Notes under the pieces: generated by a model
Seen by the model: only the letters and a program-made list of their open reading frames with translations
Databases searched by the model: none
What the model was told of the DNA's origin: nothing
Program-made: the position numbers and the translations under genes
Assembly: GCF_014699135.1 (NCBI RefSeq)
Contig: NZ_JACOFT010000002.1
Span: 62,001 to 126,000, forward strand
Direction of reading: 5' to 3'
DNA from: Cognatundibacterium aquatile
Lineage (GTDB): Bacteria > Pseudomonadota > Gammaproteobacteria > Burkholderiales > Burkholderiaceae_D
DNA: 64,000 nt
Shown here: positions 1 through 64,000 of the stretch, piece by piece
How positions within the stretch are numbered: position 1 is the first letter of the stretch
Layout of the letters: every line of letters starts with the position of its first letter

Positions 1-2
1 CT

Positions 3-683
3 GTTCTGTTTGAGGATAACTATCTGCTGATCATCGATAAGCCTGCGGGTGTTGCAGTCCATGGTGGTTCTGGCGTCAGTTACGGTGTGATCGAGCAATT
101 ACGGGCATCGCGGCCAGATGCCAAGTTTCTGGAGCTGGTGCACCGGCTTGATCGCGAAACATCCGGGATTCTGCTGATCGCAAAAAAACGGACTGCCTTA
201 ACAAATTTGCATGAGCAGATGCGTGATGGTCTGACCGATAAGCGTTACTACACGCTGGTCTCCGGCGATTGGAAAAATGCCAGACAACATGTGAAGCTAC
301 CTTTGCATAAATACACCACGGGCGATGGTGAGCGACGTGTCAGGGTGCAGGCGGATGGCATGGCGTCGCACACGATCTTTACTCTTAAGAAGAAGTTTAA
401 AGAATTTGCGTTGTTGGAAGCGGAATTAAAAACCGGGCGCACGCACCAGATTCGTGTGCATTTGTCTGCCAGTGGGTTTGCGATTGCTGGCGATGATAAA
501 TACGGGGATTTTCCTTTAAATAAAGCATTGCAGAAGGCGACGGCAACACGTGGCGCCCTCAAGCGCATGTTCTTGCATGCTCATCAGATTACTTTCACGC
601 ACCCCGAGACTGGCAAACAGATGACAGTCAATGCCCGGCTTCCGGAAGAGTGCGAACACTTTCTGCGCAGCCTGGAGGCGTAG
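3..683 (+). CDS. rluC: 23S rRNA pseudouridine synthase RluC (5' partial)
   Basis: This frame is open from the left edge of the window, so the gene is cut and its N-terminal S4 RNA-binding domain lies outside. What remains is the RluA-family catalytic domain. The motif HRLDRETSG at about bases 141-167 carries the catalytic aspartate, and GRTHQIRVH near base 436 is the second family signature. RluC isomerises three uridines of 23S rRNA (955, 2504 and 2580 in E. coli). The choice of RluC over other RluA-family members rests on the downstream gene order (HAD phosphatase, Rieske protein, S49 peptidase), which follows rluC in many Burkholderiales. RluD, the sister enzyme, is found separately at 45.5 kb, which supports RluC here. 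Confidence 0.85.
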   Translation, partial: VLFEDNYLLIIDKPAGVAVHGGSGVSYGVIEQLRASRPDAKFLELVHRLDRETSGILLIAKKRTALTNLHEQMRDGLTDKRYYTLVSGDWKNARQHVKLPLHKYTTGDGERRVRVQADGMASHTIFTLKKKFKEFALLEAELKTGRTHQIRVHLSASGFAIAGDDKYGDFPLNKALQKATATRGALKRMFLHAHQITFTHPETGKQMTVNARLPEECEHFLRSLEA

Positions 684-775
684 CAGAAAAACTTGAACGT
701 TTATTAATGGTATGATCGAGGTACTCACAAGCAACATCAGTCCCCACCTGAAATGGCGGGGAGTTCATTCTTAAT

Positions 776-1435
776 ATGGCAAAAAAGCAATTTGATTTTA
801 TCGTGTTTGACTGGGATGGCACTCTCATGGACAGTACTGCCACCATCGTCAAATGTATTCAGGCGGCAGCAAAAGATCTGGGCTTGCCCATACCTGGCGA
901 TCATTCGGCAGCGTATGTGATCGGCTTATCGCTTCTTGAGGCGATGAAAGCCGCGGTTCCCGATGTTGATCCGAAATACTATCCGCGCATGGTGGAGCGT
1001 TATCGTTATCACTATTTGTTAAAAGATCATGAGTTGCCATTGTTTGATGGTGTGCGAGATATGCTCAATGAATTGTCTCAGGATGGTTATTTTTTGGCAG
1101 TCGCAACCGGAAAAAGCCGTGTTGGCCTGAGCCGGGCATTACACACGGCCGAGTTGACATCCTTGTTTGATGCGACACGCTGTTCTGATGAAACGTTCTC
1201 CAAACCGCACCCGGCGATGCTGCAAGAGCTGACCAGAGAATTAGGGCAGGATATGCAACGCACACTGATGGTCGGTGATACCACCCATGATTTGCAAATG
1301 GCAAATAACGCCGGTGCAGCAGCCGTTGCTGTTGAGTATGGCGCACACGACGCGCATTTACTGTCTGGTTTCAATCCTCTGTATTCAGCAAAGACCGTAG
1401 CAGAGTTACATCAATGGCTCAGAGAAAATGCCTGA
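776..1435 (+). CDS. HAD-superfamily hydrolase, Gph/PGP-like phosphatase
   Basis: A 219-residue haloacid-dehalogenase-type phosphatase. Motif I is FDWDGTLMDS (residues 11-20, nucleophile Asp12 and general acid Asp14), motif II lies in VATGKSR, the conserved lysine is in SKPHP, and motif III is the acidic MVGDTTHDLQMA. An alpha-helical cap lies between motifs I and II, as in phosphoglycolate phosphatases and pyrophosphatases of the PpaX/Gph type. The substrate cannot be read from the sequence. It sits 92 bp after rluC and 15 bp before the Rieske gene, so it is probably co-transcribed with both. Confidence 0.85.
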   Translation: MAKKQFDFIVFDWDGTLMDSTATIVKCIQAAAKDLGLPIPGDHSAAYVIGLSLLEAMKAAVPDVDPKYYPRMVERYRYHYLLKDHELPLFDGVRDMLNELSQDGYFLAVATGKSRVGLSRALHTAELTSLFDATRCSDETFSKPHPAMLQELTRELGQDMQRTLMVGDTTHDLQMANNAGAAAVAVEYGAHDAHLLSGFNPLYSAKTVAELHQWLRENA

Positions 1436-1450
1436 GTGGAGTCGCGTTGA

Positions 1451-1816
1451 ATGAAATCTATTGCAATCTGTCAATCTGAAGAACTGATCAACGGTGGAAA
1501 AGGGGTGCGTTTTCCGCTGACAGCAGGCAGTGACGATGCCGTTGGTTTCGTCATTCGCTACGCCGATGAAGTGCATGCTTACCTAAATCGTTGCGCTCAT
1601 GTGCCGGTAGCGCTGGATTGGAATCCGGGTGAGTTTATTGAATCCAGCGGCTTATTCATTATGTGTGCAACGCATGGAGCAATTTATCAGCCAGAAACAG
1701 GATATTGCTCCGGCGGACCTTGCCGCGGGAGTCGGCTCAGGAAAATTGAGGTTAGCGAGTCGGATGGAACGGTTTACTGGCATCCGGATGATTATATTCA
1801 GCCTGTAATTGCCTGA
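1451..1816 (+). CDS. Rieske [2Fe-2S] ferredoxin-like protein
   Basis: A 121-residue stand-alone Rieske domain. The cluster ligands are visible as C48-x-H50 and C72-x2-H75 (RCAH and CATH). It has no signal peptide or membrane segment, so it is cytoplasmic and resembles the small ferredoxin components of dioxygenases or NirD-like proteins, rather than the respiratory Rieske protein. No oxygenase gene lies nearby, so its redox partner is unknown. It is placed between the HAD phosphatase and the S49 peptidase in what looks like one operon with rluC. GGAG lies nine bases before the ATG. Confidence 0.85.
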   Translation: MKSIAICQSEELINGGKGVRFPLTAGSDDAVGFVIRYADEVHAYLNRCAHVPVALDWNPGEFIESSGLFIMCATHGAIYQPETGYCSGGPCRGSRLRKIEVSESDGTVYWHPDDYIQPVIA

Positions 1817-1833
1817 AAGAACACAAAGGTAAG

Positions 1834-2823
1834 ATGATGAACGACCCGTTGTTTGAAAAAAAGCCAGCTGACAGCACAGAAAATGCATCTGCAACCTGGG
1901 ATAGGACAGTTTTAGAGAAACTGCTGTTCGAGTCTCTGCGTGAGCAGCGATTGCGACGTCGTTGGGGAATATTTTTTAAATTCACCTTTCTTCTGCTTAT
2001 TCTTGGCGGCTTTTACTATTTTTCCGGCTTTTCAGATGCTCAGACGGAAAATCTGGGGCATCACACCGCCTTGGTTGAAATTGATGGTGAAATTGATGCT
2101 GGTGGCAGTGCCAGTGCTAAAGACGTGATTCCTGCATTAAATCGCGCATTTGCCGATGCTGGATCAGTGAGTGTGATATTGCGCATTAACAGTCCCGGTG
2201 GCAGCCCGGTTCAGGCTGGCATGATCAATGATGAGATTGTCCGCTTGCGGTCGCATTATCCAGATAAAAAGCTGTATGTGGTAGTGGATGAGATTTGCGC
2301 GTCTGGTGGCTATTACATCGCCGCAGCCGCCGATAAAATTTATGTCAATAAAGCCAGTGTCCTTGGTTCCATCGGTGTTTTAATGGATGGTTTTGGTTTC
2401 ACGGGGCTGATGAATAAGGTCGGTGTTGAGCGACGGTTGATGACGGCAGGTGAAAATAAAGGCTTTATGGATCCTTATTCACCGCAAACCGAAAAACAAA
2501 AAGAATTATCTCAAGCCATGTTGAACGAAATTCATGCGCAATTTATTGATGTGGTTCGCAAAGGACGTGGTAAGCGTCTGAAGGAAACGCCGGAAACTTT
2601 TTCCGGTTTATTCTGGATCGGTAGCAAAGCTGTCGAGATGGGTTTGGCTGACGATTTTGGTACAGTTGAGTCTGTTTCACGAGATGTGATCAAGGCTGAA
2701 GATATCGTTGATTACACGCAGAAAGAAGGCTTGCCTGAACGTGTTTTGAAAAAATTTGGCGCTTCGGTAGGAAGCAGCGCAGTCAGTTCTCTGTTAAAGA
2801 GCAATAGTCTATCAATACGCTGA
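1834..2823 (+). CDS. sppA: S49-family signal peptide peptidase (SppA-like)
   Basis: A 329-residue membrane-anchored serine protease with a cytoplasmic N-terminus, one transmembrane segment at about residues 47-65 and an extracytoplasmic S49 domain. The nucleophile is in CASGGYYIAAA, and the downstream VNKASVLGSIGV block is typical of the family; the catalytic base is a lysine in the second half. It is the short single-domain form (as in B. subtilis SppA), not the 600-residue duplicated E. coli form. It degrades signal peptides left in the membrane after secretion. It is the last gene of the rluC operon. Two ATG codons are adjacent; AAAGG precedes the first. Confidence 0.88.
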   Translation: MMNDPLFEKKPADSTENASATWDRTVLEKLLFESLREQRLRRRWGIFFKFTFLLLILGGFYYFSGFSDAQTENLGHHTALVEIDGEIDAGGSASAKDVIPALNRAFADAGSVSVILRINSPGGSPVQAGMINDEIVRLRSHYPDKKLYVVVDEICASGGYYIAAAADKIYVNKASVLGSIGVLMDGFGFTGLMNKVGVERRLMTAGENKGFMDPYSPQTEKQKELSQAMLNEIHAQFIDVVRKGRGKRLKETPETFSGLFWIGSKAVEMGLADDFGTVESVSRDVIKAEDIVDYTQKEGLPERVLKKFGASVGSSAVSSLLKSNSLSIR

Positions 2824-3130
2824 TCTGATCAGATCTGAATTGATCTATTTTGTTTAGTTGGTTTTTTAAATCTGTCTTCTGGCATACATAGTTTTAATTT
2901 TCTTTTCTATCTTTTCCGCTTCATTTATATTGGGTACGTAGCTGGTTCAAAACAGGAGGTCGATATAGACAATATTTCGTTTCCATGTTCGTTGTTCTCT
3001 GAGATCCGGACTTCATCGTTGTGCCGGTTTTGTGCGAAGTAGAAGGATGACAATTTGAATTGCTATTTCCATCTTAGACATGGATCAGAGGTTTCTAGGA
3101 ATCCTCACCTTTCAGGGCTTAAACTTAAAA

Positions 3131-3160
3131 GACGGTAGTGCAATGCTGCCGTCTTTTTTA
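3131..3160 (+). terminator. rho-independent terminator
   Basis: Stem GACGGTAG / CTGCCGTC (8 bp with one G-U pair), loop TGCAATG, then six T and a further T-rich run. It is 300 bp beyond sppA, which suggests that it ends either a long sppA 3' UTR or a separate small RNA. Confidence 0.8.
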
Positions 3161-3218
3161 ATTTTTAAGTCGTGCAGCCTGTCTTTCTTCTGCATCAGTG
3201 CTTCAGTCCCTTTCTGCG

Positions 3219-3232
3219 TTGCGTCAAATCAA
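3219..3232. promoter_or_regulatory. possible FNR/Anr box upstream of ccoI
   Basis: TTGCGTCAAATCAA matches the FNR consensus TTGAT-N4-ATCAA at 8 of 10 positions, with a perfect right half. It lies about 60 bp before the first gene of the CcoI/CcoS unit, whose homologues are often under FNR-type oxygen control. Weak evidence from a single site. Confidence 0.3.
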
Positions 3233-3292
3233 TCGGTAATATGCCATTTAATGTAAGATAGCTCACAATACCGCTTTGAATTCTAATTTCCC

Positions 3293-3532
3293 ATGGCAAT
3301 AACCTTCAGTCACTTATTAGCTCTGTTTTCTCCGGCGCAGAACAGCGCTGAGAAGATAGCTTGCTATCATTGCGGTGAGAAAATGCGTAAGAACAAGGCT
3401 ATTTACGTCAAATTCAATGGGAAAGAGCAGCCGGTTTGTTGTCATGGTTGCCTGGCTATTTTGCGGACTGTTGAGCAGAACAATATGATTTCAGAATATT
3501 TAAAAGCGAAGTCCGTTCAAACGGAAACTTAA
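3293..3532 (+). CDS. N-terminal metal-binding domain protein of CcoI-type ATPase (split-off)
   Basis: A 79-residue protein that matches the cysteine-rich domain normally found at the N-terminus of CcoI/FixI copper ATPases. It has CYHCGEKM and, further on, PVCCHGCLAI. The domain ends normally, with a stop at 3530, and the main ATPase begins eight bases later in a different frame (two proteins instead of one). It is probably cytoplasmic and may hand copper to the ATPase. The sequence does not decide whether the split is a natural gene fission or a frameshift in this strain. No strong ribosome-binding site precedes the ATG. Confidence 0.75.
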   Translation: MAITFSHLLALFSPAQNSAEKIACYHCGEKMRKNKAIYVKFNGKEQPVCCHGCLAILRTVEQNNMISEYLKAKSVQTET

Positions 3533-3540
3533 TCACATTC

Positions 3541-5799
3541 ATGTCTGGTGTTAACCAATCCCCCGCATTCCCTGCAGAGTCTGCAGAAAGTAAGCAGCTG
3601 CAGCATGAAAAACTCAGCTTGTCCGGCATGCGTTGTGCCGCATGCATGCAACTGATCGAATTTCGTGTCCGTCAGCTTCCTGGTGTCACTGCGTTCAAGA
3701 TTAATGCCGCGAGTCATCGCGCCGAGCTGGCGTGGCAGGCGGATAAGAATAATCTCAAAAATATCATTAACTCGATTGTCCAGCTTGGTTACGGCGCGTT
3801 ACCGGTTAGTTACGACACAGATGAAGCTGAAAAGAAAGAAAATAAATTAGCGATCTGGCGTTTATTTGTTGCCGGTTTTGCGATGATGCAGATCATGATG
3901 TATGCGTTTCCTGCTTACCTTGTTCCGGTTCCGCAAGTGGATGGAGATCTGACGCCTGATCTGGATAAATTACTGAAAATTGCGAGCATGCTGATCGCGG
4001 TGCCAGTGATAGGCTTTTCTTCGATGCCATTTTTCAAGTCGGCTTGGCGTGATTTACGTAATCGGCATATCGGGATGGATGTACCCGTATCGTTAGGAAT
4101 CTTGTTGACGTTTTTCGCAAGTGTCTGGGCGACTTTTGAAGGCGGGGCTGTTTATTATGACTCGGCCATCATGTTTGTTTTTCTGTTGCTTGGTGCGAGG
4201 CTGATCGAAAGCCTGGTGCAAAAGAAAACGACGGCGGCCTTGCGCGTGCTGACGCAACTGACAGAAGTAGCAGCACAAAGAATGACGAATTACCCAGACA
4301 GCAGACAAACCCAAACTGTGAATGCGTCAGACTTGCAGGTGGATGACTATCTGTTAGTTGCGCCCGGAGAGCAAATTCCTGCCGATGGTGTTGTGCTGGA
4401 AGGGCGTAGCGAATGTGACGAGGCTTTGATGACGGGGGAGTCCCATCCTGTCGTTAAGGCCGTTGGTGATCAGTTAATTGCAGGAGCAATCAATCTGACT
4501 GGCACCCTGACGATGCAGGCATCAAAGGTTGGTAGCGATACGCAATTATCGACGCTGATCAGCCTGATGGAAAATGCTGCAACGGAAAAACCTCCTATCG
4601 TTTTACTGGCAGATAAACACGCCAGCCGCTTTTTAACAATTATTCTGATCATTGCTGCTTTCACTGCGATCGGATGGTTTTACATAGACTCGTCCAGGGC
4701 ACTATGGATAGCCGTGAGTGTGATTGTGGTGACTTGTCCTTGCGCCTTATCTTTAGCGACACCGGGAGTCATGTCAGCTGCAATCGGGTTGCTGGCAAAA
4801 AATGGCGTGCTGATCAGAAATGGCAAGGCGATACAGGCAATGGCGGAAGCGACACACTTTGTCTTTGATAAAACCGGTACGCTCACAGTCGGTAAGTTAC
4901 GCGTATCCGATACGTTGGTTTTACGGGAGCATGTACAGGCTGAGGCTATTGCATTTGTTATGGCTTCCGGCTCTACACATCCTGCCGCAAAGGCCATTGC
5001 AGACAGTTTAGCTGCGCAACATGCAAAGTCGTCAGCTATGAACTCAGCGATGTTGCAAGAAATCGCTGGAGGTGGCGTGGAGGCGGAGATCGGCGGCAGG
5101 CTCTATCGCCTCGGCAATGCGGATTTTGTGTCTGAGATAACACATACCGATTTTGTTGCGCCTGCTGCTTGTGTGAATAAAACACTGTCAATGCTGGCAG
5201 ATAAAGAGGGTGTGATTTTGTTGTTTGCCATGGCAGATGTCTTGCGCGATGATGCTGTTGAAGCAATACAAAAACTGAAGGTTGCCGGAAAAAAAATAGT
5301 GCTGTTGTCAGGTGACAGAGATGATGTGGTGATGGCAGTTGCGCAGCAATGTGGAATCACTGAAGCCCACGCCGGCTTGAGTCCGCGTGACAAATTCAAC
5401 GTAGTACAAAAGCTTCAGGCAGATGGTGCACGGGTTGTGATGGTGGGGGATGGGATGAACGACGGGCCAGTCCTGGCGATTGCAGATGTGGCTGTCGCAA
5501 TGGGGCAAGGCGCACCAATTTCTCAGACCAGAAGCGATTTGTTACTCATGTCAAACCGATTAAATGACTTTACCTTTGGATTTGTTGTCGCGAACAAGGC
5601 ATTCCGCTTAATCCGGGAAAATCTGGCATGGGCAGTTTTTTATAATCTGATTGCGATTCCTGCTGCTATCATCGGCTGGCTGGAACCCTGGCATGCTGCA
5701 TTAGGCATGTCTTTGAGCTCGCTGTTAGTCGTTTTAAATGCACTGCGTTTATATCTTTTACCGCAGCCAGAATTTGTGATGACGGAGACCTTGAATTAA
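3541..5799 (+). CDS. ccoI: copper-translocating P1B-type ATPase CcoI/FixI
   Basis: A 752-residue copper exporter of the CcoI type that supplies copper for assembly of cbb3 cytochrome oxidase. In order: an HMA domain with GMRCAAC (C32, C35); paired N-terminal membrane helices (about 105-215); the actuator domain with TGES; the ion-binding membrane motif CPC (399-401); the phosphorylation site DKTGT (Asp443); a GDGMND hinge motif; and two final helices. It lacks the cysteine-rich leader domain of its family, which is encoded just upstream as a separate gene. ccoS follows two bases after the stop. The oxidase genes ccoNOQP are not in the window. Confidence 0.9.
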   Translation: MSGVNQSPAFPAESAESKQLQHEKLSLSGMRCAACMQLIEFRVRQLPGVTAFKINAASHRAELAWQADKNNLKNIINSIVQLGYGALPVSYDTDEAEKKENKLAIWRLFVAGFAMMQIMMYAFPAYLVPVPQVDGDLTPDLDKLLKIASMLIAVPVIGFSSMPFFKSAWRDLRNRHIGMDVPVSLGILLTFFASVWATFEGGAVYYDSAIMFVFLLLGARLIESLVQKKTTAALRVLTQLTEVAAQRMTNYPDSRQTQTVNASDLQVDDYLLVAPGEQIPADGVVLEGRSECDEALMTGESHPVVKAVGDQLIAGAINLTGTLTMQASKVGSDTQLSTLISLMENAATEKPPIVLLADKHASRFLTIILIIAAFTAIGWFYIDSSRALWIAVSVIVVTCPCALSLATPGVMSAAIGLLAKNGVLIRNGKAIQAMAEATHFVFDKTGTLTVGKLRVSDTLVLREHVQAEAIAFVMASGSTHPAAKAIADSLAAQHAKSSAMNSAMLQEIAGGGVEAEIGGRLYRLGNADFVSEITHTDFVAPAACVNKTLSMLADKEGVILLFAMADVLRDDAVEAIQKLKVAGKKIVLLSGDRDDVVMAVAQQCGITEAHAGLSPRDKFNVVQKLQADGARVVMVGDGMNDGPVLAIADVAVAMGQGAPISQTRSDLLLMSNRLNDFTFGFVVANKAFRLIRENLAWAVFYNLIAIPAAIIGWLEPWHAALGMSLSSLLVVLNALRLYLLPQPEFVMTETLN

Positions 5800-5801
5800 T
5801 T

Positions 5802-5945
5802 ATGGATATTTTGTATTTGCTGGTACCTGTGAGCCTTGTACTTGTTTTTGCAATTGGAGCCTTATTCTGGTGGGCGGTGAATCATCGTCAGTTTGACGAG
5901 CTGGATCAGGAAGGACAGCGCATTCTGGACGATGTCGAAGGATGA
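5802..5945 (+). CDS. ccoS: cbb3-type oxidase assembly protein CcoS
   Basis: A 47-residue protein, too short for most gene lists. It starts MDILYLLVPVSL, has one N-terminal transmembrane helix (about residues 4-26), the conserved FWWAVNHRQFDELD block just after the helix and an acidic tail. This is the CcoS family pattern. CcoS is needed to insert cofactors (heme, copper) into cbb3 oxidase. The ATG lies two bases after the ccoI stop, so translation is coupled. It converges with mnmH, whose stop codon is five bases away. Confidence 0.9.
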   Translation: MDILYLLVPVSLVLVFAIGALFWWAVNHRQFDELDQEGQRILDDVEG

Positions 5946-5950
5946 TCGGA

Positions 5951-7012
5951 TCATTTTTCAGCGACGATATTTCTGATTGCCTCTTGTATACTCTGGTCAT
6001 CAATTCCGTGCAGGTGGATTTCCTGAGCAGCCATAAACTGAGAAAAATTTTTGTTAATTGATTTGTGATATGCCGGATCGTAGTGTTCCTCAAGTAATTT
6101 CCGCACCAGCGTCTGAATATCATGCTGAGATGCGAGTGTTTTCCATTGAGTGATTTTTTCTTTGCCATGTATCGAGGTTAAAAAATCTAATTGCTGACCC
6201 AGATGTTCCGTATCAATAACGAAGTGTGCATAATCTTCCTCGAGTAAATTAACCCGCTCCCGGATGTCGAGTTTCAGAGAGAGGCATGCTGCGGCTCTGA
6301 TTCCTTCCATAATAGAATCCGGTACCCGCAGATTGCCAACTTTCTTGCTTTCGGCTTCGACGTATACATGTTGAGTTTTATTAATCTTGCGTAAAGTTTC
6401 CCAGATGCGACTTTCAAAATGTTTTTGTGAGGGTTGTTTTTTATTCGGAATATCACCCAGTACTGACCCTCGGTGACAAGCAAATTTTTCCAGATCCAGT
6501 ACTTGTTGCCCGACGCTATTCAGTGCTGCCAGTAACCGGCTTTTAGCACTACCGGTTGGTCCGCATAAGACCTTCCAGTTGATTCCTTGCGCGAGAAGTG
6601 GAATGTTTTCGTTAACATGCTGGCGGTATGCTTTGTAGCCTCCATGTAGCTGCGCTGCAGGCCAGCCGATTCTGGAAAAAATGTGCGCCATTGAACCGCT
6701 ACGATTACCTCCGCGCCAGCAGTAAATCAGTGGGCGCCATTCTTTTGGCTTATCCTGAAATAGCTGCGTCAGGTGATTTCCTATATTAATCGCCACCAGC
6801 GCTGCGCCAAGGCGTTTGGCTTCAAATGCACCGACTTGCTTATACATCGTGCCGACACGGATTCTTTCCTCGTCATTCAGAACCGGGCAATTAATGGCGC
6901 CAGGAATATGATCTTCAGCAAACTCGGATGGGCTACGGACATCAATGATGCAATCAAACTGATGTAAGTCCGATACGATGTCATCAAAAAAACAGACCTC
7001 AGGGTATTTCAT
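5951..7012 (-). CDS. mnmH: tRNA 2-selenouridine/geranyl-2-thiouridine synthase
   Basis: A 353-residue two-domain enzyme (MnmH, also SelU/YbbB). The N-terminal rhodanese domain has its catalytic Cys98 in YCWRGGNRSGS. The C-terminal part is a P-loop domain with GPTGSAKS at 151-158. The enzyme replaces sulfur with selenium at wobble 2-thiouridine of tRNAs for Lys, Glu and Gln, through a geranylated intermediate. It requires selenophosphate; no selD is in the window. The gene follows tesA on the same strand with a gap of three bases, so the two are co-transcribed. In E. coli too, the ybbB, tesA and ybbA genes are close neighbours. Confidence 0.9.
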   Translation of the reverse strand: MKYPEVCFFDDIVSDLHQFDCIIDVRSPSEFAEDHIPGAINCPVLNDEERIRVGTMYKQVGAFEAKRLGAALVAINIGNHLTQLFQDKPKEWRPLIYCWRGGNRSGSMAHIFSRIGWPAAQLHGGYKAYRQHVNENIPLLAQGINWKVLCGPTGSAKSRLLAALNSVGQQVLDLEKFACHRGSVLGDIPNKKQPSQKHFESRIWETLRKINKTQHVYVEAESKKVGNLRVPDSIMEGIRAAACLSLKLDIRERVNLLEEDYAHFVIDTEHLGQQLDFLTSIHGKEKITQWKTLASQHDIQTLVRKLLEEHYDPAYHKSINKNFSQFMAAQEIHLHGIDDQSIQEAIRNIVAEK

Positions 7013-7015
7013 AAA

Positions 7016-7666
7016 TTATTTTCTGAGTAATGGGTAAAGGCGTGGCCAGACATTATTGAGGATGATAGGGTGTGCTTTCGCTACAGGATGGATTCTGTCC
7101 GCCTGAAAAAAATCATTTGAATCGGCGACGCCTTGTAGCAGGAAGGGCACCAGTACGATTTTCTGTTCGGTGGCTAACATGGAATACAAAGAGAAAAATT
7201 TCTGCGCGTATTCTTTCCCGTAATTTGGCGGTATTTGCATGCCGGTAAGGATCACTTGTGCCTGTTCTTTTTTTGCGGAGGTAATCATGGCGCGAAAGTT
7301 ATCTTCGGATGCTTTCAATGATAAGCCGCGCAAGGCATCATTGCCGCCGAGTTCGATGATAACAATGTCCGGATGATGTTTTTCAATTAAAGAAGGGAGT
7401 CGGGTTTTCCCACCGATAGTGGTTTCTCCGCTGATACTTGCATTGATAACCTGAGCACTTATTTTCTTTTCAGCCAGTTGCTTTTCCATCAGGCTGACCC
7501 AACCTTCTCCTCTCGCCAAGCCATATTCGGCTGAGAGGCTATCCCCGAGCACGAGTATGGTTTTTGATGCAGAATGAGCGTACACAGTCGTCATTCCCAA
7601 ACTGACAACGAACACTATTTTTAACAGTGCAGATAAAAATTGGTACACAGATCGAAAAGACAGCAT
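7016..7666 (-). CDS. tesA: SGNH-hydrolase, TesA-like arylesterase/thioesterase I
   Basis: A 216-residue exported GDSL/SGNH hydrolase. A signal peptide spans residues 1-30 with a likely cut after VYA. The four family blocks are GDSLSAEYG (Ser43), the glycine block near ISGETTIGG, GGND, and the Asp-His pair in DRIHP. It is a periplasmic lysophospholipase/thioesterase/arylesterase. The start is well supported: AGGA lies six bases before it, inside the oppositely oriented ABC gene. The two ATG codons of this divergent pair overlap by two bases. Confidence 0.9.
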   Translation of the reverse strand: MLSFRSVYQFLSALLKIVFVVSLGMTTVYAHSASKTILVLGDSLSAEYGLARGEGWVSLMEKQLAEKKISAQVINASISGETTIGGKTRLPSLIEKHHPDIVIIELGGNDALRGLSLKASEDNFRAMITSAKKEQAQVILTGMQIPPNYGKEYAQKFFSLYSMLATEQKIVLVPFLLQGVADSNDFFQADRIHPVAKAHPIILNNVWPRLYPLLRK

Positions 7667-8357
7667 GACATATCCTAAAGAATCAGCAAAAGTAGCAATT
7701 GAAGTAAAAAATATTGTTAAGCAGGTCGATGATGCGACTGGCCATTTAACGATACTGAATGGTATTGATTTTACCGCGCATGCGGGGGAGACGCTTGCGA
7801 TAGTTGGTGCATCTGGTTCTGGTAAATCTACCTTGCTTGGTATTATCGCCGGACTAGATGTGCCTAGTTCAGGTCAGGTGTTGTTAGATGGTGTTAACCT
7901 GTTTTCCTTAAATGAGGATGAGCGCGCCAGATTTCGTAAGGAGAAATTGGGTTTTGTTTTCCAGTCTTTTCAGTTGCTGGCGCATCTGACTGCACTTGAA
8001 AATGTGATGCTGCCGTTAGAGTTGCGTGGCGATAAACAAGCCAAAGAAAAAGCAGAGGCCATGCTCGATAGAGTAGGGCTTGCTGCACGCCTGCAGCATT
8101 ATCCAAAGTACTTGTCCGGAGGCGAGCAGCAGCGCGTGGCGCTGGCTCGCGCTTTTGTGACTGAGCCGCCGCTCTTATTTGCAGATGAGCCAACAGGTAG
8201 TCTCGATGCGCAGACGGGCGAATCGATTATTCAATTGATGTTCACGTTGAATCGTGAACGACATTCAACTCTGGTATTGGTCACGCATGATTTGTCGATT
8301 GCGGCGAGGTGCGGCAGAACATTGAAGATTTCAGCCGGGCATTTGGTCGCTGAATAA
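7665..8357 (+). CDS. ybbA: LolD/YbbA-type ABC transporter ATPase
   Basis: A 230-residue ATPase of the LolD/MacB/YbbA family, with Walker [10 protein letters not shown] (48-56), signature [14 protein letters not shown], Walker [10 protein letters not shown] and an H-loop histidine in VTHD. The arrangement divergent from tesA is that of ybbA-tesA in E. coli, where ybbA is followed by the permease gene ybbP. Here no permease follows; lpxH comes next on the other strand, so the membrane partner must be encoded elsewhere. The ribosome-binding site is poor (AAAAGA). Confidence 0.85.
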
Positions 8358-8363
8358 CCCGGT

Positions 8364-8398
8364 GGTCAGGAAATAACTGCTCCTTATATTTCCTGACC
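8364..8398. other. perfect inverted repeat between convergent genes
   Basis: GGTCAGGAAATA pairs perfectly with TATTTCCTGACC (12 bp) around an 11-base loop. There is no T-run, so it is not a classical terminator. The right arm and part of the loop lie in the last codons of lpxH, whose stop falls in the loop. It may block transcripts from both sides. Confidence 0.6.
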
Positions 8399-9163
8399 GT
8401 TGAGGTCTGATAGGATTATTTTTCCATCGTCAAAGATGCTGATCCATCCGCCTCTGTGCTTGTCTGTATCAACATCCCAGTCAGGTAGTACATAACGATA
8501 TTTGCCCATTTCTGGGTGTCGTGCGGGTCTGTGCGTGTGACCATGAATCATGATGTCACAAGCTGACGCTTCGAACAGCTTTGCAATGGCCTCACTATTG
8601 ACATCCATGATGTCGCTATCTTTTTTTGCTTGTTCGCTTTTGCTGTTCATACGCATGCTTTGAACAATCAATTTTCGCTCAGATAACGGTCTGCTCAGAA
8701 ATTGTTTTTGCCACTCCAGATTGCGCACCATAGTTCGGAATTTTATATAGTCATTGTCGTCGGTGCATTGAGCATCACCATGACAAATAACGATATTAAG
8801 CCCGGCAATGCTTACCGTGCTGGGATCTGGAAGTAGTTTGGCACCGGTCGTTTCTGCAAAAAGACTGCCTGCTAAAAAATCCCGGTTTCCGGCGATCCAG
8901 AATAGCTCGACGCCTGACGTAGTCAGGACTTCCAGCGCAGACACGATCTCTTGATTGTAGTCATCTGCAATGTCATCATCGCCGACCCAGTATTCAAATA
9001 AATCGCCAAGAATATAGAGTTGTTTTGCTTGCGTTGCTTTTTGCCTCAGAAAAGCCAGAAAGGCACTGGTTGTCTTTGGCAGGGCGGGAGACAGGTGGAT
9101 ATCGGAAACAAACAGCGCAACCAATTCTGGTTGCGCTAGTTTTTGTGATTGCTGAGAGTTCAC
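8384..9163 (-). CDS. lpxH: UDP-2,3-diacylglucosamine diphosphatase LpxH
   Basis: A 259-residue calcineurin-like phosphoesterase. Metal-binding blocks are visible in order: FVSDIHLS, GDLFEYWVGDD, GNRDF, and GHTHRP near the C-terminus. LpxH cleaves UDP-2,3-diacylglucosamine to lipid X and UMP at the inner membrane, a step in lipid A synthesis. It is the last gene of a leftward envelope operon (TPR protein, L,D-transpeptidase, ppiA, ppiB, lpxH), 19 bp after ppiB. The order lpxH-ppiB is common in Burkholderiales. Confidence 0.92.
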   Translation of the reverse strand: MNSQQSQKLAQPELVALFVSDIHLSPALPKTTSAFLAFLRQKATQAKQLYILGDLFEYWVGDDDIADDYNQEIVSALEVLTTSGVELFWIAGNRDFLAGSLFAETTGAKLLPDPSTVSIAGLNIVICHGDAQCTDDNDYIKFRTMVRNLEWQKQFLSRPLSERKLIVQSMRMNSKSEQAKKDSDIMDVNSEAIAKLFEASACDIMIHGHTHRPARHPEMGKYRYVLPDWDVDTDKHRGGWISIFDDGKIILSDLNGQEI

Positions 9164-9182
9164 TGTGTTGCGAAGCTTTTAT

Positions 9183-9671
9183 TTAGACCACTTCTGCTTT
9201 TTCGATGATCACGTCTTCAACTGGCACGTCCTGGAACATGCCTGAGCGTGAGGTTTTTACGCTTTTGATTTTATCAACGATATCGGTGCCTTCTGTTACT
9301 GTACCGAAAACGCAATAACCCCAACCGTCCTGACCTGGATAGTCTAAAAAGCTGTTATTGGCTGTATTGATAAAAAACTGAGCGGATGCAGAATGCGGTG
9401 CGCCGGTACGCGCCATCGCGATCGAGTAACGCTGGTTTTTGAGTCCGTTGTTAGCTTCATTTTCGATTGGTGCTTGCGTTTCTTTTTGTTTCATGCCGGG
9501 TTCGAAGCCACCACCTTGAATCATAAAGCCATCGATGACGCGATGAAAAATAGTACCTGCATAGTGACCGGATTCAACATACGCAATGAAATTAGCAACG
9601 GTCTTCGGTGCTTTTTCTGCATCCAGTTCGATTTTGATAGCGCCTAAATTTGTAGTCAGAATGACAGCCAT
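9183..9671 (-). CDS. ppiB: cytoplasmic cyclophilin PpiB
   Basis: A 162-residue peptidyl-prolyl cis-trans isomerase of the cyclophilin type, without signal peptide. The family core is complete: [13 protein letters not shown], then [20 protein letters not shown] and the YCVFGTV segment. It speeds prolyl isomerisation during folding in the cytoplasm. It lies 36 bp after its periplasmic paralogue; the two probably arose by duplication. Confidence 0.93.
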
Positions 9672-9707
9672 GATATTCCTTGGTAATGAAGTGAAGATGA
9701 AAGAAGA

Positions 9708-10370
9708 TTATTTAACAATGCTTGCAGATTCAATGATGATGTTTTGCTTAGGCACATTTTGCATCATGTGCGCGTCGCCGGTCTCTACGGCTTTGATTTT
9801 ATCGACAATATCCATCCCTTTGATGACTTTGCCGAACGGTGTGTAACCAGCAGTCGCGAGCAAGGCTTTGTTTCTTGGTGCTTTAACCATATTGCCACGG
9901 TAGTTGAACTCTACGGGATCACCGTCTGGCAATATCTGGTGATTTAAAAATTCGTTATTTTTTACATTAATAAAAAATTGCGCTGTCGCAGAGTTTGGAT
10001 CTTCGGTTCTTGCCATAGCAATAGTACCAAGCTCATTTTTCAGGCCCTTATCCAAGGCGCGACGTGCTTCTAAAGGAATAGATTTGCGTGTTTGCTTTTC
10101 CTTCATATTTTTATCATAGCCACCACCCTGGATCATGAAGTCATTGATGACACGATGAAAAATCGTTCCTTTGTAGTGTCCGGCTTTAACATACTTCAGA
10201 AAGTTGTCTACGGTATTGGGGGCAGCATCAGGATAAAGTTCCACCACGATTTCTCCCATGCTGGTTTTTATGGAGACTTTGGGTAACTCTTCGGCCATTA
10301 AAAGCTGTGAACTGAATAAAGTTACACCAGCAAAAATAAAACCTGAAATTTTTTTGTACAAGGATGTCAT
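9708..10370 (-). CDS. ppiA: periplasmic cyclophilin PpiA
   Basis: A 220-residue cyclophilin with a signal peptide (hydrophobic stretch at about residues 9-26, likely cut after LMA). The core motifs [15 protein letters not shown] and [20 protein letters not shown] are intact. Compared with the cytoplasmic paralogue it has an insertion of about 20 residues (after [17 protein letters not shown]), a common variation in betaproteobacterial forms. It acts on outer-membrane and periplasmic proteins. Confidence 0.9.
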
Positions 10371-10382
10371 TTTTTTCGCCTG

Positions 10383-11645
10383 TTATACGTTTGATTCATA
10401 CACAATTCGCCATTTGGCTGCTTCTTTCCTCCAGTATTGCCTTTTTCTGGTACTGGCCCTGGTTTTTCCTGAGGTAACTTCTTGTGTGAAGGTGCTGACT
10501 ATCATTTCATCCTTGCCTGGATAAATAAAATGCGTCACGTCCTTCACTTTAACAATGGGAGTAACCCAGCTATCCCATGTTTGTCTTTGTTTGGAAAACC
10601 ATGAGTTTAAATCTTCCCCTTGATTTGCCCTGAAATTTCTCGAGTAATTTGCAAAAATCCGGTTGGCATTCTGGCTTTCAAGATCGAGGCGCCAGTCTTC
10701 CAGTAACTTTGCCGCAAACTGTTTGTCAAGACTCCATTTTGCTTGATTGACGAATTCAATGTGCTCACTGATGATGACCGGAGTTCTGCCTATATCTACC
10801 GATGCAGCGATTTTTAAAAAATCTGGATTCGTCAGTACGACACAGCCATCTGATGCTAACGGCGGTCTGCTGAAGCTACTGGAGGGCATACCATGTAGCC
10901 AGATGCCAGAACCACTGCGACCATTAATTTTATCCCATTCATTAGGATAGTTTAGAGGAAGTGCTCCCGGGCCGTAAAAGTCGGGAAGCTTGCTTCCGGA
11001 TAAGCGGCTGGTAATGTAATAGACTCCGAGCGGGGTTTTTTGATCCCCCTCCTTAAATTTATTTGTACCAAATTTACCCTGACTGATGTAATGGTCACTG
11101 ATAAGCCGGAGTTGTCCTGCATTGTTTTCGTAGAGATATAAGCGAGATTTTTTTGCGTCGACGAGAATTACTTGCTTTTGATCTTCACGTAGTTGAATAA
11201 CTGGTCTTGGAAGCAAGTCTGGAGCCGGGCGTTCCCGAAAAGATCTGATCCTCGCAGCAGCTTCATCGCGTAGTTCTTTTAATTTTTCACCCTGAACATT
11301 CGCCCCCGCTCCAAAACTGGCTACCGGGCGGGTGTGCATGAGTAACAAGTCACCCCTGATCAGGTGCGCTAATTGAAAGTGAGGATAGGCATCGATTAAC
11401 TCGTCAATTTTAACTTGAGCGTTCTGAAGCTTATTTTCTGCAAGGCTTTTATAAACTTCAATTAAAAGCTGGTCAGGATTCGCTGTGCTTGAAATTTGTT
11501 CAGAAGGCATTTTTTGCGGGCGCGTTCTGGCCATTGCATCAAATGTACCGATGCAGATTGAAATACAGTAGATAAGAAGGGCGCAAACAACCCGCTTCGT
11601 GGCTATGTTGACGACCGAAGCACTTCTATTGACAGCGAAAAACAT
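10383..11645 (-). CDS. L,D-transpeptidase (YkuD) with C-terminal NTF2-like domain
   Basis: A 420-residue exported cell-wall enzyme. The N-terminal hydrophobic stretch (about 20-36) is a signal peptide or anchor. An alpha-helical, TPR-like region follows (about 55-110). The YkuD domain is central: IWLHG, then SDGCVVL with the catalytic cysteine and its usual histidine. The C-terminal 120 residues resemble the NTF2-like domain attached to YafK/ErfK-type enzymes and to the neighbouring TPR protein. It links peptidoglycan stems or anchors proteins to them. The start codon overlaps the stop of the upstream gene (TGATG), so translation is coupled. Confidence 0.85.
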   Translation of the reverse strand: MFFAVNRSASVVNIATKRVVCALLIYCISICIGTFDAMARTRPQKMPSEQISSTANPDQLLIEVYKSLAENKLQNAQVKIDELIDAYPHFQLAHLIRGDLLLMHTRPVASFGAGANVQGEKLKELRDEAAARIRSFRERPAPDLLPRPVIQLREDQKQVILVDAKKSRLYLYENNAGQLRLISDHYISQGKFGTNKFKEGDQKTPLGVYYITSRLSGSKLPDFYGPGALPLNYPNEWDKINGRSGSGIWLHGMPSSSFSRPPLASDGCVVLTNPDFLKIAASVDIGRTPVIISEHIEFVNQAKWSLDKQFAAKLLEDWRLDLESQNANRIFANYSRNFRANQGEDLNSWFSKQRQTWDSWVTPIVKVKDVTHFIYPGKDEMIVSTFTQEVTSGKTRASTRKRQYWRKEAAKWRIVYESNV

Positions 11646-12718
11646 CAGCTACCCGCGCGCTCCTGCTTAATTTGCCATTTACCATCTTGCTTCGTCATGT
11701 TGATGGTTTTGCGGCTGTTGGCAGTCAGGCGGTCAGAGGTGTATATCTGGCGGAATTTAACAGTTGCATTGTTGCCGTCGATGTTGACTTTGGCACTTTC
11801 GATTTTTACGCTGATGCGACCTTTGCCTTCAATTCTCTCGCGCCTTTCCTCTGCCCATGCTTTTCGCGATTCGCCTTTAGGTGTCTGGAAATCTTTGGCA
11901 TAGTGCGCCAGATAGGCGTTGGTATCTTTGTTGCTCCAGGCCTTCGCCCAATTTTCAATGGCTTTCATCACGTCATCTTCATCCTTATCCTGGATTTGTG
12001 ACGCTTTAGATTTGCTAGTTGTTTCGGCTTTAACCGGTTCTGGTTCGGCCTTTACTGGCGCAGTTACCTGCTTTGTTGGAGTAGGAGTGACTGGTGCCTT
12101 CGCAGACGCCGCCTGTGCAATTTGTATTGCTGGCGACGGGCTTGTTTTAGGGTTTGTTCCACCGGTGGTATTGCCAACCAGATTGCGAACTAAGGTCAGT
12201 TTTAACTTGGCAGTGGCGTTTCCCGAATCAAGTTGCAGCGCCTTGTCGTACGCTTGGCTGGCTAACTTTGCGTAGACGTCACCTAAATTTTCGTGCGCTG
12301 TGCCATACGTAGGATTTGTTCTGATTGCCATTTCCAAAGATGCCCGGGCTTTATCATATTGTCCTGATGCAGCATATAAAACAGCAAGATTATTATATGG
12401 TTCAGGCAATTCCGGATAGTCGTCAGTTAACTTGGTGAAAATATTAATTGCTTCAGCGCTTTTGTTTTGTTCAGTAAGAATCAAGCCTTTTAAAAAACGC
12501 ATTTGAGCGTCTTTAGGGCGAACAGCCAGGGCACCGTCTACTTTTTGAAGCGCTTCAGATATTTGGCCTGCGCGAAGCAATTTTCCGACATCGGCCGCAT
12601 CGTCAGCGAAGGAGGGGGCGGAGAATAAGGCGAAAGATAAATTTGATATGACGAAAACACTTTTTAAGATTTGGCGCATGGCGTTCTGGCTTGGATTTAT
12701 CTGAGATTGACTGAACAT
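11645..12718 (-). CDS. exported TPR protein with C-terminal NTF2-like domain
   Basis: A 357-residue protein with a signal peptide (cut probably after SFA near residue 38), about four TPR-like helix pairs (residues 45-175), a low-complexity Pro/Thr/Lys/Glu linker (185-245), and an NTF2-like domain (250-357, with AIENWAKAWSNKD and DGKWQIKQE). The last domain matches the one at the end of the downstream L,D-transpeptidase, so the two may form a working pair. It is the first gene of the lpxH operon; its promoter must lie in the 505-bp gap upstream. Confidence 0.78.
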   Translation of the reverse strand: MFSQSQINPSQNAMRQILKSVFVISNLSFALFSAPSFADDAADVGKLLRAGQISEALQKVDGALAVRPKDAQMRFLKGLILTEQNKSAEAINIFTKLTDDYPELPEPYNNLAVLYAASGQYDKARASLEMAIRTNPTYGTAHENLGDVYAKLASQAYDKALQLDSGNATAKLKLTLVRNLVGNTTGGTNPKTSPSPAIQIAQAASAKAPVTPTPTKQVTAPVKAEPEPVKAETTSKSKASQIQDKDEDDVMKAIENWAKAWSNKDTNAYLAHYAKDFQTPKGESRKAWAEERRERIEGKGRISVKIESAKVNIDGNNATVKFRQIYTSDRLTANSRKTINMTKQDGKWQIKQERAGS

Positions 12719-13223
12719 AAGAGCGGCAATGTTATACTAAAGATATACGTAAGCGTCATCTTATCAAATAAGTGTGCTTATTGGGCTTTTGCTCGAGCAA
12801 ACATCAGATATTCGTGAGTTCGTCTTTATTTTTGCTCACAATCGAATATCTTATGTTTTGAATATTCAGCTCATTTTGAATAAGCCTGAGTTTTATCGAT
12901 AGGGAAATGGCTACAGATAAAAGACGAAGGCAGTATTTATCTGTTGATTTGGTTTGAGGGTGAACGGATACTGGACAGAATGGGCAATTTTGATATTTAA
13001 TCTGCTCCGTTTGAATATTTACGGCATTTCTTTGAGAAAGTCCTGATTATTTATTTGCAAAGTTGTTCCATCAACTGATTTTGTATTGTGGGGTTGCGGG
13101 CAGATTGAAGTTATTGCGCACGAGGGCTTCAACGCGGCAAGCGATCTATGCAGGTGAACTATATATATTGACTTCGTCAATCCGTAAGAATTTTCTCAAC
13201 TCGTGTGGATTTAAGGAGGCACG
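12719..13223. other. intergenic gap between divergent TPR and accA genes
   Basis: 505 AT-rich bases. No gene longer than about 20 codons with a ribosome-binding site is seen. The right end holds ATTGACTTCGTCAAT (13169-13183), a small palindrome that includes a possible -35 TTGACT for accA. In several Burkholderiales the genes cysS and alkA lie at this point; no remnant of either was recognised. Confidence 0.5.
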
Positions 13224-14198
13224 ATGACTAAAACGACATTCCTGAGTTTTGAGCAGTCAATAGCTGAGCTCGAAACTAAAATTGAAGAGCTGCGCTTCGT
13301 ACAGGATGACTCTGCTGTTGATATCTCCGAAGAGATTGACCGGCTTTCCAAAAAAAGTCAGATGCTGACTAAAGATATTTATGCAAAGTTGACTCCTTGG
13401 CAGGTATCGCAGATATCTCGTCATCCTCAGCGCCCATATACGATGGATTACGTCAACCACGTATTTACCGACTTTCATGAATTACACGGTGACCGTAGCT
13501 TCGCTGATGATCAGTCGGTTGTTGGTGGTTTAGCTCGTTTTAATGGACAGTCCTGCATGGTCATCGGCCATCAAAAAGGACGCGATACAAAAGAGCGGGC
13601 CATGCGTAATTTTGGTATGCCAAAACCCGAAGGCTACCGTAAAGCCATGCGCTTGATGAAGCTGGCAGAAAAATTTGACATTCCTGTCTTCACTTTTGTT
13701 GATACTACCGGTGCGTGGCCTGGGATTGATGCGGAAGAACGTGGTCAATCGGAAGCAATCGGACATAATTTGTATGTCATGGCTGAGCTGAAAGTGCCGC
13801 TGATCACAACAATTATTGGTGAGGGCGGTTCTGGTGGCGCTTTGGCTTTAGCTGTTGGCGATGCAGTATTGATGTTGCAGTATGCGACATATTCCGTTAT
13901 TTCTCCTGAAGGATGCGCCTCTATTTTATGGAAAACATCTGACCGAGCGTCTGATGCCGCAGAGGCGCTGGGACTGACAGCGCACCGGTTAAAGGCAATG
14001 GGATTAATCGACAAAATTATTAATGAACCACTGGGTGGTGCGCACAGAGATCCTAAGCAGATGTGTTCTCTGGTTAAACGTGCACTGGCCGATACACTGC
14101 GTCAGTTCCAGGGTGTTAAAACTAAAGATTTACTTAGCGCTCGCCACGAAAAACTGATGAGTTATGGTAAATTTAAGGAAACAAAGATTTCTGAATGA
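13224..14198 (+). CDS. accA: acetyl-CoA carboxylase carboxyltransferase subunit alpha
   Basis: A 324-residue AccA of normal length. The N-terminal helical region is followed by the crotonase-fold core with [40 protein letters not shown] and [15 protein letters not shown]. With AccD it transfers CO2 from carboxybiotin to acetyl-CoA, the first step of fatty acid synthesis. AAGGAGG seven bases before the ATG is an ideal ribosome-binding site. accA overlaps tilS by four bases (ATGA). Confidence 0.95.
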
Positions 14199-15604
14199 AT
14201 CAACGTGGTAACAGCGGTGCTTTACCGCACCGCTTCTCTGAAGTACTGGACTCCTACTTTTCAGAGTTAGGAGTTGAGTCAGTCCCCGGGATGGCTATTG
14301 CATATAGTGGCGGGCTTGATTCTTCCGCCCTCCTTATGCTGGCAATTGAGTATTGTCGTCTCCGTAAAATTTCCTTGGTTGCAATTCATATACATCATGG
14401 ACTCAGCACAAATGCTGATTCATGGTTTGAGCATTGTCGATCAGTATGTCTTGCACATAACGTGACTTTTTTATATAAAAAAGTCACGCTCGATGTGACT
14501 AAAAAAGAGGGAATAGAGAGCAGTGCACGAAGTGCTCGTTATCTGGCTCTTGGGCGAATTTGCCAAGAACACCAGATCAATTTTTGCCTGACGGCTCATC
14601 ATCAGGATGATCAGGCCGAAACTCTTTTAATGCAGATGTTGAGAGGTTCTGGTGTTGCAGGGTTGTCAGGGATGGATCGATTTAATACTGCAGAGAGTTT
14701 GCTTGGTGTCGGCACCCTGATGTTAATGCGTCCTTTGTTGCAAGAAACCAGGGGCGACTTAGAGCAATTTGTTGATTCGCGCGATATTTTACACATACAC
14801 GATGAGTCAAATGATGACGCACGATTTCTGAGAAACGCGCTAAGACATAAAGTGATGCCCATGTTGGAGGAGGTGTCACCTGGGTTTTCTAAACGTATAG
14901 CAAGAACAGCAACGCACATGCGATCCACCCGTATATTGCTGGAGGATCTTGCCGGACATGATTTAAGTACTTGTTCGGATAATGATGGATTAAGTTTGCA
15001 GTCTATTCGTTCGCTGTCGCCCGAGCGTGTTAATAATTTGTTGCGACTGTGGTTTGCAAGGCTACGGTCAAGAATGCCAACTACCTCAAGGCTGACGGAG
15101 ATACTCAAGCAATTGTTCGATGCGCGTGATGATGCCCGCGTTACAGTTTTCCATGATAATTTGGCGATACATCGATACCGAGACAGAATCTATGCAACCT
15201 CCAGACTGGATGAGCAGGATCGATCGGAAAAGTCTGAGGTATTTAAATGGTCAGGGGAAGATAAGTTAGAGTTCCCAGGCATGGGTGGTACTTTGTATTT
15301 TCAATATTCAGATTTTGGCGTTGATTGTGAGTGGTTAAAAGGGCGATCACTTGAACTTCATTTTCGCCGAGGTGGCGAGCGCCTCAAGTTGGCAGAAAAT
15401 CGATCTACCCGCGATATGAAAAGTCACTATCAATCCTTAAAAATCCCATTTTGGGTAAGGCAGCAGCTACCTTTCGTATCAATTGGAGATCAACTTATAT
15501 TCGCTGCAGGCGTAGGGATGCAGTCCAGCTTCTGTTCGCAAGGGAGTGGAAGCCGGATTTTATTAAAGTGGGTTGCAGAACAATCGAATAAGGTATCCAT
15601 GTGA
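14195..15604 (+). CDS. tilS: tRNA(Ile)-lysidine synthetase TilS
   Basis: A 469-residue N-type ATP pyrophosphatase. The P-loop motif [10 protein letters not shown] is at about residues 29-38; [19 protein letters not shown] follows and is diagnostic for TilS. The middle and C-terminal domains have the usual length. The enzyme turns C34 of the tRNA-Ile(CAU) into lysidine and so lets it read AUA; it is essential in nearly all bacteria. accA-tilS coupling is typical of beta- and gammaproteobacteria. Confidence 0.94.
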
Positions 15605-16323
15605 TGGAAAAGAATTTAAGGCAAATTGTTTTAGATACGGAAACAACCGGCTTAAGTGCGCGCGATGGCAATAGAATTATTGAGATTGGCTGTGTTGAGT
15701 TAATTAATCGGAAATTATCCGGTAATAATTATCATCAATATATTAATCCTGAGCGCGACTCCGAAGAGGGCGCACTTGCAGTGCATGGATTGACCACAGA
15801 ATTTCTTAGTGATAAGCCAAAATTTTCTGATGTGGTCAAGCAGTTTTGCGAATATATTAAAGGTGCTGAAATTGTTATTCACAACGCGCCGTTTGATATC
15901 TCTTTTCTGAACGCTGAGTTTGCCAGAGTCGGTCTGGGGCTGTTTACTGACTATGTTGAAATCGTTACTGATACCTTGGTTCAAGCTAAAGAGTTGCACC
16001 CGGGAAAGCGGAATTCTCTCGACGCTTTATGTGATCGTTACGAAATCTCTAATTCGCACCGAAAGTTGCATGGAGCGCTGCTTGATGCGGAGCTTTTGGC
16101 TGACGTATTTTTGGCGATGTCCCGAGGGCAGAATAGTTTTGAAATCGATTTACCTGTTGAAGAGAAACCGGTAATTGAAGAGGTTGTGTTTGTTGATATT
16201 CCTATCGACGAAGTCATTCTTAAGATGGCGTCACCTGATGAGTTAATTGAGCACGAAACACTTTTATCTGGTTTGGATAAGCAGTTAAAACAGAGTTGTG
16301 TATGGCGAAGTCCGCCTGTATAG
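15604..16323 (+). CDS. dnaQ: DNA polymerase III epsilon subunit
   Basis: A 239-residue 3'-5' proofreading exonuclease. Exo I is LDTETTGL, Exo II is HNAPFDISFLNAEF and Exo III is HGALLDAELLADV, so all acidic ligands of the DEDDh family are present. The C-terminal tail that binds the polymerase and clamp is present (residues about 190-239). ATG 15604 overlaps the tilS stop (TGATG); the GTG at 15601 in the same frame is better spaced from AAGG and is an alternative start. dnaQ next to tilS is unusual; aspartokinase lysC follows tilS in many relatives. Confidence 0.9.
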   Translation: MEKNLRQIVLDTETTGLSARDGNRIIEIGCVELINRKLSGNNYHQYINPERDSEEGALAVHGLTTEFLSDKPKFSDVVKQFCEYIKGAEIVIHNAPFDISFLNAEFARVGLGLFTDYVEIVTDTLVQAKELHPGKRNSLDALCDRYEISNSHRKLHGALLDAELLADVFLAMSRGQNSFEIDLPVEEKPVIEEVVFVDIPIDEVILKMASPDELIEHETLLSGLDKQLKQSCVWRSPPV

Positions 16324-16470
16324 ATTCAAATATAAATAAGCCGTTGCTATTTCGTTATATTTGTTTTGTATTTTTACCTTCCTTTTCGTGGGTTCTCCAC
16401 ATCAAATCTAGGCAGTTTGTTGCGACATTGCACAAAAACAGAAAAAACTTTAAAAAAATCTAAAAATAAT

Positions 16471-16497
16471 TAAAGTTTTTTCTGATGCTGCCGTTAA
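16471..16497 (+). promoter_or_regulatory. sigma-28 (FliA) promoter 1
   Basis: TAAAGTTT (16471-16478), exactly 11 bases, GCCGTTAA (16490-16497). This matches the flagellar sigma-28 consensus TAAAGTTT-N11-GCCGATAA at 15 of 16 positions. Transcription would start near 16503 and run towards flhD. Confidence 0.82.
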
Positions 16498-16541
16498 TAA
16501 ATCAGACAGAAAATATTTTTAAATTTATTTTCTAATTCCCC

Positions 16542-16568
16542 TAAAGTTTTAAAAAATGCTGCCGTTAA
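16542..16568 (+). promoter_or_regulatory. sigma-28 (FliA) promoter 2
   Basis: TAAAGTTT (16542-16549), exactly 11 bases, GCCGTTAA (16561-16568): 15 of 16 consensus positions, the same variant base as promoter 1, and the same ATGCT before the -10 element. The two promoters are a direct repeat with a period of 71 bp. The start would be near 16574. Confidence 0.82.
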
Positions 16569-16573
16569 TGGTA

Positions 16574-16740
16574 TTAAGTTAGGTTAGTTTGGAGTGTTTA
16601 ACTTCAATAAGTATTTGATTTTTATAGAATTTTAGTTTTTAAGCTTGTTTTAGCTTTCTTGAAATTAAAAAATAAAAAATCGACATAAATTCAAAAAATA
16701 AAGCTTGTAAGAATTTGTCTTACGAGCTTCTTCTGTTTTT
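16574..16740 (+). ncRNA. putative sigma-28-dependent small RNA
   Basis: Predicted transcript of about 165 bases (or about 235 from promoter 1), bounded by the sigma-28 promoters and the hairpin at 16701-16729. The only open frames are ATG-GTA-TTA-AGT-stop and a 13-codon GTG frame without a usable ribosome-binding site. The sequence is U- and A-rich, as in Hfq-binding small RNAs. Not recognised as a known family. Existence is inferred from the boundaries only. Confidence 0.5.
16701..16740 (+). terminator. terminator-like hairpin before flhD
   Basis: AAGCTTGTAAGA pairs with TCTTACGAGCTT (12 bp, one G-U), loop ATTTG, followed by CTTCTGTTTTT. The T-run starts a few bases late, so termination may be partial and act as an attenuator before flhD. 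Confidence 0.65.
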
Positions 16741-16850
16741 CCTTCATCTAAATACCTTTTTTTTCCTATACACCCGAATTTTGTGGTCACTCACAATGTA
16801 TCTCAACGGCAAGATACTTCGCCTTTGAACATGTATTGGAGGGTAGGAAA

Positions 16851-17168
16851 ATGACACAGAACGACATGATGGCTGAAATACGTGATGCAAACTTGAGTTA
16901 CTTAATGCTTGCTCAGCAAATGATTCGTGCTGATAAGGCAACTGCCATTTTCCGCCTTGGGATCGGTAAGGAAATTGCTGACTTAATTGAGGGTTTGAAT
17001 AATTCACAAATCCTAAAGCTGGCAGGGTCCAATATGATGTTGGCAAGATTTCGTTTTGAAGACAGCTCGATTCTTTGCATGCTCACTAATTATAATAAAG
17101 AGCGTTCTCTCGCTCATTCTCACGCAGCGATTTTAATGGCAGGTCAGCCTGTCGAAGAAATTCATTAA
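16851..17168 (+). CDS. flhD: flagellar master regulator subunit FlhD
   Basis: A 105-residue FlhD, close to the usual 105-116. It is an alpha-helical dimer with YLMLAQQMIRADKATAIFRLG, the most conserved part of the family. With FlhC it forms the D4C2 complex that turns on class II flagellar genes with sigma-70. ATG 16851 is chosen: GGAGGG sits seven bases before it. A TTG further upstream (16836) in the same frame would place the ribosome-binding site inside the gene. flhC follows 43 bp downstream. Confidence 0.95.
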   Translation: MTQNDMMAEIRDANLSYLMLAQQMIRADKATAIFRLGIGKEIADLIEGLNNSQILKLAGSNMMLARFRFEDSSILCMLTNYNKERSLAHSHAAILMAGQPVEEIH

Positions 17169-17211
17169 AACTGTGTGTTGAGTATCTTTTAAGTAATGAC
17201 GAGAGGTTGAT

Positions 17212-17766
17212 ATGGCTAGCAAAAGTGTTTTGAATGAAGCATCAGAGATTCAGTTAGCGGTAGATTTAGTAAATCTTGGTGCTCGCTTGCAATTATTGGA
17301 GTCTGAAACGTCACTCTCTCGTGAGAGGCTCTTAAAGATTTATAAAGAGCTGAAAGGTGTGTCTCCTCCGAAAGGAATGCTTCCATTTTCAACGGACTGG
17401 TTTACGACCTGGCAACCAAATATCCACTCATCGTTATTTATGAATATCTATAAATATTTGAATGAGCATGCTGAAGTTTCTGGTATTGAAGCTGTTGTTA
17501 AATCTTATCGGCTTTATCTTGAACAGGTTGGTTGTGTATCGCCTGACGATGCTGTGCTGTCTTTGACGAGAGCGTGGACTTTGGTCCGGTTTTTCGAAGG
17601 GAAAATGCTAACATTTGCAAAATGTTCTGAATGCGGCGGTCATTTTGTTGCACATTCATTGGATTTGAATAATCATTATAAGTGTGGGCTGTGTCATGTT
17701 CCCTCCCGCGCAGGTAAAACTAAAAAAACGAGAGAGGCTGACATTCCTTTGGAGATGGTGGCTTAA
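17212..17766 (+). CDS. flhC: flagellar master regulator subunit FlhC
   Basis: A 184-residue FlhC with the zinc site of the family: C138-x2-C141 and C158-x2-C161 (CSEC and CGLC). FlhC gives the DNA-binding specificity of the FlhD4C2 activator. GAGAGG lies five bases before the ATG. It forms an operon with flhD, and a membrane methyltransferase gene starts 22 bp later. Confidence 0.95.
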   Translation: MASKSVLNEASEIQLAVDLVNLGARLQLLESETSLSRERLLKIYKELKGVSPPKGMLPFSTDWFTTWQPNIHSSLFMNIYKYLNEHAEVSGIEAVVKSYRLYLEQVGCVSPDDAVLSLTRAWTLVRFFEGKMLTFAKCSECGGHFVAHSLDLNNHYKCGLCHVPSRAGKTKKTREADIPLEMVA

Positions 17767-17788
17767 TAATTAATTAATAGGAGTTGCT

Positions 17789-18601
17789 TTGGAGGCATTG
17801 CGTGTTAGTCACAAAAGCCATAGTCCTTCAAGCGCTCAGACCAGATATCCTTTACTAAAAGCGCTACTGGTTCAGATTTTATCGTTCGTCGTTTGCTTTT
17901 CTTTTGCGATCATTGTCAAAAATTTTTACGGATACGTATTTAGTCCGTTCACATTTCTTCTTCTTCTTTTATTTCATTCATTTCTGTCTCTCCTAATTTC
18001 ACTTCTGCTTAAATGTGAGTGGTGGTGGAATGTTATTGCATTCATCTTTCCCATTTTTATCTTCTTCGGTTTGTATTTGCAGATTTCGTCTGCGCTTAGC
18101 TTGGTTATCTTTCTTTTTCTTTTTTTTGTTTTCGGCACTACTCTCACTACAAGGGTGCCATATTTTCCATCCCACTCGTCGTTGTCTGAAAGGCTTTTGG
18201 AATTTTTCTCTGATAAAGAAAAGTTGCGGCTGCTTGATGCGGGAAGTGGTTTGGGCGGCTTGATTATTGACTTATCTAAAGCCAGACCGGATTGGAAGTT
18301 AACTGGAGTTGAAATTTCCTCATTTCCCTGGCTGTTTAGTTTTCTAAGGTCAAAAATCTTACGTCGTCAAAACGTCAAATTTCAACTTGGGAGTTACGAA
18401 TATTTAAATTTTGAAAAATTTGATGTTGTTTTTGCTTATTTGTCGCCAGTAGTGATGTCAGAAATTTGGAAAAAGGTGCAATATGAAATGGTGCCTGGAA
18501 GTATTTTTATGAGTTACGAGTTTCCTATTGATGGTGAGCCCCCGAGTTTCGAAATTCAAGTGAGTGAAAAAGGGGAGATATTGTATGTTTGGCAAATGTG
18601 A
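17789..18601 (+). CDS. membrane-anchored SAM-dependent methyltransferase, unknown substrate
   Basis: A 270-residue protein with four predicted transmembrane helices (about 25-46, 53-75, 80-98, 101-118) fused to a class I methyltransferase domain. SAM motif I is LLDAGSGLGG (148-157), followed by an acidic residue in GVEIS and a later FDVVFAYLSP block. The start is TTG with AGGAG five bases upstream. The substrate is unknown. It lies between flhC and motA, 22 bp after flhC, so it is probably controlled with motility genes. Its base composition is more AT-rich than its neighbours in the helical part. Confidence 0.7.
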   Translation: MEALRVSHKSHSPSSAQTRYPLLKALLVQILSFVVCFSFAIIVKNFYGYVFSPFTFLLLLLFHSFLSLLISLLLKCEWWWNVIAFIFPIFIFFGLYLQISSALSLVIFLFLFFVFGTTLTTRVPYFPSHSSLSERLLEFFSDKEKLRLLDAGSGLGGLIIDLSKARPDWKLTGVEISSFPWLFSFLRSKILRRQNVKFQLGSYEYLNFEKFDVVFAYLSPVVMSEIWKKVQYEMVPGSIFMSYEFPIDGEPPSFEIQVSEKGEILYVWQM

Positions 18602-18738
18602 TGTCGAGAGTAAATTCTTTAAAAGAAACATCATTTCTGCATAGATTTACATCAATTTCTGATGATTCCTATCAGTTGGGCTGATATGATTGACGTAAGA
18701 TATTTGAGCGTAATTTTCCAGTCAGGGAGTAAATTTCC

Positions 18739-19599
18739 GTGTTAGTTATTGTTGGTTATATTGTAATTTTAGGGTCTGTGTTTGGTGGCTATGCGCTAGC
18801 AGGTGGGCATCTTGCTGTTTTATTTCAGCCGTTAGAGCTACTTATGATTGGTGGTGCTGCTCTTGGTGCTTCTTTTGTAGGAAATAACGCTAAGAATTTG
18901 AAGGCAACAATTAAGACGTTGCCAAACGTTTTCAAGGGATCCAAATACTCAAAAGCTCTGTATATGGAACTGATGACCATGCTCTTTGATGTGCTGACAA
19001 AAGTGCGGAAAGAAGGGTTGATGTCAATCGAGGGCGATATTGAAAAACCAGAAGAAAGTCCGTTGTTCAGTAAATACCCCTCAATTGTTCATGATCATCA
19101 CATGATGGAATTTATCTGTGATTATTTAAGATTGATGGTGTCAGGAAATATGGATGCTTTTCAGATTGAAAATCTAATGGATAATGAATTGGAAACGCAC
19201 CACCACGAAGGAGCAATGCCTTTTCATTTTATTGCTAGATTGGGAGATGGCTTACCGGCCTTCGGTATTGTTGCTGCGGTGATGGGCGTGGTGCATACCA
19301 TGGAATCTGTTGGTATTCCCCCTGCTGAATTAGGAATTTTAATTGCTCATGCTTTGGTTGGGACTTTTTTGGGTATTTTGATTGCTTATGGATTCGTGGC
19401 ACCGCTTGCAAGTTTGCTGGAGCAGCAATTGGAGGAGTCATCAAAAACTTTTCAATGCATAAAAGTAACTTTGCTCGCCAGTTTGAATGGTTATGCCCCC
19501 GCATTGGCAGTTGAGTTTGGGCGCAAAGTTTTATATTCAACAGAGCGGCCAACTTTTAGTGAGTTGGAAGAGCATATAAAACAATCGAAGTCAAAATAG
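18739..19599 (+). CDS. motA: flagellar motor stator protein MotA
   Basis: A 286-residue MotA of normal length with four membrane helices (about 2-22, 32-50, 170-190, 200-222) and the large cytoplasmic loop between helices 2 and 3. The proline-containing segment MGVVHTMESVGIPPAELG and the following helix are typical of the proton-driven type. With MotB it forms the stator that turns proton flow into torque. The start is GTG with AGGGAG upstream. Its promoter is probably in the 137 bp before it, but no sigma-28 box is visible there. Confidence 0.95.
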   Translation: MLVIVGYIVILGSVFGGYALAGGHLAVLFQPLELLMIGGAALGASFVGNNAKNLKATIKTLPNVFKGSKYSKALYMELMTMLFDVLTKVRKEGLMSIEGDIEKPEESPLFSKYPSIVHDHHMMEFICDYLRLMVSGNMDAFQIENLMDNELETHHHEGAMPFHFIARLGDGLPAFGIVAAVMGVVHTMESVGIPPAELGILIAHALVGTFLGILIAYGFVAPLASLLEQQLEESSKTFQCIKVTLLASLNGYAPALAVEFGRKVLYSTERPTFSELEEHIKQSKSK

Positions 19600-19620
19600 T
19601 GAGTCTAGCAAGGTTTTCCA

Positions 19621-20550
19621 ATGGCAAATGAAGAGCTGCGGCCGATAATAGTAAAGCGGATTAAAAAGTCTGGTGGCGGCCACCATGGCGGCGCGTGGAA
19701 AATTGCCTATGCTGATTTTGTGACCGCAATGATGGCATTTTTTCTCCTTATGTGGCTTCTTGGATCTACGGCAAAGGGAAACTTGCAAGGTATTTCTGAA
19801 TATTTTCAGACTCCGCTAAAAGTCGCAATGGCTGGCGGTGATGGTAGTGGTGATAGCTCGAGCGTAATTAAAGGTGGGGGGAAGGATCTTAGTTTGCGTG
19901 AGGGGCAGAACCGTAAAGGTGATATCGAGTCCCAGAAGCGCTCGTATAACCTTCAGGCTGCCGAGGCTGCGTTAGCAAAAGCTGATGCAGATAGGCTTAA
20001 AGCTTTGAAGGGGAAAATCGAAGCGGCAATTGAGTCCAATTCCACGTTGAAAATGTATAAAAAGCAGTTACTGCTGGATATAACCACTGAGGGTTTGCGT
20101 ATCCAGATGGTTGATGAGCAGAATCGCCCAATGTTTGCATTGGCAAAAGCTGAATTGCAACCTTATACAAAAGAGATCTTGCATGAGATAGGCAAAGCGT
20201 TAAATGAGGTACCGAATAAAATCAGTTTGTCTGGACATACCGATTCGGCTCCTTATGGCTTGGGGGAAAAGGGATATAGCAACTGGGAGTTATCAGCTGA
20301 TCGGGCGAATGCATCCAGGCGCGAGTTGATTTTTGGAGGGATGGACGAGTCTAAGGTTTTGCGGGTTGTGGGTTTATCCTCGTCTGTTTTATTTGACAAG
20401 CAAGACCCGCTCAATCCGATTAATCGGCGGATTAGTATTATTGTGATGAATAAGAAGGCTGAAGAATCTGCATCGCAGGATGGTGGTGCTGTTGAGGTGG
20501 TAAATCAGGCAGATTCAAGCGCTGAAGTTTCTGTTAAGTCTGCAAAGTAA
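19621..20550 (+). CDS. motB: flagellar motor stator protein MotB
   Basis: A 309-residue MotB. A short cytoplasmic basic N-terminus is followed by one membrane helix (about 29-48) with the proton-carrying Asp32 in AYADFVTAMMAF, then a periplasmic plug/linker and an OmpA-like peptidoglycan-binding domain (SGHTDSAPY, then NRRISIIV). It anchors the stator to the cell wall. It is in one operon with motA, 21 bp apart. Confidence 0.95.
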   Translation: MANEELRPIIVKRIKKSGGGHHGGAWKIAYADFVTAMMAFFLLMWLLGSTAKGNLQGISEYFQTPLKVAMAGGDGSGDSSSVIKGGGKDLSLREGQNRKGDIESQKRSYNLQAAEAALAKADADRLKALKGKIEAAIESNSTLKMYKKQLLLDITTEGLRIQMVDEQNRPMFALAKAELQPYTKEILHEIGKALNEVPNKISLSGHTDSAPYGLGEKGYSNWELSADRANASRRELIFGGMDESKVLRVVGLSSSVLFDKQDPLNPINRRISIIVMNKKAEESASQDGGAVEVVNQADSSAEVSVKSAK

Positions 20551-20600
20551 CTTTTAATTGCACTTAGCCATTGAAAAATTATGCAGAGAGGATGCTTAAG

Positions 20601-21149
20601 ATGTCCGAAAAGAAACTGTTGAGTTCTCAGGTAAAGCAGTTGTTAACGGGAGTGTCGGATCATGGAAACGCCCATCTTTCTGAGGTTGAAACCGACTTGG
20701 CGCAAACGGCAATTTTGCTAGGTGAGGCTATTGAAAAACTTAGTGCCAGTTTTTTTGCGCTTCACTCTGCGATTTTGAAGGAGCAAGAAGAAATTCAACT
20801 GATCATTAATTCGGGTCTGATTTCTGACGCCACAAGCGATAGATTGAAAACAATTCAAATTGAAATTGCTACCCATGTTAACGCTGCAGTAACTGGTTTG
20901 CAGTTTCAGGACATGACGAGTCAATTACTTTCCCGAACGATGCAACGCTGTGAGGGGCTTAGAGAAGTGTTAACAACATTAGGCTTATTTGGGGGAGATG
21001 TCACACTGGATATTGACAGTGATGATATCGCTTGTCTTTTGAAAGAAACCACCTCCCGACTCGAAAAACAGAGCGCTGATCTGCAGAATTTGTTGAGAAA
21101 GGCAGTTCATCAGAAACATTTGGAAAGCGGAGATGTTGAGCTGTTTTAA
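20601..21149 (+). CDS. small CheZ-like chemotaxis protein (FQDMTSQ motif)
   Basis: A 182-residue, mostly helical protein. LQFQDMTSQLL (100-110) resembles the catalytic helix of CheZ (QDFQDLTGQVI), and the pair that attacks phospho-CheY is kept (Asp104 and Gln108, spaced as Asp143 and Gln147 in E. coli). The C-terminus ends SGDVELF, nearly the tail of CheD in this operon (GGEVDLF). The protein is shorter than CheZ (214-253). It heads the che genes, 54 bp before a cheY, so a role as CheY phosphatase is likely but inferred. ATG 20601 fits the ribosome-binding site GAGAGGA; ATG 20592 is in frame but too close. Confidence 0.65.
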   Translation: MSEKKLLSSQVKQLLTGVSDHGNAHLSEVETDLAQTAILLGEAIEKLSASFFALHSAILKEQEEIQLIINSGLISDATSDRLKTIQIEIATHVNAAVTGLQFQDMTSQLLSRTMQRCEGLREVLTTLGLFGGDVTLDIDSDDIACLLKETTSRLEKQSADLQNLLRKAVHQKHLESGDVELF

Positions 21150-21203
21150 GTTGCACTTCGGGCTTTCAGGTATGTTGCATTTAATTCGAAAAATGGAGTA
21201 ATT

Positions 21204-21569
21204 ATGGCCAAAACGATTTTAGCGGTAGATGACTCTGGTTCATTGAGGCAGATGGTTGCATTTAGTTTAAAGGCTGCCGGGTATCAGGTAATTGAAGCGG
21301 TTGATGGGCAAGATGGCCTTGAAAAGGCCAGAAATCAAGTAGTGGATCTTGTTTTAACTGATCAGAATATGCCAAGAATGGATGGGTTGACTTTAATTAA
21401 ATCGTTAAGAGGATTGGCCACTTACCAAAGAGTGCCAATTCTGATGTTGACCACCGAGTCTAGCGATGACATGAAATCTAAAGGACGTGCAGCTGGTGCA
21501 AACGGTTGGTTGGTAAAACCTTTTGATCCTCAAAAGCTCACAGAAGTCGTTAAAAAAGTAATAGGCTGA
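21204..21569 (+). CDS. cheY: chemotaxis response regulator CheY (first copy)
   Basis: A 121-residue single receiver domain with the acidic pair DD at residues 9-10, phosphorylation site Asp53, Thr83/84 and Lys105. It is closer in appearance to the short PilG/CheY types than the second CheY of this operon (28.8 kb). It is phosphorylated by CheA. Its position between the CheZ-like gene and cheA suggests that it is a phosphate sink or motor-binding output of the same system. Confidence 0.9.
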   Translation: MAKTILAVDDSGSLRQMVAFSLKAAGYQVIEAVDGQDGLEKARNQVVDLVLTDQNMPRMDGLTLIKSLRGLATYQRVPILMLTTESSDDMKSKGRAAGANGWLVKPFDPQKLTEVVKKVIG

Positions 21570-21605
21570 TTTTCAGTTTATTAATGTATATCCCGGAGTT
21601 TAATA

Positions 21606-23660
21606 ATGACGATTGACATGAGTCAGTTTTTTCAAGTCTTTTTTGACGAGGCGGATGAACTTCTTGCCGAAATGGAAAAGCTGCTGCTTGCCGTCGATGT
21701 TTTGTCCCCTGAGCCAGAGGACTTAAATGCTATTTTTCGTACAGCCCACTCAATAAAGGGAGGAGCATCTACTTTTGGGCTCAATGACATGAGTGAAGTG
21801 ACTCATGTTTTAGAATCCCTGTTAGATAAAATCAGAAAAGGTGAAATGGCGTTGACTGCTGAGCACGTTGATGCATTTCTTATTGCAAAAGATATTTTGA
21901 AAATGCAGGTGAACGGTCATCGGCTTGGCACCCCGGTGGATCAGGATGCCGTTGGTGACGCCAGAATGCTGTTGCAATCTTTTTCAAATGAGGCTGTGCC
22001 AGTTGTCGCTCCTGTCCCACCCCCACCAACTCCGGTTACCGAGTTGGATAATACTGAATATAAATCTGCATTCAAAATTGCAATGACAGGTTTGAGTGAG
22101 AACGATGCAAAGGCGTTACAAGTTGAGCTGGAGTTGCTTGGATCGATTTCTCAGATCGAATCTGAATCAGATAAAACTATTTTTTATCTGAGCACGAATG
22201 AAGCAGCTGACGATATCGTTTCTATTTGCTTATTTATTCTGAATCCGGATTGCTTTACCGTTACAGAAGTACCACTCTCTACGCAAGCTACCCAAAAAAA
22301 TAAGGAGAAAACTGAGGATGAATTGGGGTACGGCTTTTTTGAGCCACTTGATTCTATGTTCCCTCCTTTAGAGTCAGCTTCGGATTCAGATAAAGCCACT
22401 GAACTGGTAATGCAAGCTAACAGTATTGCTTCGTCTGTAAATCATCTTGAGAAGAAAAGTTCAGTAAAGAAAGACGCAGAAAAGCATATTGCCTCTCAAG
22501 AAACTTCAACAATCCGTGTGGGAATAGAGAAAGTCGATCAGCTCATTAATTTAATTGGCGAGCTTGTCATTACTCAGGCGATGCTTGAGCAGCGAACACA
22601 GGAGTTAGATCCTATCGTTCACGAGCGCATATTGGGGAGTGTCGCGCACTTAACGCGGAATACGCGTGATCTGCAAGAGGCAGTCATGTCAATTCGCATG
22701 ATGCCGATGGATTATGTTTTTTCTCGTTTTCCACGCATGGTGAGAGACCTTGCGACAAAGCTAGGTAAAAAAGTCGATTTTATTACCCACGGGGCATCGA
22801 CTGAGCTGGATAAAGGTTTGATCGAGAGAATCGTTGATCCTTTGACGCATTTGGTGCGAAATAGTATCGATCACGGGATAGAAATACCAGCAATCAGAAC
22901 GCAAAGTGGTAAAAGTGAAATTGGAAAATTGTCTCTGTCTGCCGTACATCAGGGTGGAAATATTGTCATAGAAGTGAGTGATGACGGTGGCGGACTGAAT
23001 CGCGAAAGAATACTTTCAAAGGCTCGTGAAAATGGCTTAGTGGCGCCGGATTCGATGTCAGATTCTGACGTATGGCAACTTATTTTTGCTCCAGGATTTT
23101 CGACAGCAGAAATTGTGACAGATGTTTCCGGACGTGGTGTCGGTATGGATGTCGTTAAGAGAAACATCTCTGCGATGGGAGGTGTTGTTGATATTCGTTC
23201 TGCGATGGGGCTGGGCACTACCATAACTATTTCGTTACCGTTGACATTAGCGATTTTGGATGGGATGTCAATTAAGCTCGGTGACGAAATATACATATTG
23301 CCACTTGGTTTTGTTGTCGAATCGCTGCAGCCTGCCGCCGTAGATGTCAAAGAGGTCAGTGGTAAAGGAACCGTTGTTAAGGTCAGAGATGAATACTTAC
23401 CTTTAGTTCCTCTTTATCAGCGCTTCAATTTAACGCCTAAATTTCTTAATCCGTCAGAAGGTATTCTCGTCATTGTTGAAGTGGATGGGAAAAAAGCAGC
23501 TTTATTTGTTGATGATTTGGTGGGGCAACAACAAGTCGTTGTTAAAAATATTGAGTCAAATTATAAAAAAGTGCCGGGAATTTCTGGCGCAACAATTTTG
23601 GGCGATGGAGGCGTTGCTCTTATTCTGGATGTTTCTGCATTGCTCCGGTCAAATAGATAG
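21606..23660 (+). CDS. cheA: chemotaxis histidine kinase CheA (first copy)
   Basis: A 684-residue CheA. P1 domain with phosphorylated His48 in [12 protein letters not shown]; a P2-like segment (about 145-230); P3 dimerisation helices near 300-370; P4 ATPase with N box [12 protein letters not shown]1 DDGGGL, and the GFSTAE...GRGVGMDVV block; and a C-terminal P5 CheW-like domain ending LLRSNR. It passes phosphate to CheY and CheB in receptor arrays. It stands between cheY and cheW in the main operon. Confidence 0.95.
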
Positions 23661-23692
23661 TCATAGTTAGAAATGTAAATAAAGGATTGAAA

Positions 23693-24208
23693 ATGTCACA
23701 ATCGACACAATTAGCCAACGAAACTAAATCTTCCGCTCACGAAGGGAATTCTGATGTCGCGGGCAATGAGTTTCTTGCGTTTACCCTGGGAAATGAGGAA
23801 TACGGCATCGATATTTTAAAAGTCCAGGAAATTCGTGGGTACGAAGCAGTCACCAGGATTGCAAATGCGCCCGAATTTTTGAAGGGCGTGATTAATCTGC
23901 GAGGAATTATCGTTCCGGTTGTAGACATGAGAATTAAGTTTAATCTGGGAAGCCCGACTTACGATCAATTTACAGTTGTCATCATTTTAAACATTGAAGG
24001 CAGAATTGTTGGGATGGTGGTGGACAGTGTGTCAGATGTCACTACCTTATTGCCTAGTCAGGTCAGGCCTGCGCCAGAAATGGGAACCACCTTCAGCACA
24101 GATTTTCTGATTGGTTTAGGGACGTTAGAAGATCGAATGCTGATTCTGGTTGATATAGATAAATTGATGTCTAGCCCAGAAATGGGGCTCGTTGATCAAT
24201 TAGCTTAG
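23693..24208 (+). CDS. cheW: chemotaxis adaptor CheW
   Basis: A 171-residue CheW, SH3-like double barrel, with [31 protein letters not shown] and VVDMRIKF, all family hallmarks. It couples receptors to the kinase CheA. ATG 23693 is chosen because AAGGA lies six bases upstream; a TTG two codons earlier would overlap that site. It lies 33 bp after cheA. Confidence 0.95.
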
Positions 24209-24270
24209 GTAGTAAATTTTTCTTTAAGATCATAATAAAAACAGAATAACTGTTTATCAGGGAGATAGTT

Positions 24271-25971
24271 GTGAATTTACGTAATTTGAAAATTGGTACT
24301 CGTTTAGCTTTAGGATTCGCCCTTATTCTTGGCGGTATTGTTGTGGTGATGTTGCTGGTCAACGCATTGAATGCGTCGAATCGTAAAGATATGTCGGAAA
24401 ACTTGCGCCTGGCAAACCAAAAGCAGGCACTGGCTAATCTGATGAAAAGCTCTCTTTATGAAAGTGGAATTGCAATGCGTAATATCGGTATCCAATCGGA
24501 TGTCGGTGAGATGCAAAAAGAAGAAGGACGAGTCAAGGCCCAGCGTAAGTTATACGATGATTCAAAAGAGAAAATTTCAGCTTTAGGATTAAGTGACGAC
24601 GAAAAAAAGATCGTTGACGAGATAGCTAAATTAGATAAAGAAGCCTCAGGCCCTTTTAAAGACGCGGTTGGCCAAGCTTTGGCTTTTAACGCTGAGGGGG
24701 CAGTAAAAATAATTGCAACGGTTTTAGACCCAATTAGTAATAAACAAATTATTGAAATCAATAAGTTGGTTGAGCTACAGGCCGTCGCTGCTACTCAGGC
24801 ATTTGATCGTGCAGACTCTGCGGCTAAAAAGTTGTCTTACATTCTTTATGTGATTCTGGTTTTTGCGCTCGGTATAGGTGCATTGATCGCGTGGATACTG
24901 ACTAACAGCATCACTAAACCTTTATCTGAAGCGCTTGGTTTGGCTGAAACAGTTGCCAGCGGTGATTTGTGTAGTGATGTTGTTGTTGCTGGTAGTGATG
25001 AGGTCTCGTCGCTACTGCTCGCGCTGAAAAATATGAACAGCAGCTTGGCCGCAACCGTTGGCAAAGTTAGGGAAGGAACCGAAACAATTACTTTCGCTGC
25101 TCAGGAAATCGCGTCCGGAAATGCAGATCTTTCCCAACGCACTGAATCTCAAGCGAGTTCTTTAGAAGAAACTGCCAGTTCTATCGAAGAGTTGACAAGT
25201 ACAGTGAAGCAAAATGCAGACAATGCGCGGCAGGCAAATCAGTTGGTCGTATCTGCGACCGGTGTTGCAGTTAAAGGTGGCGCTGTTGTCGGTCAGGTTG
25301 TGAATACCATGGGATCAATTAAAGACAGTTCGAGAAAAATTGTCGATATTATTGGTGTTATTGATGGGATTGCTTTTCAAACGAATATTCTCGCGTTGAA
25401 TGCCGCAGTTGAGGCAGCCAGGGCGGGGGAGCAGGGGCGAGGCTTTGCGGTTGTTGCAGCTGAAGTGAGAAATTTAGCTCAACGCAGTGCTGGCGCAGCA
25501 AAAGAAATTAAATCCTTAATTGACGACTCGGTTGATAAGGTTGATCAAGGAAGTAAGCTGGTGGATGAGGCTGGTAAAACGATGGATGAAATCGTCACTA
25601 GCGTCCAGCATGTTGCCGATATCATGAGCGAAATAGCTGCTGCAAGTCAGGAGCAAAGCGCTGGAATTGAACAAGTCAATCTGGCAATTACTCAGATGGA
25701 TGAAATGACTCAGCAAAATGCTGCGTTAGTTGAGCAGGCCGCAGCTGCAGCTGAAAGTATGGAGGAGCAAGCTGTCGAATTGGCTAGAGCTGTAAGTGTA
25801 TTTAAATTGTCTAATTCGCTGCAGCCAGTGGTCAGACCTGTTGCGCAATATCGTGAGTCGGTAGTCAAACCAAATCAGGTTAAACCAGCGGCATTGCCTT
25901 CGGCCACAAAAAACACAGAAGCTTCTAATGTTAAGAAGGTTGCTGCAGATGACTCGTGGGAAGAGTTTTGA
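24271..25971 (+). CDS. methyl-accepting chemotaxis protein
   Basis: A 566-residue transducer. TM1 is at about 12-32, a periplasmic four-helix-bundle-like domain follows (33-188), TM2 at about 189-211, HAMP at 212-265, and the cytoplasmic hairpin with the tip [20 protein letters not shown]. The C-terminus is DSWEEF, a tethering pentapeptide of the NWETF type that recruits CheR and CheB. This is the 36-heptad Tsr/Tar class. The GTG start has GGGAG six bases upstream. The ligand is unknown. Confidence 0.92.
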
Positions 25972-26054
25972 TTTTTAATTAATGCGTGTTCGTATGTGGA
26001 CCCGGGTGTTCTTTGGTGCTTAATAAGTTCTGAGTTTAGTTTTGAAAGTCTTTG

Positions 26055-26954
26055 ATGAGAAATATTGGCGCAAAAGAGAGATCGGAAAACTCAAAGGAGT
26101 TTGAATTTCACGCTCGTGACTTTGATCGTGTGAGAGAGCTGATATATAAGAGGGCAGGCATATCTCTCGCCGATAGCAAGCAAGAGATGGTTTATAGTCG
26201 TCTCGCAAGGCGTTTACGGGCGACAGGAATAAATTCATTCTCGGATTATCTGAACAGTTTGGAGAGAGAGCACGATAGTTTGGAGTGGGAGGCTTTTACG
26301 AATGCCTTAACTACAAATTTGACATCCTTTTTTCGGGAAGAACACCATTTCCCTATTCTTGCGGATTTTGTAAAACATCGTAAGCAACCAATTCAAATTT
26401 GGTGTTCCGCCAGCTCTACCGGAGAGGAGCCGTATTCGATCGCCATGACTCTTTGTGAGGCCTTTGGTACTTTGCGTCCCCCAGCGCATATCGTGGCTAC
26501 GGATATTGATACTAACGTTTTGAATACTGCGTCGAAAGGTGTTTATAACATCGACAGGGTAGAGAAATTATCTCCAGATCGGGTGAAAAAATTTTTCCTT
26601 AAAGGAAAAGGTAACCAAGATGGACTTGTCAGAGTAAGGCAAGAGCTAATCGATATGATTACCTTCAAACAGCTTAATTTGCTTGCTGATAGTTGGCCGC
26701 TGTCAGGGGAGTTTGACGCGATTTTTTGTCGAAACGTGATGATCTATTTTGATAAGCCCACTCAGGGCAAAATTCTCAGGAAATTCGTTCCATTAATGAA
26801 GCACGATGCATTATTGTTCGCGGGACATTCTGAGAATTTTTTATACGTGTCGGATGATTTTAAGTTGAAGGGGAAAACCGTGTACGAGCTTTCTTCTGGT
26901 AATGCTGCCAATGGACGAGTTGCAACAAATCATTTGCACAAAGGTAGCTTATGA
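26055..26954 (+). CDS. cheR: chemotaxis protein methyltransferase CheR
   Basis: A 299-residue CheR with the N-terminal helical domain, then the SAM-binding fold: IWCSASSTGEEPYSIAMTL and IFCRNVMIYFDK are family signatures. It methylates glutamates on receptors, using the C-terminal pentapeptide of the MCP upstream as a docking site. ATG 26055 is preferred to the adjacent TTG. The ribosome-binding site is weak. It overlaps cheD by four bases (ATGA). Confidence 0.94.
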   Translation: MRNIGAKERSENSKEFEFHARDFDRVRELIYKRAGISLADSKQEMVYSRLARRLRATGINSFSDYLNSLEREHDSLEWEAFTNALTTNLTSFFREEHHFPILADFVKHRKQPIQIWCSASSTGEEPYSIAMTLCEAFGTLRPPAHIVATDIDTNVLNTASKGVYNIDRVEKLSPDRVKKFFLKGKGNQDGLVRVRQELIDMITFKQLNLLADSWPLSGEFDAIFCRNVMIYFDKPTQGKILRKFVPLMKHDALLFAGHSENFLYVSDDFKLKGKTVYELSSGNAANGRVATNHLHKGSL

Positions 26955-27559
26955 GTAAGTTGAGTGAAGAGCATTTTGCAACAAACGTATATTTTGACAG
27001 GACGTTTGATTGTGATGCCGCAAAAATTTTGCCAGGAGAGTTTTATTTCACGAACAAAGACATGTTGATCGTGACGGTTCTTGGCTCTTGTGTTTCTGCT
27101 TGCATTCGTGATCGTGTGACTGGAGTAGGGGGGATGAATCATTTTATGCTCCCGGATACCGGTGGGGATGCAGATAATCCTGTTTCTGCCTCTATGCGTT
27201 ACGGTACCTATGCAATGGAGGTGCTTATTAATGAGCTACTGAAAGCTGGTGCGAAGCGAGAAAACATGGAAGCAAAAGTTTTTGGTGGTGGAAATGTGTT
27301 GCGTGGTTTTACAGCTATCAACGTAGGTGAAAGAAATGCAAAGTTCGTCCTGGATTACTTAAGGGCGGAGCGCATGCGTGTGATTGCGGAGGATCTGAAT
27401 GATATCTATCCTCGCAAAGTATATTTTTTTCCAAAAACGGGTAAGGTTCTCGTCAAAAAATTAAAAGTAGAACACAATGACACACTGAGAAAACGTGAGC
27501 AGGATTATGCAAGTCGCTTAAAAACGACCTCTGTGGGTGGGGAAGTCGATTTGTTTTAA
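26951..27559 (+). CDS. cheD: chemoreceptor glutamine deamidase CheD
   Basis: A 202-residue CheD. The catalytic Cys is in VTVLGSCVSACI, the His in GGMNHFMLPD, and the Thr in the following block. It deamidates glutamines on receptors and, in other species, helps CheC-type phosphatases. The C-terminal GGEVDLF tail is nearly shared with the CheZ-like protein at 20.6 kb. AAGG lies six bases before the ATG, inside the end of cheR. Confidence 0.94.
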   Translation: MSKLSEEHFATNVYFDRTFDCDAAKILPGEFYFTNKDMLIVTVLGSCVSACIRDRVTGVGGMNHFMLPDTGGDADNPVSASMRYGTYAMEVLINELLKAGAKRENMEAKVFGGGNVLRGFTAINVGERNAKFVLDYLRAERMRVIAEDLNDIYPRKVYFFPKTGKVLVKKLKVEHNDTLRKREQDYASRLKTTSVGGEVDLF

Positions 27560-27594
27560 TTTTGACCTGAACTTTTTGTAAGCTTCAGGCGAAT

Positions 27595-28686
27595 ATGGAA
27601 TTTTTCCAGATGAAAATAAAAGTATTAATTGTTGATGATTCGGCGCTCATTCGTAGCGTCATGAGTGAAATTATTCGTAGCCAACCGGATATGGAAGTTG
27701 TTGGCGTCGCACCTGATCCGCTGGTTGCCAGAGAACTGATTAAGCAGACTAATCCGGATGTTTTGACTTTAGATGTCGAAATGCCGAAGATGGATGGTTT
27801 GGATTTTCTTGAGCGCCTGATGCGTTTGAGGCCGATGCCGGTCATTATGGTGTCCTCACTGACTGAGCGAGGGTCAGAGATCACGATGAAGGCTCTGGAG
27901 TTAGGGGCTGTTGATTTTGTCTCAAAGCCTAAAATGTCGATTCAGAGTGGCATGCTTGATTATGCTGAGTTAATCGCCGATAAAATCCGTATTGCGTCAA
28001 AAGCAAAAATCCGACCAAGAGTGCTTTCTGCTGTTGATCATACTAAAGATACGCCGGGTGCTTTGCCATTGGTGCGTAATCCTTTAACCAGTAGTGAAAA
28101 ACTGATTATTATCGGTGCTTCCACCGGAGGCACTGAAGCGATAAAGAATTTTCTTGTGCAAATGCCGTCAGATTGTCCAGGTATTTTAATTACTCAGCAT
28201 ATGCCAGAAGGCTTTACCCGCTCTTTTGCAAAGCGACTTGACGGTTTATGTAAAATTTCTGTATCTGAGGCTGTGGGCGGAGAGCGTGTTTTGCCTGGGC
28301 ATGCGTATATTGCACCAGGACATTCACATTTACTCCTTGCCCGTAGTGGCGCTAATTATGTAACCCAACTCGATACCGGAGAGCCTGTAAATCGGCATCG
28401 CCCATCTGTTGATGTCCTATTCCGTTCTGCTGCTACTTATGCCGGTAAAAATGCTGTTGGTGTTATATTGACTGGCATGGGGAAAGATGGTGCTGCCGGC
28501 ATGTTGGAAATGAAAAACGCTGGTGCTTATAATTTTGCGCAAGATGAAGCAACTTGTGTAGTATTTGGAATGCCTCGGGAAGCAATTGCAATCGGTGCGA
28601 CACATGAAGTTGCGCCCTTAAACGAATTGCCAACAAAGGTATTGCATTATTTGGCAACACATGGAAGCCGTGCACTTAGGGTTTGA
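27595..28686 (+). CDS. cheB: chemotaxis methylesterase CheB
   Basis: A 363-residue CheB with a receiver domain (Asp60 in [11 protein letters not shown]) and a methylesterase/deamidase domain with the Ser-His-Asp triad: GASTGG, ITQHMP and [12 protein letters not shown]. It removes methyl groups from receptors after phosphorylation by CheA. An ATG five codons downstream (27610) is the better match to relatives, but neither start has a strong ribosome-binding site. Confidence 0.94.
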
Positions 28687-28787
28687 TGGAGTGAGGAGAC
28701 ATGCTTCAATGCAATTTAACCCACCTCTTATTCTTAAATTGACCGATAATATTAGTAATTGTATTCAAAGAAATAATGGAGTAATTC

Positions 28788-29183
28788 ATGGCCGATCAAA
28801 ACCTTAAATTTTTAGTTGTAGACGATTTTTCTACTATGCGTCGCATAGTAAGAAATTTGCTTAAAGAGTTAGGCTACTCCAATGTGGATGAGGCTGAGGA
28901 CGGAGCGATGGGGCTTGCGAAGTTGAAAAACGGTGACTTCGACTTTATTATTTCTGACTGGAATATGCCTAATATGGATGGCCTCACTATGTTGCAACAT
29001 ATTCGTGCTGATCCTGCGCTTTCTAAAATTCCGGTTCTGATGGTTACTGCAGAGGCGAAGAAAGAAAACATTATTGCTGCTGCACAAGCTGGTGCGAATG
29101 GCTATGTTGTTAAGCCGTTTACTGCCGCAACCTTGGATGAAAAGCTTTCGAAAATTTTTGAGAAATTGGGTAAGAGCGCCTGA
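28788..29183 (+). CDS. cheY: chemotaxis response regulator CheY (second copy)
   Basis: A 131-residue receiver protein with Asp57, Tyr106 and Lys109 in the same positions as E. coli CheY, and the motor-binding face [13 protein letters not shown] conserved. It is the likely direct switch-binding protein. In most Burkholderiales cheZ follows this gene; here it does not, and a 295-bp gap with a hairpin follows instead. GGAG lies eight bases before the ATG. Confidence 0.95.
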
Positions 29184-29263
29184 TTTAAGCTGCTGCCAAA
29201 TGCGGATGCGTTAGTGAGTTGGTTTATCTCAGACTTTCTATCTGACAGCTGTCTTGGTTTTGT

Positions 29264-29286
29264 AGGCACTCTGTGGCAGAGTGCCT
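29264..29286. other. perfect hairpin after the chemotaxis operon
   Basis: AGGCACTCTG, loop TGG, CAGAGTGCCT: a perfect 10-bp stem 80 bases after the last cheY. There is no T-run, so it is either a 3' end protecting stem or part of a rho-dependent end. Nothing else is seen in the gap to 29478. Confidence 0.55.
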
Positions 29287-29478
29287 GCCGAATATTCTGA
29301 AATGAGATACTTGTCTTAGTCGGATGAAATTAAAAAAGTGATTGAATTTTTTTAAAATTATCTGCAAAAACCTCGAGACAAAAAATGTTCTTGCCTATCA
29401 GTGAAATTAAATGAGCTGTTGGATGAATTCTGTTCCTGATGATTTTGTCTTTGTGGTTAAATAAATAATAAATTCTAT

Positions 29479-30693
29479 ATGATTGAAGATAATTTCATCT
29501 TAAGAGAACCGCTGCTTGACCCTAAGCAACGCGTGATTGGTTTTCAGTTTTCATGGCAACAAGCGGATTCCAACGCTCAGTTAGACAGCCAAAATCTTGA
29601 TTATTTACTGGAATTTGTTGCCGGTCATCTGAATGATGATGACGGTTTTTTACTTGCGGACAGCTTGGTGTTTCTTGAAGCATTGCCTGAATTATTGCAT
29701 GCTGATGGACTCAAATCATTTCCACCAAAAAATACTGTCTTGATTTTGCATAAAAAGTATTTTGCAGATGAATCTACCCTGGAGGCAGTGAAGGAGCTGC
29801 GGGCTTTGGGCTTTGGCATTTGCCTTCGTGGAGCTGAAGTTACAACGCTGGAGCGTTCATTTTTTGCATTTGTCTCTCATATTGAGGTGCAATTAAATGC
29901 GGCTAACTTTGCGTCTCAGGCAAAAGTATATGCATCCTTGAAGCAATCGTCGGTCAAGATGGTGGCGCGTAATGTATCTACGTGGCAGGATTTTGATGCT
30001 TGTGCAGCTTTGGGTTTGGATAGTTTTGTTGGGAAGTTGCATTTGATTCCAAGACCCAGTTCCGCGCCAAAAAGCTTGAATCCAGCGCAGACTACGATAT
30101 TGCAGTTGATGGAAATGGTCAGAAAGAATGCGGATGTCCAGCAGCTGGAGTTGGTTGTTAAACGCGATGCTACGCTGGCATACAAGTTATTGCGTTACAT
30201 TAATTCTGCTGGTTTTGGCCTGCGCACAGAAATTCAGTCGTTGAAGCATGCGGTACAAATGTTAGGCTACAGTCCGCTATACAGATGGTTAACTGTTTTG
30301 CTTGCAACCGCAAGTACCAGCGGATATTCGCCGGTTCTGCTGGAAACTGCAATTGTACGCGGGCGCTTTGCTGAGTTGCTCGGTCAAATGAAAATGCCGA
30401 AGTCTGAAGCGGAAAATCTTTTTGTTGCAGGGATGTTTTCCTTGCTTGATCGCTTACTTGGTTTGCCGATGGAAGATGTACTCTCGACTATACAGTTACC
30501 CGAAGTTGTTACCGAGGCATTGATTTCGAGGGAAGGGGTTTTTGGTCCTTACCTAGCCTTGGCAGAGGCATGTGAGTTGAATAGTATGCTGGTTGGTTCT
30601 TTGGCTGAGTCGCTAAAGATTTCCGCCGAGGACGTAAATACAGCTCATTTGGCTGCTTTAGTGTGGGCGAAAAATGTAGCGACAGCTGCATAA
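29479..30693 (+). CDS. degenerate EAL plus HDOD domain signalling protein
   Basis: A 404-residue protein of the YuxH type: a divergent EAL-like N-terminal half (the catalytic EAL, NDD and K residues are not recognisable), then an HDOD domain (about 195-395, with VKRDATLAYKLLRYINSA and LKHAVQMLGY). Such proteins act in c-di-GMP-linked control of motility or biofilm formation without enzymatic turnover. It is 295 bp after the che operon and ends at a strong terminator, so it forms its own unit. GGTT at the upstream end does not give a clear ribosome-binding site. Confidence 0.72.
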   Translation: MIEDNFILREPLLDPKQRVIGFQFSWQQADSNAQLDSQNLDYLLEFVAGHLNDDDGFLLADSLVFLEALPELLHADGLKSFPPKNTVLILHKKYFADESTLEAVKELRALGFGICLRGAEVTTLERSFFAFVSHIEVQLNAANFASQAKVYASLKQSSVKMVARNVSTWQDFDACAALGLDSFVGKLHLIPRPSSAPKSLNPAQTTILQLMEMVRKNADVQQLELVVKRDATLAYKLLRYINSAGFGLRTEIQSLKHAVQMLGYSPLYRWLTVLLATASTSGYSPVLLETAIVRGRFAELLGQMKMPKSEAENLFVAGMFSLLDRLLGLPMEDVLSTIQLPEVVTEALISREGVFGPYLALAEACELNSMLVGSLAESLKISAEDVNTAHLAALVWAKNVATAA

Positions 30694-30707
30694 CGATACT
30701 GATTGGC

Positions 30708-30741
30708 AAAAACGGCAAGCCTTCATGCTTGCCGTTTTTTT
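30708..30741 (+). terminator. rho-independent terminator
   Basis: AACGGCAAGC / GCTTGCCGTT (10 bp), loop CTTCAT, then seven T. It follows the EAL/HDOD gene by 15 bp. The A-run before the stem makes it usable from the other side too. Confidence 0.9.
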
Positions 30742-30768
30742 ATTTATTGATCTGATACAAAATTACTG

Positions 30769-32433
30769 ATGAAGCGCGAGCATAACATTCAATTTCCAGA
30801 AATACCTCTTTGGTTGGTATGGGGTATTGTTTGTTATTTTGTGAGCTTCAAGTTGGGCAGCTATCCGATTCTGGATAACAATGAAGGATTGTACGCAGAA
30901 ATCCCCCGTGAAATGTTACGTTCCGGTGATTGGCACCAGTGGATTATTCCTCATCTGAACGGGCTGCCATACATGGAGAAACCGCCTCTGTTGTATTGGT
31001 TGACTGCGGTTTTTTTTGCGGCATTTGGTGAGTCAGAGTGGGTTGCGAGATTGGTTCCGGTGTCCTCTGGTATTGGATGCGTGGGACTGATTTTGTGGTT
31101 CACTAAATCAATAGGGCGAGAGTACGCTGGCAGGTTGGCGGCTATTGTGTTTATCAGCAGTCTAGGCGTTACTGCGATGTCCCGTATCCTGATGTTTGAT
31201 ATGTTGCTGACCGTATTGCTGACGGCGGCAGTGATGTCGGGATATCTGTTCTGCGTAAGAAAACAACGTAAATTACTCTACGTATGTATGGCTATGCTGG
31301 CGCTTGCTTTGCTGGCGAAGGGATTTGTTGCGTTGATTTTATTTTTCGCGGTTATGGGCACTTACCTTGCGTTAAGCTCGTCAACGTTGAAAAACTTCCT
31401 GTCTCGTTTATATGAGTGTTTGCACTGGAAGGGGTTGTTGGTTTTTTTCCTCATTGCGACTCCGTGGCATATCGCAGCAATGCTGGTTGAACCTATTTTC
31501 CCCTGGTTTTATTTCATTAACGAACACATCTTAAGATTCCTGGGGAAGAGGGAGCCGCATGATTACTATGCAGGTGCTTGGTGGTATTACCTTCCACGGG
31601 CGTTGCTGTTTCTATTCCCATGGTCATTTTTCCTTCCGGTCTTAGCATTTGCCCGAACGAATATTGCACGTCAGCGGGATATACATTTGTTCTTGTGTAT
31701 TGCCTGGCTGATACCTATGGTATTTTTTTCTGTGTCCAGTGCGAAGGCAAATTATTATCTCGTGATTGTGATGCCTTTTGTGGCGATTCAACTGGCATTG
31801 ATGTTGGAAGACGCGAAATTTGGTGGTCGCTGGGGGCTGGTAATTCCAGGGGCACTGTTGTCAATTTTATTTTTCGCGCTGACCTTGTGGTTTTTAAATG
31901 GGAAAAACGAAGCCCTGAATGGCCTGTTTATTAAGGGAATTTTTACCCGGTATTTTGCTGAAATTTTGTTGATCACATCAATTCTGGTGACGTTTTTCTC
32001 ATACCGTATACGTAAACTGGGTGTTTTGTTATACGTTTTGGTTCCGATGATGAGTTTGCCGGCCATGTTGCAAGTGATCGATGTGAGGCAAAATTATGTT
32101 TCCACAAAAGAAGTTGCTGCATGGTTGAGGACGGATTTTCCTCGGTCTGAGGTTATCTTGTACCGTGTTTTTGAGCATCAATCTTCATTGCCATTTTATT
32201 TGAAAGCCCCGGTTCGAATCGTTGATAGCCGAAGCAGTGATTTATTTTGGGGTAACAAGCTTCACAAAAATAATATCGTGCTAAGCGATATGCAGTTTCA
32301 GATTCTGCTTGATAAGCAAAAGATTGCATTGATGGTTCTGAAAGAAGATTTACCTGATTTCAGACAAAAGAAGTATTTTTCTGAATTTAAACTGACCAGA
32401 GAATCTGGTAATACTCTGATTTTTACTAATTAA
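30769..32433 (+). CDS. GT39-family membrane glycosyltransferase (ArnT-like)
   Basis: A 554-residue polytopic membrane protein with about 11-12 helices. The first periplasmic loop carries DNNEGLYAEIPREML and YMEKPPLLYW, the marks of the ArnT/PMT-2 family (undecaprenyl-phosphate sugar-dependent transferases). The C-terminal soluble domain (about 440-554) is of the kind that binds the acceptor. It may add aminoarabinose or another sugar to lipid A or another glycolipid; no other arn genes are nearby, so the substrate is unknown. Confidence 0.85.
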   Translation: MKREHNIQFPEIPLWLVWGIVCYFVSFKLGSYPILDNNEGLYAEIPREMLRSGDWHQWIIPHLNGLPYMEKPPLLYWLTAVFFAAFGESEWVARLVPVSSGIGCVGLILWFTKSIGREYAGRLAAIVFISSLGVTAMSRILMFDMLLTVLLTAAVMSGYLFCVRKQRKLLYVCMAMLALALLAKGFVALILFFAVMGTYLALSSSTLKNFLSRLYECLHWKGLLVFFLIATPWHIAAMLVEPIFPWFYFINEHILRFLGKREPHDYYAGAWWYYLPRALLFLFPWSFFLPVLAFARTNIARQRDIHLFLCIAWLIPMVFFSVSSAKANYYLVIVMPFVAIQLALMLEDAKFGGRWGLVIPGALLSILFFALTLWFLNGKNEALNGLFIKGIFTRYFAEILLITSILVTFFSYRIRKLGVLLYVLVPMMSLPAMLQVIDVRQNYVSTKEVAAWLRTDFPRSEVILYRVFEHQSSLPFYLKAPVRIVDSRSSDLFWGNKLHKNNIVLSDMQFQILLDKQKIALMVLKEDLPDFRQKKYFSEFKLTRESGNTLIFTN

Positions 32434-32491
32434 TTCAGATATTTACTGAATTTAAAACCGATGCCTTCTGGAGCCTGTAAGGGCATCAAGG

Positions 32492-32497
32492 TATAAT
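32492..32497 (+). promoter_or_regulatory. possible -10 element of purL
   Basis: Perfect TATAAT 75 bases before the purL ATG, preceded by GATGCC/GGCATC inverted repeats (32460-32487). The -35 region (TGGAGC at 17 bp spacing) is poor, so activation may be needed. Confidence 0.4.
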
Positions 32498-32572
32498 CAC
32501 GCTTTTCTCATCCAACCTGCGATAGTTAGAGAGAAACTGTCTCCTGCTATTGCCTCAACTACTCCTCTAGCC

Positions 32573-35500
32573 ATGTTGATATTGCCAGGCTCCAATGCCC
32601 TGTCTGCTTTCCGTACATCCAATCTTCTGAATCGTTTGCAGGAAGTCGATGCAAATATTATCGGCGTCACTGCAAGATACCAACATTTTGTTGATGTCAG
32701 CGTTGAATTGCAAAAGAATGATATTGAACGTCTTGAAGCTTTATTAGTTTACGGCGACCGTTTCAATGGATCTCAGGACGGTGAATCTTTTATCGTTATT
32801 CCGCGTATCGGCACGATTTCTCCGTGGGCAAGTAAAGCAACTGATATTGCGCGCAATTGTGGTATGCATCAGGTGCATCGTATCGAGCGTGGTATCAGCT
32901 ACTTTGTACAAATGAAAACAGGCTTTTTTGGTGGAACCAAAGAAGTGAAGCAGTCATCCCGAGAAGCCATATCTGCTTTATTGCATGATCGTATGACTGA
33001 AATGGTATTGACGAATCTTGGTGATGCCGGTGCGCTGTTTTCCGAGTTGCAAGCAAAACCTCTGGAATCTGTTGATATTTTGGGCGGTGGTAAAAATGCC
33101 TTGCTGAATGCCAATACCGAGTTAGGCCTTGCCTTATCCGATGACGAAATCGATTATCTGGTAGATGCTTTTAATTCCGTCAAACGTAATCCGACTGATG
33201 TTGAATTAATGATGTTTGCACAAGCAAACAGCGAGCATTGTCGTCATAAAATATTTAATGCAGACTGGACTATTGATGGTGTTGAGCAAGATAAGTCTTT
33301 GTTTCAGATGATTAAAAACACCCACGAGCTGCATCCACAGGGAACCGTCGTTGCTTATAGTGATAATTCCTCAATTATCGAAGGTGCAAAAGTTCAGCGT
33401 TTTTATCCTCGCGACAGTAAAACGGGTACTTATGCGCTGTCGGAAGAATTAACCCATATTTTAATGAAGGTGGAGACGCATAACCATCCGACCGCAATTT
33501 CACCATTTCCTGGCGCATCTACCGGCGCAGGCGGCGAAATTCGTGATGAAGGTGCGACCGGCAGAGGGGCAAAACCTAAAGCAGGATTGACAGGATTTAC
33601 CGTTTCTAATCTGTCACTCCCGGGAATGAATCAGCCTTGGGAAAACGCTACGGATTGTGATGGCGGTGCAGAAACAGAATCTGCGTACGGAAAACCTGAC
33701 CGCATCGCTTCGCCATTGCAAATCATGATTGATGGGCCCTTGGGTGGTGCCGCATTTAACAATGAGTTTGGTCGCCCTAATTTAGGGGGCTATTTCCGTA
33801 CTTATGAACAAAATGTTGGCGGTACTGTGTACGGCTATCATAAACCCATCATGATCGCTGGTGGTATCGGCAGTATTTCAGCTCAACATACCAAGAAAAA
33901 TGATTTGCCGGTAGGTAGCTTGTTGATACAACTTGGCGGACCAGGTATGCGTATCGGGATGGGCGGCAGTGCCGCTTCTTCTATGGCGACGGGAACAAAT
34001 ACTGCTGATCTTGATTTTGATTCGGTTCAACGCGGCAATCCAGAAATGGAGCGGCGCGCGCAGGAGGTGATCAATTCTTGCTGGCAAATGGCTGATGCGA
34101 ATCCGATTTTATCTATCCATGATGTTGGCGCCGGTGGTTTGTCGAACGCGTTTCCTGAAATAACGAATGACGCAAAGCGTGGGGCCATATTTGATTTGCG
34201 CAAAGTGCATCTGGAAGAAAGCGGTATGGCTCCAAAAGAAATCTGGAGTAACGAATCACAAGAACGTTATGTACTCGCAATTGCTCCTGAGAGTCTGGAA
34301 CTTTTCCGTGGCTTTTGTGAGCGCGAACGTTGTCCGTTTGCCGTAGTCGGTACTGCGACAGAAGAACGGCAATTGAAAGTGATCGATCCAGAACATAGCA
34401 ATACACCTGTCGATATGCCGATGAATGTATTGCTGGGCAAACCTCCTAAGATGCACAGAAACGTTGAGCGCCTGCAGACATCATATAAACCCTTGGATCT
34501 GACGGGTATCAGTCTTGATGATGCGGCGGAGCGCGTTTTAAGTTTACCTACAGTTGCTGATAAATCGTTTCTGATTACGATCGGCGACAGAACAGTTGGT
34601 GCAACGACCGTACGTGATCAGATGGTTGGACCATGGCAGGTACCTGTGGCTGATTGTGCCGTGACAACAATGAGTTTTGAGGGCGTTCTGGGTGAGGCAA
34701 TGGCCATGGGTGAGCGCACTCCGCTCGCGGTCATTAATGCGCCGGCTTCCGGTCGTATGGCCGTTGGTGAAGCGATTACGAATATTGCTGCGGCACCGAT
34801 CAAAGATATTTCAGATATCAAATTATCTGCCAACTGGATGGCGGCTTGCGGTCAGCCGGGTCAGGATGCTGCCTTGTTTGATACAGTGAAAGCTGTCGGC
34901 ATGGATTTATGCCCGGCACTTGGCATCAGTATTCCAGTCGGTAAAGATTCGCTGTCAATGCGTACAACGTGGAAAGATAGTGACGACAATAAGTCTGTCA
35001 CGTCGCCAGTGTCATTGATCATATCGGGTTTCTCACCTGTCTATGATGTGCGTAAGACACTGACGCCGCAAATACGCCTGGATAAAGGTGATACAAGCCT
35101 GATTCTGATTGATCTTGGTCGTGGGCGAAATCGCCTCGGTGCTTCGGCTTTTGCACAAGTGATGCAAGTGATTGGCAATGAGGTGCCAGATGTTGACAGC
35201 GCTGCTGACCTGAAGGCTTTCTTCGCTGCTATTCAGCAATTGAACAGTGAAGATAAACTGCTGGCTTATCATGACCGTTCTGACGGTGGTTTGTTTGCGA
35301 CTTTATGCGAGATGGCGTTTGCTGGTCGCACAGGGTTGGCGATTAATCTCGATATCCTGACGATGGAAACCGAGCATGCTGCAGATCAGGGCGACGCCAA
35401 AAATTGGGCCGGTCAAGTAGCGGAAAGAAGAAATGATCTGACATTACGGGCATTGTTCAATGAAGAATTAGGCGCCGTGATTCAGGTGCGCACCGAACAA

Positions 35501-36571
35501 CGCTCTGAAGTCATGGATGTTTTACGCTCACATAATCTCGGTGCCTGTAGCCACATTATTGGCAAGCCGAATGCCAGTGACTCGATAGAGTTTTACCGTG
35601 ATGTAAAACAGATCTTCAAAAAACTTAGATCAGAACTCCATCGGACATGGAGCAAAACCAGCTGGCAGATCGCTCGCCTGCGCGATAATCCGGCTTGCGC
35701 TGATGCAGAGTACGCCCGCATCAGTGATGTGCAAGACCCAGGGATGCAGCCCAAGTTAAGTTTTGATATCAATGACGATGTTGCTGCTCCGTTTATCGCT
35801 ACCGGTGTTCGTCCTAAGGTGGCAATCTTGCGCGAACAGGGTGTGAACTCTCACATCGAAACTGCTTATGTCATGCATAAGGCGGGATTTGAATCTGTCG
35901 ACGTACATATGAGCGATTTGATTGCTGGTCGTGCGAATCTGAATCATTTTAAAGGCTTGATCGCTGTCGGTGGCTTCTCTTATGGAGACGTATTGGGGGC
36001 GGGTGAGGGCTGGGCAAAAACGATCTTGTTTAATGCGATGTTGTCTCAGCAATTCTCTGAGTTTTTCCACAGAACTGACACATTTGGTTTGGGTATTTGT
36101 AATGGTTGTCAGATGATGAGTAATCTGAAATCGATTATCCCTGGGGCGGAAGCGTGGCCGAAATTTACCAAGAACAAATCTGAACAATTCGAAGCACGTT
36201 TTTCGATGGTTGAAGTGTTGGATTCTGCTTCTGTCTTTTTCAGTGGCATGGCGGGGACGCAAACTCCAATCGCGGTAGCCCATGGCGAAGGTTTTGCTGA
36301 TTTTTCTACGACCGGCGATATTGCTAAGGCACAAGTGGCAATGCGATTCGTTAACAACAGCGGAGATGTTACTGAAAGCTATCCGTACAATCCGAATGGT
36401 TCTCCGCTGGGCATTACTTCTGTAACGAATCTGGACGGACGCTTTACTGTGATGATGCCGCACGCCGAACGTGTGTTCCGCACAGCGATTCATTCCTGGC
36501 ATCCGGATGACTGGAATGAAGACTCACCATGGATGCGCATGTTCCGAAATGCAAGAAAGTGGGTGGGTTGA
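32573..36571 (+). CDS. purL: phosphoribosylformylglycinamidine synthase PurL
   Basis: A 1332-residue single-chain PurL of the proteobacterial type. In order: an N-terminal PurS-like domain, two AIR-synthase-like halves with the ATP sites ([20 protein letters not shown]) and a C-terminal glutamine amidotransferase domain with catalytic Cys in [11 protein letters not shown] and the His-Glu pair in VAHGEG. It converts FGAR to FGAM in purine synthesis. The start matches relatives, but no Shine-Dalgarno sequence lies before it (CTCCTCTAGCC). The reading frame is free of breaks over 4 kb. Confidence 0.96.
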
Positions 36572-36586
36572 TCTAAGGTTGAATTG

Positions 36587-36620
36587 AAGAAAGGGGGCTT
36601 TTGCCCCCTTTCTTATTTTT
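36587..36620 (+). terminator. purL terminator
   Basis: AAGAAAGGGGGC / GCCCCCTTTCTT (12 bp), loop TTTT, then ATTTTT. Confidence 0.88.
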
Positions 36621-36656
36621 GTGATTTTGCTGATTTTATTTGACCGCATCGCAAAT

Positions 36657-36687
36657 AAAAAAGAGGCGTTTAATACGCCTCTTTTTT
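36657..36687 (-). terminator. bidirectional terminator of ppiC
   Basis: AAAAAAGAGGCGT / ACGCCTCTTTTTT (13 bp), loop TTAAT. It lies 20 bp beyond the ppiC stop and works for the leftward operon; a second barrier to purL read-through on the other strand. Confidence 0.88.
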
Positions 36688-36706
36688 GAACTGAACCTGA
36701 TTGTAA

Positions 36707-37480
36707 TTACTGAACTTTTGCTTTTTTCACCAACGCTTGTTGATAAGCCTGCACTTTTTGTTGCTGCAGTCCATCAACGATCTGTGGTTTTACTTCTTCC
36801 AGTGTCGGGAATTTTGCTGTGCGTACATCATCTAATTTGATGATGTGAAAGCCAAATTCAGTTTTAACCGGTGTTTCGGTAAACTGACCCTTTTGCAAAG
36901 CAGTCATTGCTTGAGAGAATGCAGGAACGAATGTTGCTGGTGTTGCCCAGTCAAGATCACCGCCTTTTGCTGCGGATCCTGTATCTTTAGATTGTTTAGC
37001 TAATTCTTCAAATTTAGCGCCAGCTTTCAATTTCAAAATGATCGCTTTTGCATCATCTTCTTTTTCTACCAGAATATGATAGGCGTGATATTCCTTGTCG
37101 CCAGCTTGTGCTTTTGCTTTGTCGTATTCAGCCTGTACTTCGGCATCGGAAACAGGATTTTTCTTTACATAATCAATCATCAGCGCACGAATCAGCAAAG
37201 ATTGACGGGCGATTTCCAATTGATTTTTTACTTCTGCATTCGAAGCGAGGCCAGATTTTTCGGCTTCCTGCATTAATACTTCACGATTAATCAGTTCTTG
37301 CTTCACCATTGCGCGCAACTGTGGGCTGTCTTGCTGACCTTGCGATGCCAGTTGTTTGACCATTGCATCTACGCGAGAAGAAGGAATTGCTTTGCCATTG
37401 ACTACAGCAAGATTTTGAGCCATTGCAGGCAGGGCTGTTGCAAGAAGTACTACCAGCAAATGAGCAGGTTTAAAAGTCAT
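36707..37480 (-). CDS. parvulin-type periplasmic peptidyl-prolyl isomerase (PpiC/SurA-like)
   Basis: A 257-residue foldase with a signal peptide (cut probably after AMA near residue 21), an N-terminal helical SurA-like chaperone region, and one rotamase domain (about 130-225, with YHAYHILVE, DLDWATPATFVPAFSQAM, and TEFGFHIIKLDDVR). It helps outer-membrane and exported proteins fold. It is the last gene of the msrB-yciB-bolA-ppiC operon, as in many Burkholderiales. Confidence 0.92.
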   Translation of the reverse strand: MTFKPAHLLVVLLATALPAMAQNLAVVNGKAIPSSRVDAMVKQLASQGQQDSPQLRAMVKQELINREVLMQEAEKSGLASNAEVKNQLEIARQSLLIRALMIDYVKKNPVSDAEVQAEYDKAKAQAGDKEYHAYHILVEKEDDAKAIILKLKAGAKFEELAKQSKDTGSAAKGGDLDWATPATFVPAFSQAMTALQKGQFTETPVKTEFGFHIIKLDDVRTAKFPTLEEVKPQIVDGLQQQKVQAYQQALVKKAKVQ

Positions 37481-37534
37481 TGTCTGTTCCTAAAATAACA
37501 AAATAAAAAACGGATTATAAGTAAACTGCTTAGG

Positions 37535-37807
37535 TTAGGTCGGTATCTCTGACGGAGCAAGTGCACTGATTGCCAGTGCGTGAATTTCCGTGTGCATCAT
37601 ATCGCCAATGGCATCATACACCAGACGATGGCGGGAAATGCGATTTAAGCCCTCAAATTGAGGACAAATTATTTTCAAACTGTAATGACTTCCTCCTGAT
37701 GCGGCACCTGCATGCCCTGCATGTGCATGGGAGTCATCCTGAAGTTCACACAGTACAGGGTGCAAATTTTCTGTCAGACGTATGTGTAATTTTTCAAAAC
37801 GTGTCAT
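37535..37807 (-). CDS. bolA: BolA-family protein
   Basis: A 90-residue BolA/IbaG-type protein with the conserved HRLVYDAIGDMM helix. The histidine-rich loop HAHAGHAG is a common betaproteobacterial feature. BolA proteins pair with monothiol glutaredoxins around iron-sulfur clusters. It overlaps the end of yciB by four bases (ATGA), so translation is coupled. Confidence 0.9.
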   Translation of the reverse strand: MTRFEKLHIRLTENLHPVLCELQDDSHAHAGHAGAASGGSHYSLKIICPQFEGLNRISRHRLVYDAIGDMMHTEIHALAISALAPSEIPT

Positions 37808-38427
37808 GACTCAGTTTCTTCCATGTATTTTGTTAAAAATAAGCTTTGAATAATAACGAATGCAGGCATGATCCCTATCATAGATATCAGCTTGAAATTC
37901 GCCCAGGCTGACGTCGTGAAATTGTAGGCTACCAACAGATTCGCTATTCCCATTACTGAAAAAAAGCAGATCCACGCAAGACTGAGGCGAGACCAGATTT
38001 GCTCCGGGAGTTTTACTTGCGATTCCATTGCAGTACGGATCAGATTTTTCTTAAAGCCAAACTGTGCCAGCAAAAACGCTACGGCATAACACCAGTAAAG
38101 GACAGTTGGTTTCCATTTAATAAATGCTTCGCTATGGAAATAAATAGTTGCGCTGCCGAATACCATGATGACGATGAATGAAATCCAAAGCATTGCATCG
38201 ACCTTCTTTCTACGTATAAGCAGATAGGTGATCTGGCATACAGATGCAACCAGTGTCACAGCCGTGGCAAGTAGAATTGGCGCAACTTCCTCGGTGCTGC
38301 CGCCACCGGACACAAGTTCGGAAAGAAATTCAGTTATATACGCCTGTGCAGCAGTAGGGTGGCTCTCCCCCCATTTGAACGTCACAAAAAACAGAATGAC
38401 GGGGAAAATATCAAATAAAAATTTCAT
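37804..38427 (-). CDS. yciB: septation protein A / inner-membrane protein YciB
   Basis: A 207-residue membrane protein (IspZ family) with about five to six helices. It starts MKFLFDIFPVILFFVTFKW, the typical N-terminus, so the ATG at 38427 is used and not an in-frame ATG 27 bases upstream that would overlap msrB. Relatives are about 180-200 residues. It has a role in cell division and envelope synthesis. An insertion (LVSGGGSTEEVAP) lengthens the first loop. Confidence 0.88.
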   Translation of the reverse strand: MKFLFDIFPVILFFVTFKWGESHPTAAQAYITEFLSELVSGGGSTEEVAPILLATAVTLVASVCQITYLLIRRKKVDAMLWISFIVIMVFGSATIYFHSEAFIKWKPTVLYWCYAVAFLLAQFGFKKNLIRTAMESQVKLPEQIWSRLSLAWICFFSVMGIANLLVAYNFTTSAWANFKLISMIGIMPAFVIIQSLFLTKYMEETES

Positions 38428-38434
38428 TAAAAAG

Positions 38435-38833
38435 TTACTCAGGCAAAGGTTCAAATTTCAAAGACGCAGAATTAATACAATAACGTAGTCCTGTTGGCGG
38501 TGGGCCATCAGTAAAGACGTGCCCAAGGTGGGCGTCGCAGATATTACACACAATTTCGGTGCGAGTCATGCCGTGAGATGTGTCTATCTTCTCCAAGACA
38601 TTCGCGGGGTTGAGTGCACGAAAATAACTTGGCCATCCACAGCCAGAATCAAATTTTGTATCGGATGCAAACAGTGGTGTATTGCAGCAGACGCAAGTGT
38701 AGATGCCGATATCGTGGTGATCCCAGTATTTTCCGGTAAACGCTCTTTCCGTGGCTGCATGGCGCGTAACCTGATATTCGATAGGATCAAGCTGAGCGCG
38801 CCACTCAGCATCGGTCTTATGTATTTTATTCAT
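38435..38833 (-). CDS. msrB: peptide-methionine (R)-S-oxide reductase MsrB
   Basis: A 132-residue MsrB with two zinc-binding pairs (CVCC and CNIC), the substrate site GCGWPSYF, and the catalytic Cys in RYCINSASL. It reduces the R form of methionine sulfoxide. It is the first gene of the leftward operon with yciB. Confidence 0.94.
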
Positions 38834-38845
38834 ATTTTCTTTTGT

Positions 38846-40342
38846 TTACGAGGAACAACTGATTTCGAGATGTTGTGCCCAAGTCGGTGGCTCATCTGAG
38901 TATAGATGATGCTCTGGCTGTTCATCAAAGGGGTGTTCGAGAATTGTCAGCAGCTTTTGGACTTCACTGAAATCCTTATTCTGCGCTTTTTCAATCGCAA
39001 TTTGCGCAAGATAGTTTCGCAGCACATATTTGGGATTGCTCGCTTGCATACGACTTTGTCTTTCTTTGGCTTTACTGCCTTCAGAGACCAGCCGTGCCCG
39101 GTAAAGTTCCAGCCAATCAATCGCAGCTTGAGAATTGCTGAATATGCTGATGAAATCGTCGTCTTTTGAGCTGACGTGATTTTCGAGGTGACTCAGGTAT
39201 CTGAAAGTGTGCGTGAAATCAGCATGATTTTCCTGCATGATATTAAATAGCTGATCAGTCAGTTCCTTATCGTCATTTTGAATGGTCAATAATCCGAGTT
39301 TTTTACGTAGCAGTGCTTCCCATTTATTTGTAAAAGAAGGCGAGTAACAATCCAGTGCCAGTTGCGTATCTTCTACACTGCCTATCAGCGGCAGTAAGGC
39401 CTGGCCAAGCGCATGTGTATTCCAGTGTCCGATTGTGGGCTGCATACGGTAGGAGTATCGGCCTTGTTGATCTGTATGATTGCAAATGTGCCTTTCATCA
39501 TACTTTTCCATAAATCCAAACGGACCGTAGTCCAGTGTTAAGCCCAGGATAGACATGTTGTCTGTATTCATGACGCCATGCATGAATCCGACGGACTGCC
39601 AACTGGCGATCAGTTCAGCTGTTTTTTGCGTTACCGTACTGAGGAATGCCTGATAGGGATTGGGCTGTTCCAGTGCTTCAGGATAGTGATGCCTGATCAC
39701 AAAATCTGCCAGAATTTTTAATTCGTCAGGATGGTTGTTGTAGTACCAATGCTCAAATGATCCAAAACGGATAAAGCTAGGAGCGAGTCGCGTAACAACC
39801 GCGCTGGTTTCTACCGTTTCTCGCATCACGCCCTGATCAGACCCAGTGATTGCCAACGCTCTGGATGTCGGTATTCCCAGTGCCTGCATTGCTTCGGAAC
39901 ACAAGAGTTCACGGATCGACGATCTCAGTACTGCTCGTCCATCGCCGGAGCGGGAATAGGGGGTTGGGCCGGCGCCTTTCAGTTGAACTTCAAAGCGTTG
40001 CTGATGTTTATCTATGGCATCACCTAAAAGTATCGCCCGACCATCACCGAGTTGCCCTGCCCATGCGCCAAATTGATGACCTGAGTAAACGCTGGCCAGT
40101 GGATTCGCCCCGGGAATATTGCAATTCCCAGTGAAAGCCTCAACGTATCTTGGCGTGAGCAGCAATGCCGGATCCAGATTGAATTGTGCCGCAACTGGTG
40201 TACTGACGGCGATGGCGTATGGTTGTGGTAGCGGAGTCGGCTGCAAGTGCGTATAGAAACTGGCTGGCAGGCGTGAAAAGGCGCTTGGTTGTAAAAAATT
40301 ATCCAGATCGCTCACTTGCTTTACTAATGATGATGTTGGCAT
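38846..40342 (-). CDS. selO: protein adenylyltransferase SelO (YdiU family)
   Basis: A 498-residue pseudokinase-fold enzyme that transfers AMP to proteins. Visible blocks: GDGRAILLGD, LKGAGPTPYSRSGDGRAVLRSSIRE and MHGVMNTDNMSI (the metal-binding Asn). Bacterial SelO often ends in Cys; here the chain ends ISCSS, with a cysteine third from the end. It acts in redox stress. It lies 12 bp upstream of msrB, which also repairs oxidised proteins, so co-expression makes sense. Confidence 0.92.
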   Translation of the reverse strand: MPTSSLVKQVSDLDNFLQPSAFSRLPASFYTHLQPTPLPQPYAIAVSTPVAAQFNLDPALLLTPRYVEAFTGNCNIPGANPLASVYSGHQFGAWAGQLGDGRAILLGDAIDKHQQRFEVQLKGAGPTPYSRSGDGRAVLRSSIRELLCSEAMQALGIPTSRALAITGSDQGVMRETVETSAVVTRLAPSFIRFGSFEHWYYNNHPDELKILADFVIRHHYPEALEQPNPYQAFLSTVTQKTAELIASWQSVGFMHGVMNTDNMSILGLTLDYGPFGFMEKYDERHICNHTDQQGRYSYRMQPTIGHWNTHALGQALLPLIGSVEDTQLALDCYSPSFTNKWEALLRKKLGLLTIQNDDKELTDQLFNIMQENHADFTHTFRYLSHLENHVSSKDDDFISIFSNSQAAIDWLELYRARLVSEGSKAKERQSRMQASNPKYVLRNYLAQIAIEKAQNKDFSEVQKLLTILEHPFDEQPEHHLYSDEPPTWAQHLEISCSS

Positions 40343-40444
40343 TGCACGGAATAATGAATATGAATGCCGTTATTCTGACAGAGTACGCGAAAGTCTGTTT
40401 TTTGTATTGCTGTAAGACAGGAGAGCGGGCAAGCAGAAAATATA

Positions 40445-40474
40445 AGGGCTTCAATCCTATCGGAGTGAAGCCCT
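40445..40474 (-). terminator. terminator of the cheZ-cheA unit
   Basis: AGGGCTTCA / TGAAGCCCT (9 bp) with a 12-base loop. On the minus strand it is followed by TATATTTT, a moderate T-run. It lies 28 bp after the cheA stop. Confidence 0.65.
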
Positions 40475-40501
40475 TTCGTACTTGATGCACTGTGAGAAAA
40501 A

Positions 40502-42340
40502 CTACGCCGTCATCATCTCGCGAACTTTGCAGCCGTCAATGAGGAAAGACAGGCTGGTAACCAGAACGAGTTCGCCTTCAGCCGAGCGAGCAGTGCCAGT
40601 AATGCCGGGGGTGCTGATGCAGGTGAGTGGTTTGATCACCAGGTCTGCGGTTCCATCTACCGAATCTACCGATAAAATATAAGGATTTGGCGCAGCGATA
40701 ACAATGCCAACCCGTTCTGACGATGGCATGTAACCGAGCACTTTGCCCAGAGATTTAACCGGTAATGGGCGGCCCAGATCGCGAAGCACAGGTTGACCGC
40801 CGACGCTTTCAAATGTCTCAGGCAATTCTACAACACGTTGCACTGTCGCCATAGGAAGTGCCAATGATGCGCCATCGGTACGTACCAGCATCGTTGGGAC
40901 AATAGAAAGCTCAATTGGTAAGCGGATTAAAAACGTCGTACCTTTACCCAGTTCGGAGGATATGCGGATTGCACCGCGATGACGTTCTACGGCTGTTTTT
41001 ACAACGTCCATACCTACGCCACGACCCGAAACGCTGGAGGCAACTTCTTTGGTGGAAAAGCCAGGTAAAAATACCAGCTGGAAAGCTTCATCGTCAGTCC
41101 GTGCATCGTGTGCGTTGATCAGACCTTTTGAGATGGCTTTATCCCGGAGTCGTTGCGCGTCCATGCCTTTGCCGTCATCAGACACTTCAATCATGACGCT
41201 GCTGGCTTCTTGCCACGCTTTCAGTGAAATGGTTGATCTTGCTGTTTTATTGCTTGCCAAGCGTTCTTCTGCAGTTTCAATGCCGTGATCCAGCGCGTTG
41301 CGCAGCATATGCACCAATGGATCGTACAGGCTATCAACAACAACGCGGTCAACTTCTGTTTCTGCTCCTTCGATATTTAAATCCACCTCTTTGCCCAAGT
41401 CTCTTGCCAGTTCGCGGACAAGGCGAGGGAACTTCTGGAAAAGGCGCCCGACAGGTTGCATGCGGGTGGCTAACGTTGCGCGTTGCAGTTCAGTTGAATA
41501 ACGAGATGCGCGGGTCAGTGTCTCTGTCAGTGCTGCCATCAAAGGTGCCGCCTGACCATCAAACTTGAATTGTGATAATTTTTCCAGTAACACAGCAGCC
41601 TGATTTGCAGCTTGGACAGATTCGCCCGCTACCTCAAGCAGGACGTTCAGCTTCACGGCATCTATCCGTATGCTTTCCTCTTTGGCTGGGGCTGTATGCT
41701 TGACGTCTGTGCTGGACAAGGACGATTTAACTGCTTCGTGTTCTTCTTTTGCAGAAGGCGCTTTTGGAGCCGTCGCTACGGCAGTTGCTACTGGTTCAGG
41801 TAATGTGCCGGCCGGCGTCACTGCTCTGTAATATGCTTCCCAATCGACGCCGTCAGTATTGTTGGCTGATGGCGTCGATGTACTAACCGCAACCGGTTCA
41901 GGCGCAGTTGCCGCTACTTGAGGTGTTGCTGGTGCCGCGGCTTTTTTACTGACCCCCTTGCTCTCAATGGCATCTGTCAGCATCGCTTCCAGTGCTTTCG
42001 GCATCGTTGAAAGTTGTTCAGGAGGGACGCCGTTGTTCAGTGCGGTAAGTTGATCGGCAACAAAACCGCTGGCTTCCAATGCTGCCTCGATCGCTTCAGG
42101 TGTGACCGCGACTTGGCCGGTTCTCAATGCATCAAACAGGTTTTCTGTTAAATGACATGCAGAAACCATTGCAGACAGGTTCATAAAACCCGCGCCACCT
42201 TTGATCGTATGGAACGATCGGAAGACGGCATTCAGTGTATTCATGTCGCCCGGATTACGTTCGAGAGACAACAGGTGTTCTTCTACGTTTGTCGCGAGAT
42301 CGAGTGCCTCAACGACAAATTCTTTGAGCATATCATCCAT
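40502..42340 (-). CDS. cheA: second CheA histidine kinase
   Basis: A 612-residue CheA with P1 phosphorylation site His44 in FHTIKGGAGFMN, a long Ala/Pro/Thr-rich linker (130-220) without a clear P2 domain, P3, P4 ([27 protein letters not shown]) and a P5 CheW-like domain. It differs clearly from the operon copy, so it is an old paralogue. It sits after cheZ, overlapping it by one base (TGATG). No cheW, receptor or cheY is here, so it must share components with the main cluster or serve another array. Confidence 0.92.
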   Translation of the reverse strand: MDDMLKEFVVEALDLATNVEEHLLSLERNPGDMNTLNAVFRSFHTIKGGAGFMNLSAMVSACHLTENLFDALRTGQVAVTPEAIEAALEASGFVADQLTALNNGVPPEQLSTMPKALEAMLTDAIESKGVSKKAAAPATPQVAATAPEPVAVSTSTPSANNTDGVDWEAYYRAVTPAGTLPEPVATAVATAPKAPSAKEEHEAVKSSLSSTDVKHTAPAKEESIRIDAVKLNVLLEVAGESVQAANQAAVLLEKLSQFKFDGQAAPLMAALTETLTRASRYSTELQRATLATRMQPVGRLFQKFPRLVRELARDLGKEVDLNIEGAETEVDRVVVDSLYDPLVHMLRNALDHGIETAEERLASNKTARSTISLKAWQEASSVMIEVSDDGKGMDAQRLRDKAISKGLINAHDARTDDEAFQLVFLPGFSTKEVASSVSGRGVGMDVVKTAVERHRGAIRISSELGKGTTFLIRLPIELSIVPTMLVRTDGASLALPMATVQRVVELPETFESVGGQPVLRDLGRPLPVKSLGKVLGYMPSSERVGIVIAAPNPYILSVDSVDGTADLVIKPLTCISTPGITGTARSAEGELVLVTSLSFLIDGCKVREMMTA

Positions 42341-43101
42341 CAGAAACCCAGGCTATCAAGAAGATTATCTACGTCATCCTGTTCCAGTGCGGCGTTCGGT
42401 ACGGATGGCCCCTCCATTAATTCGACTGCTTTCTCTTTCAACTCTGTCGGCGCATTATCAAGAAGTATCTGAGCCAATTCGTGCTCGACCGCTTTATTGA
42501 TTGCAACGACTTTCTTGATTAACTGACCAGTCAGATCCTGAAAATCTTGCGCCATCATGATATCGAGAAGACGAGCTTTTTCCGCATCCGTTGCTGTCAG
42601 AACTGCATTGGCAAAAGTTTTGGAGTCTGATGCTAATGACTTGAATTCTTCTACGCTGAGTTTGCCTTCAAATAAATCGGTCCAACGCACGTCCATGCTC
42701 TTCGCTTTTTTGGCGAGTTCATCCTGCTCAGGCATTCCGAGGTCAGTCGCATTGAGTACTTTATTTGCCGCTTGTTCTGTCAATGTTGCAACATACTCCA
42801 GCCTATCCTGCGCATCTGCAACCTGAATCGCGACATCAGAGAGGGAGCGATCATAGCCTAACTGTCGCATTGAATCATGCAACATGCGGACAACATTGCC
42901 TAAACGATCAAAAATAGGCTTTGTAGACTCAATGTCTGTGTTGCGTGGATTCAGTTTCGGTGGTTGTTCACCAACCTGCATTACGTTGTTTGTCGTTGCT
43001 GAAGCAGCGTCCGTTCCTGCGGAGGGTGACGTTTCTGTTTCCTGGCGTTGATTTGCCATCTCTTCAAATAATGCATCAAGATCATCTGCTGAATCGGTCA
43101 T
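42340..43101 (-). CDS. cheZ: CheY-P phosphatase CheZ
   Basis: A 253-residue CheZ. MMAQDFQDLTGQLIKK carries the catalytic Asp189 and Gln193; the C-terminal VDNLLDSLGF is the CheY-docking tail found in E. coli. An acidic/Thr-Ser-rich N-terminal segment (1-55) makes it longer than the 214-residue E. coli protein. It removes phosphate from CheY. In relatives it follows cheY in the main che operon; here it is 13 kb away, leading the second cheA. Confidence 0.93.
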   Translation of the reverse strand: MTDSADDLDALFEEMANQRQETETSPSAGTDAASATTNNVMQVGEQPPKLNPRNTDIESTKPIFDRLGNVVRMLHDSMRQLGYDRSLSDVAIQVADAQDRLEYVATLTEQAANKVLNATDLGMPEQDELAKKAKSMDVRWTDLFEGKLSVEEFKSLASDSKTFANAVLTATDAEKARLLDIMMAQDFQDLTGQLIKKVVAINKAVEHELAQILLDNAPTELKEKAVELMEGPSVPNAALEQDDVDNLLDSLGF

Positions 43102-43346
43102 AATTCTTCACTCTCCATAATCGCTGTGACTTTTGTGCAATTTTTCCACAAATATCATGGGTTATTGTTAATTTTAGGCAAAAATGAGCGTTTTTTTGTA
43201 CTCAATAGTGCGTTATCTATCTATTTAATTCATTGAGCAATTTTATTTTCAGTAATCTTTTTATTTCTGCCCGTAAATTACATTTCAAGTCTCCACAACA
43301 TAGTAGCAGTACTTTATCGCAGAATGATCTATGGGAATAAAATTTA

Positions 43347-43829
43347 TCATTGTTTTACTTGATTGTCGTTGGTTTTGCTGTTTTCCTGAGTCCATGCTAT
43401 TAAAAATTGCTCAGGTGTTTCTACAGAAAAGAGCCCAGCTTTGCGAATTTTTCTTGCCAACTTAAGTAATGCTTTGTCTTTTGTGATCAGTGTGGTTGCG
43501 GAGCTGTCTCTGGCGATCTCAAGAAATTTCTGATCATCTTTGTCGCTACAAATTGGTAATCGTATATCCGCATTTAATGGTGGCGCGACGCACTCGATGA
43601 GAAGATCGAATTGTTGGCAAATATTTGGCAGCTTATCCTGAGTCACCGGCAGGTGTGGATACTTCAGAACTGCCAGCCATTCTTCTCTGCAGTCGGTGCG
43701 GGTAATGGCTTTTAACTGTCCATTTTTTAATCCGTGAAGAATGTCTAGCCAGCGTGGATCATTGAAAACGAATAAATCCAGACAGACATTTGTGTCAATA
43801 ACGATGTGCTTGGGTATGATTGCGGTCAT
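43347..43829 (-). CDS. PIN-domain protein (putative RNase)
   Basis: A 160-residue PIN domain of the type found in solitary toxin-like proteins. Acidic site residues: IVIDTNVCLDLF (first Asp), a later Glu/Asp, and CSDKDDQKFLEIA with TTLITKDKALL. No antitoxin gene of normal type lies next to it; the neighbour is yaaA, divergent, 23 bp away. A housekeeping nuclease role is as likely as a toxin. Confidence 0.8.
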   Translation of the reverse strand: MTAIIPKHIVIDTNVCLDLFVFNDPRWLDILHGLKNGQLKAITRTDCREEWLAVLKYPHLPVTQDKLPNICQQFDLLIECVAPPLNADIRLPICSDKDDQKFLEIARDSSATTLITKDKALLKLARKIRKAGLFSVETPEQFLIAWTQENSKTNDNQVKQ

Positions 43830-43852
43830 TATGTTTAATCTCGTTAATTTTT

Positions 43853-44632
43853 ATGTTCATTGTATTATCTCCAGCCAAAAGTCTTGATTTTCAAACCCCG
43901 ATTTCTACAAATATTTCTACGGTACCTGAGCTTTTGGATGATGCGGAAGAATTGGTATCCATTTCGCGAGGCCTATCTGAGCTTGATTTAATTAAGTTGA
44001 TGGAAATTTCGCCAGCGTTAGCTTGTTTAAATGTTGATCGTTTTCGGCTATGGACGAAAACGCCAGACTCTGATCGGAGCAGGCAAGCCATTTTTGCATT
44101 TAATGGGGATGTTTATGAAGGGTTGAATGCGGCCAGTCTGCAAGCGCACCATTTAACTTATCTACAGAAGCATGTCCGGATTTTATCTGGTTTGTATGGT
44201 GTGCTTAGGCCTATGGATCAATTGCAGGCCTACAGGCTGGAGATGGGGACTTCTTTAATGACTCCACGCGGCAAAAATCTGTATCAATTTTGGGGGGGGA
44301 AAGTAACTGACCTGTTGAACGAGCAACTGCGTTCTTTAAACGAAAAAGTATTAATTAATCTGGCATCAGAAGAGTATTTTAAAGTTGTTAAACCGACATC
44401 ATTGAATGCGGACATTATTAATCCGGTTTTCCAGGACTGGAAAAATGGTCGGTACAAAATTATTTCGTTTTATGCCAAGCGTGCGCGCGGATTGATGGCA
44501 CGTTATTGCGCTGAAAATGCGATTGCAGATCCTGAATTATTAAAAAACTTTAACGTTGACGGTTATTTATACGACGAGGAGGCTTCTGAGAATGGACGTT
44601 GGGTTTTCAGGCGACGAACAGAGGAGATTTAA
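43853..44632 (+). CDS. yaaA: peroxide stress protein YaaA
   Basis: A 259-residue YaaA (UPF0246). It starts MFIVLSPAKSLDF, the conserved N-terminus, so ATG 43853 is used; an earlier in-frame start at 43820 would overlap the PIN gene. KRARGLMARY and the central GLYGVLRPMD block are family signs. YaaA limits free iron during H2O2 stress in E. coli. Single gene, with a terminator shared with bamD. Confidence 0.93.
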   Translation: MFIVLSPAKSLDFQTPISTNISTVPELLDDAEELVSISRGLSELDLIKLMEISPALACLNVDRFRLWTKTPDSDRSRQAIFAFNGDVYEGLNAASLQAHHLTYLQKHVRILSGLYGVLRPMDQLQAYRLEMGTSLMTPRGKNLYQFWGGKVTDLLNEQLRSLNEKVLINLASEEYFKVVKPTSLNADIINPVFQDWKNGRYKIISFYAKRARGLMARYCAENAIADPELLKNFNVDGYLYDEEASENGRWVFRRRTEEI

Positions 44633-44640
44633 GCGTAGAC

Positions 44641-44666
44641 AAAAAAGCCGGTCATTGACCGGCTTT
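44641..44666 (-). terminator. bidirectional terminator between yaaA and bamD
   Basis: AAAGCCGGTC / GACCGGCTTT (10 bp), loop ATT. On the minus strand it is followed by a run of T and so ends bamD; for yaaA the T-run is shorter. Confidence 0.85.
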
Positions 44667-44687
44667 GCTATTTGAATTTTTTCTACT

Positions 44688-45494
44688 TCAGGACCAGAAC
44701 TTCCACCAAGCGGATTTGTTTTTCGCGGTACCTGTCAGGTAAGCGCTGTTAGGAAAATTTTTCAGAAATACGCGATTCGCGTCGTCTCGTAATTCTGTCA
44801 TTCCCATTGCGTCGTAAGATTTCACCAGTAAAAACATCGCTTCTTCAATTGCCGGCGCATCAGGGTATTCAGTAATTGCAGCCTGCGCGCGGTTGGCGGC
44901 AGCGAGGTACGCGCCACGGCGGACGTAGTAACGTGCAACGTGAACATCGTATTGCGCCAGCGCATTGACCAAGTATTTCATACGTGAGATTGCATCCGGA
45001 GTGTACTGACTATCCGGAAACTGAGTTGCCAGTTGCTTGAACGCATCGAAAGCATCGCGTGACGCTTTCGGATCGCGCTCTGTAATATCTTGATTTGCCA
45101 GGAAATTGAGTAAGCCTAACTGATCGTTAAAATTAATCAGACCACGCAGGTAATACATGTAATCGACATGACTGTGATTCGGATGTAATTTAATGAAACG
45201 CTCTACTGCAGCCAGTGCCTGCACCTGATCACCTTGTTTATAGTAAGCATAAGCGGTATCCATCTGTGCTTGCTGGGCGTAGGTACCAAAGGGAAAGCGA
45301 GATTCCAGCTTTTCGAAGTACTGAATTGCTTTTTCATATCCGCCATTCGACATTTCGTCTTTTGCTTCAGCGTATAATTTTGATGCGGACCACGTTCTGG
45401 TCTCGTCGCCCTTGTCACCAAAAGCCCCGCAGCCGCTTAAAGTCAACGACGCGGCCATAGCCAGAACCAGCAATTTCAAAGATTTAATGTGCAT
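44688..45494 (-). CDS. bamD: outer-membrane assembly lipoprotein BamD
   Basis: A 268-residue lipoprotein. A signal peptide ends in the lipobox LTLSGCG, with a lipidated Cys. Five TPR-like helix pairs follow (about 45-250), with YEKAIQYFEKLESRFPFG typical of BamD. It is the essential partner of BamA in inserting outer-membrane proteins. The start MHIKSLKLL (45494) is preferred; an in-frame ATG six codons upstream also exists. It is divergent from rluD. Confidence 0.92.
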   Translation of the reverse strand: MHIKSLKLLVLAMAASLTLSGCGAFGDKGDETRTWSASKLYAEAKDEMSNGGYEKAIQYFEKLESRFPFGTYAQQAQMDTAYAYYKQGDQVQALAAVERFIKLHPNHSHVDYMYYLRGLINFNDQLGLLNFLANQDITERDPKASRDAFDAFKQLATQFPDSQYTPDAISRMKYLVNALAQYDVHVARYYVRRGAYLAAANRAQAAITEYPDAPAIEEAMFLLVKSYDAMGMTELRDDANRVFLKNFPNSAYLTGTAKNKSAWWKFWS

Positions 45495-45537
45495 AGATTT
45501 GTGCGTGAGCATGAAAACAATTTACGGATTATAGCCG

Positions 45538-46578
45538 ATGACAAAAAATGTGAAACCAACTACAACAGTGATTTTGTCAGATTCTGATGTTGACGTCGAT
45601 TTAGACTTAGCAGTTGACGATGAAGAAGTGGACGAAGACTTCTCTTCAGCAGCAGAAAATATAGAATTAAAACTGACCTCCGCTGCATGCGGCGAACGGT
45701 TGGATAAGACCATATCAAAATTGGTTCCGGAATATTCCCGCAGCCGTATTCAGCAATGGATAGAGGATGGCTTCGTTACGGTTGATGGGAAGCCCGGCCG
45801 GACCAAGATGACGATGCTTGGTGATGAAAAAATTATTATTGAGCCACAGGCCGCTCCCGATGAAGGTGCTTTTGCGCCAGAAGACATTCCTCTGGATATC
45901 GTTTATGAAGATGATGCCGTTATTGTTGTGAACAAACCGGCCGGACTGGTGGTGCATCCCGCCGCCGGTAATTGGTCGGGAACTTTGTTGAATGGCTTGC
46001 TGTTCCGGTGGCCAGCGCTGTTAGGTGTTCCGCGCGCTGGCATTGTCCACCGTTTGGATAAAGACACCTCGGGATTAATGGTTGTTGCCAAAAACCTGAT
46101 AGCGCACACGGATCTTGTGCGTCAGTTGCAAGATCGCAGCGTGAAGCGGGAATACTATGCGCTGGTATGGGGAACGCCTAACGTTTCCGGTACCGTTGAT
46201 GCGCCAATGGCAAGACATCCGCGTGACCGTATCAAGATGGCAGTTTCTCGCAGTATTACTGCCAAGCCCGCCGTCACGCATTTTCAGCGTATCGCGACGG
46301 GGATGTTAGAGAAATTTCCTGTCAGCTTAGTGGCATGTCAGTTAGAAACTGGTCGCACCCACCAGATTCGTGTTCACATGCATTCTCTAGGATTTCCTTT
46401 GGTGGGGGATCCTTTGTATGGCAAGCAGCATCTCGCACGTTTTTTCCCACGACAAGCCTTGCAAGCGAGGAAGCTGGGATTAATTCATCCGCAGACGGGT
46501 GAACATGTGGAGTGGGAAGTGGCCGTTGCTGATGATTTTCTTCAGTTGCTGAATGATGCTGGAATTTCCTTGCCATGA
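45538..46578 (+). CDS. rluD: 23S rRNA pseudouridine synthase RluD
   Basis: A 346-residue RluD with an acidic N-terminal extension (residues 15-45, very rich in Asp and Glu), an S4 domain (GERLDKTISKLV, SRSRIQQWI) and the catalytic domain with HRLDKDTSG. It makes pseudouridines 1911, 1915 and 1917 of 23S rRNA helix 69. The bamD/rluD/pgeF order is conserved in proteobacteria and confirms RluD against RluC. It overlaps pgeF by four bases. Confidence 0.94.
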   Translation: MTKNVKPTTTVILSDSDVDVDLDLAVDDEEVDEDFSSAAENIELKLTSAACGERLDKTISKLVPEYSRSRIQQWIEDGFVTVDGKPGRTKMTMLGDEKIIIEPQAAPDEGAFAPEDIPLDIVYEDDAVIVVNKPAGLVVHPAAGNWSGTLLNGLLFRWPALLGVPRAGIVHRLDKDTSGLMVVAKNLIAHTDLVRQLQDRSVKREYYALVWGTPNVSGTVDAPMARHPRDRIKMAVSRSITAKPAVTHFQRIATGMLEKFPVSLVACQLETGRTHQIRVHMHSLGFPLVGDPLYGKQHLARFFPRQALQARKLGLIHPQTGEHVEWEVAVADDFLQLLNDAGISLP

Positions 46579-47378
46579 GTCGTATGCCGCAAGATACCTT
46601 GCCGTTTCCGGTAATCCAACCCGACTGGTGCGGCATTCATTCTTCAGTGAAGGCATTTTCAACGTTACGCAGCGGTGGTGTGAGTTCCGGAGTATATGGG
46701 AACGTTTGCGGAGTGCACGGAATGAATCTCGGGTTGCATGTTCAGGACCATCCTGCGGCAGTTCTTGACAATCGCGCAAAAATAAATGCATGTCTGCCAT
46801 CCGATGTCATCTTACCATCACAAGTTCACGGTAATATTGTCGTGGATGTTGATGTCCTTGAGTCTAGAATGGAGGCTGATGCCGTCGTCAGTTCGGTCAG
46901 CGGGAAAGTTTGCGCAATTCTGACCGCTGATTGTCTGCCAGTTTTGTTTTGTGACGAAAGCGGAAAAGTTGTTGCTGCCGCACATGCGGGTTGGCGTGGG
47001 TTAGCGAATGGGATATTGCAGAGTACGGTTGCCGAAATGCGTGCTCGGGGAGCTGAGCGGATTTTTGCGTGGATGGGGGCGGCAATAGGTCCGGACACAT
47101 TTGAGGTTGGTCAAGATGTAGTTGATATTTTTGCATCTGCGGGTAAAAATTTTGTACACTGCTTCAGCAAAAAAACGTCTTCGACTGAGACGGAAAAGTA
47201 TTTTGCTGATATCTATCAGTTGGCGAGAGAAATTTTATTGTTTGAAGGCGTCAATGATATTTTTGGCGGCAGCTTTTGTACCTTTACCGATAAAGAAAAC
47301 TTTTATTCGTATCGGCGCGACGGTGTTACCGGGCGCATGATCAGTTTGATTTGGCTTGACGCCGCAGCTAATAAATAA
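46575..47378 (+). CDS. pgeF: peptidoglycan editing factor PgeF (YfiH, laccase domain)
   Basis: A 267-residue multicopper-oxidase-like YfiH protein. Metal-site blocks: LTADCLPVLF (Cys), AAHAGWRGLANGI (His) and GPDTFEVGQDV. PgeF clears L-Ser-containing peptidoglycan precursors in E. coli. Translationally coupled to rluD (ATGA). Confidence 0.93.
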   Translation: MSRMPQDTLPFPVIQPDWCGIHSSVKAFSTLRSGGVSSGVYGNVCGVHGMNLGLHVQDHPAAVLDNRAKINACLPSDVILPSQVHGNIVVDVDVLESRMEADAVVSSVSGKVCAILTADCLPVLFCDESGKVVAAAHAGWRGLANGILQSTVAEMRARGAERIFAWMGAAIGPDTFEVGQDVVDIFASAGKNFVHCFSKKTSSTETEKYFADIYQLAREILLFEGVNDIFGGSFCTFTDKENFYSYRRDGVTGRMISLIWLDAAANK

Positions 47379-47389
47379 GTGTCTTCGGC

Positions 47390-47608
47390 TTATGTTTCTG
47401 AATGGGCTTTGTCAGAGCCGGATTGTTGCGGTGCAGCTTGGTTTTCTGCTCGCTTATGCTTGCGTTGAGGGGCGCGCATCAGGTATAAAACAATAGACAA
47501 AGGAAAAACACAGTACATGATAAAAGTCATGCATCCTGCGATAAATGAAGGTTCAGTCATTGCCATCAGCAAAACAACATAGATCCAGGCAATTGCGACA
47601 ATGTACAT
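47390..47608 (-). CDS. small inner-membrane protein, unknown function
   Basis: A 72-residue protein with two predicted helices (about 2-18 and 22-44) and a charged Lys/Arg/Gln/Ser-rich tail. It begins MYIVAIAWIYVVLLMAM. An ATG 43 codons further up is in frame, but the extra region has no signs of coding and overlaps the start of phaC. AGAAAG precedes the chosen start. Not recognised as a named family. Confidence 0.6.
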   Translation of the reverse strand: MYIVAIAWIYVVLLMAMTEPSFIAGCMTFIMYCVFPLSIVLYLMRAPQRKHKRAENQAAPQQSGSDKAHSET

Positions 47609-47716
47609 AAAATTTCTTTCTAAATTCAGTCTGTCTGGCAGAGGAAAATCAAATATCAGGATAGCAGGACGTTCAATAATTAACTTGAAACGATACGCGA
47701 AAATCAGGAGACTCGC

Positions 47717-49435
47717 ATGAAGACTTTCGATCCTCAAGCTATGTACTCCGAATGGATGTCACAGTTGGGAAGTCAGGCACCTTGGCAGGATTGGGTTCAG
47801 CCAGTAAGGGCTATGGCGGAAATGCCGGTATCAGATGTGTTAAAAGATATCGGTGCGAAGATAGATCCGGCGGCGCTGGCACGCTTGCAGAATGAATACA
47901 TGCAGGAGTTCGGGCGTTTGTGGCAGGATTTCGCTTTGTCGAAATTGCCGGAATTGAACGATAAGCGTTTTTCCGCAACGGACTGGCATAATCATGCGAT
48001 GCACTCTTACAGTGCTGCCAGCTATTTGTTGAATGCACGGTTTCTGATGGCAATTGCTGAGGCAGTTGAAGCTCCGCAAAAAATCAAACAAAAAATTAGT
48101 TTTGCGGTGCAGCAAATGATTGATGCGATGTCTCCAGCCAATTTCCTGGTTACAAACCCCGAGGCGCAGTCAAAGCTTATCGAAAGCAAAGGGGAAAGTC
48201 TGGCCCGGGGCATCAGTCAGATGCTCGCTGATATGCAAAAGGGGCGCATATCGCAGACGGACGAGTCTGCGTTTGAAGTGGGTAAAAACGTAGCAACAAC
48301 GGCAGGTAAAGTGGTTTTTGAAAACCGTTTATTTCAGTTGATTCAATATACCCCTCTGACGAAAACAGTTCATCAGCGCCCATTGCTGATGATTCCGCCT
48401 TGTATTAATAAATATTACATTCTTGATCTGCAACCAGAGAACTCGCTGGTACGCTATGCCGTTGAGCAAGGGCACACGGTATTTCTGGTTTCGTGGGCCA
48501 ACCCTGATGGGTCTATGTCTGAAGTGACATGGGATGACTACATTGAAGACGGTGCAATCAAGGCTTTTGAGGTCGTACGCGCCATCAGTAAACAGGAAAA
48601 GGTTAATGCCTTTGGTTTTTGCGTCGGTGGCACGATTATTTCTACGGCTTTGGCGGTGTTGGCGGCACGTGGAGTTCATCCCGCAAGCAGCCTCACGTTG
48701 TTGACGACCTTACTGGACTTTTCAGACACGGGTGTGCTGGACGTGTTTGTGGACGAGGTACAGGTTGCGTTGCGCGAGCAAAGTATCGGGCGGAAAGGCA
48801 TTATGCCGGGTCGTGATCTGGCTAGTACTTTTTCAAGCTTACGTGCGAATGATCTGGTTTGGAGCTATGTGCAGTCGAATTATCTGAAAGGGGAGGCGCC
48901 GCCGCCGTTCGATCTTTTGTATTGGAATGCCGATAGTACTAATTTACCGGGGCCTATGTTTTGCTGGTATCTGAGAAATACTTATCTGGAAAATAAATTA
49001 CGACAAACCAGTGAGTTGACCGTTGCAGGTAATCAGGTTTCTCTCGGAACGATTGATGCGCCTGTATTTGTGTACGGTTCCCGTGAGGATCACATCGTTC
49101 CCTGGAAGGCCGCTTTTGCATCGCTGAATATATTGAATCCAGAGCACAAAGAGCGAAATATGTTTGTGCTTGGCGCTTCTGGCCATATCGCCGGCGTCAT
49201 CAATCCTCCGGCAAAGAAAAAACGCAGCTATTGGTTTAATCCGGTTGCAACTGAGAGCGCTGATGCCTGGTTTTCCGGCGCAGTTGAACATCAAGGTAGT
49301 TGGTGGCCGGTATGGTCAGAATTTCTGGCAAAACATGGCGGGAAAATGGTAAAGGCACCTGTAAAACCGGGAAATGCAGAATATACGGAAATCGAAGCAG
49401 CCCCCGGACGCTACGTCAAAGTCAGAGCAAATTAG
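47717..49435 (+). CDS. phaC: class I polyhydroxyalkanoate synthase PhaC
   Basis: A 572-residue PHA synthase with the catalytic Cys302 in the lipase-box-like GFCVGGT, Asp in YGSREDHIVPWK and His in ASGHIAGVINPP. It polymerises 3-hydroxyacyl-CoA of short chain length into PHB granules. CAGGAG lies six bases before the ATG. phaB follows 49 bp after the stop; phaA (ketothiolase) is not between them, so the thiolase is elsewhere. Confidence 0.95.
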   Translation: MKTFDPQAMYSEWMSQLGSQAPWQDWVQPVRAMAEMPVSDVLKDIGAKIDPAALARLQNEYMQEFGRLWQDFALSKLPELNDKRFSATDWHNHAMHSYSAASYLLNARFLMAIAEAVEAPQKIKQKISFAVQQMIDAMSPANFLVTNPEAQSKLIESKGESLARGISQMLADMQKGRISQTDESAFEVGKNVATTAGKVVFENRLFQLIQYTPLTKTVHQRPLLMIPPCINKYYILDLQPENSLVRYAVEQGHTVFLVSWANPDGSMSEVTWDDYIEDGAIKAFEVVRAISKQEKVNAFGFCVGGTIISTALAVLAARGVHPASSLTLLTTLLDFSDTGVLDVFVDEVQVALREQSIGRKGIMPGRDLASTFSSLRANDLVWSYVQSNYLKGEAPPPFDLLYWNADSTNLPGPMFCWYLRNTYLENKLRQTSELTVAGNQVSLGTIDAPVFVYGSREDHIVPWKAAFASLNILNPEHKERNMFVLGASGHIAGVINPPAKKKRSYWFNPVATESADAWFSGAVEHQGSWWPVWSEFLAKHGGKMVKAPVKPGNAEYTEIEAAPGRYVKVRAN

Positions 49436-49484
49436 TGTAATGGTGGATATTTCTGCAGTTTAAATTTAAAACAGGAGAAAAAGT

Positions 49485-50225
49485 ATGGCGAAACGTGTTG
49501 CGTACGTAACAGGTGGTATGGGTGGAATCGGGACTCCAATTTGCAGACGTTTGTGCAAAGAAGGCTATACCGTCATCGCAGGTTGTGGCCCGAACTCTCC
49601 TCGCAAGGATAAATGGCTCGCCGATATGCGTGCCGAGGGGCTGGACATTCATGCTTCAGAGGGGAACGTTTCAGATTGGGAATCAACCAAAGCTGCTTTT
49701 GATAAAGTTAAGGCAGAAGTTGGTGAAATTGATGTGTTGGTGAATAACGCCGGTATTACCCGTGATGGTCAGTTCCGGAAAATGAGCAAGGCCGATTGGG
49801 ATGCCGTGATGGATACCAACTTGAACTCGTTGTTCAACGTCACCAAGCAAGTCATTGAAGGTATGGTTGATCGTGGCTGGGGTCGGATTATTAATATCTC
49901 TTCGGTCAATGGGCAGAAAGGGCAGTTTGGTCAGACTAATTATTCCACCGCGAAAGCTGGTATCCATGGATTTACGATGGCGCTGGCGCAGGAAGTTGCG
50001 ACCAAAGGTGTGACGGTTAATACTGTCTCTCCAGGTTATGTCGGTACGGATATGGTGAAGGCGATTCGACCTGATGTGCTTGAAAAAATCGTTTCCGGCA
50101 TCCCGGTAAAACGTCTGGCCGAACCGGAAGAAATCGCTTCTATTGTCGCCTGGATCGCATCGGATGAAGGTGGATATGCAACGGGATCTGACTTCTCGAT
50201 TAATGGTGGTTTGCATATGGGATAA
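49485..50225 (+). CDS. phaB: acetoacetyl-CoA reductase PhaB
   Basis: A 246-residue short-chain dehydrogenase with YVTGGMGGIGTPICRRL (cofactor motif), NNAG, the catalytic Ser-Tyr-Lys (SSVNGQKGQFGQTNYSTAK), and the C-terminal block NGGLHMG. It makes (R)-3-hydroxybutyryl-CoA with NADPH for PhaC. It has a good ribosome-binding site AGGAG. A terminator lies 85 bp downstream. Confidence 0.95.
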   Translation: MAKRVAYVTGGMGGIGTPICRRLCKEGYTVIAGCGPNSPRKDKWLADMRAEGLDIHASEGNVSDWESTKAAFDKVKAEVGEIDVLVNNAGITRDGQFRKMSKADWDAVMDTNLNSLFNVTKQVIEGMVDRGWGRIINISSVNGQKGQFGQTNYSTAKAGIHGFTMALAQEVATKGVTVNTVSPGYVGTDMVKAIRPDVLEKIVSGIPVKRLAEPEEIASIVAWIASDEGGYATGSDFSINGGLHMG

Positions 50226-50309
50226 GAGTGACGCCAGTGGTCACTGTTGTTTGTTGTTCGATGTCAATTTAAACAAGTTTGCTACTGTTTTTTTACTGCA
50301 ATGCGGTAG

Positions 50310-50353
50310 AATATGCTCACCAAAGTAAGGATTTTGGTGGGCATATTTTTTTT
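50310..50353 (+). terminator. phaCB terminator
   Basis: A 15-bp stem (AATATGCTCACCAAA with TTTGGTGGGCATATT, one T-G) around GTAAGGAT, then six T. It ends the phaC-phaB unit before phaR. Confidence 0.9.
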
Positions 50354-50521
50354 GCCAATTTAAAAAACAACGTTAAAAATAGCGATAAAAAGGGGACAAT
50401 CAAATTGCTGTACTCAATGGCATAAGAGTGCATGCGTTTGTTTGAGTGAGTCTTGGTTTTATTTAGTCGAAACTTGATTTCGCGATGAAGCCGGATGTGT
50501 AAGTTATCGATTGAGATTTCA

Positions 50522-51079
50522 ATGAATAGCGCAAAAAAATCAACACAGCATCTGATTAAAAAATATCCGAATCGCCGTCTCTACGATACGCAAACGAGTA
50601 GTTACATTACCTTGGTGGATGTAAAGCAGTTTGTGCTTGAAAACGACGATTTCGCCGTGGTTGATGCTAAAACGGGTGAAGATCTGACGCGTAGTATTTT
50701 GCTGCAGATTATTCTCGAAGAAGAGGCCGGTGGCTCACCTATGTTTTCCAGCGTTGTGTTATCCCAGATCATTCGTTACTACGGTCATGCCATGCAGGGA
50801 ATGATGGGTAATTATCTTGAAAAAAACGTGCAGGCATTCATTGATATTCAGAATAAACTGGCTGAAAATTCCAAAGGAATCTACGAAGGTAAGCCGTTCA
50901 GCCCTGAAATGTGGACGCAATTCATGAATGTCCAGGGGCCGATGATGCAAGGCATGATGGGTAATTACATCGATCAAAGTAAAAATCTGTTCGTACAAAT
51001 GCAGGAGCAGATGCAAAATCAGGCTAAAAATATATTCAATGTTTTTCCGTTTAACCCGGAAGATGTGAATAAAAAGTAA
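50522..51079 (+). CDS. phaR: polyhydroxyalkanoate synthesis repressor PhaR
   Basis: A 185-residue PhaR. The N-terminal DNA-binding region LIKKYPNRRLYDTQTSSYITL is followed by the PHB-accumulation regulatory domain, then two repeats of a Met-rich block (MQGMMGNYLEKN and MQGMMGNYIDQS), as in family members that bind PHB granules. It represses phasin and PHA genes until granules form. ATG 50522 is chosen because it matches relatives; an upstream in-frame start exists. Confidence 0.92.
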   Translation: MNSAKKSTQHLIKKYPNRRLYDTQTSSYITLVDVKQFVLENDDFAVVDAKTGEDLTRSILLQIILEEEAGGSPMFSSVVLSQIIRYYGHAMQGMMGNYLEKNVQAFIDIQNKLAENSKGIYEGKPFSPEMWTQFMNVQGPMMQGMMGNYIDQSKNLFVQMQEQMQNQAKNIFNVFPFNPEDVNKK

Positions 51080-51157
51080 GCAGGCATTTTAATTACGACA
51101 GCTTAAGCCTCTGATTTTTCAGGAATTTTCATCCTAAGCTGGGCAAGAAAAGGTGGT

Positions 51158-51195
51158 AAAGGGTACAATGGCGGATTCGCTTTTGTACCCTTTTT
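51158..51195 (+). terminator. terminator-like hairpin before rimO
   Basis: AAAGGGTACAA / TTGTACCCTTT (11 bp), 14-base loop, then TTGTT. It lies 78 bp after phaR and 18 bp before rimO, so it either ends phaR or attenuates rimO. The T-run is short. Confidence 0.7.
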
Positions 51196-51212
51196 GTTAT
51201 CTACGCATCGTT

Positions 51213-52595
51213 ATGTCCATTACTGAAATACGCCGTCCCGAAGTCACGAACTCCCCTAAAGTTGGATTTGTCTCCCTCGGTTGCCCGAAGGCACTGGTTG
51301 ATTCTGAACAAATCCTGACCCAGCTTCGTGCTGAAGGATATGAAACCGCGAAATCTTATGATGGAGCCGATCTGGTCATCGTCAATACCTGCGGATTTAT
51401 TGATGCGGCGGTTCAGGAGTCTCTTGATGCCATCGGTGAAGCTTTGGCTGAAAACGGTAAGGTGATTGTTACTGGTTGCCTAGGTGCGAAGAAGGACGCG
51501 GACGGCAACGACATGATTCAGTCTATTCACCCCAAAGTTCTCGAAGTGACCGGGCCGCACGCCTTGAGTGAGGTAATGACTGCAGTCCATAAGCATTTAC
51601 CTAAGCCGCACGAGCCATTCATTGATCTGGTGCCGGCGCAAGGCGTGAAGCTGACCCCTAAGCATTTTGCTTATCTCAAGATTTCTGAAGGTTGTAATCA
51701 TCGCTGCAGTTTCTGCATTATTCCTTCTATGCGTGGTGATCTGGTGTCGCGTCCAATCGCGGATGTGATGCTGGAAGCAGAAAACCTGTTCAAAGCTGGT
51801 GTGAAAGAGTTATTGGTTATTTCGCAGGATACCAGTGCCTATGGCGTGGACGTGAAGTTTCGCACCGGCTTCTGGAACGGCAAACCAGTCAAAACACACA
51901 TGACGCAACTGGTCGAGGCGCTCGGTGAACTCGCGAAGCAATACGATGCATGGGTACGTCTGCATTATGTCTATCCTTATCCGCACGTGGATCAGATTAT
52001 CCCATTCATGAACAATGGCCATGTTTTGCCTTATCTGGATGTGCCACTGCAACATGCACACCCCGATGTGCTGAAACGGATGAAGCGCCCAGCCAGTGGC
52101 GAAAAAAATATAGAACGTATCAAGGCCTGGCGCGAGATGTGTCCGGAAATCACGATACGCTCGACCTTTATCGCTGGTTTTCCCGGTGAGACGGAAGAAG
52201 AATTTGAATACCTTCTGGATTTTTTGAAAGAAGCAGAAATCGACCGACTTGGTTGTTTTGCGTATTCACCGGTGGAAGGTGCAACAGCGAACGAATTAGC
52301 CAATCAATTACCAGATGATGTTCGCGAAGATCGTCGCCGTCGTGTGATGGAGTTGCAGGAAGAAATTTCTAAAAAACGTTTGCAGGCGAAAATTGGTAAA
52401 ACGGTGCGCGTATTGATAGATTCTCTTGATCGTAGTGGTGGCGTCGGCCGCTCGTCTGCGGATGCGCCGGAAATTGACGGTGTTGTTTACGTCAAGCCGC
52501 CATTTGAGCCGCACCGCAAGCTGAAGGTGGGAGAATTCGTTAACGTCACTATTACCGCAGCGGATGCGCATGACTTGTGGGGTGAGGCAGTTTGA
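51213..52595 (+). CDS. rimO: ribosomal protein uS12 methylthiotransferase RimO
   Basis: A 460-residue radical-SAM enzyme. The N-terminal MTTase domain has Cys in [10 protein letters not shown] and the following [10 protein letters not shown] and TGCLGA. The radical-SAM motif is CNHRCSFC, and there is a C-terminal TRAM domain. It methylthiolates Asp89 of S12. ATG 51213 gives the family N-terminus ([10 protein letters not shown]); upstream codons belong to the leader hairpin. The stop overlaps the next ATG (TGATG). Confidence 0.95.
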
Positions 52596-53032
52596 TGAGG
52601 TGGATGTTGTCGGTCAGACTATCGCTGATTGTTTGCTTGTGTATAGGGACAGTCCAGGCGCAGGAGCTGCAAACTGGTAGTGCGATGTCGAATCCTGTGT
52701 TTGCCAGAGCCATAGAGTTGCGTGGACAATTGGGTGCTAAGCAGGTGCGTATGCATTTGCAACCGAAAACCGAAGATCGCGACAGTGTTGAAGGTAGTTA
52801 TGTCGTTGTCGCAGGTGCGCAGCAAAGTCAGAAAATTTTGCTTGCCGGGGAGGTGACCGCAGACAGGCTGAGTATGGAAGAATCGGTGGATGGTACGGAT
52901 GTTTCCGGTCAATGGGATGGTGATCTTCAAGGGCAAACTGTGCGTGGCATCTGGTTATCCGCCGATGGCAATGTCCGGCAGGATTTTACGTTAGAGATAG
53001 TGAATACTGATCCACAGAAAACGAAGAAGTGA
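52595..53032 (+). CDS. exported protein, unknown function
   Basis: A 145-residue protein with a signal peptide (cut likely after VQA near residue 23) and a small beta-rich domain (GQLGAKQVRMHLQPK, EGSYVVVAGAQQ). It has no cysteines after the signal. No family was recognised. It is translated together with rimO. A similar small exported gene after rimO is not known to me from relatives. Confidence 0.65.
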   Translation: MRWMLSVRLSLIVCLCIGTVQAQELQTGSAMSNPVFARAIELRGQLGAKQVRMHLQPKTEDRDSVEGSYVVVAGAQQSQKILLAGEVTADRLSMEESVDGTDVSGQWDGDLQGQTVRGIWLSADGNVRQDFTLEIVNTDPQKTKK

Positions 53033-53045
53033 CGCAGCAAGAAAT

Positions 53046-53074
53046 AAAAAAAGGCGCATACAGCGCCTTTTTTT
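53046..53074. terminator. bidirectional terminator
   Basis: AAAAAAAGGCGC / GCGCCTTTTTTT (12 bp), loop ATACA. It ends the rimO unit and, on the minus strand, the binding-protein gene at 53125. Confidence 0.9.
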
Positions 53075-53124
53075 ATACAGATAGTATCCGCAAACCTGAG
53101 CGGCAAATATGCCGCATGTTTATG

Positions 53125-54009
53125 CTACCTGACGGGAACATACCAAAGTTTTGCATCGTTCACTGGTGTATTTTTGGGAAGCAGCGGGTTGCTCAGACGT
53201 ATAACGTTGCGTCCTTTTAAATTCAGCTTTTCGATTGCATCTTGATGGTATTTATTGAAGATCGCATCGAAGCTGCCATCTTTTTGCATGATGCGTAAGC
53301 CGGTTTCCACTCTGTCCCGTATCGCAGTATCTTGTTTGTTGAAGAAAAAATAGTAGGGAAACGGATAGTAAATCAGCAGATTCTTTTCTATGCTCAGTTC
53401 TGGATTACGTTCTTTATTTTTTTCGTACTCGGTCAGAATTTCGCCAATACCACGCGGGAATCCATCGAAACGATTGGCGGTCAGCATTTTGAAAAGCTGG
53501 GAATATTTTCCCTGTATAACCCTGATGCCGTAGTTCTCATAGATTGCATTGTCATTCCAGTCCACGCCCTGACCAAGGCTTACTTTTTTCAGGTCTTCCG
53601 GCGTCTTTATCTGATCAAATTTTGGCTGATTTTCTTTGTTGATCAGAAGAACGCGATAGCCGAGCAAGCCTTTGCGCAAAGGGAAGCGTATCGTCGCAAA
53701 ACGCTGTTCCAACTCGATCGAGGTTGGATTCCACGTGACATTAATGTTATGTTCGTTTTTTTCCAGTTCTTGTAATACCCGTTTTTTTGGCATGATTTGC
53801 GCGTCTGGAAGACACTCATAATCACCGTATCGTGAGCGGGTTTTTTCCAGTGCAGTACACAGAATTTCAATCACGTCATTAAAACGCGTTTCATTCTGAA
53901 CTTCGCCGGCAGAATAGATGACCCGGGTGATCGCTGCCTGGGTCAAGACTGGAATCAGAATCAGATATACGAGTAAGCTACTACGGAGTATTAAAAGGAG
54001 GACATTCAT
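53125..54009 (-). CDS. family 3-like periplasmic solute-binding protein
   Basis: A 294-residue exported protein with a signal peptide (hydrophobic 5-24, cut near AAI/TQA). It resembles amino-acid binding proteins (SBP family 3): KGLLGYRVLLI, LKKVSLGQGVDWNDN, and a C-terminal RDRVETGLRIMQKDGSFDAIFNKYH. No transport genes (permease or ATPase) are adjacent, so it may be a sensor or have other use. Confidence 0.7.
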   Translation of the reverse strand: MNVLLLILRSSLLVYLILIPVLTQAAITRVIYSAGEVQNETRFNDVIEILCTALEKTRSRYGDYECLPDAQIMPKKRVLQELEKNEHNINVTWNPTSIELEQRFATIRFPLRKGLLGYRVLLINKENQPKFDQIKTPEDLKKVSLGQGVDWNDNAIYENYGIRVIQGKYSQLFKMLTANRFDGFPRGIGEILTEYEKNKERNPELSIEKNLLIYYPFPYYFFFNKQDTAIRDRVETGLRIMQKDGSFDAIFNKYHQDAIEKLNLKGRNVIRLSNPLLPKNTPVNDAKLWYVPVR

Positions 54010-54470
54010 CTCATTGCAAATACGGGTGTGTACGTTCGTTTTAGTGTGGCGTAGTCAATGATTGATATGGCCGCATTTTTTGCGTCTGCTGGTCGGACAG
54101 ATACAAGGGCAAAAATAGCGATGTCCTCTTGGATACAAAGGCGTCATTCTAATCGACTTTTATTACAGGAAATTTATGTTGGACCGCAATCATGCTGGTT
54201 TTTGCCGCGTTGAAACGATGTTTTACAAAATTACCATGATGTTCTGTTTTTGATGGGGGGATGATTGCTGCCGATCGGTGTCAGTTGTGCTGATGATGCA
54301 GATAACTGGCCGGTAAAATCTGGTTTTGATAGATACTCCCCCATTTTTTTAAGTAAATGTATGAAATCTCCTTGTCGAATATTGGGCTCTCAATATACTG
54401 GGGGGAGTATATTCTTCGTACAGATGTGTGCTGGGATGTTTTGATATTGCTGAATCAATCAAGGTGTTAT
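54010..54470. other. 461-bp gap upstream of metC
   Basis: No convincing gene. A 49-codon open frame (54058-54207) lacks a ribosome-binding site. The right part carries a long inverted pair: ATACTCCCCC (54333-54342) and GGGGGAGTAT (54401-54410). Between them is ATATTG...CAATAT (54379-54396). This could be an operator or a leader structure for metC. The TATA-like region near 54355 is not a clear promoter. Confidence 0.45.
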
Positions 54471-55661
54471 ATGACAAAAAAAGAAGCTCAGATCTCTGGT
54501 GTTGCTACCCGTGCGATTCATAGTGCTTATACAGCGCCAGATGGTTTCGGTGCGTTTCCTGTAGCGATTCATCACGCGTCGACAGTATTGTTTGACAGTG
54601 TCGCTGCGATGAGATCACGCAGTTGGCAGGATAAATCCTCGTACACCTATGGTCTGCATGGCACACCAACCAGTTTTACCCTTGAGGCGCGTTTAGCAGA
54701 AATAGAGCAGGGCAATCATTGCCTGTTAGTGCCGAGTGGGCTGGCGGCAATCACGCTGATAGATCTGGCATTGCTGAAAAGCGGTGACGATGTATTGATT
54801 CCGGATAACGTCTATAACCCGAATCGCGATCTGGCGAATTGGCTGAGTCAGAATTATGGTATCAGCGCACGCTTTTATGATCCGTTGATTGGCGCTGGCA
54901 TTGCTGAGTTGATTCAGGAAAATACCCGCCTGATCTGGACCGAAGCACCGGGTTCGGTATCGATGGAAGTGCCTGATATTCCGGCGATCTGTGCTGCTGC
55001 ACACGCCCGGGGAGTTTTGGTGGCGCTCGATAACACCTGGTCTGCGGGTATCGCCTTTCCGGCGTTTGCACATGGCGTGGATATCATCATGCAGGCGCTG
55101 ACGAAATACTAAAGTGGTGGCTCGGATGTGTTAATGGGTGCAGTCATCACCAAAGACAAAGCACTCAATACGCGTTTGCAGCTTGCGCACATGCGCCTGG
55201 GCTTTGGTGTGGGCATGGATGATGTGTATCTGGTATTGCGTAATTTACCCAGCCTGAAATTGCGTTTTGAGGCGCATGATCGCAGTGCGCGTGAAGTCGC
55301 TGCCTGGCTGGCCCAACGTTCGGAGATTGGCAAGGTGCTGCATCCTGCTTTTCCGGATTGCCCCGGACATGAGGTTTGGAAGCGCGATTTCAGTGGAGCA
55401 GGTGGCTTGTTCTCAGTGCTGTTTGATGAGGGTTATACCGAGCAGCAAACGGATCGTTTTGTCGATAGTCTGAACTTATTCAAGATTGGTTTCAGCTGGG
55501 GCGGTGCGCACAGCCTGTGCCTGCCTTACCGCATAGAACAGATGCGGGATCGCTGGCAGTCCAGAGGTATTCTGGTGCGCTTTAATATCGGCCTGGAAGA
55601 GCCGGCAGATTTGATCGCCGACATTGAGCAGGCGTTGGTGGAAATGAAAAAAGCTGCCTGA
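54471..55661 (+). pseudogene. metC: cystathionine beta-lyase metC, interrupted by an in-frame stop
   Basis: A full-length frame (397 codons) of the Cys/Met-metabolism PLP family, broken by a single TAA at 55110-55112. The N-terminal part (213 codons) ends at ALTKY, where Lys212 would hold PLP. The same frame goes on after the stop with SGGSDVLMGAV, which is the normal next stretch in the family, through to the true stop at 55661. So a single base change (for example CAA to TAA) is the simplest explanation; there is no frameshift. Either this strain has lost the gene recently, or it is a sequencing error. The ribosome-binding site AAGG is six bases before the ATG. The C-terminal piece has a GTG at 55128 but no good ribosome-binding site. 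Confidence 0.85.
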
Positions 55662-55679
55662 AATAAGGCAGCTTTTTTT
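55647..55679 (+). terminator. metC terminator
   Basis: AAGCTGCCT / AGGCAGCTT (9 bp), loop GAAATA, then five more T after the stem. It overlaps the last codons and stop of metC. It is intact, which suggests that the gene decayed only recently. Confidence 0.9.
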
Positions 55680-55733
55680 ACTCGGCAATCAATACAGAAA
55701 ATAAATGGATTGATGCAGAGACGAGCAACTAAA

Positions 55734-55943
55734 TTATTTGCTGCTGGCAGCGGCATCGCTGGCTGGAGCAGGGGCAGCAACGGGTGCAGGTGTAGTGGCT
55801 TCGGCGCTGGCGGATGCGGAGTGAACTTCGGTTGGATTATGACCGGCCGCTTCGCCCTGCATATCAACTTTGTCGCCAGCTTTGAAGATTAAAAACAGTG
55901 CTGCTGCGGCAAAAATAATAAAGCCGACGAGAATTTTCCACAT
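55734..55943 (-). CDS. small membrane protein with Ala/Pro-rich tail
   Basis: A 69-residue protein with one N-terminal helix (about 3-22, KILVGFIIFAAAALFLIF) and a low-complexity Ala/Ser/Thr/Pro tail. It has a good start with GGAG upstream (AGGAGACAACT before the ATG on the minus strand). Not recognised as a family; similar short proteins occur in Oxalobacteraceae. Function unknown. Confidence 0.65.
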   Translation of the reverse strand: MWKILVGFIIFAAAALFLIFKAGDKVDMQGEAAGHNPTEVHSASASAEATTPAPVAAPAPASDAAASSK

Positions 55944-56098
55944 AGTTGTCTCCTGAAAGAATTTAAAACTGTTTTAGTATCTGATTGTTTGAATGCCGTC
56001 TGCGACACGGCAGATGTAATTCAAGCATAGCGTTACATTAAACGGGCTGGCTTACAACTTCCTTGCAATCATACTCAAGCTTCAAGATTGTCAGGCAA

Positions 56099-56171
56099 AA
56101 AAATGGGGTGCATTCCAGAAGGAGTGCACCCCATTTTTATTTCACAATGCCGCTGTTTTGACAGCGGCATT
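56099..56171 (-). terminator. tandem hairpins ending acnA
   Basis: Two hairpins beyond acnA on the minus strand. The first (56146-56171) is AATGCCGCTGT / ACAGCGGCATT (11 bp, 4-base loop) without a T-run. The second (56099-56138) is a 14-bp stem with TGGGGTGCA and TGCACCCCA, followed by seven T, and is a strong rho-independent terminator. Confidence 0.9.
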
Positions 56172-56177
56172 GATGCA

Positions 56178-58916
56178 TTACGCTGCCGACAATAATTGAC
56201 GCAAGACGAATGGCAGGATACCGCCATGTTTGTAGTAATCAACTTCGATAGGCGTATCAATGCGCAACAGAACTTTCACTTCCTGAGTTTCACCGTTAGC
56301 ACGGTGGATAACCAGAGTGACTTCCTGTTGTGGTTTGATATCGTTCTCTATGCCTTTCAGATCGAAGGATTCATTGCCTGTGATGCCTAAGGAGTCAACG
56401 CTGTCTGTGCCCAGGAATTGCAAAGGCAATACACCCATACCAACCAGGTTGGAGCGGTGAATACGCTCGAAAGAGCGTGCGATCACTGCTTTGACGCCCA
56501 GCAATTGCGTACCTTTTGCAGCCCAGTCACGGGAAGAGCCTGTACCGTATTCTTCGCCACCGAAGATCATGGTTGGCGTACCTTCAGCAACGTATTTCAT
56601 CGCTGCATCGTAGATCGCCATTTGTTCGCCAGTTGGCTGGAACAATGTTTCACCGCCTTCAACGCGGGAGCCATCTTCTTTCGCAGGGATCATCAGGTTT
56701 TTGATACGAACATTGGCAAATGTACCGCGCATCATGATTTCGTGGTTACCACGACGTGAACCGTAGGAGTTGAAGTCAGCCTTCAATACGCCATTTTCTT
56801 TCAGCCATTTACCTGCTGGGCTGGATTCTTTGATAGAGCCAGCTGGAGAGATATGGTCAGTCGTGATGGAGTCACCAAATACGCCCAGTGCGCGTGCACC
56901 AGTGATGCCAGTCGCAGCAGCTTTTGGCTCCATAGCGAAGTCAGCAAAGAATGGTGGCTCAGCAATGTACGTGGAAGCAGGCCAGTTGTAGACTTCACCT
57001 TCTGCTACACCCTTGATGTTTTCCCACAGCTTACCTGGTGCGCCTTTCACGTCAGCATAGTTGTCTTTGAATGTTTTTGCATTCATCGCAAACTTCATCA
57101 GTTTTTGAATTTCTGCGCTGGTTGGCCAGATGTCACCCAGGAAAATGTCTTTACCTTTAACGCGACCAACTGGTTCTGTCATCAGATCTTTCGTCATGTT
57201 GCCAGCAATAGCGTAAGCAACGACGAGTGGAGGGGACGCCAGGAAGTTGGAGCGGATATTCGGGTGAATACGTGCTTCAAAGTTACGGTTGCCAGACAAC
57301 ACAGCGGATGCCACGACGTCGTTAGCGACGATCGCTTCATTCATTGCTGGAGTCAGATCACCGGCGTTACCGATACAGGTTGTGCAACCATAAGCAGTGA
57401 CACCGAAACCGAGTTTTTCCAGATATGGCAACAGGCCAGCCGCTTCCAGATATTTAGTGACGACGCGGGAGCCAGGCGCCAGCGACGTTTTGATATGCGG
57501 AGCTACTTTCAAACCAGCTTCAACTGCTTTTTTCGCTAACAAACCAGCGGCCAGCAAAACGCTAGGATTGGATGTGTTAGTGCAAGAAGTAATCGCCGCA
57601 ATCAGAACATCGCCGTTCTTAACTTTGACGCCATCAGCGTTGGTGTATTCCGCATCCAGATCTTCAATTTTTTTGTTGAAGCCGTTTTCAGATGTTGGTT
57701 TTGCAAACAGGTCAGCGAATGTCGATTTAACGTTACCGATTTCGATACGATCCTGTGGACGCTTAGGGCCCGCCAGTGATGGCGAAACTGTCGACAGATC
57801 CAGCGAAATTTCAGTGGTGTAATCGATGTCGCCTTTTTTCGGAATACCGAACATTTTCTGAGCTTTGAAATAGCCTTCGAATGCATCGATTTCTGCTTTA
57901 GTGCGGCCTGTACCTTTGAAATAGTCGATGGTTGCTTCGTCAACTGGGAAGAAGCCCATCGTTGCGCCGTATTCCGGAGCCATGTTGGCGATAGTTGCAC
58001 GATCTGTCAGGGACAGTGTGCGTGTGCCTTCGCCGAAGAATTCAACGAATTTACCAACGACTTTTGCTTTACGCAGCAATTCAGTGATTGTCAGTACCAG
58101 ATCGGTTGCAGTGCAGCCTTCGCGCAACGCGCCAGTCAGATTTACACCAACCACGTCAGGTGTCAGGAAGTACACTGGCTGACCGAGCATACCGGCTTCA
58201 GCTTCGATACCACCCACGCCCCAGCCAACCACGCCAATACCGTTGATCATGGTGGTGTGAGAATCAGTACCTACCAATGTGTCTGGGTAGTAAACTTCGT
58301 TTTTCTTCGCGTCTTTAACTTTGTGTACACCACGTGCCAGGTACTCAAGGTTAACCTGGTGAACGATACCGAAGCCAGGAGGAACCACGCCGAATGTATC
58401 AAACGCTTGCATGCCCCATTTCATGAACTGGTAACGCTCGTTGTTGCGCGAGAATTCCAGTTTCATGTTCAGGTCCAGCGCTTTCTTTTCTCGGAAATGA
58501 TCGATTTGTACAGAGTGATCCACGACCAGATCAACTGGAACCAATGGCTCGATATTTTTTGGATTTTTGCCTTGTTTTGCGGCGACGTTACGCATTGCTG
58601 CCAGATCGGCCAGCAGAGGAACGCCGGTAAAGTCTTGCAGCACAACGCGGGAAACCACGAATGGGATTTCGTCAACGCGGGAAGCTGTTGCACCCCAATT
58701 AGCTAATTGCTTAACGTGTTCTTCAGTAACTTTTTTGCCGTCGCAGTTACGCAGAACAGATTCCAGAACCACGCGAATGGAAACTGGCAGACGGGAGATT
58801 TTAACGTCCAGGGTTTTTTCCAGTGCAGGCAAAGAGAAGAACTTGCCTTTCTTCGTGTCTGAAATTTTAAAATCTTTCAGGGTTTTGAATGCATCTTGAT
58901 ACGCATTTTGGCTCAT
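56178..58916 (-). CDS. acnA: aconitate hydratase AcnA
   Basis: A 912-residue AcnA of full length. The [4Fe-4S] cysteines are in SCTNTSNP and the CTTC pair of [11 protein letters not shown]. The swivel domain carries [15 protein letters not shown] and the active-site Arg block [10 protein letters not shown]. It converts citrate to isocitrate in the TCA cycle. Upstream is an imperfect inverted repeat (58984-59007). The three other genes of this cluster (CitE-like lyase, mdh, sdh) are also central carbon genes. Confidence 0.95.
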
Positions 58917-58983
58917 GGCTGTTCCTTATTTACAAAAATCAAAGATCAAATAACATGTTTACTACTATCCCATGTCGCTCTAT

Positions 58984-59007
58984 GCATATACAGATATGTG
59001 TATGCAT
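58984..59007. promoter_or_regulatory. inverted repeat upstream of acnA
   Basis: TGCATATACA, four bases, TGTGTATGCA: arms match at 9 of 10 positions. It is 68 bp before the acnA ATG. A candidate operator or promoter element; the factor is unknown. Confidence 0.4.
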
Positions 59008-59043
59008 TGGGTGACGTGGACTTGAACCTTAAAAGCTTGAAAA

Positions 59044-59526
59044 CTACTTTGTTTGTACAGCACTGTCGGTGCTTGCAGACGATTCCGCCAATACTTGTTG
59101 TGCAGTCTTGCATTCGTTTGCAAGTTGCAGACCTTTGCGAGAATCAAGCAGCAGTCCTTTCGCAGGAATGCCTATCCAGATAAAGCCCGCCTTCGTATTT
59201 TCGAATCGATGCGCGCCTGTCGTCGTTTCCACGCGGGACATGCGGTACAGGCGTTTTTTCCAACGCATTGCGATATGCTGCGGGTCGTCTGCGTTGCTGT
59301 ACATGGTGAGGGAATTGCCCAGTTCGCATTTGTAATCAGCACTGGCATGCAATTGCACATCCGGCTCAGCTTCTTCCTCGTCCTTGGCAGAGTGTGTTGG
59401 AGTCTTGCTTGCTTTTGAGGACACTTTCGCTTTGTTTTTTGCGATTTCAGCTTGCGCTGTCATTGGAGAAAAAATAAAGCTGCCGGCAAACACCAAGCCT
59501 GCGATGCGGAGTGACAAGGTATTCAT
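59044..59526 (-). CDS. exported MliC/lysozyme-inhibitor-like protein (tentative)
   Basis: A 160-residue protein with a signal peptide (cut near AQA, residue 26), a Lys/Thr/Glu-rich linker (30-62) and a C-terminal domain (66-145: YKCELGNSLTMYSN, TTGAHRFENTKAGFIWIG, LANEC). Two cysteines at the domain ends could form a disulfide as in the MliC/PliC lysozyme-inhibitor fold. The similarity is judged by eye and is not certain. It overlaps the end of the CitE-like gene (ATGA). Confidence 0.5.
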   Translation of the reverse strand: MNTLSLRIAGLVFAGSFIFSPMTAQAEIAKNKAKVSSKASKTPTHSAKDEEEAEPDVQLHASADYKCELGNSLTMYSNADDPQHIAMRWKKRLYRMSRVETTTGAHRFENTKAGFIWIGIPAKGLLLDSRKGLQLANECKTAQQVLAESSASTDSAVQTK

Positions 59527-60509
59527 AGAGAGTCTCCTTTAAGTAATGCTTGCGCCATTGCTGGCAAGTTAGTCGCACCTGATGCGGCGCGTTTCAAGAT
59601 GGTCCAGTAGTAACGATAACTGGCTCTGTCATGCAATTTCCCCTGAAATTGAATCGGAGCCCATTGTTTTTGTTGTGCAGCCATCAGTATATCGGTTGCC
59701 TCAATAACTTCATCAAATTGAGGCGCCATTGTCGTGATGATCGTTTGAATCTGATCTGGGTGAATACTCCACATGCGCGTGTAACCTAAATCATTTTTCG
59801 CTCGCTTTGCATCATTGGCGATGATACTGGAGTCCTTGATTTCTGTTGTTACATTGTGTGATGGTACTTTTCCGTAACGATGGCAAGCCGCAGCTATTTC
59901 AAGTTTTGCGCGAACCACTAAAGGGTGTTCAAATTGCCCTGGCGAACGCATTACGGTAGCAGGAATTGCGCCAAAATGAGCCGAGACAAAATCCATAATT
60001 CCAAATGACAGGCATTCAACTTGTGGAATAGCTGCGATCGCCATTACATTTGCAAGTGCTTCATGTGATTCAATCAGGACATGAACGGGTAAATGCTTTC
60101 TGCCAGCGGCTTCCGCATGCAAATTTATTCTTTTTATCGCGGCTGTAACCTGCGGTGCTGAGTCAACTTTGGGTAATACGACATAAGCCAGTTTATTTGC
60201 TGCGGCTGGCAATATGATTGATAAATCCTGTTCAAACGCCGCGTGGTGGAGGTCGTGTACTCTGACACCGATGCGATTGTGACGATTTTCCTGGCTATTC
60301 AGCAGATCTGCTACCAGCCTTGAGTGTTCGGCTTCATTGCCGGTCGCGGCACCATCTTCGCAATCAAACGTGATGTCAAACACAGCACCAAGCGTTTGCT
60401 GGAGTGCCATAGACTTCCGCATTAACTTTTCTGAACCTGCATAGTGATCGCAAACCGGTAAAAATACCGGTGTTAGCTGATCCTGAAATAAGGCTTGAGA
60501 AGGATGCAT
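59523..60509 (-). CDS. CitE-like CoA-ester lyase (HpcH/HpaI aldolase family)
   Basis: A 328-residue TIM-barrel enzyme of the CitE/malyl-CoA lyase group. It has FDCEDGAATGNE (Mg-binding acidic residues), an RVHDL segment near residue 104, VLPKVDSAPQV, and HVLIESHEALANV with the metal-binding Glu. Relatives cleave malyl-CoA, citramalyl-CoA or related compounds to acetyl-CoA plus a keto acid. Its place between acnA and mdh suggests malyl-CoA or glyoxylate metabolism; the substrate is inferred. Confidence 0.8.
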   Translation of the reverse strand: MHPSQALFQDQLTPVFLPVCDHYAGSEKLMRKSMALQQTLGAVFDITFDCEDGAATGNEAEHSRLVADLLNSQENRHNRIGVRVHDLHHAAFEQDLSIILPAAANKLAYVVLPKVDSAPQVTAAIKRINLHAEAAGRKHLPVHVLIESHEALANVMAIAAIPQVECLSFGIMDFVSAHFGAIPATVMRSPGQFEHPLVVRAKLEIAAACHRYGKVPSHNVTTEIKDSSIIANDAKRAKNDLGYTRMWSIHPDQIQTIITTMAPQFDEVIEATDILMAAQQKQWAPIQFQGKLHDRASYRYYWTILKRAASGATNLPAMAQALLKGDSL

Positions 60510-60575
60510 CAGGCTATGGCAATAAAATGCTGACAGGCAGAGTTCACATTCAAATGAATTCTGCCTTTATTTAAA

Positions 60576-61565
60576 TCAGCCAACCAGATGTTTTACACCA
60601 TCACGCTCTTCTTGCAACTCGTTGAGTGTGATGTTGATGCGTTCACGAGAGAATTCGTCGATTTCCAGACCTTGAACGATTTTGTATTCGCCATTTTCTG
60701 TTGTTACAGGGAAACCGAACATGGTGCCTTCAGGGATGCCATAAGAGCCATCGGAAGGAATGCCCATCGTTGTCCATTTACCGTTTGTGCCCAAAACCCA
60801 GTCACGTACGTGATCGATTGCTGCATTCGCTGCAGATGCTGCAGAAGACAGGCCACGTGCTTCAATGATTGCTGCGCCGCGTTTGCCTACTGTTGGCAGG
60901 AATACATCTTTGTTCCAGACTTGATCGTTGATCAGGTCTTTAACGGAAGCGCCATCTGCAGTTGCAAAACGATAGTCAGCATACATTGTTGGAGAATGAT
61001 TGCCCCATACGCAGAGTTTTTCAATCGCAGCAACTGGCTTGCCAATTTTTGCAGCAACTTGAGACAAGGCGCGGTTGTGATCCAGACGCAGCATTGCAGT
61101 GAAGTTTTTCGCCGGCAGATTAGGTGCGGATTTCATGGCGATGTAAGCGTTTGTGTTAGCTGGATTGCCAACCACCAGAACTTTGACATTGCGTGATGCA
61201 ACTGCATCTAACGCTTTACCTTGAACTGTGAAAATCTGCGCATTGGCTTCGAGCAGATCTTTACGTTCCATGCCTGGGCCACGTGGACGTGCGCCAACTA
61301 ACAAAGCAACGTCGATATCTTTGAATGCAGTCATCGGATCGCTGTGTGCTGTCATGCCAGCCAGCAATGGGAACGCGCAATCGTCGATTTCCATCATCAC
61401 GCCTTTCAGCGCTTTTTGAGCTTTTTCGTCTGGGATTTCCAGTAATTGCAGAATGACTGGCTGATCTTTACCAAGCATATCGCCATTAGCAATACGGAAC
61501 AGAAGGGAATAACCGATTTGACCAGCAGCGCCGGTAACAGCTACGCGCATAGGGGATTTAGCCAT
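60576..61565 (-). CDS. mdh: malate dehydrogenase
   Basis: A 329-residue NAD-dependent MDH of the type common in Burkholderiales. It has the nucleotide-binding [15 protein letters not shown], the mobile loop [26 protein letters not shown] and the catalytic His in [11 protein letters not shown]. It oxidises malate to oxaloacetate. ATG 61565 is chosen: GGAG lies seven bases upstream, and the chain matches family length; further in-frame codons upstream are not conserved. Confidence 0.95.
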
Positions 61566-61908
61566 GATGCATCTCCGAAAAGTGGTATGAAAAATGATGT
61601 TCAAACATGTTGCGACGATACTAGCCCGCAACGGAAAATACTCAATGATACCGCTGAAATTGTCTGCTGGTCAGCCAAAATACATGTTTCCATGCGCTTT
61701 TCGCTTTACATTGCAGATATCCAAACTATATTGCCTGATAGTTGTTTGCTGCATTTACGCCTTTGCTGCTATCAGTGTCAATCGCTCGGACGCGAGTGTA
61801 GGCTCTATGTTTTACCATGTCAATCACTATCTTATGTCTTATATAAGACATATAAGTTGCTAGTTATTTGTGGACGTGATGGGTGTTTTTGTGGTGAAAT
61901 TGCGGACT
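61566..61908. other. mdh-gntR divergent control region
   Basis: 343 bases between mdh and the chosen start of gntR. Apart from the palindrome at 61833-61852 there is no other clear structure. It must hold the promoters of both genes. Confidence 0.5.
61833..61852. promoter_or_regulatory. 20-bp perfect palindrome, likely GntR operator
   Basis: TATGTCTTATATAAGACATA is a perfect palindrome in the region shared by mdh and gntR, about 57 bp before the chosen gntR start. GntR-family dimers bind palindromes of this size, and self-regulation is usual. Assigning it to this regulator is inference. Confidence 0.6.
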
Positions 61909-62712
61909 ATGACTTCTATTACACCAAATGCCAATATTTATCCGGGGAGCTCGATGAGCTCTGGCGCTGGCGTTGCAGGTTCGGTTGCCGGTGCGGCGCC
62001 AACCTTTAGTCCTCTTTATCAGCAAATCAAAGCATTGATTACTCAGGGTTTGCAATCCGGAGAGTGGAAGCCGGGCGAGCTCATTCCCAGTGAGATGGAG
62101 TTGGCGAGTCGCTTTAAGGTTAGTCAGGGAACGGTGCGCAAAGCAATCGACGAATTGTCTGCTGAAAATCTGGTGGTGCGTCGCCAGGGGAAGGGCACTT
62201 TCGTTGCGACTCATCACGAGGCAAGAGCGCAGTTCCGTTTTCTCAGATTGGCGCCGGATGAAGGCGTGCCACATTATCCCGAAAATCAAATTATTGAAGT
62301 CCGCCGTTTGCGGGCGCCGGCTGAGGTTGCGCGCTTGCTTGAGATTAAGTCCGGTGATTCTGTGGTCTTTATTCGTCGGGTTCAGTCATTTTCGGGTGTG
62401 CCGACAATTCTCGATGATCTGTGGTTGCCGGGCTCTATTTTTAAGGGTTTGACGGCGGAGCGTCTGAATGAATATAAGGGACCGATGTACGGTTTGTTTG
62501 AGACCGAGTTTGGTACGCATATGATTCGCGCTTCCGAGCAGATTAGGGCGGTCTGTGCTGACGATGTCGCTGCGCATTTGCTGCATGTGAATATGGGCAC
62601 GCCGCTACTGAATGTTGAGCGTGTTTCTTTTACTTATGGTGATAAACCGGTGGAGTTGCGGCGAGGTTTATATTTGACGACCAGTCATCATTACCGGAAT
62701 GAATTGAGCTAG
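61909..62712 (+). CDS. GntR-family regulator with UTRA domain
   Basis: A 267-residue regulator of the HutC subfamily: a winged helix (about 40-105, PSEMELASRFKVSQGTVRKAIDEL and RRQGKGTFVATH) and a UTRA effector domain (115-265) that usually binds small organic acids or sugars. It is divergent from mdh and 173 bp before sdhC, so it probably controls TCA genes, perhaps sensing an intermediate. The start is uncertain: a GTG at 61870 and an ATG at 61879 are in the same frame, and none has a clear ribosome-binding site. Confidence 0.85.
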   Translation: MTSITPNANIYPGSSMSSGAGVAGSVAGAAPTFSPLYQQIKALITQGLQSGEWKPGELIPSEMELASRFKVSQGTVRKAIDELSAENLVVRRQGKGTFVATHHEARAQFRFLRLAPDEGVPHYPENQIIEVRRLRAPAEVARLLEIKSGDSVVFIRRVQSFSGVPTILDDLWLPGSIFKGLTAERLNEYKGPMYGLFETEFGTHMIRASEQIRAVCADDVAAHLLHVNMGTPLLNVERVSFTYGDKPVELRRGLYLTTSHHYRNELS

Positions 62713-62814
62713 TGAATTGAGCTGGTTTTTGGGTGATTTTAGCCCGAGTCAGCTCAGCGCATAATCGTATTTAGTATTAAGATAGAGAAGTTTTGCAGAA
62801 TGAGGTCATTTTTG

Positions 62815-62831
62815 TTGGTGCAATGCACCAA
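62815..62831. promoter_or_regulatory. palindrome upstream of sdhC
   Basis: TTGGTGCAATGCACCAA: perfect 8-bp arms around one A, 55 bp before the sdhC ATG. Resembles an operator; it is not the NtrC arrangement (half-sites in the opposite order). Confidence 0.5.
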
Positions 62832-62885
62832 AATGAGCGAAAATTGCAGGGTTTTTGTACAGACTAGTTAATGGGGAGATTATTT

Positions 62886-63293
62886 ATGTCTGAAGTAGTG
62901 AAAAACAGGCCGCGCTATGGAGTGATGCGCCTGGTAGATGCAACTGGATACCGCTTGCCGCTGGCGGGTGTGGTTTCTATTTTGCACCGCATTAGTGGAA
63001 TGTTGATGTTCTTGTTGTTGCCTTTCATTCTGTATTTGTTGGACAAGAGCGTTACTTCTGAGGTGTCGTTCGCGGAGTTGCAGCGTTTTACTTCCGGCGT
63101 ATTTGTTAAGTTGGTTATTCTCGCACTCGTCTGGGCCTATCTGCATCACTTTTGTGCAGGTGTACGCCATTTGATTATGGATCTTCACTACGGTCTTGAT
63201 AAGCATACAGCGCGTAAATCTGCTTTAAGCGTGTTGATCGTCAGTGTTTCTTTGGCTGCCTTGATCGGCTTGAAATTGTTTGGAGTATTTTAA
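62886..63293 (+). CDS. sdhC: succinate dehydrogenase cytochrome b556 subunit
   Basis: A 135-residue membrane subunit with three helices. LHRISGM near residue 38 is the quinone-site block, and the heme ligand is in the second helix (HHFCAGVRHLIMDLHYG). ATG 62886 has GGGGAGA six bases upstream. With SdhD it anchors the SdhAB dimer and passes electrons to ubiquinone. The next gene starts at the base after the stop. Confidence 0.94.
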   Translation: MSEVVKNRPRYGVMRLVDATGYRLPLAGVVSILHRISGMLMFLLLPFILYLLDKSVTSEVSFAELQRFTSGVFVKLVILALVWAYLHHFCAGVRHLIMDLHYGLDKHTARKSALSVLIVSVSLAALIGLKLFGVF

Positions 63294-63662
63294 ATGGCAA
63301 ATAACAACATTGGCCCTAAGCGCCTCGTTGTAGGTGCACATTACGGTGTGCGTGATTGGCTGGCACAACGTGTTACGGCGATCGTCATGGCATCGTACAC
63401 AGTTATTTTGCTGGCGATGTTTTTGACGGGCAGTAACTTTACTTACGAAGGCTGGGCAGGAATTTTTGCTCAACAATGGTTTAAGTTGGCGACGTTTTCC
63501 GTAGTTATCTGCTTGTTGTATCACGCTTGGGTCGGTATGCGTGATGTCTGGATGGATTATGTGACACACAATGTGTTTGTTCGTCTGGTATTTCAGGTTG
63601 CCACTATTTTGTGGCTGGTTGCTAGTGCTGGTTATGCAGCACAGATTTTGTGGAGAGTATAA
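63294..63662 (+). CDS. sdhD: succinate dehydrogenase membrane anchor subunit SdhD
   Basis: A 122-residue membrane protein with three helices (about 28-46, 57-80, 96-118). [24 protein letters not shown] and [16 protein letters not shown] are typical of the beta-/gammaproteobacterial SdhD; the heme-binding His is in the latter block. Confidence 0.93.
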
Positions 63663-63664
63663 AA

Positions 63665-64000
63665 GTGGCTGCAATTAAATCCGCAATTCCTACCCGTCGT
63701 TTTGATGCGGTTATCGTCGGTGCTGGTGGTTCAGGCATGCGTGCTTCGTTGCAATTGGCTGAAGCTGGTCTGAATGTCGCGGTGCTCTCTAAGGTTTTTC
63801 CAACGCGTTCTCACACGGTTGCAGCGCAAGGTGGTATCGGTGCTTCTTTAGGGAATATGTCTGAGGATAACTGGTTCTGGCACATGTTTGATACTGTCAA
63901 GGGTGGTGATTACCTTGGCGATCAGGATGCAATTGAATTTATGTGTCGCGAAGCACCAAAAGTGGTCTACGAACTGGAGCACTTTGGTATGCCATTCGAC
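63665..64000 (+). CDS. sdhA: succinate dehydrogenase flavoprotein subunit (3' partial)
   Basis: The frame is open to the right edge. GTG 63665 is the start, two bases after the sdhD stop. The 112 visible residues include the FAD-binding [16 protein letters not shown] and [18 protein letters not shown], where the His binds FAD covalently. The rest lies outside the window. Confidence 0.93.

Follow-up and report, generated by a model that had tools for sequence, protein, structure and literature searches.

In the textbook flagellar cascade, control runs one way, from FlhDC at the top to sigma28 at the bottom. The region upstream of flhD in Cognatundibacterium aquatile raises the question of whether sigma28 could also feed into flhDC itself and, if so, by which route. 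We examined this region within a 64,000-nucleotide stretch of the genome, referred to here as the window (assembly GCF_014699135.1, contig NZ_JACOFT010000002.1, positions 62,001 to 126,000). The genes at the locus are as follows.

15601 to 16323, plus strand: dnaQ (DNA polymerase III epsilon; NCBIfam NF004316, 317 bits), the upstream neighbour, on the same strand
16851 to 17168, plus strand: flhD (NCBIfam NF002783, 154.9 bits), with its ATG at 16851
17212 to 17766, plus strand: flhC (NCBIfam NF009365, 283.9 bits)

The interval from dnaQ to flhD holds no plus-strand open reading frame of at least 60 amino acids, in agreement with an earlier, sequence-only reading of the window that had described a gene-free stretch before flhD. 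The genome encodes both the sigma factor FliA (320.9 bits) and the anti-sigma factor FlgM (69.6 bits), as judged by NCBIfam models. Among the matches listed, the closest named FlhD by identity is that of U. rivi.

Tandem sigma28-type boxes upstream of flhD

Three features lie in the first part of the interval.

16471 to 16497, plus strand: sigma28-type box 1, TAAAGTTT-N11-GCCGTTAA, 15 of 16 to consensus, predicted start at about 16504; similarly placed boxes occur in relatives
16510 to 16533, plus strand: A/T-rich stretch just 5' of box 2, a possible UP element, seen as an A/T run in alignments of relatives
16542 to 16568, plus strand: sigma28-type box 2, TAAAGTTT-N11-GCCGTTAA, 15 of 16 to consensus, predicted start at about 16575

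Measured against a sigma28 promoter with TAAAGTTT as the -35 element, GCCGATAA as the -10 element and an 11-bp spacer, both boxes match at 15 of 16 positions, each being one mismatch from TAAAGTTT-N11-GCCGATAA. They start 71 bp apart and read towards flhD, so that the pattern scan bears out the tandem pair as it was first proposed. Allowing up to three mismatches, the scan of the window returned four sites against 0.82 expected, a number reached in 3 of 100 shuffles, and the two boxes upstream of flhD are the only sites with fewer than three mismatches. Across the whole 3.9-Mb genome, the pattern TAAAGTTT-N11-GCCGNTAA, in which the fifth -10 base is left free, has three exact matches: the two boxes and the flgM promoter, the latter sitting just before flgM, after the end of flgA. 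When up to two mismatches are tolerated, 13 places fit the pattern and 16 fit its backwards control; just the exact matches are therefore distinctive.

The flgM promoter is a standard sigma28 target and served as our yardstick. Throughout the genus it reads TAAAGTTT-N11-GCCG[A/T]TA[A/T/C], scoring 15 or 16 of 16 in all 30 loci. In five of the 30 the -10 element is GCCGTTA, which places the -10 element of the flhD boxes within the range of flgM promoters. The main flagellin gene fliC (L170) was dropped as a yardstick, since the best sigma28 match upstream of it is 11 of 16 with an 11-bp spacer or 12 of 16 with a 10-bp spacer, against a perfect one for flgM; given these weak matches, the local sigma28 range may differ from the picture based on flgM. 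The FliA sites tabulated for E. coli have the same layout as the flgM and flhD boxes, with 11-bp spacing (PMC4183435).

Conservation of the boxes in relatives

We gathered upstream regions through searches for FlhD. Within the genus, FlhD was found in 40 of 43 genomes, and 30 loci were taken. Wider relatives were represented by the best 80 of 220 FlhD loci, a sample of the order (57 of 160 genomes) and a sample of the family (60 of 69 genomes; 61 FlhD places gave 58 loci, two starts not being located and one contig being too short). The window, 29 genus loci and the best 80 of 220 together make 110 regions, or 91 without duplicates, which we split into an Undibacterium set (n = 38, including the window and five MAGs without a genus name) and 53 others, drawn from the best 80 of 220 loci and mostly named Oxalobacteraceae. 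A box was counted at 13 of 16 or better within 600 bp of flhD, with both GCCGATAA and GCCGTTAA allowed as the -10 element; for the other families of the order sample, the search covered 900 bp upstream of flhD.

The search for the box pair before flhD in relatives had been named beforehand as a test capable of overturning the proposal, and the pair came through it. All 38 loci of the Undibacterium set carry at least one box and 32 carry at least two (dinucleotide shuffles, 1.0 and 0.05). Similarly, at least one box is present in 52 of the 53 other loci from the best 80 of 220, and at least two in 49 (dinucleotide shuffles, 0.95 and 0). The family sample has at least one box within 600 bp in 41 of 58 loci and at least two in 28 (dinucleotide shuffles, 0.75 and 0); for two of the 41 (L128 and L247), the sole match lies 59 bp before flhD and is probably due to chance. 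Restricting the count to 200 to 600 bp leaves 39 of 58 loci with at least one box and 28 with at least two, or 23 and 17 of 33 when counted by genus. The counts are not independent, because the sequences are related and the three sets share members: over 300 bp, 10 family-sample loci are the same as loci of the best-80 set.

Beyond the family, boxes become rare. Among 46 loci from other families of the order, nine have at least one box, two of these being single 14-of-16 matches (L131 and L148), and four have at least two, found in 3 of 3 loci of family f25 and 1 of 2 of family f34. Boxes are thus absent from 37 of the 46 loci of other families, and from 19 of the 58 family-sample loci (at 13 of 16, beyond 200 bp), indicating that any feedback loop built on them is dispensable.

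Where boxes occur, the last one mostly lies 300 to 322 bp from the flhD start (genus loci and best 80 of 220), and the distance between boxes ranges from 63 to 161 bp. Some loci have three boxes instead of two upstream of flhD (L052, L079, L096, L109, L119 and L122). Variable spacing and three-box loci are as expected for independent promoters. Further, ten box-bearing sequences taken across genera all have the same CCCTAAAGTT and TGCCG in box 2, whereas most spacer bases are free. On the reverse strand of the same regions, a box match was found in 3 of 149.

These features bear on whether the boxes might be sites of another flhDC regulator that resemble sigma28 promoters by chance. The N12 spacer of a few first boxes would fit such sites. 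The half-elements and the 11-bp spacing nonetheless agree with the flgM promoter and with the E. coli FliA sites tabulated in PMC4183435, orientation is kept, and the distance between boxes is variable, which together make this explanation very improbable. The prediction that sigma28 acts directly on the flhDC control region is well supported, because the only exact sites in the genome are the flhD boxes and flgM, and because the boxes are conserved well beyond what shuffled sequences give.

A palindrome and a putative ordinary promoter between the boxes and flhD

The remainder of the interval contains the following features.

16608 to 16622, plus strand: TAAGTATTTGATTTT, a TAAG-N4-TTGNTTT-like element made of invariant and nearly invariant columns of alignment A1 (37 Undibacterium-set sequences)
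16701 to 16729, plus strand: 12-pair hairpin with a T-rich tail, from a terminator scan, with pair counts on alignment A1
16706 to 16724, no strand: 19-bp palindrome TGTAAGA-N5-TCTTACG inside the hairpin, a putative operator, with order-wide conservation and RcsB-like half-sites
16750 to 16798, plus strand: putative ordinary flhDC promoter, a block in the alignments
16750 to 16756, plus strand: AAATACC, part of the putative promoter
16765 to 16771, plus strand: CCTATAC, part of the putative promoter, at the -35 position
16792 to 16798, plus strand: CACAATG, part of the putative promoter, -10-like

We scored the 14 fixed bases of the palindrome, written TGTARGA-N5-TCYTACA, accepted some alternative bases, and required at least 12 matches no more than 350 bp from flhD. 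The Undibacterium set has it in 31 of 38 loci, the others from the best 80 of 220 in 51 of 53, the family sample in 50 of 55, and the other families in 31 of the 42 loci scored out of 46; shuffles yield 0.000 to 0.011 across these sets, with 0.000 for the other families. Of the 31 in other families, 26 have no sigma28 box by the criteria applied to that sample, indicating that the palindrome is part of flhDC control in its own right.

An AAATAC-like motif follows the palindrome at 22 to 26 bp in 36 of 50 family loci, with none in an upstream 60-bp control. In the Undibacterium set the motif occurs at this distance in 15 of 31 loci and in the control in 4; in other families both counts are 2, out of 31 loci. 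Together with CCTATNC and CANAATG, as they read in the family, this motif probably forms the ordinary flhDC promoter, and the palindrome is best read as its putative DNA operator. In the flhD 5' leader that follows CACAATG (16792 to 16830), a short inverted repeat can often be seen by eye, GGC..GCC here and CTGGC..GCCAG in relatives.

The Burkholderiales palindrome contains RcsB-type half-sites, TARGA and TCYTA, before flhD. The RcsB (RcsAB) box of E. coli flhDC has the half-sites TAGGA and TCTTA (PMC5829831) and is likewise an arrangement of palindromic half-sites upstream of flhD. Scored against our palindrome, the E. coli site matches 12 of 14 positions with a 4-bp spacer and 9 of 14 with a 5-bp spacer. 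The Burkholderiales sites, scored with N5, depart from the 4-bp half-site spacing of the E. coli RcsB box (PMC5829831) and carry TGT/ACA ends.

Elsewhere in the genome, near matches to the palindrome with one mismatch gave eight rows, some of which are both strands of one place. We took these as chance occurrences and not as further operators: on contig 15 they fall within coding regions, and the one on contig 1 resembles a tRNA T-arm.

The hairpin as a possible terminator, operator or attenuator

The hairpin claimed before flhD, with 12 pairs and a T-rich tail, is present at 16701 to 16729 and ends 121 nt before the flhD ATG; the surrounding 1.3 kb contains three terminator-like sites, compared with 0.9 in shuffles. 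One explanation of the locus is that the boxes drive a separate small RNA of about 160 to 230 nt that ends at this hairpin and acts in trans, like the sigma28-dependent RNAs of E. coli, so that transcription reaches flhDC little or not at all. Several observations agree with it. Of the 38 Undibacterium-set loci, 27 have a U-rich tail (at least 5 T in the 8 bases after the stem) behind the hairpin; the window's own tail passes the terminator scan and fails this count, in which the stem ran into the T-tail. Open reading frames of at least 15 amino acids preceded by a Shine-Dalgarno sequence occur in 18 of 89 leaders, and the window has none, just a 37-codon frame without such a sequence. Further, the segment 16504 to 16752 folds better than shuffles (z -3.06), and the conserved element at 16608 to 16622 lies in the predicted leader, some 35 to 45 nt past the expected start from box 2.

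The same explanation meets difficulties outside the Undibacterium set, where the boxes persist though the U-rich tail is mostly missing (5 of the 53 others from the best 80 of 220, and 10 of 52 family-sample loci). An intrinsic terminator is therefore not kept along with the promoters, the tail being frequent in the Undibacterium set only. The leader differs greatly in length and sequence between genera, and the core of the hairpin is the palindrome found across the order. No Rfam family matches anywhere in the window at gathering score, as the sequence-only reading had anticipated in stating that the RNA has no recognised relative. At E <= 1, three sub-threshold matches fall within 16330 to 16880, the best being the trpB motif RF04312 at 16647 to 16739 (28.4 bits against a gathering score of 59). 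In ten relatives searched at E <= 0.5, we found tRNAs and sub-threshold matches, none of them between the last box and flhD. The sub-threshold matches are probably due to chance, RF04312 not being repeated in the ten relatives. Overall, we consider a separate small RNA unlikely as the general function of the boxes; within Undibacterium, a terminated small RNA is possible.

Whether the palindrome also acts as RNA is a separate matter. Box-bearing genomes often have pairing that extends past the palindrome. The Duganella and Massilia relatives show a shifted stem, TTTGT-NAG-ACAAA, plus an outer stem. Of 151 distinct regions, among them up to 13 hand-picked order-sample loci, 131 contain loose core patterns. 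In alignment A1, 84.9% of the cells of the helix are paired, compared with 78.4% in shuffles and 40 to 57% in slid versions, and 29 cells are changed on both sides, compared with 9.9 in shuffles. The measures that resist relatedness lie near the shuffles: pairs changed on both sides number 5 against 3.4, a value reached by 69 of 500 shuffles, and further pair types number 15 against 13.6, reached by 140 of 500. Covariation therefore does not stand out.

Comparisons between strands and between genomes give a similarly mixed picture. Taking every locus, the better-folding strand is the sense strand in 109 cases and the antisense strand in 28 for box-bearing regions, and in 22 and 26 for box-free regions; in this comparison at least one locus (L127) was centred on the wrong place. 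When the family sample is averaged per genus and order-sample loci are taken singly, the ratios become 19:11 and 19:21, which is not significant (p 0.18). With the same averaging, the hairpin is more stable where boxes are present (z -2.48, n = 31, against -1.18, n = 40; p 0.005). The strand test on G-T against A-C cells is mixed, giving 69 against 6 for pairs 6 to 9 of the Undibacterium-type hairpin and 127 against 114 for pairs 1 to 18 of the Massilia type. These results are suggestive only of an RNA hairpin beside the DNA operator in box-bearing genomes, and an RNA role of the hairpin is possible but secondary. A more elaborate idea is that the operator palindrome was extended into a sense-strand hairpin in box-bearing lineages, serving both as DNA operator and as attenuator of the FliA-driven transcript and so metering the loop from FliA to flhDC; we regard this as doubtful.

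The proposal of late-promoter feedback on flhDC thus stands in part. Its sigma28-like boxes, their orientation and their conservation hold up. The small RNA ended by a terminator is not supported in the form proposed, since the hairpin overlaps a palindrome that is common in box-free genomes and the U-rich tail is frequent in the Undibacterium set only. We favor the view that the boxes are FliA promoters lying before, and pointing into, the ordinary flhDC control region, where they would close a direct loop from the last flagellar class to the first, and from the sequence comparisons we think this probable. Once the hook-basal body is complete, export of FlgM would free FliA to begin transcription at the boxes. 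The RNA would pass through a non-coding leader of about 280 to 350 nt and then continue, at least partly, into flhDC, so that the supply of FlhDC is kept up in cells already committed to motility. The hairpin would be firstly the DNA operator of the ordinary promoter, and the added RNA structure in box-bearing genomes may attenuate read-through. FliA dependence and read-through are both predicted from sequence; transcription into flhDC is the most likely route of feedback, and a positive sign is the most likely for the loop.

As to the sign of the loop, promoter interference is the strongest competitor. Sigma28-driven transcription might disturb the operator or the ordinary promoter, or the long transcript might be poorly translated, so that flhDC output drops late. 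The position of the boxes upstream of the putative operator and promoter, with transcription crossing both, is compatible with this, and we also count for it a translationally inert sigma28 transcript of fliA that Tanabe reportedly described in Salmonella in 2011. In the window, the flhD start region has an accessibility of 0.25 with the long leader and 0.35 with shuffled leaders, 3 of 15 shuffles being as low. Across the 89 loci, the long transcript has a lower accessibility than the short one in 57 and a higher one in 6 (by more than 0.05). Shuffled leaders give nearly the same result, however (0.368 for the real leaders against 0.389; lower in 50 of 89, mean z -0.32), and the flhD start is therefore not specifically closed. 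We accordingly rejected translational control by the long leader as an effect of length, and a negative loop seems to us quite unlikely.

If the favored loop is correct, the sigma28 pair would link the two ends of the flagellar circuit on the DNA itself in a large set of environmental bacteria, and it predicts memory or bistability of motility after FlgM export. The order-wide palindrome offers a specific starting point for identifying which regulator sets flhDC in Burkholderiales.

Comparison with known flagellar circuits

The promoter type is familiar; its place, its tandem form and its wide conservation set the flhD pair apart. Kutsukake is said to have reported in 1997, for autogenous control of the Salmonella master operon, an effect of FliA on flhD; genetically, this would be the closest precedent. 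Among the literature matches listed, which comprise titles and abstract starts and include few subscription journals, none names a sigma28 promoter before flhDC. In E. coli, the region upstream of flhD has no sigma28 box above 10 of 16, and no FliA site upstream of flhD appears among the listed rows of the ChIP-seq table (PMC4183435); there is therefore no tested precedent. The class III promoters of E. coli tar, yhjH and flgMN (PMC4183435), like flgM in the present genome, share the TAAAG and GCCG[A/T]TA elements and the 11-bp spacer. Unlike them, the flhD boxes stand in tandem before a class I operon, about 280 to 380 bp from the start codon.

Small RNAs provide a second comparison. Of the four sigma28-dependent small RNAs of E. 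coli, one is FlgO. The other three, UhpU, MotR and FliX (PMC10578931), resemble the flhD locus in combining a sigma28-type promoter with non-coding sequence tied to flagellar control. As described in the part of that study consulted, the E. coli RNAs arise elsewhere than upstream of flhD and act at other points (PMC10578931), whereas any RNA of the flhD locus is a prediction from sequence, and its terminator-like tail is not general beyond the genus. Campylobacter has a FliA-dependent RNA and no FlhDC (PMC11187230).

A third comparison is with feedback on FlhDC in Salmonella, which involves FliZ/YdiV, FliT and RflM (PMC5809477, PMC3946378). As with FliZ/YdiV and FliT, late flagellar products would feed back on the master regulator (PMC5809477). 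The Salmonella loops, as presented there, act through proteins on FlhD4C2, whereas the flhD boxes would let sigma28 act at the flhDC DNA itself (PMC5809477).
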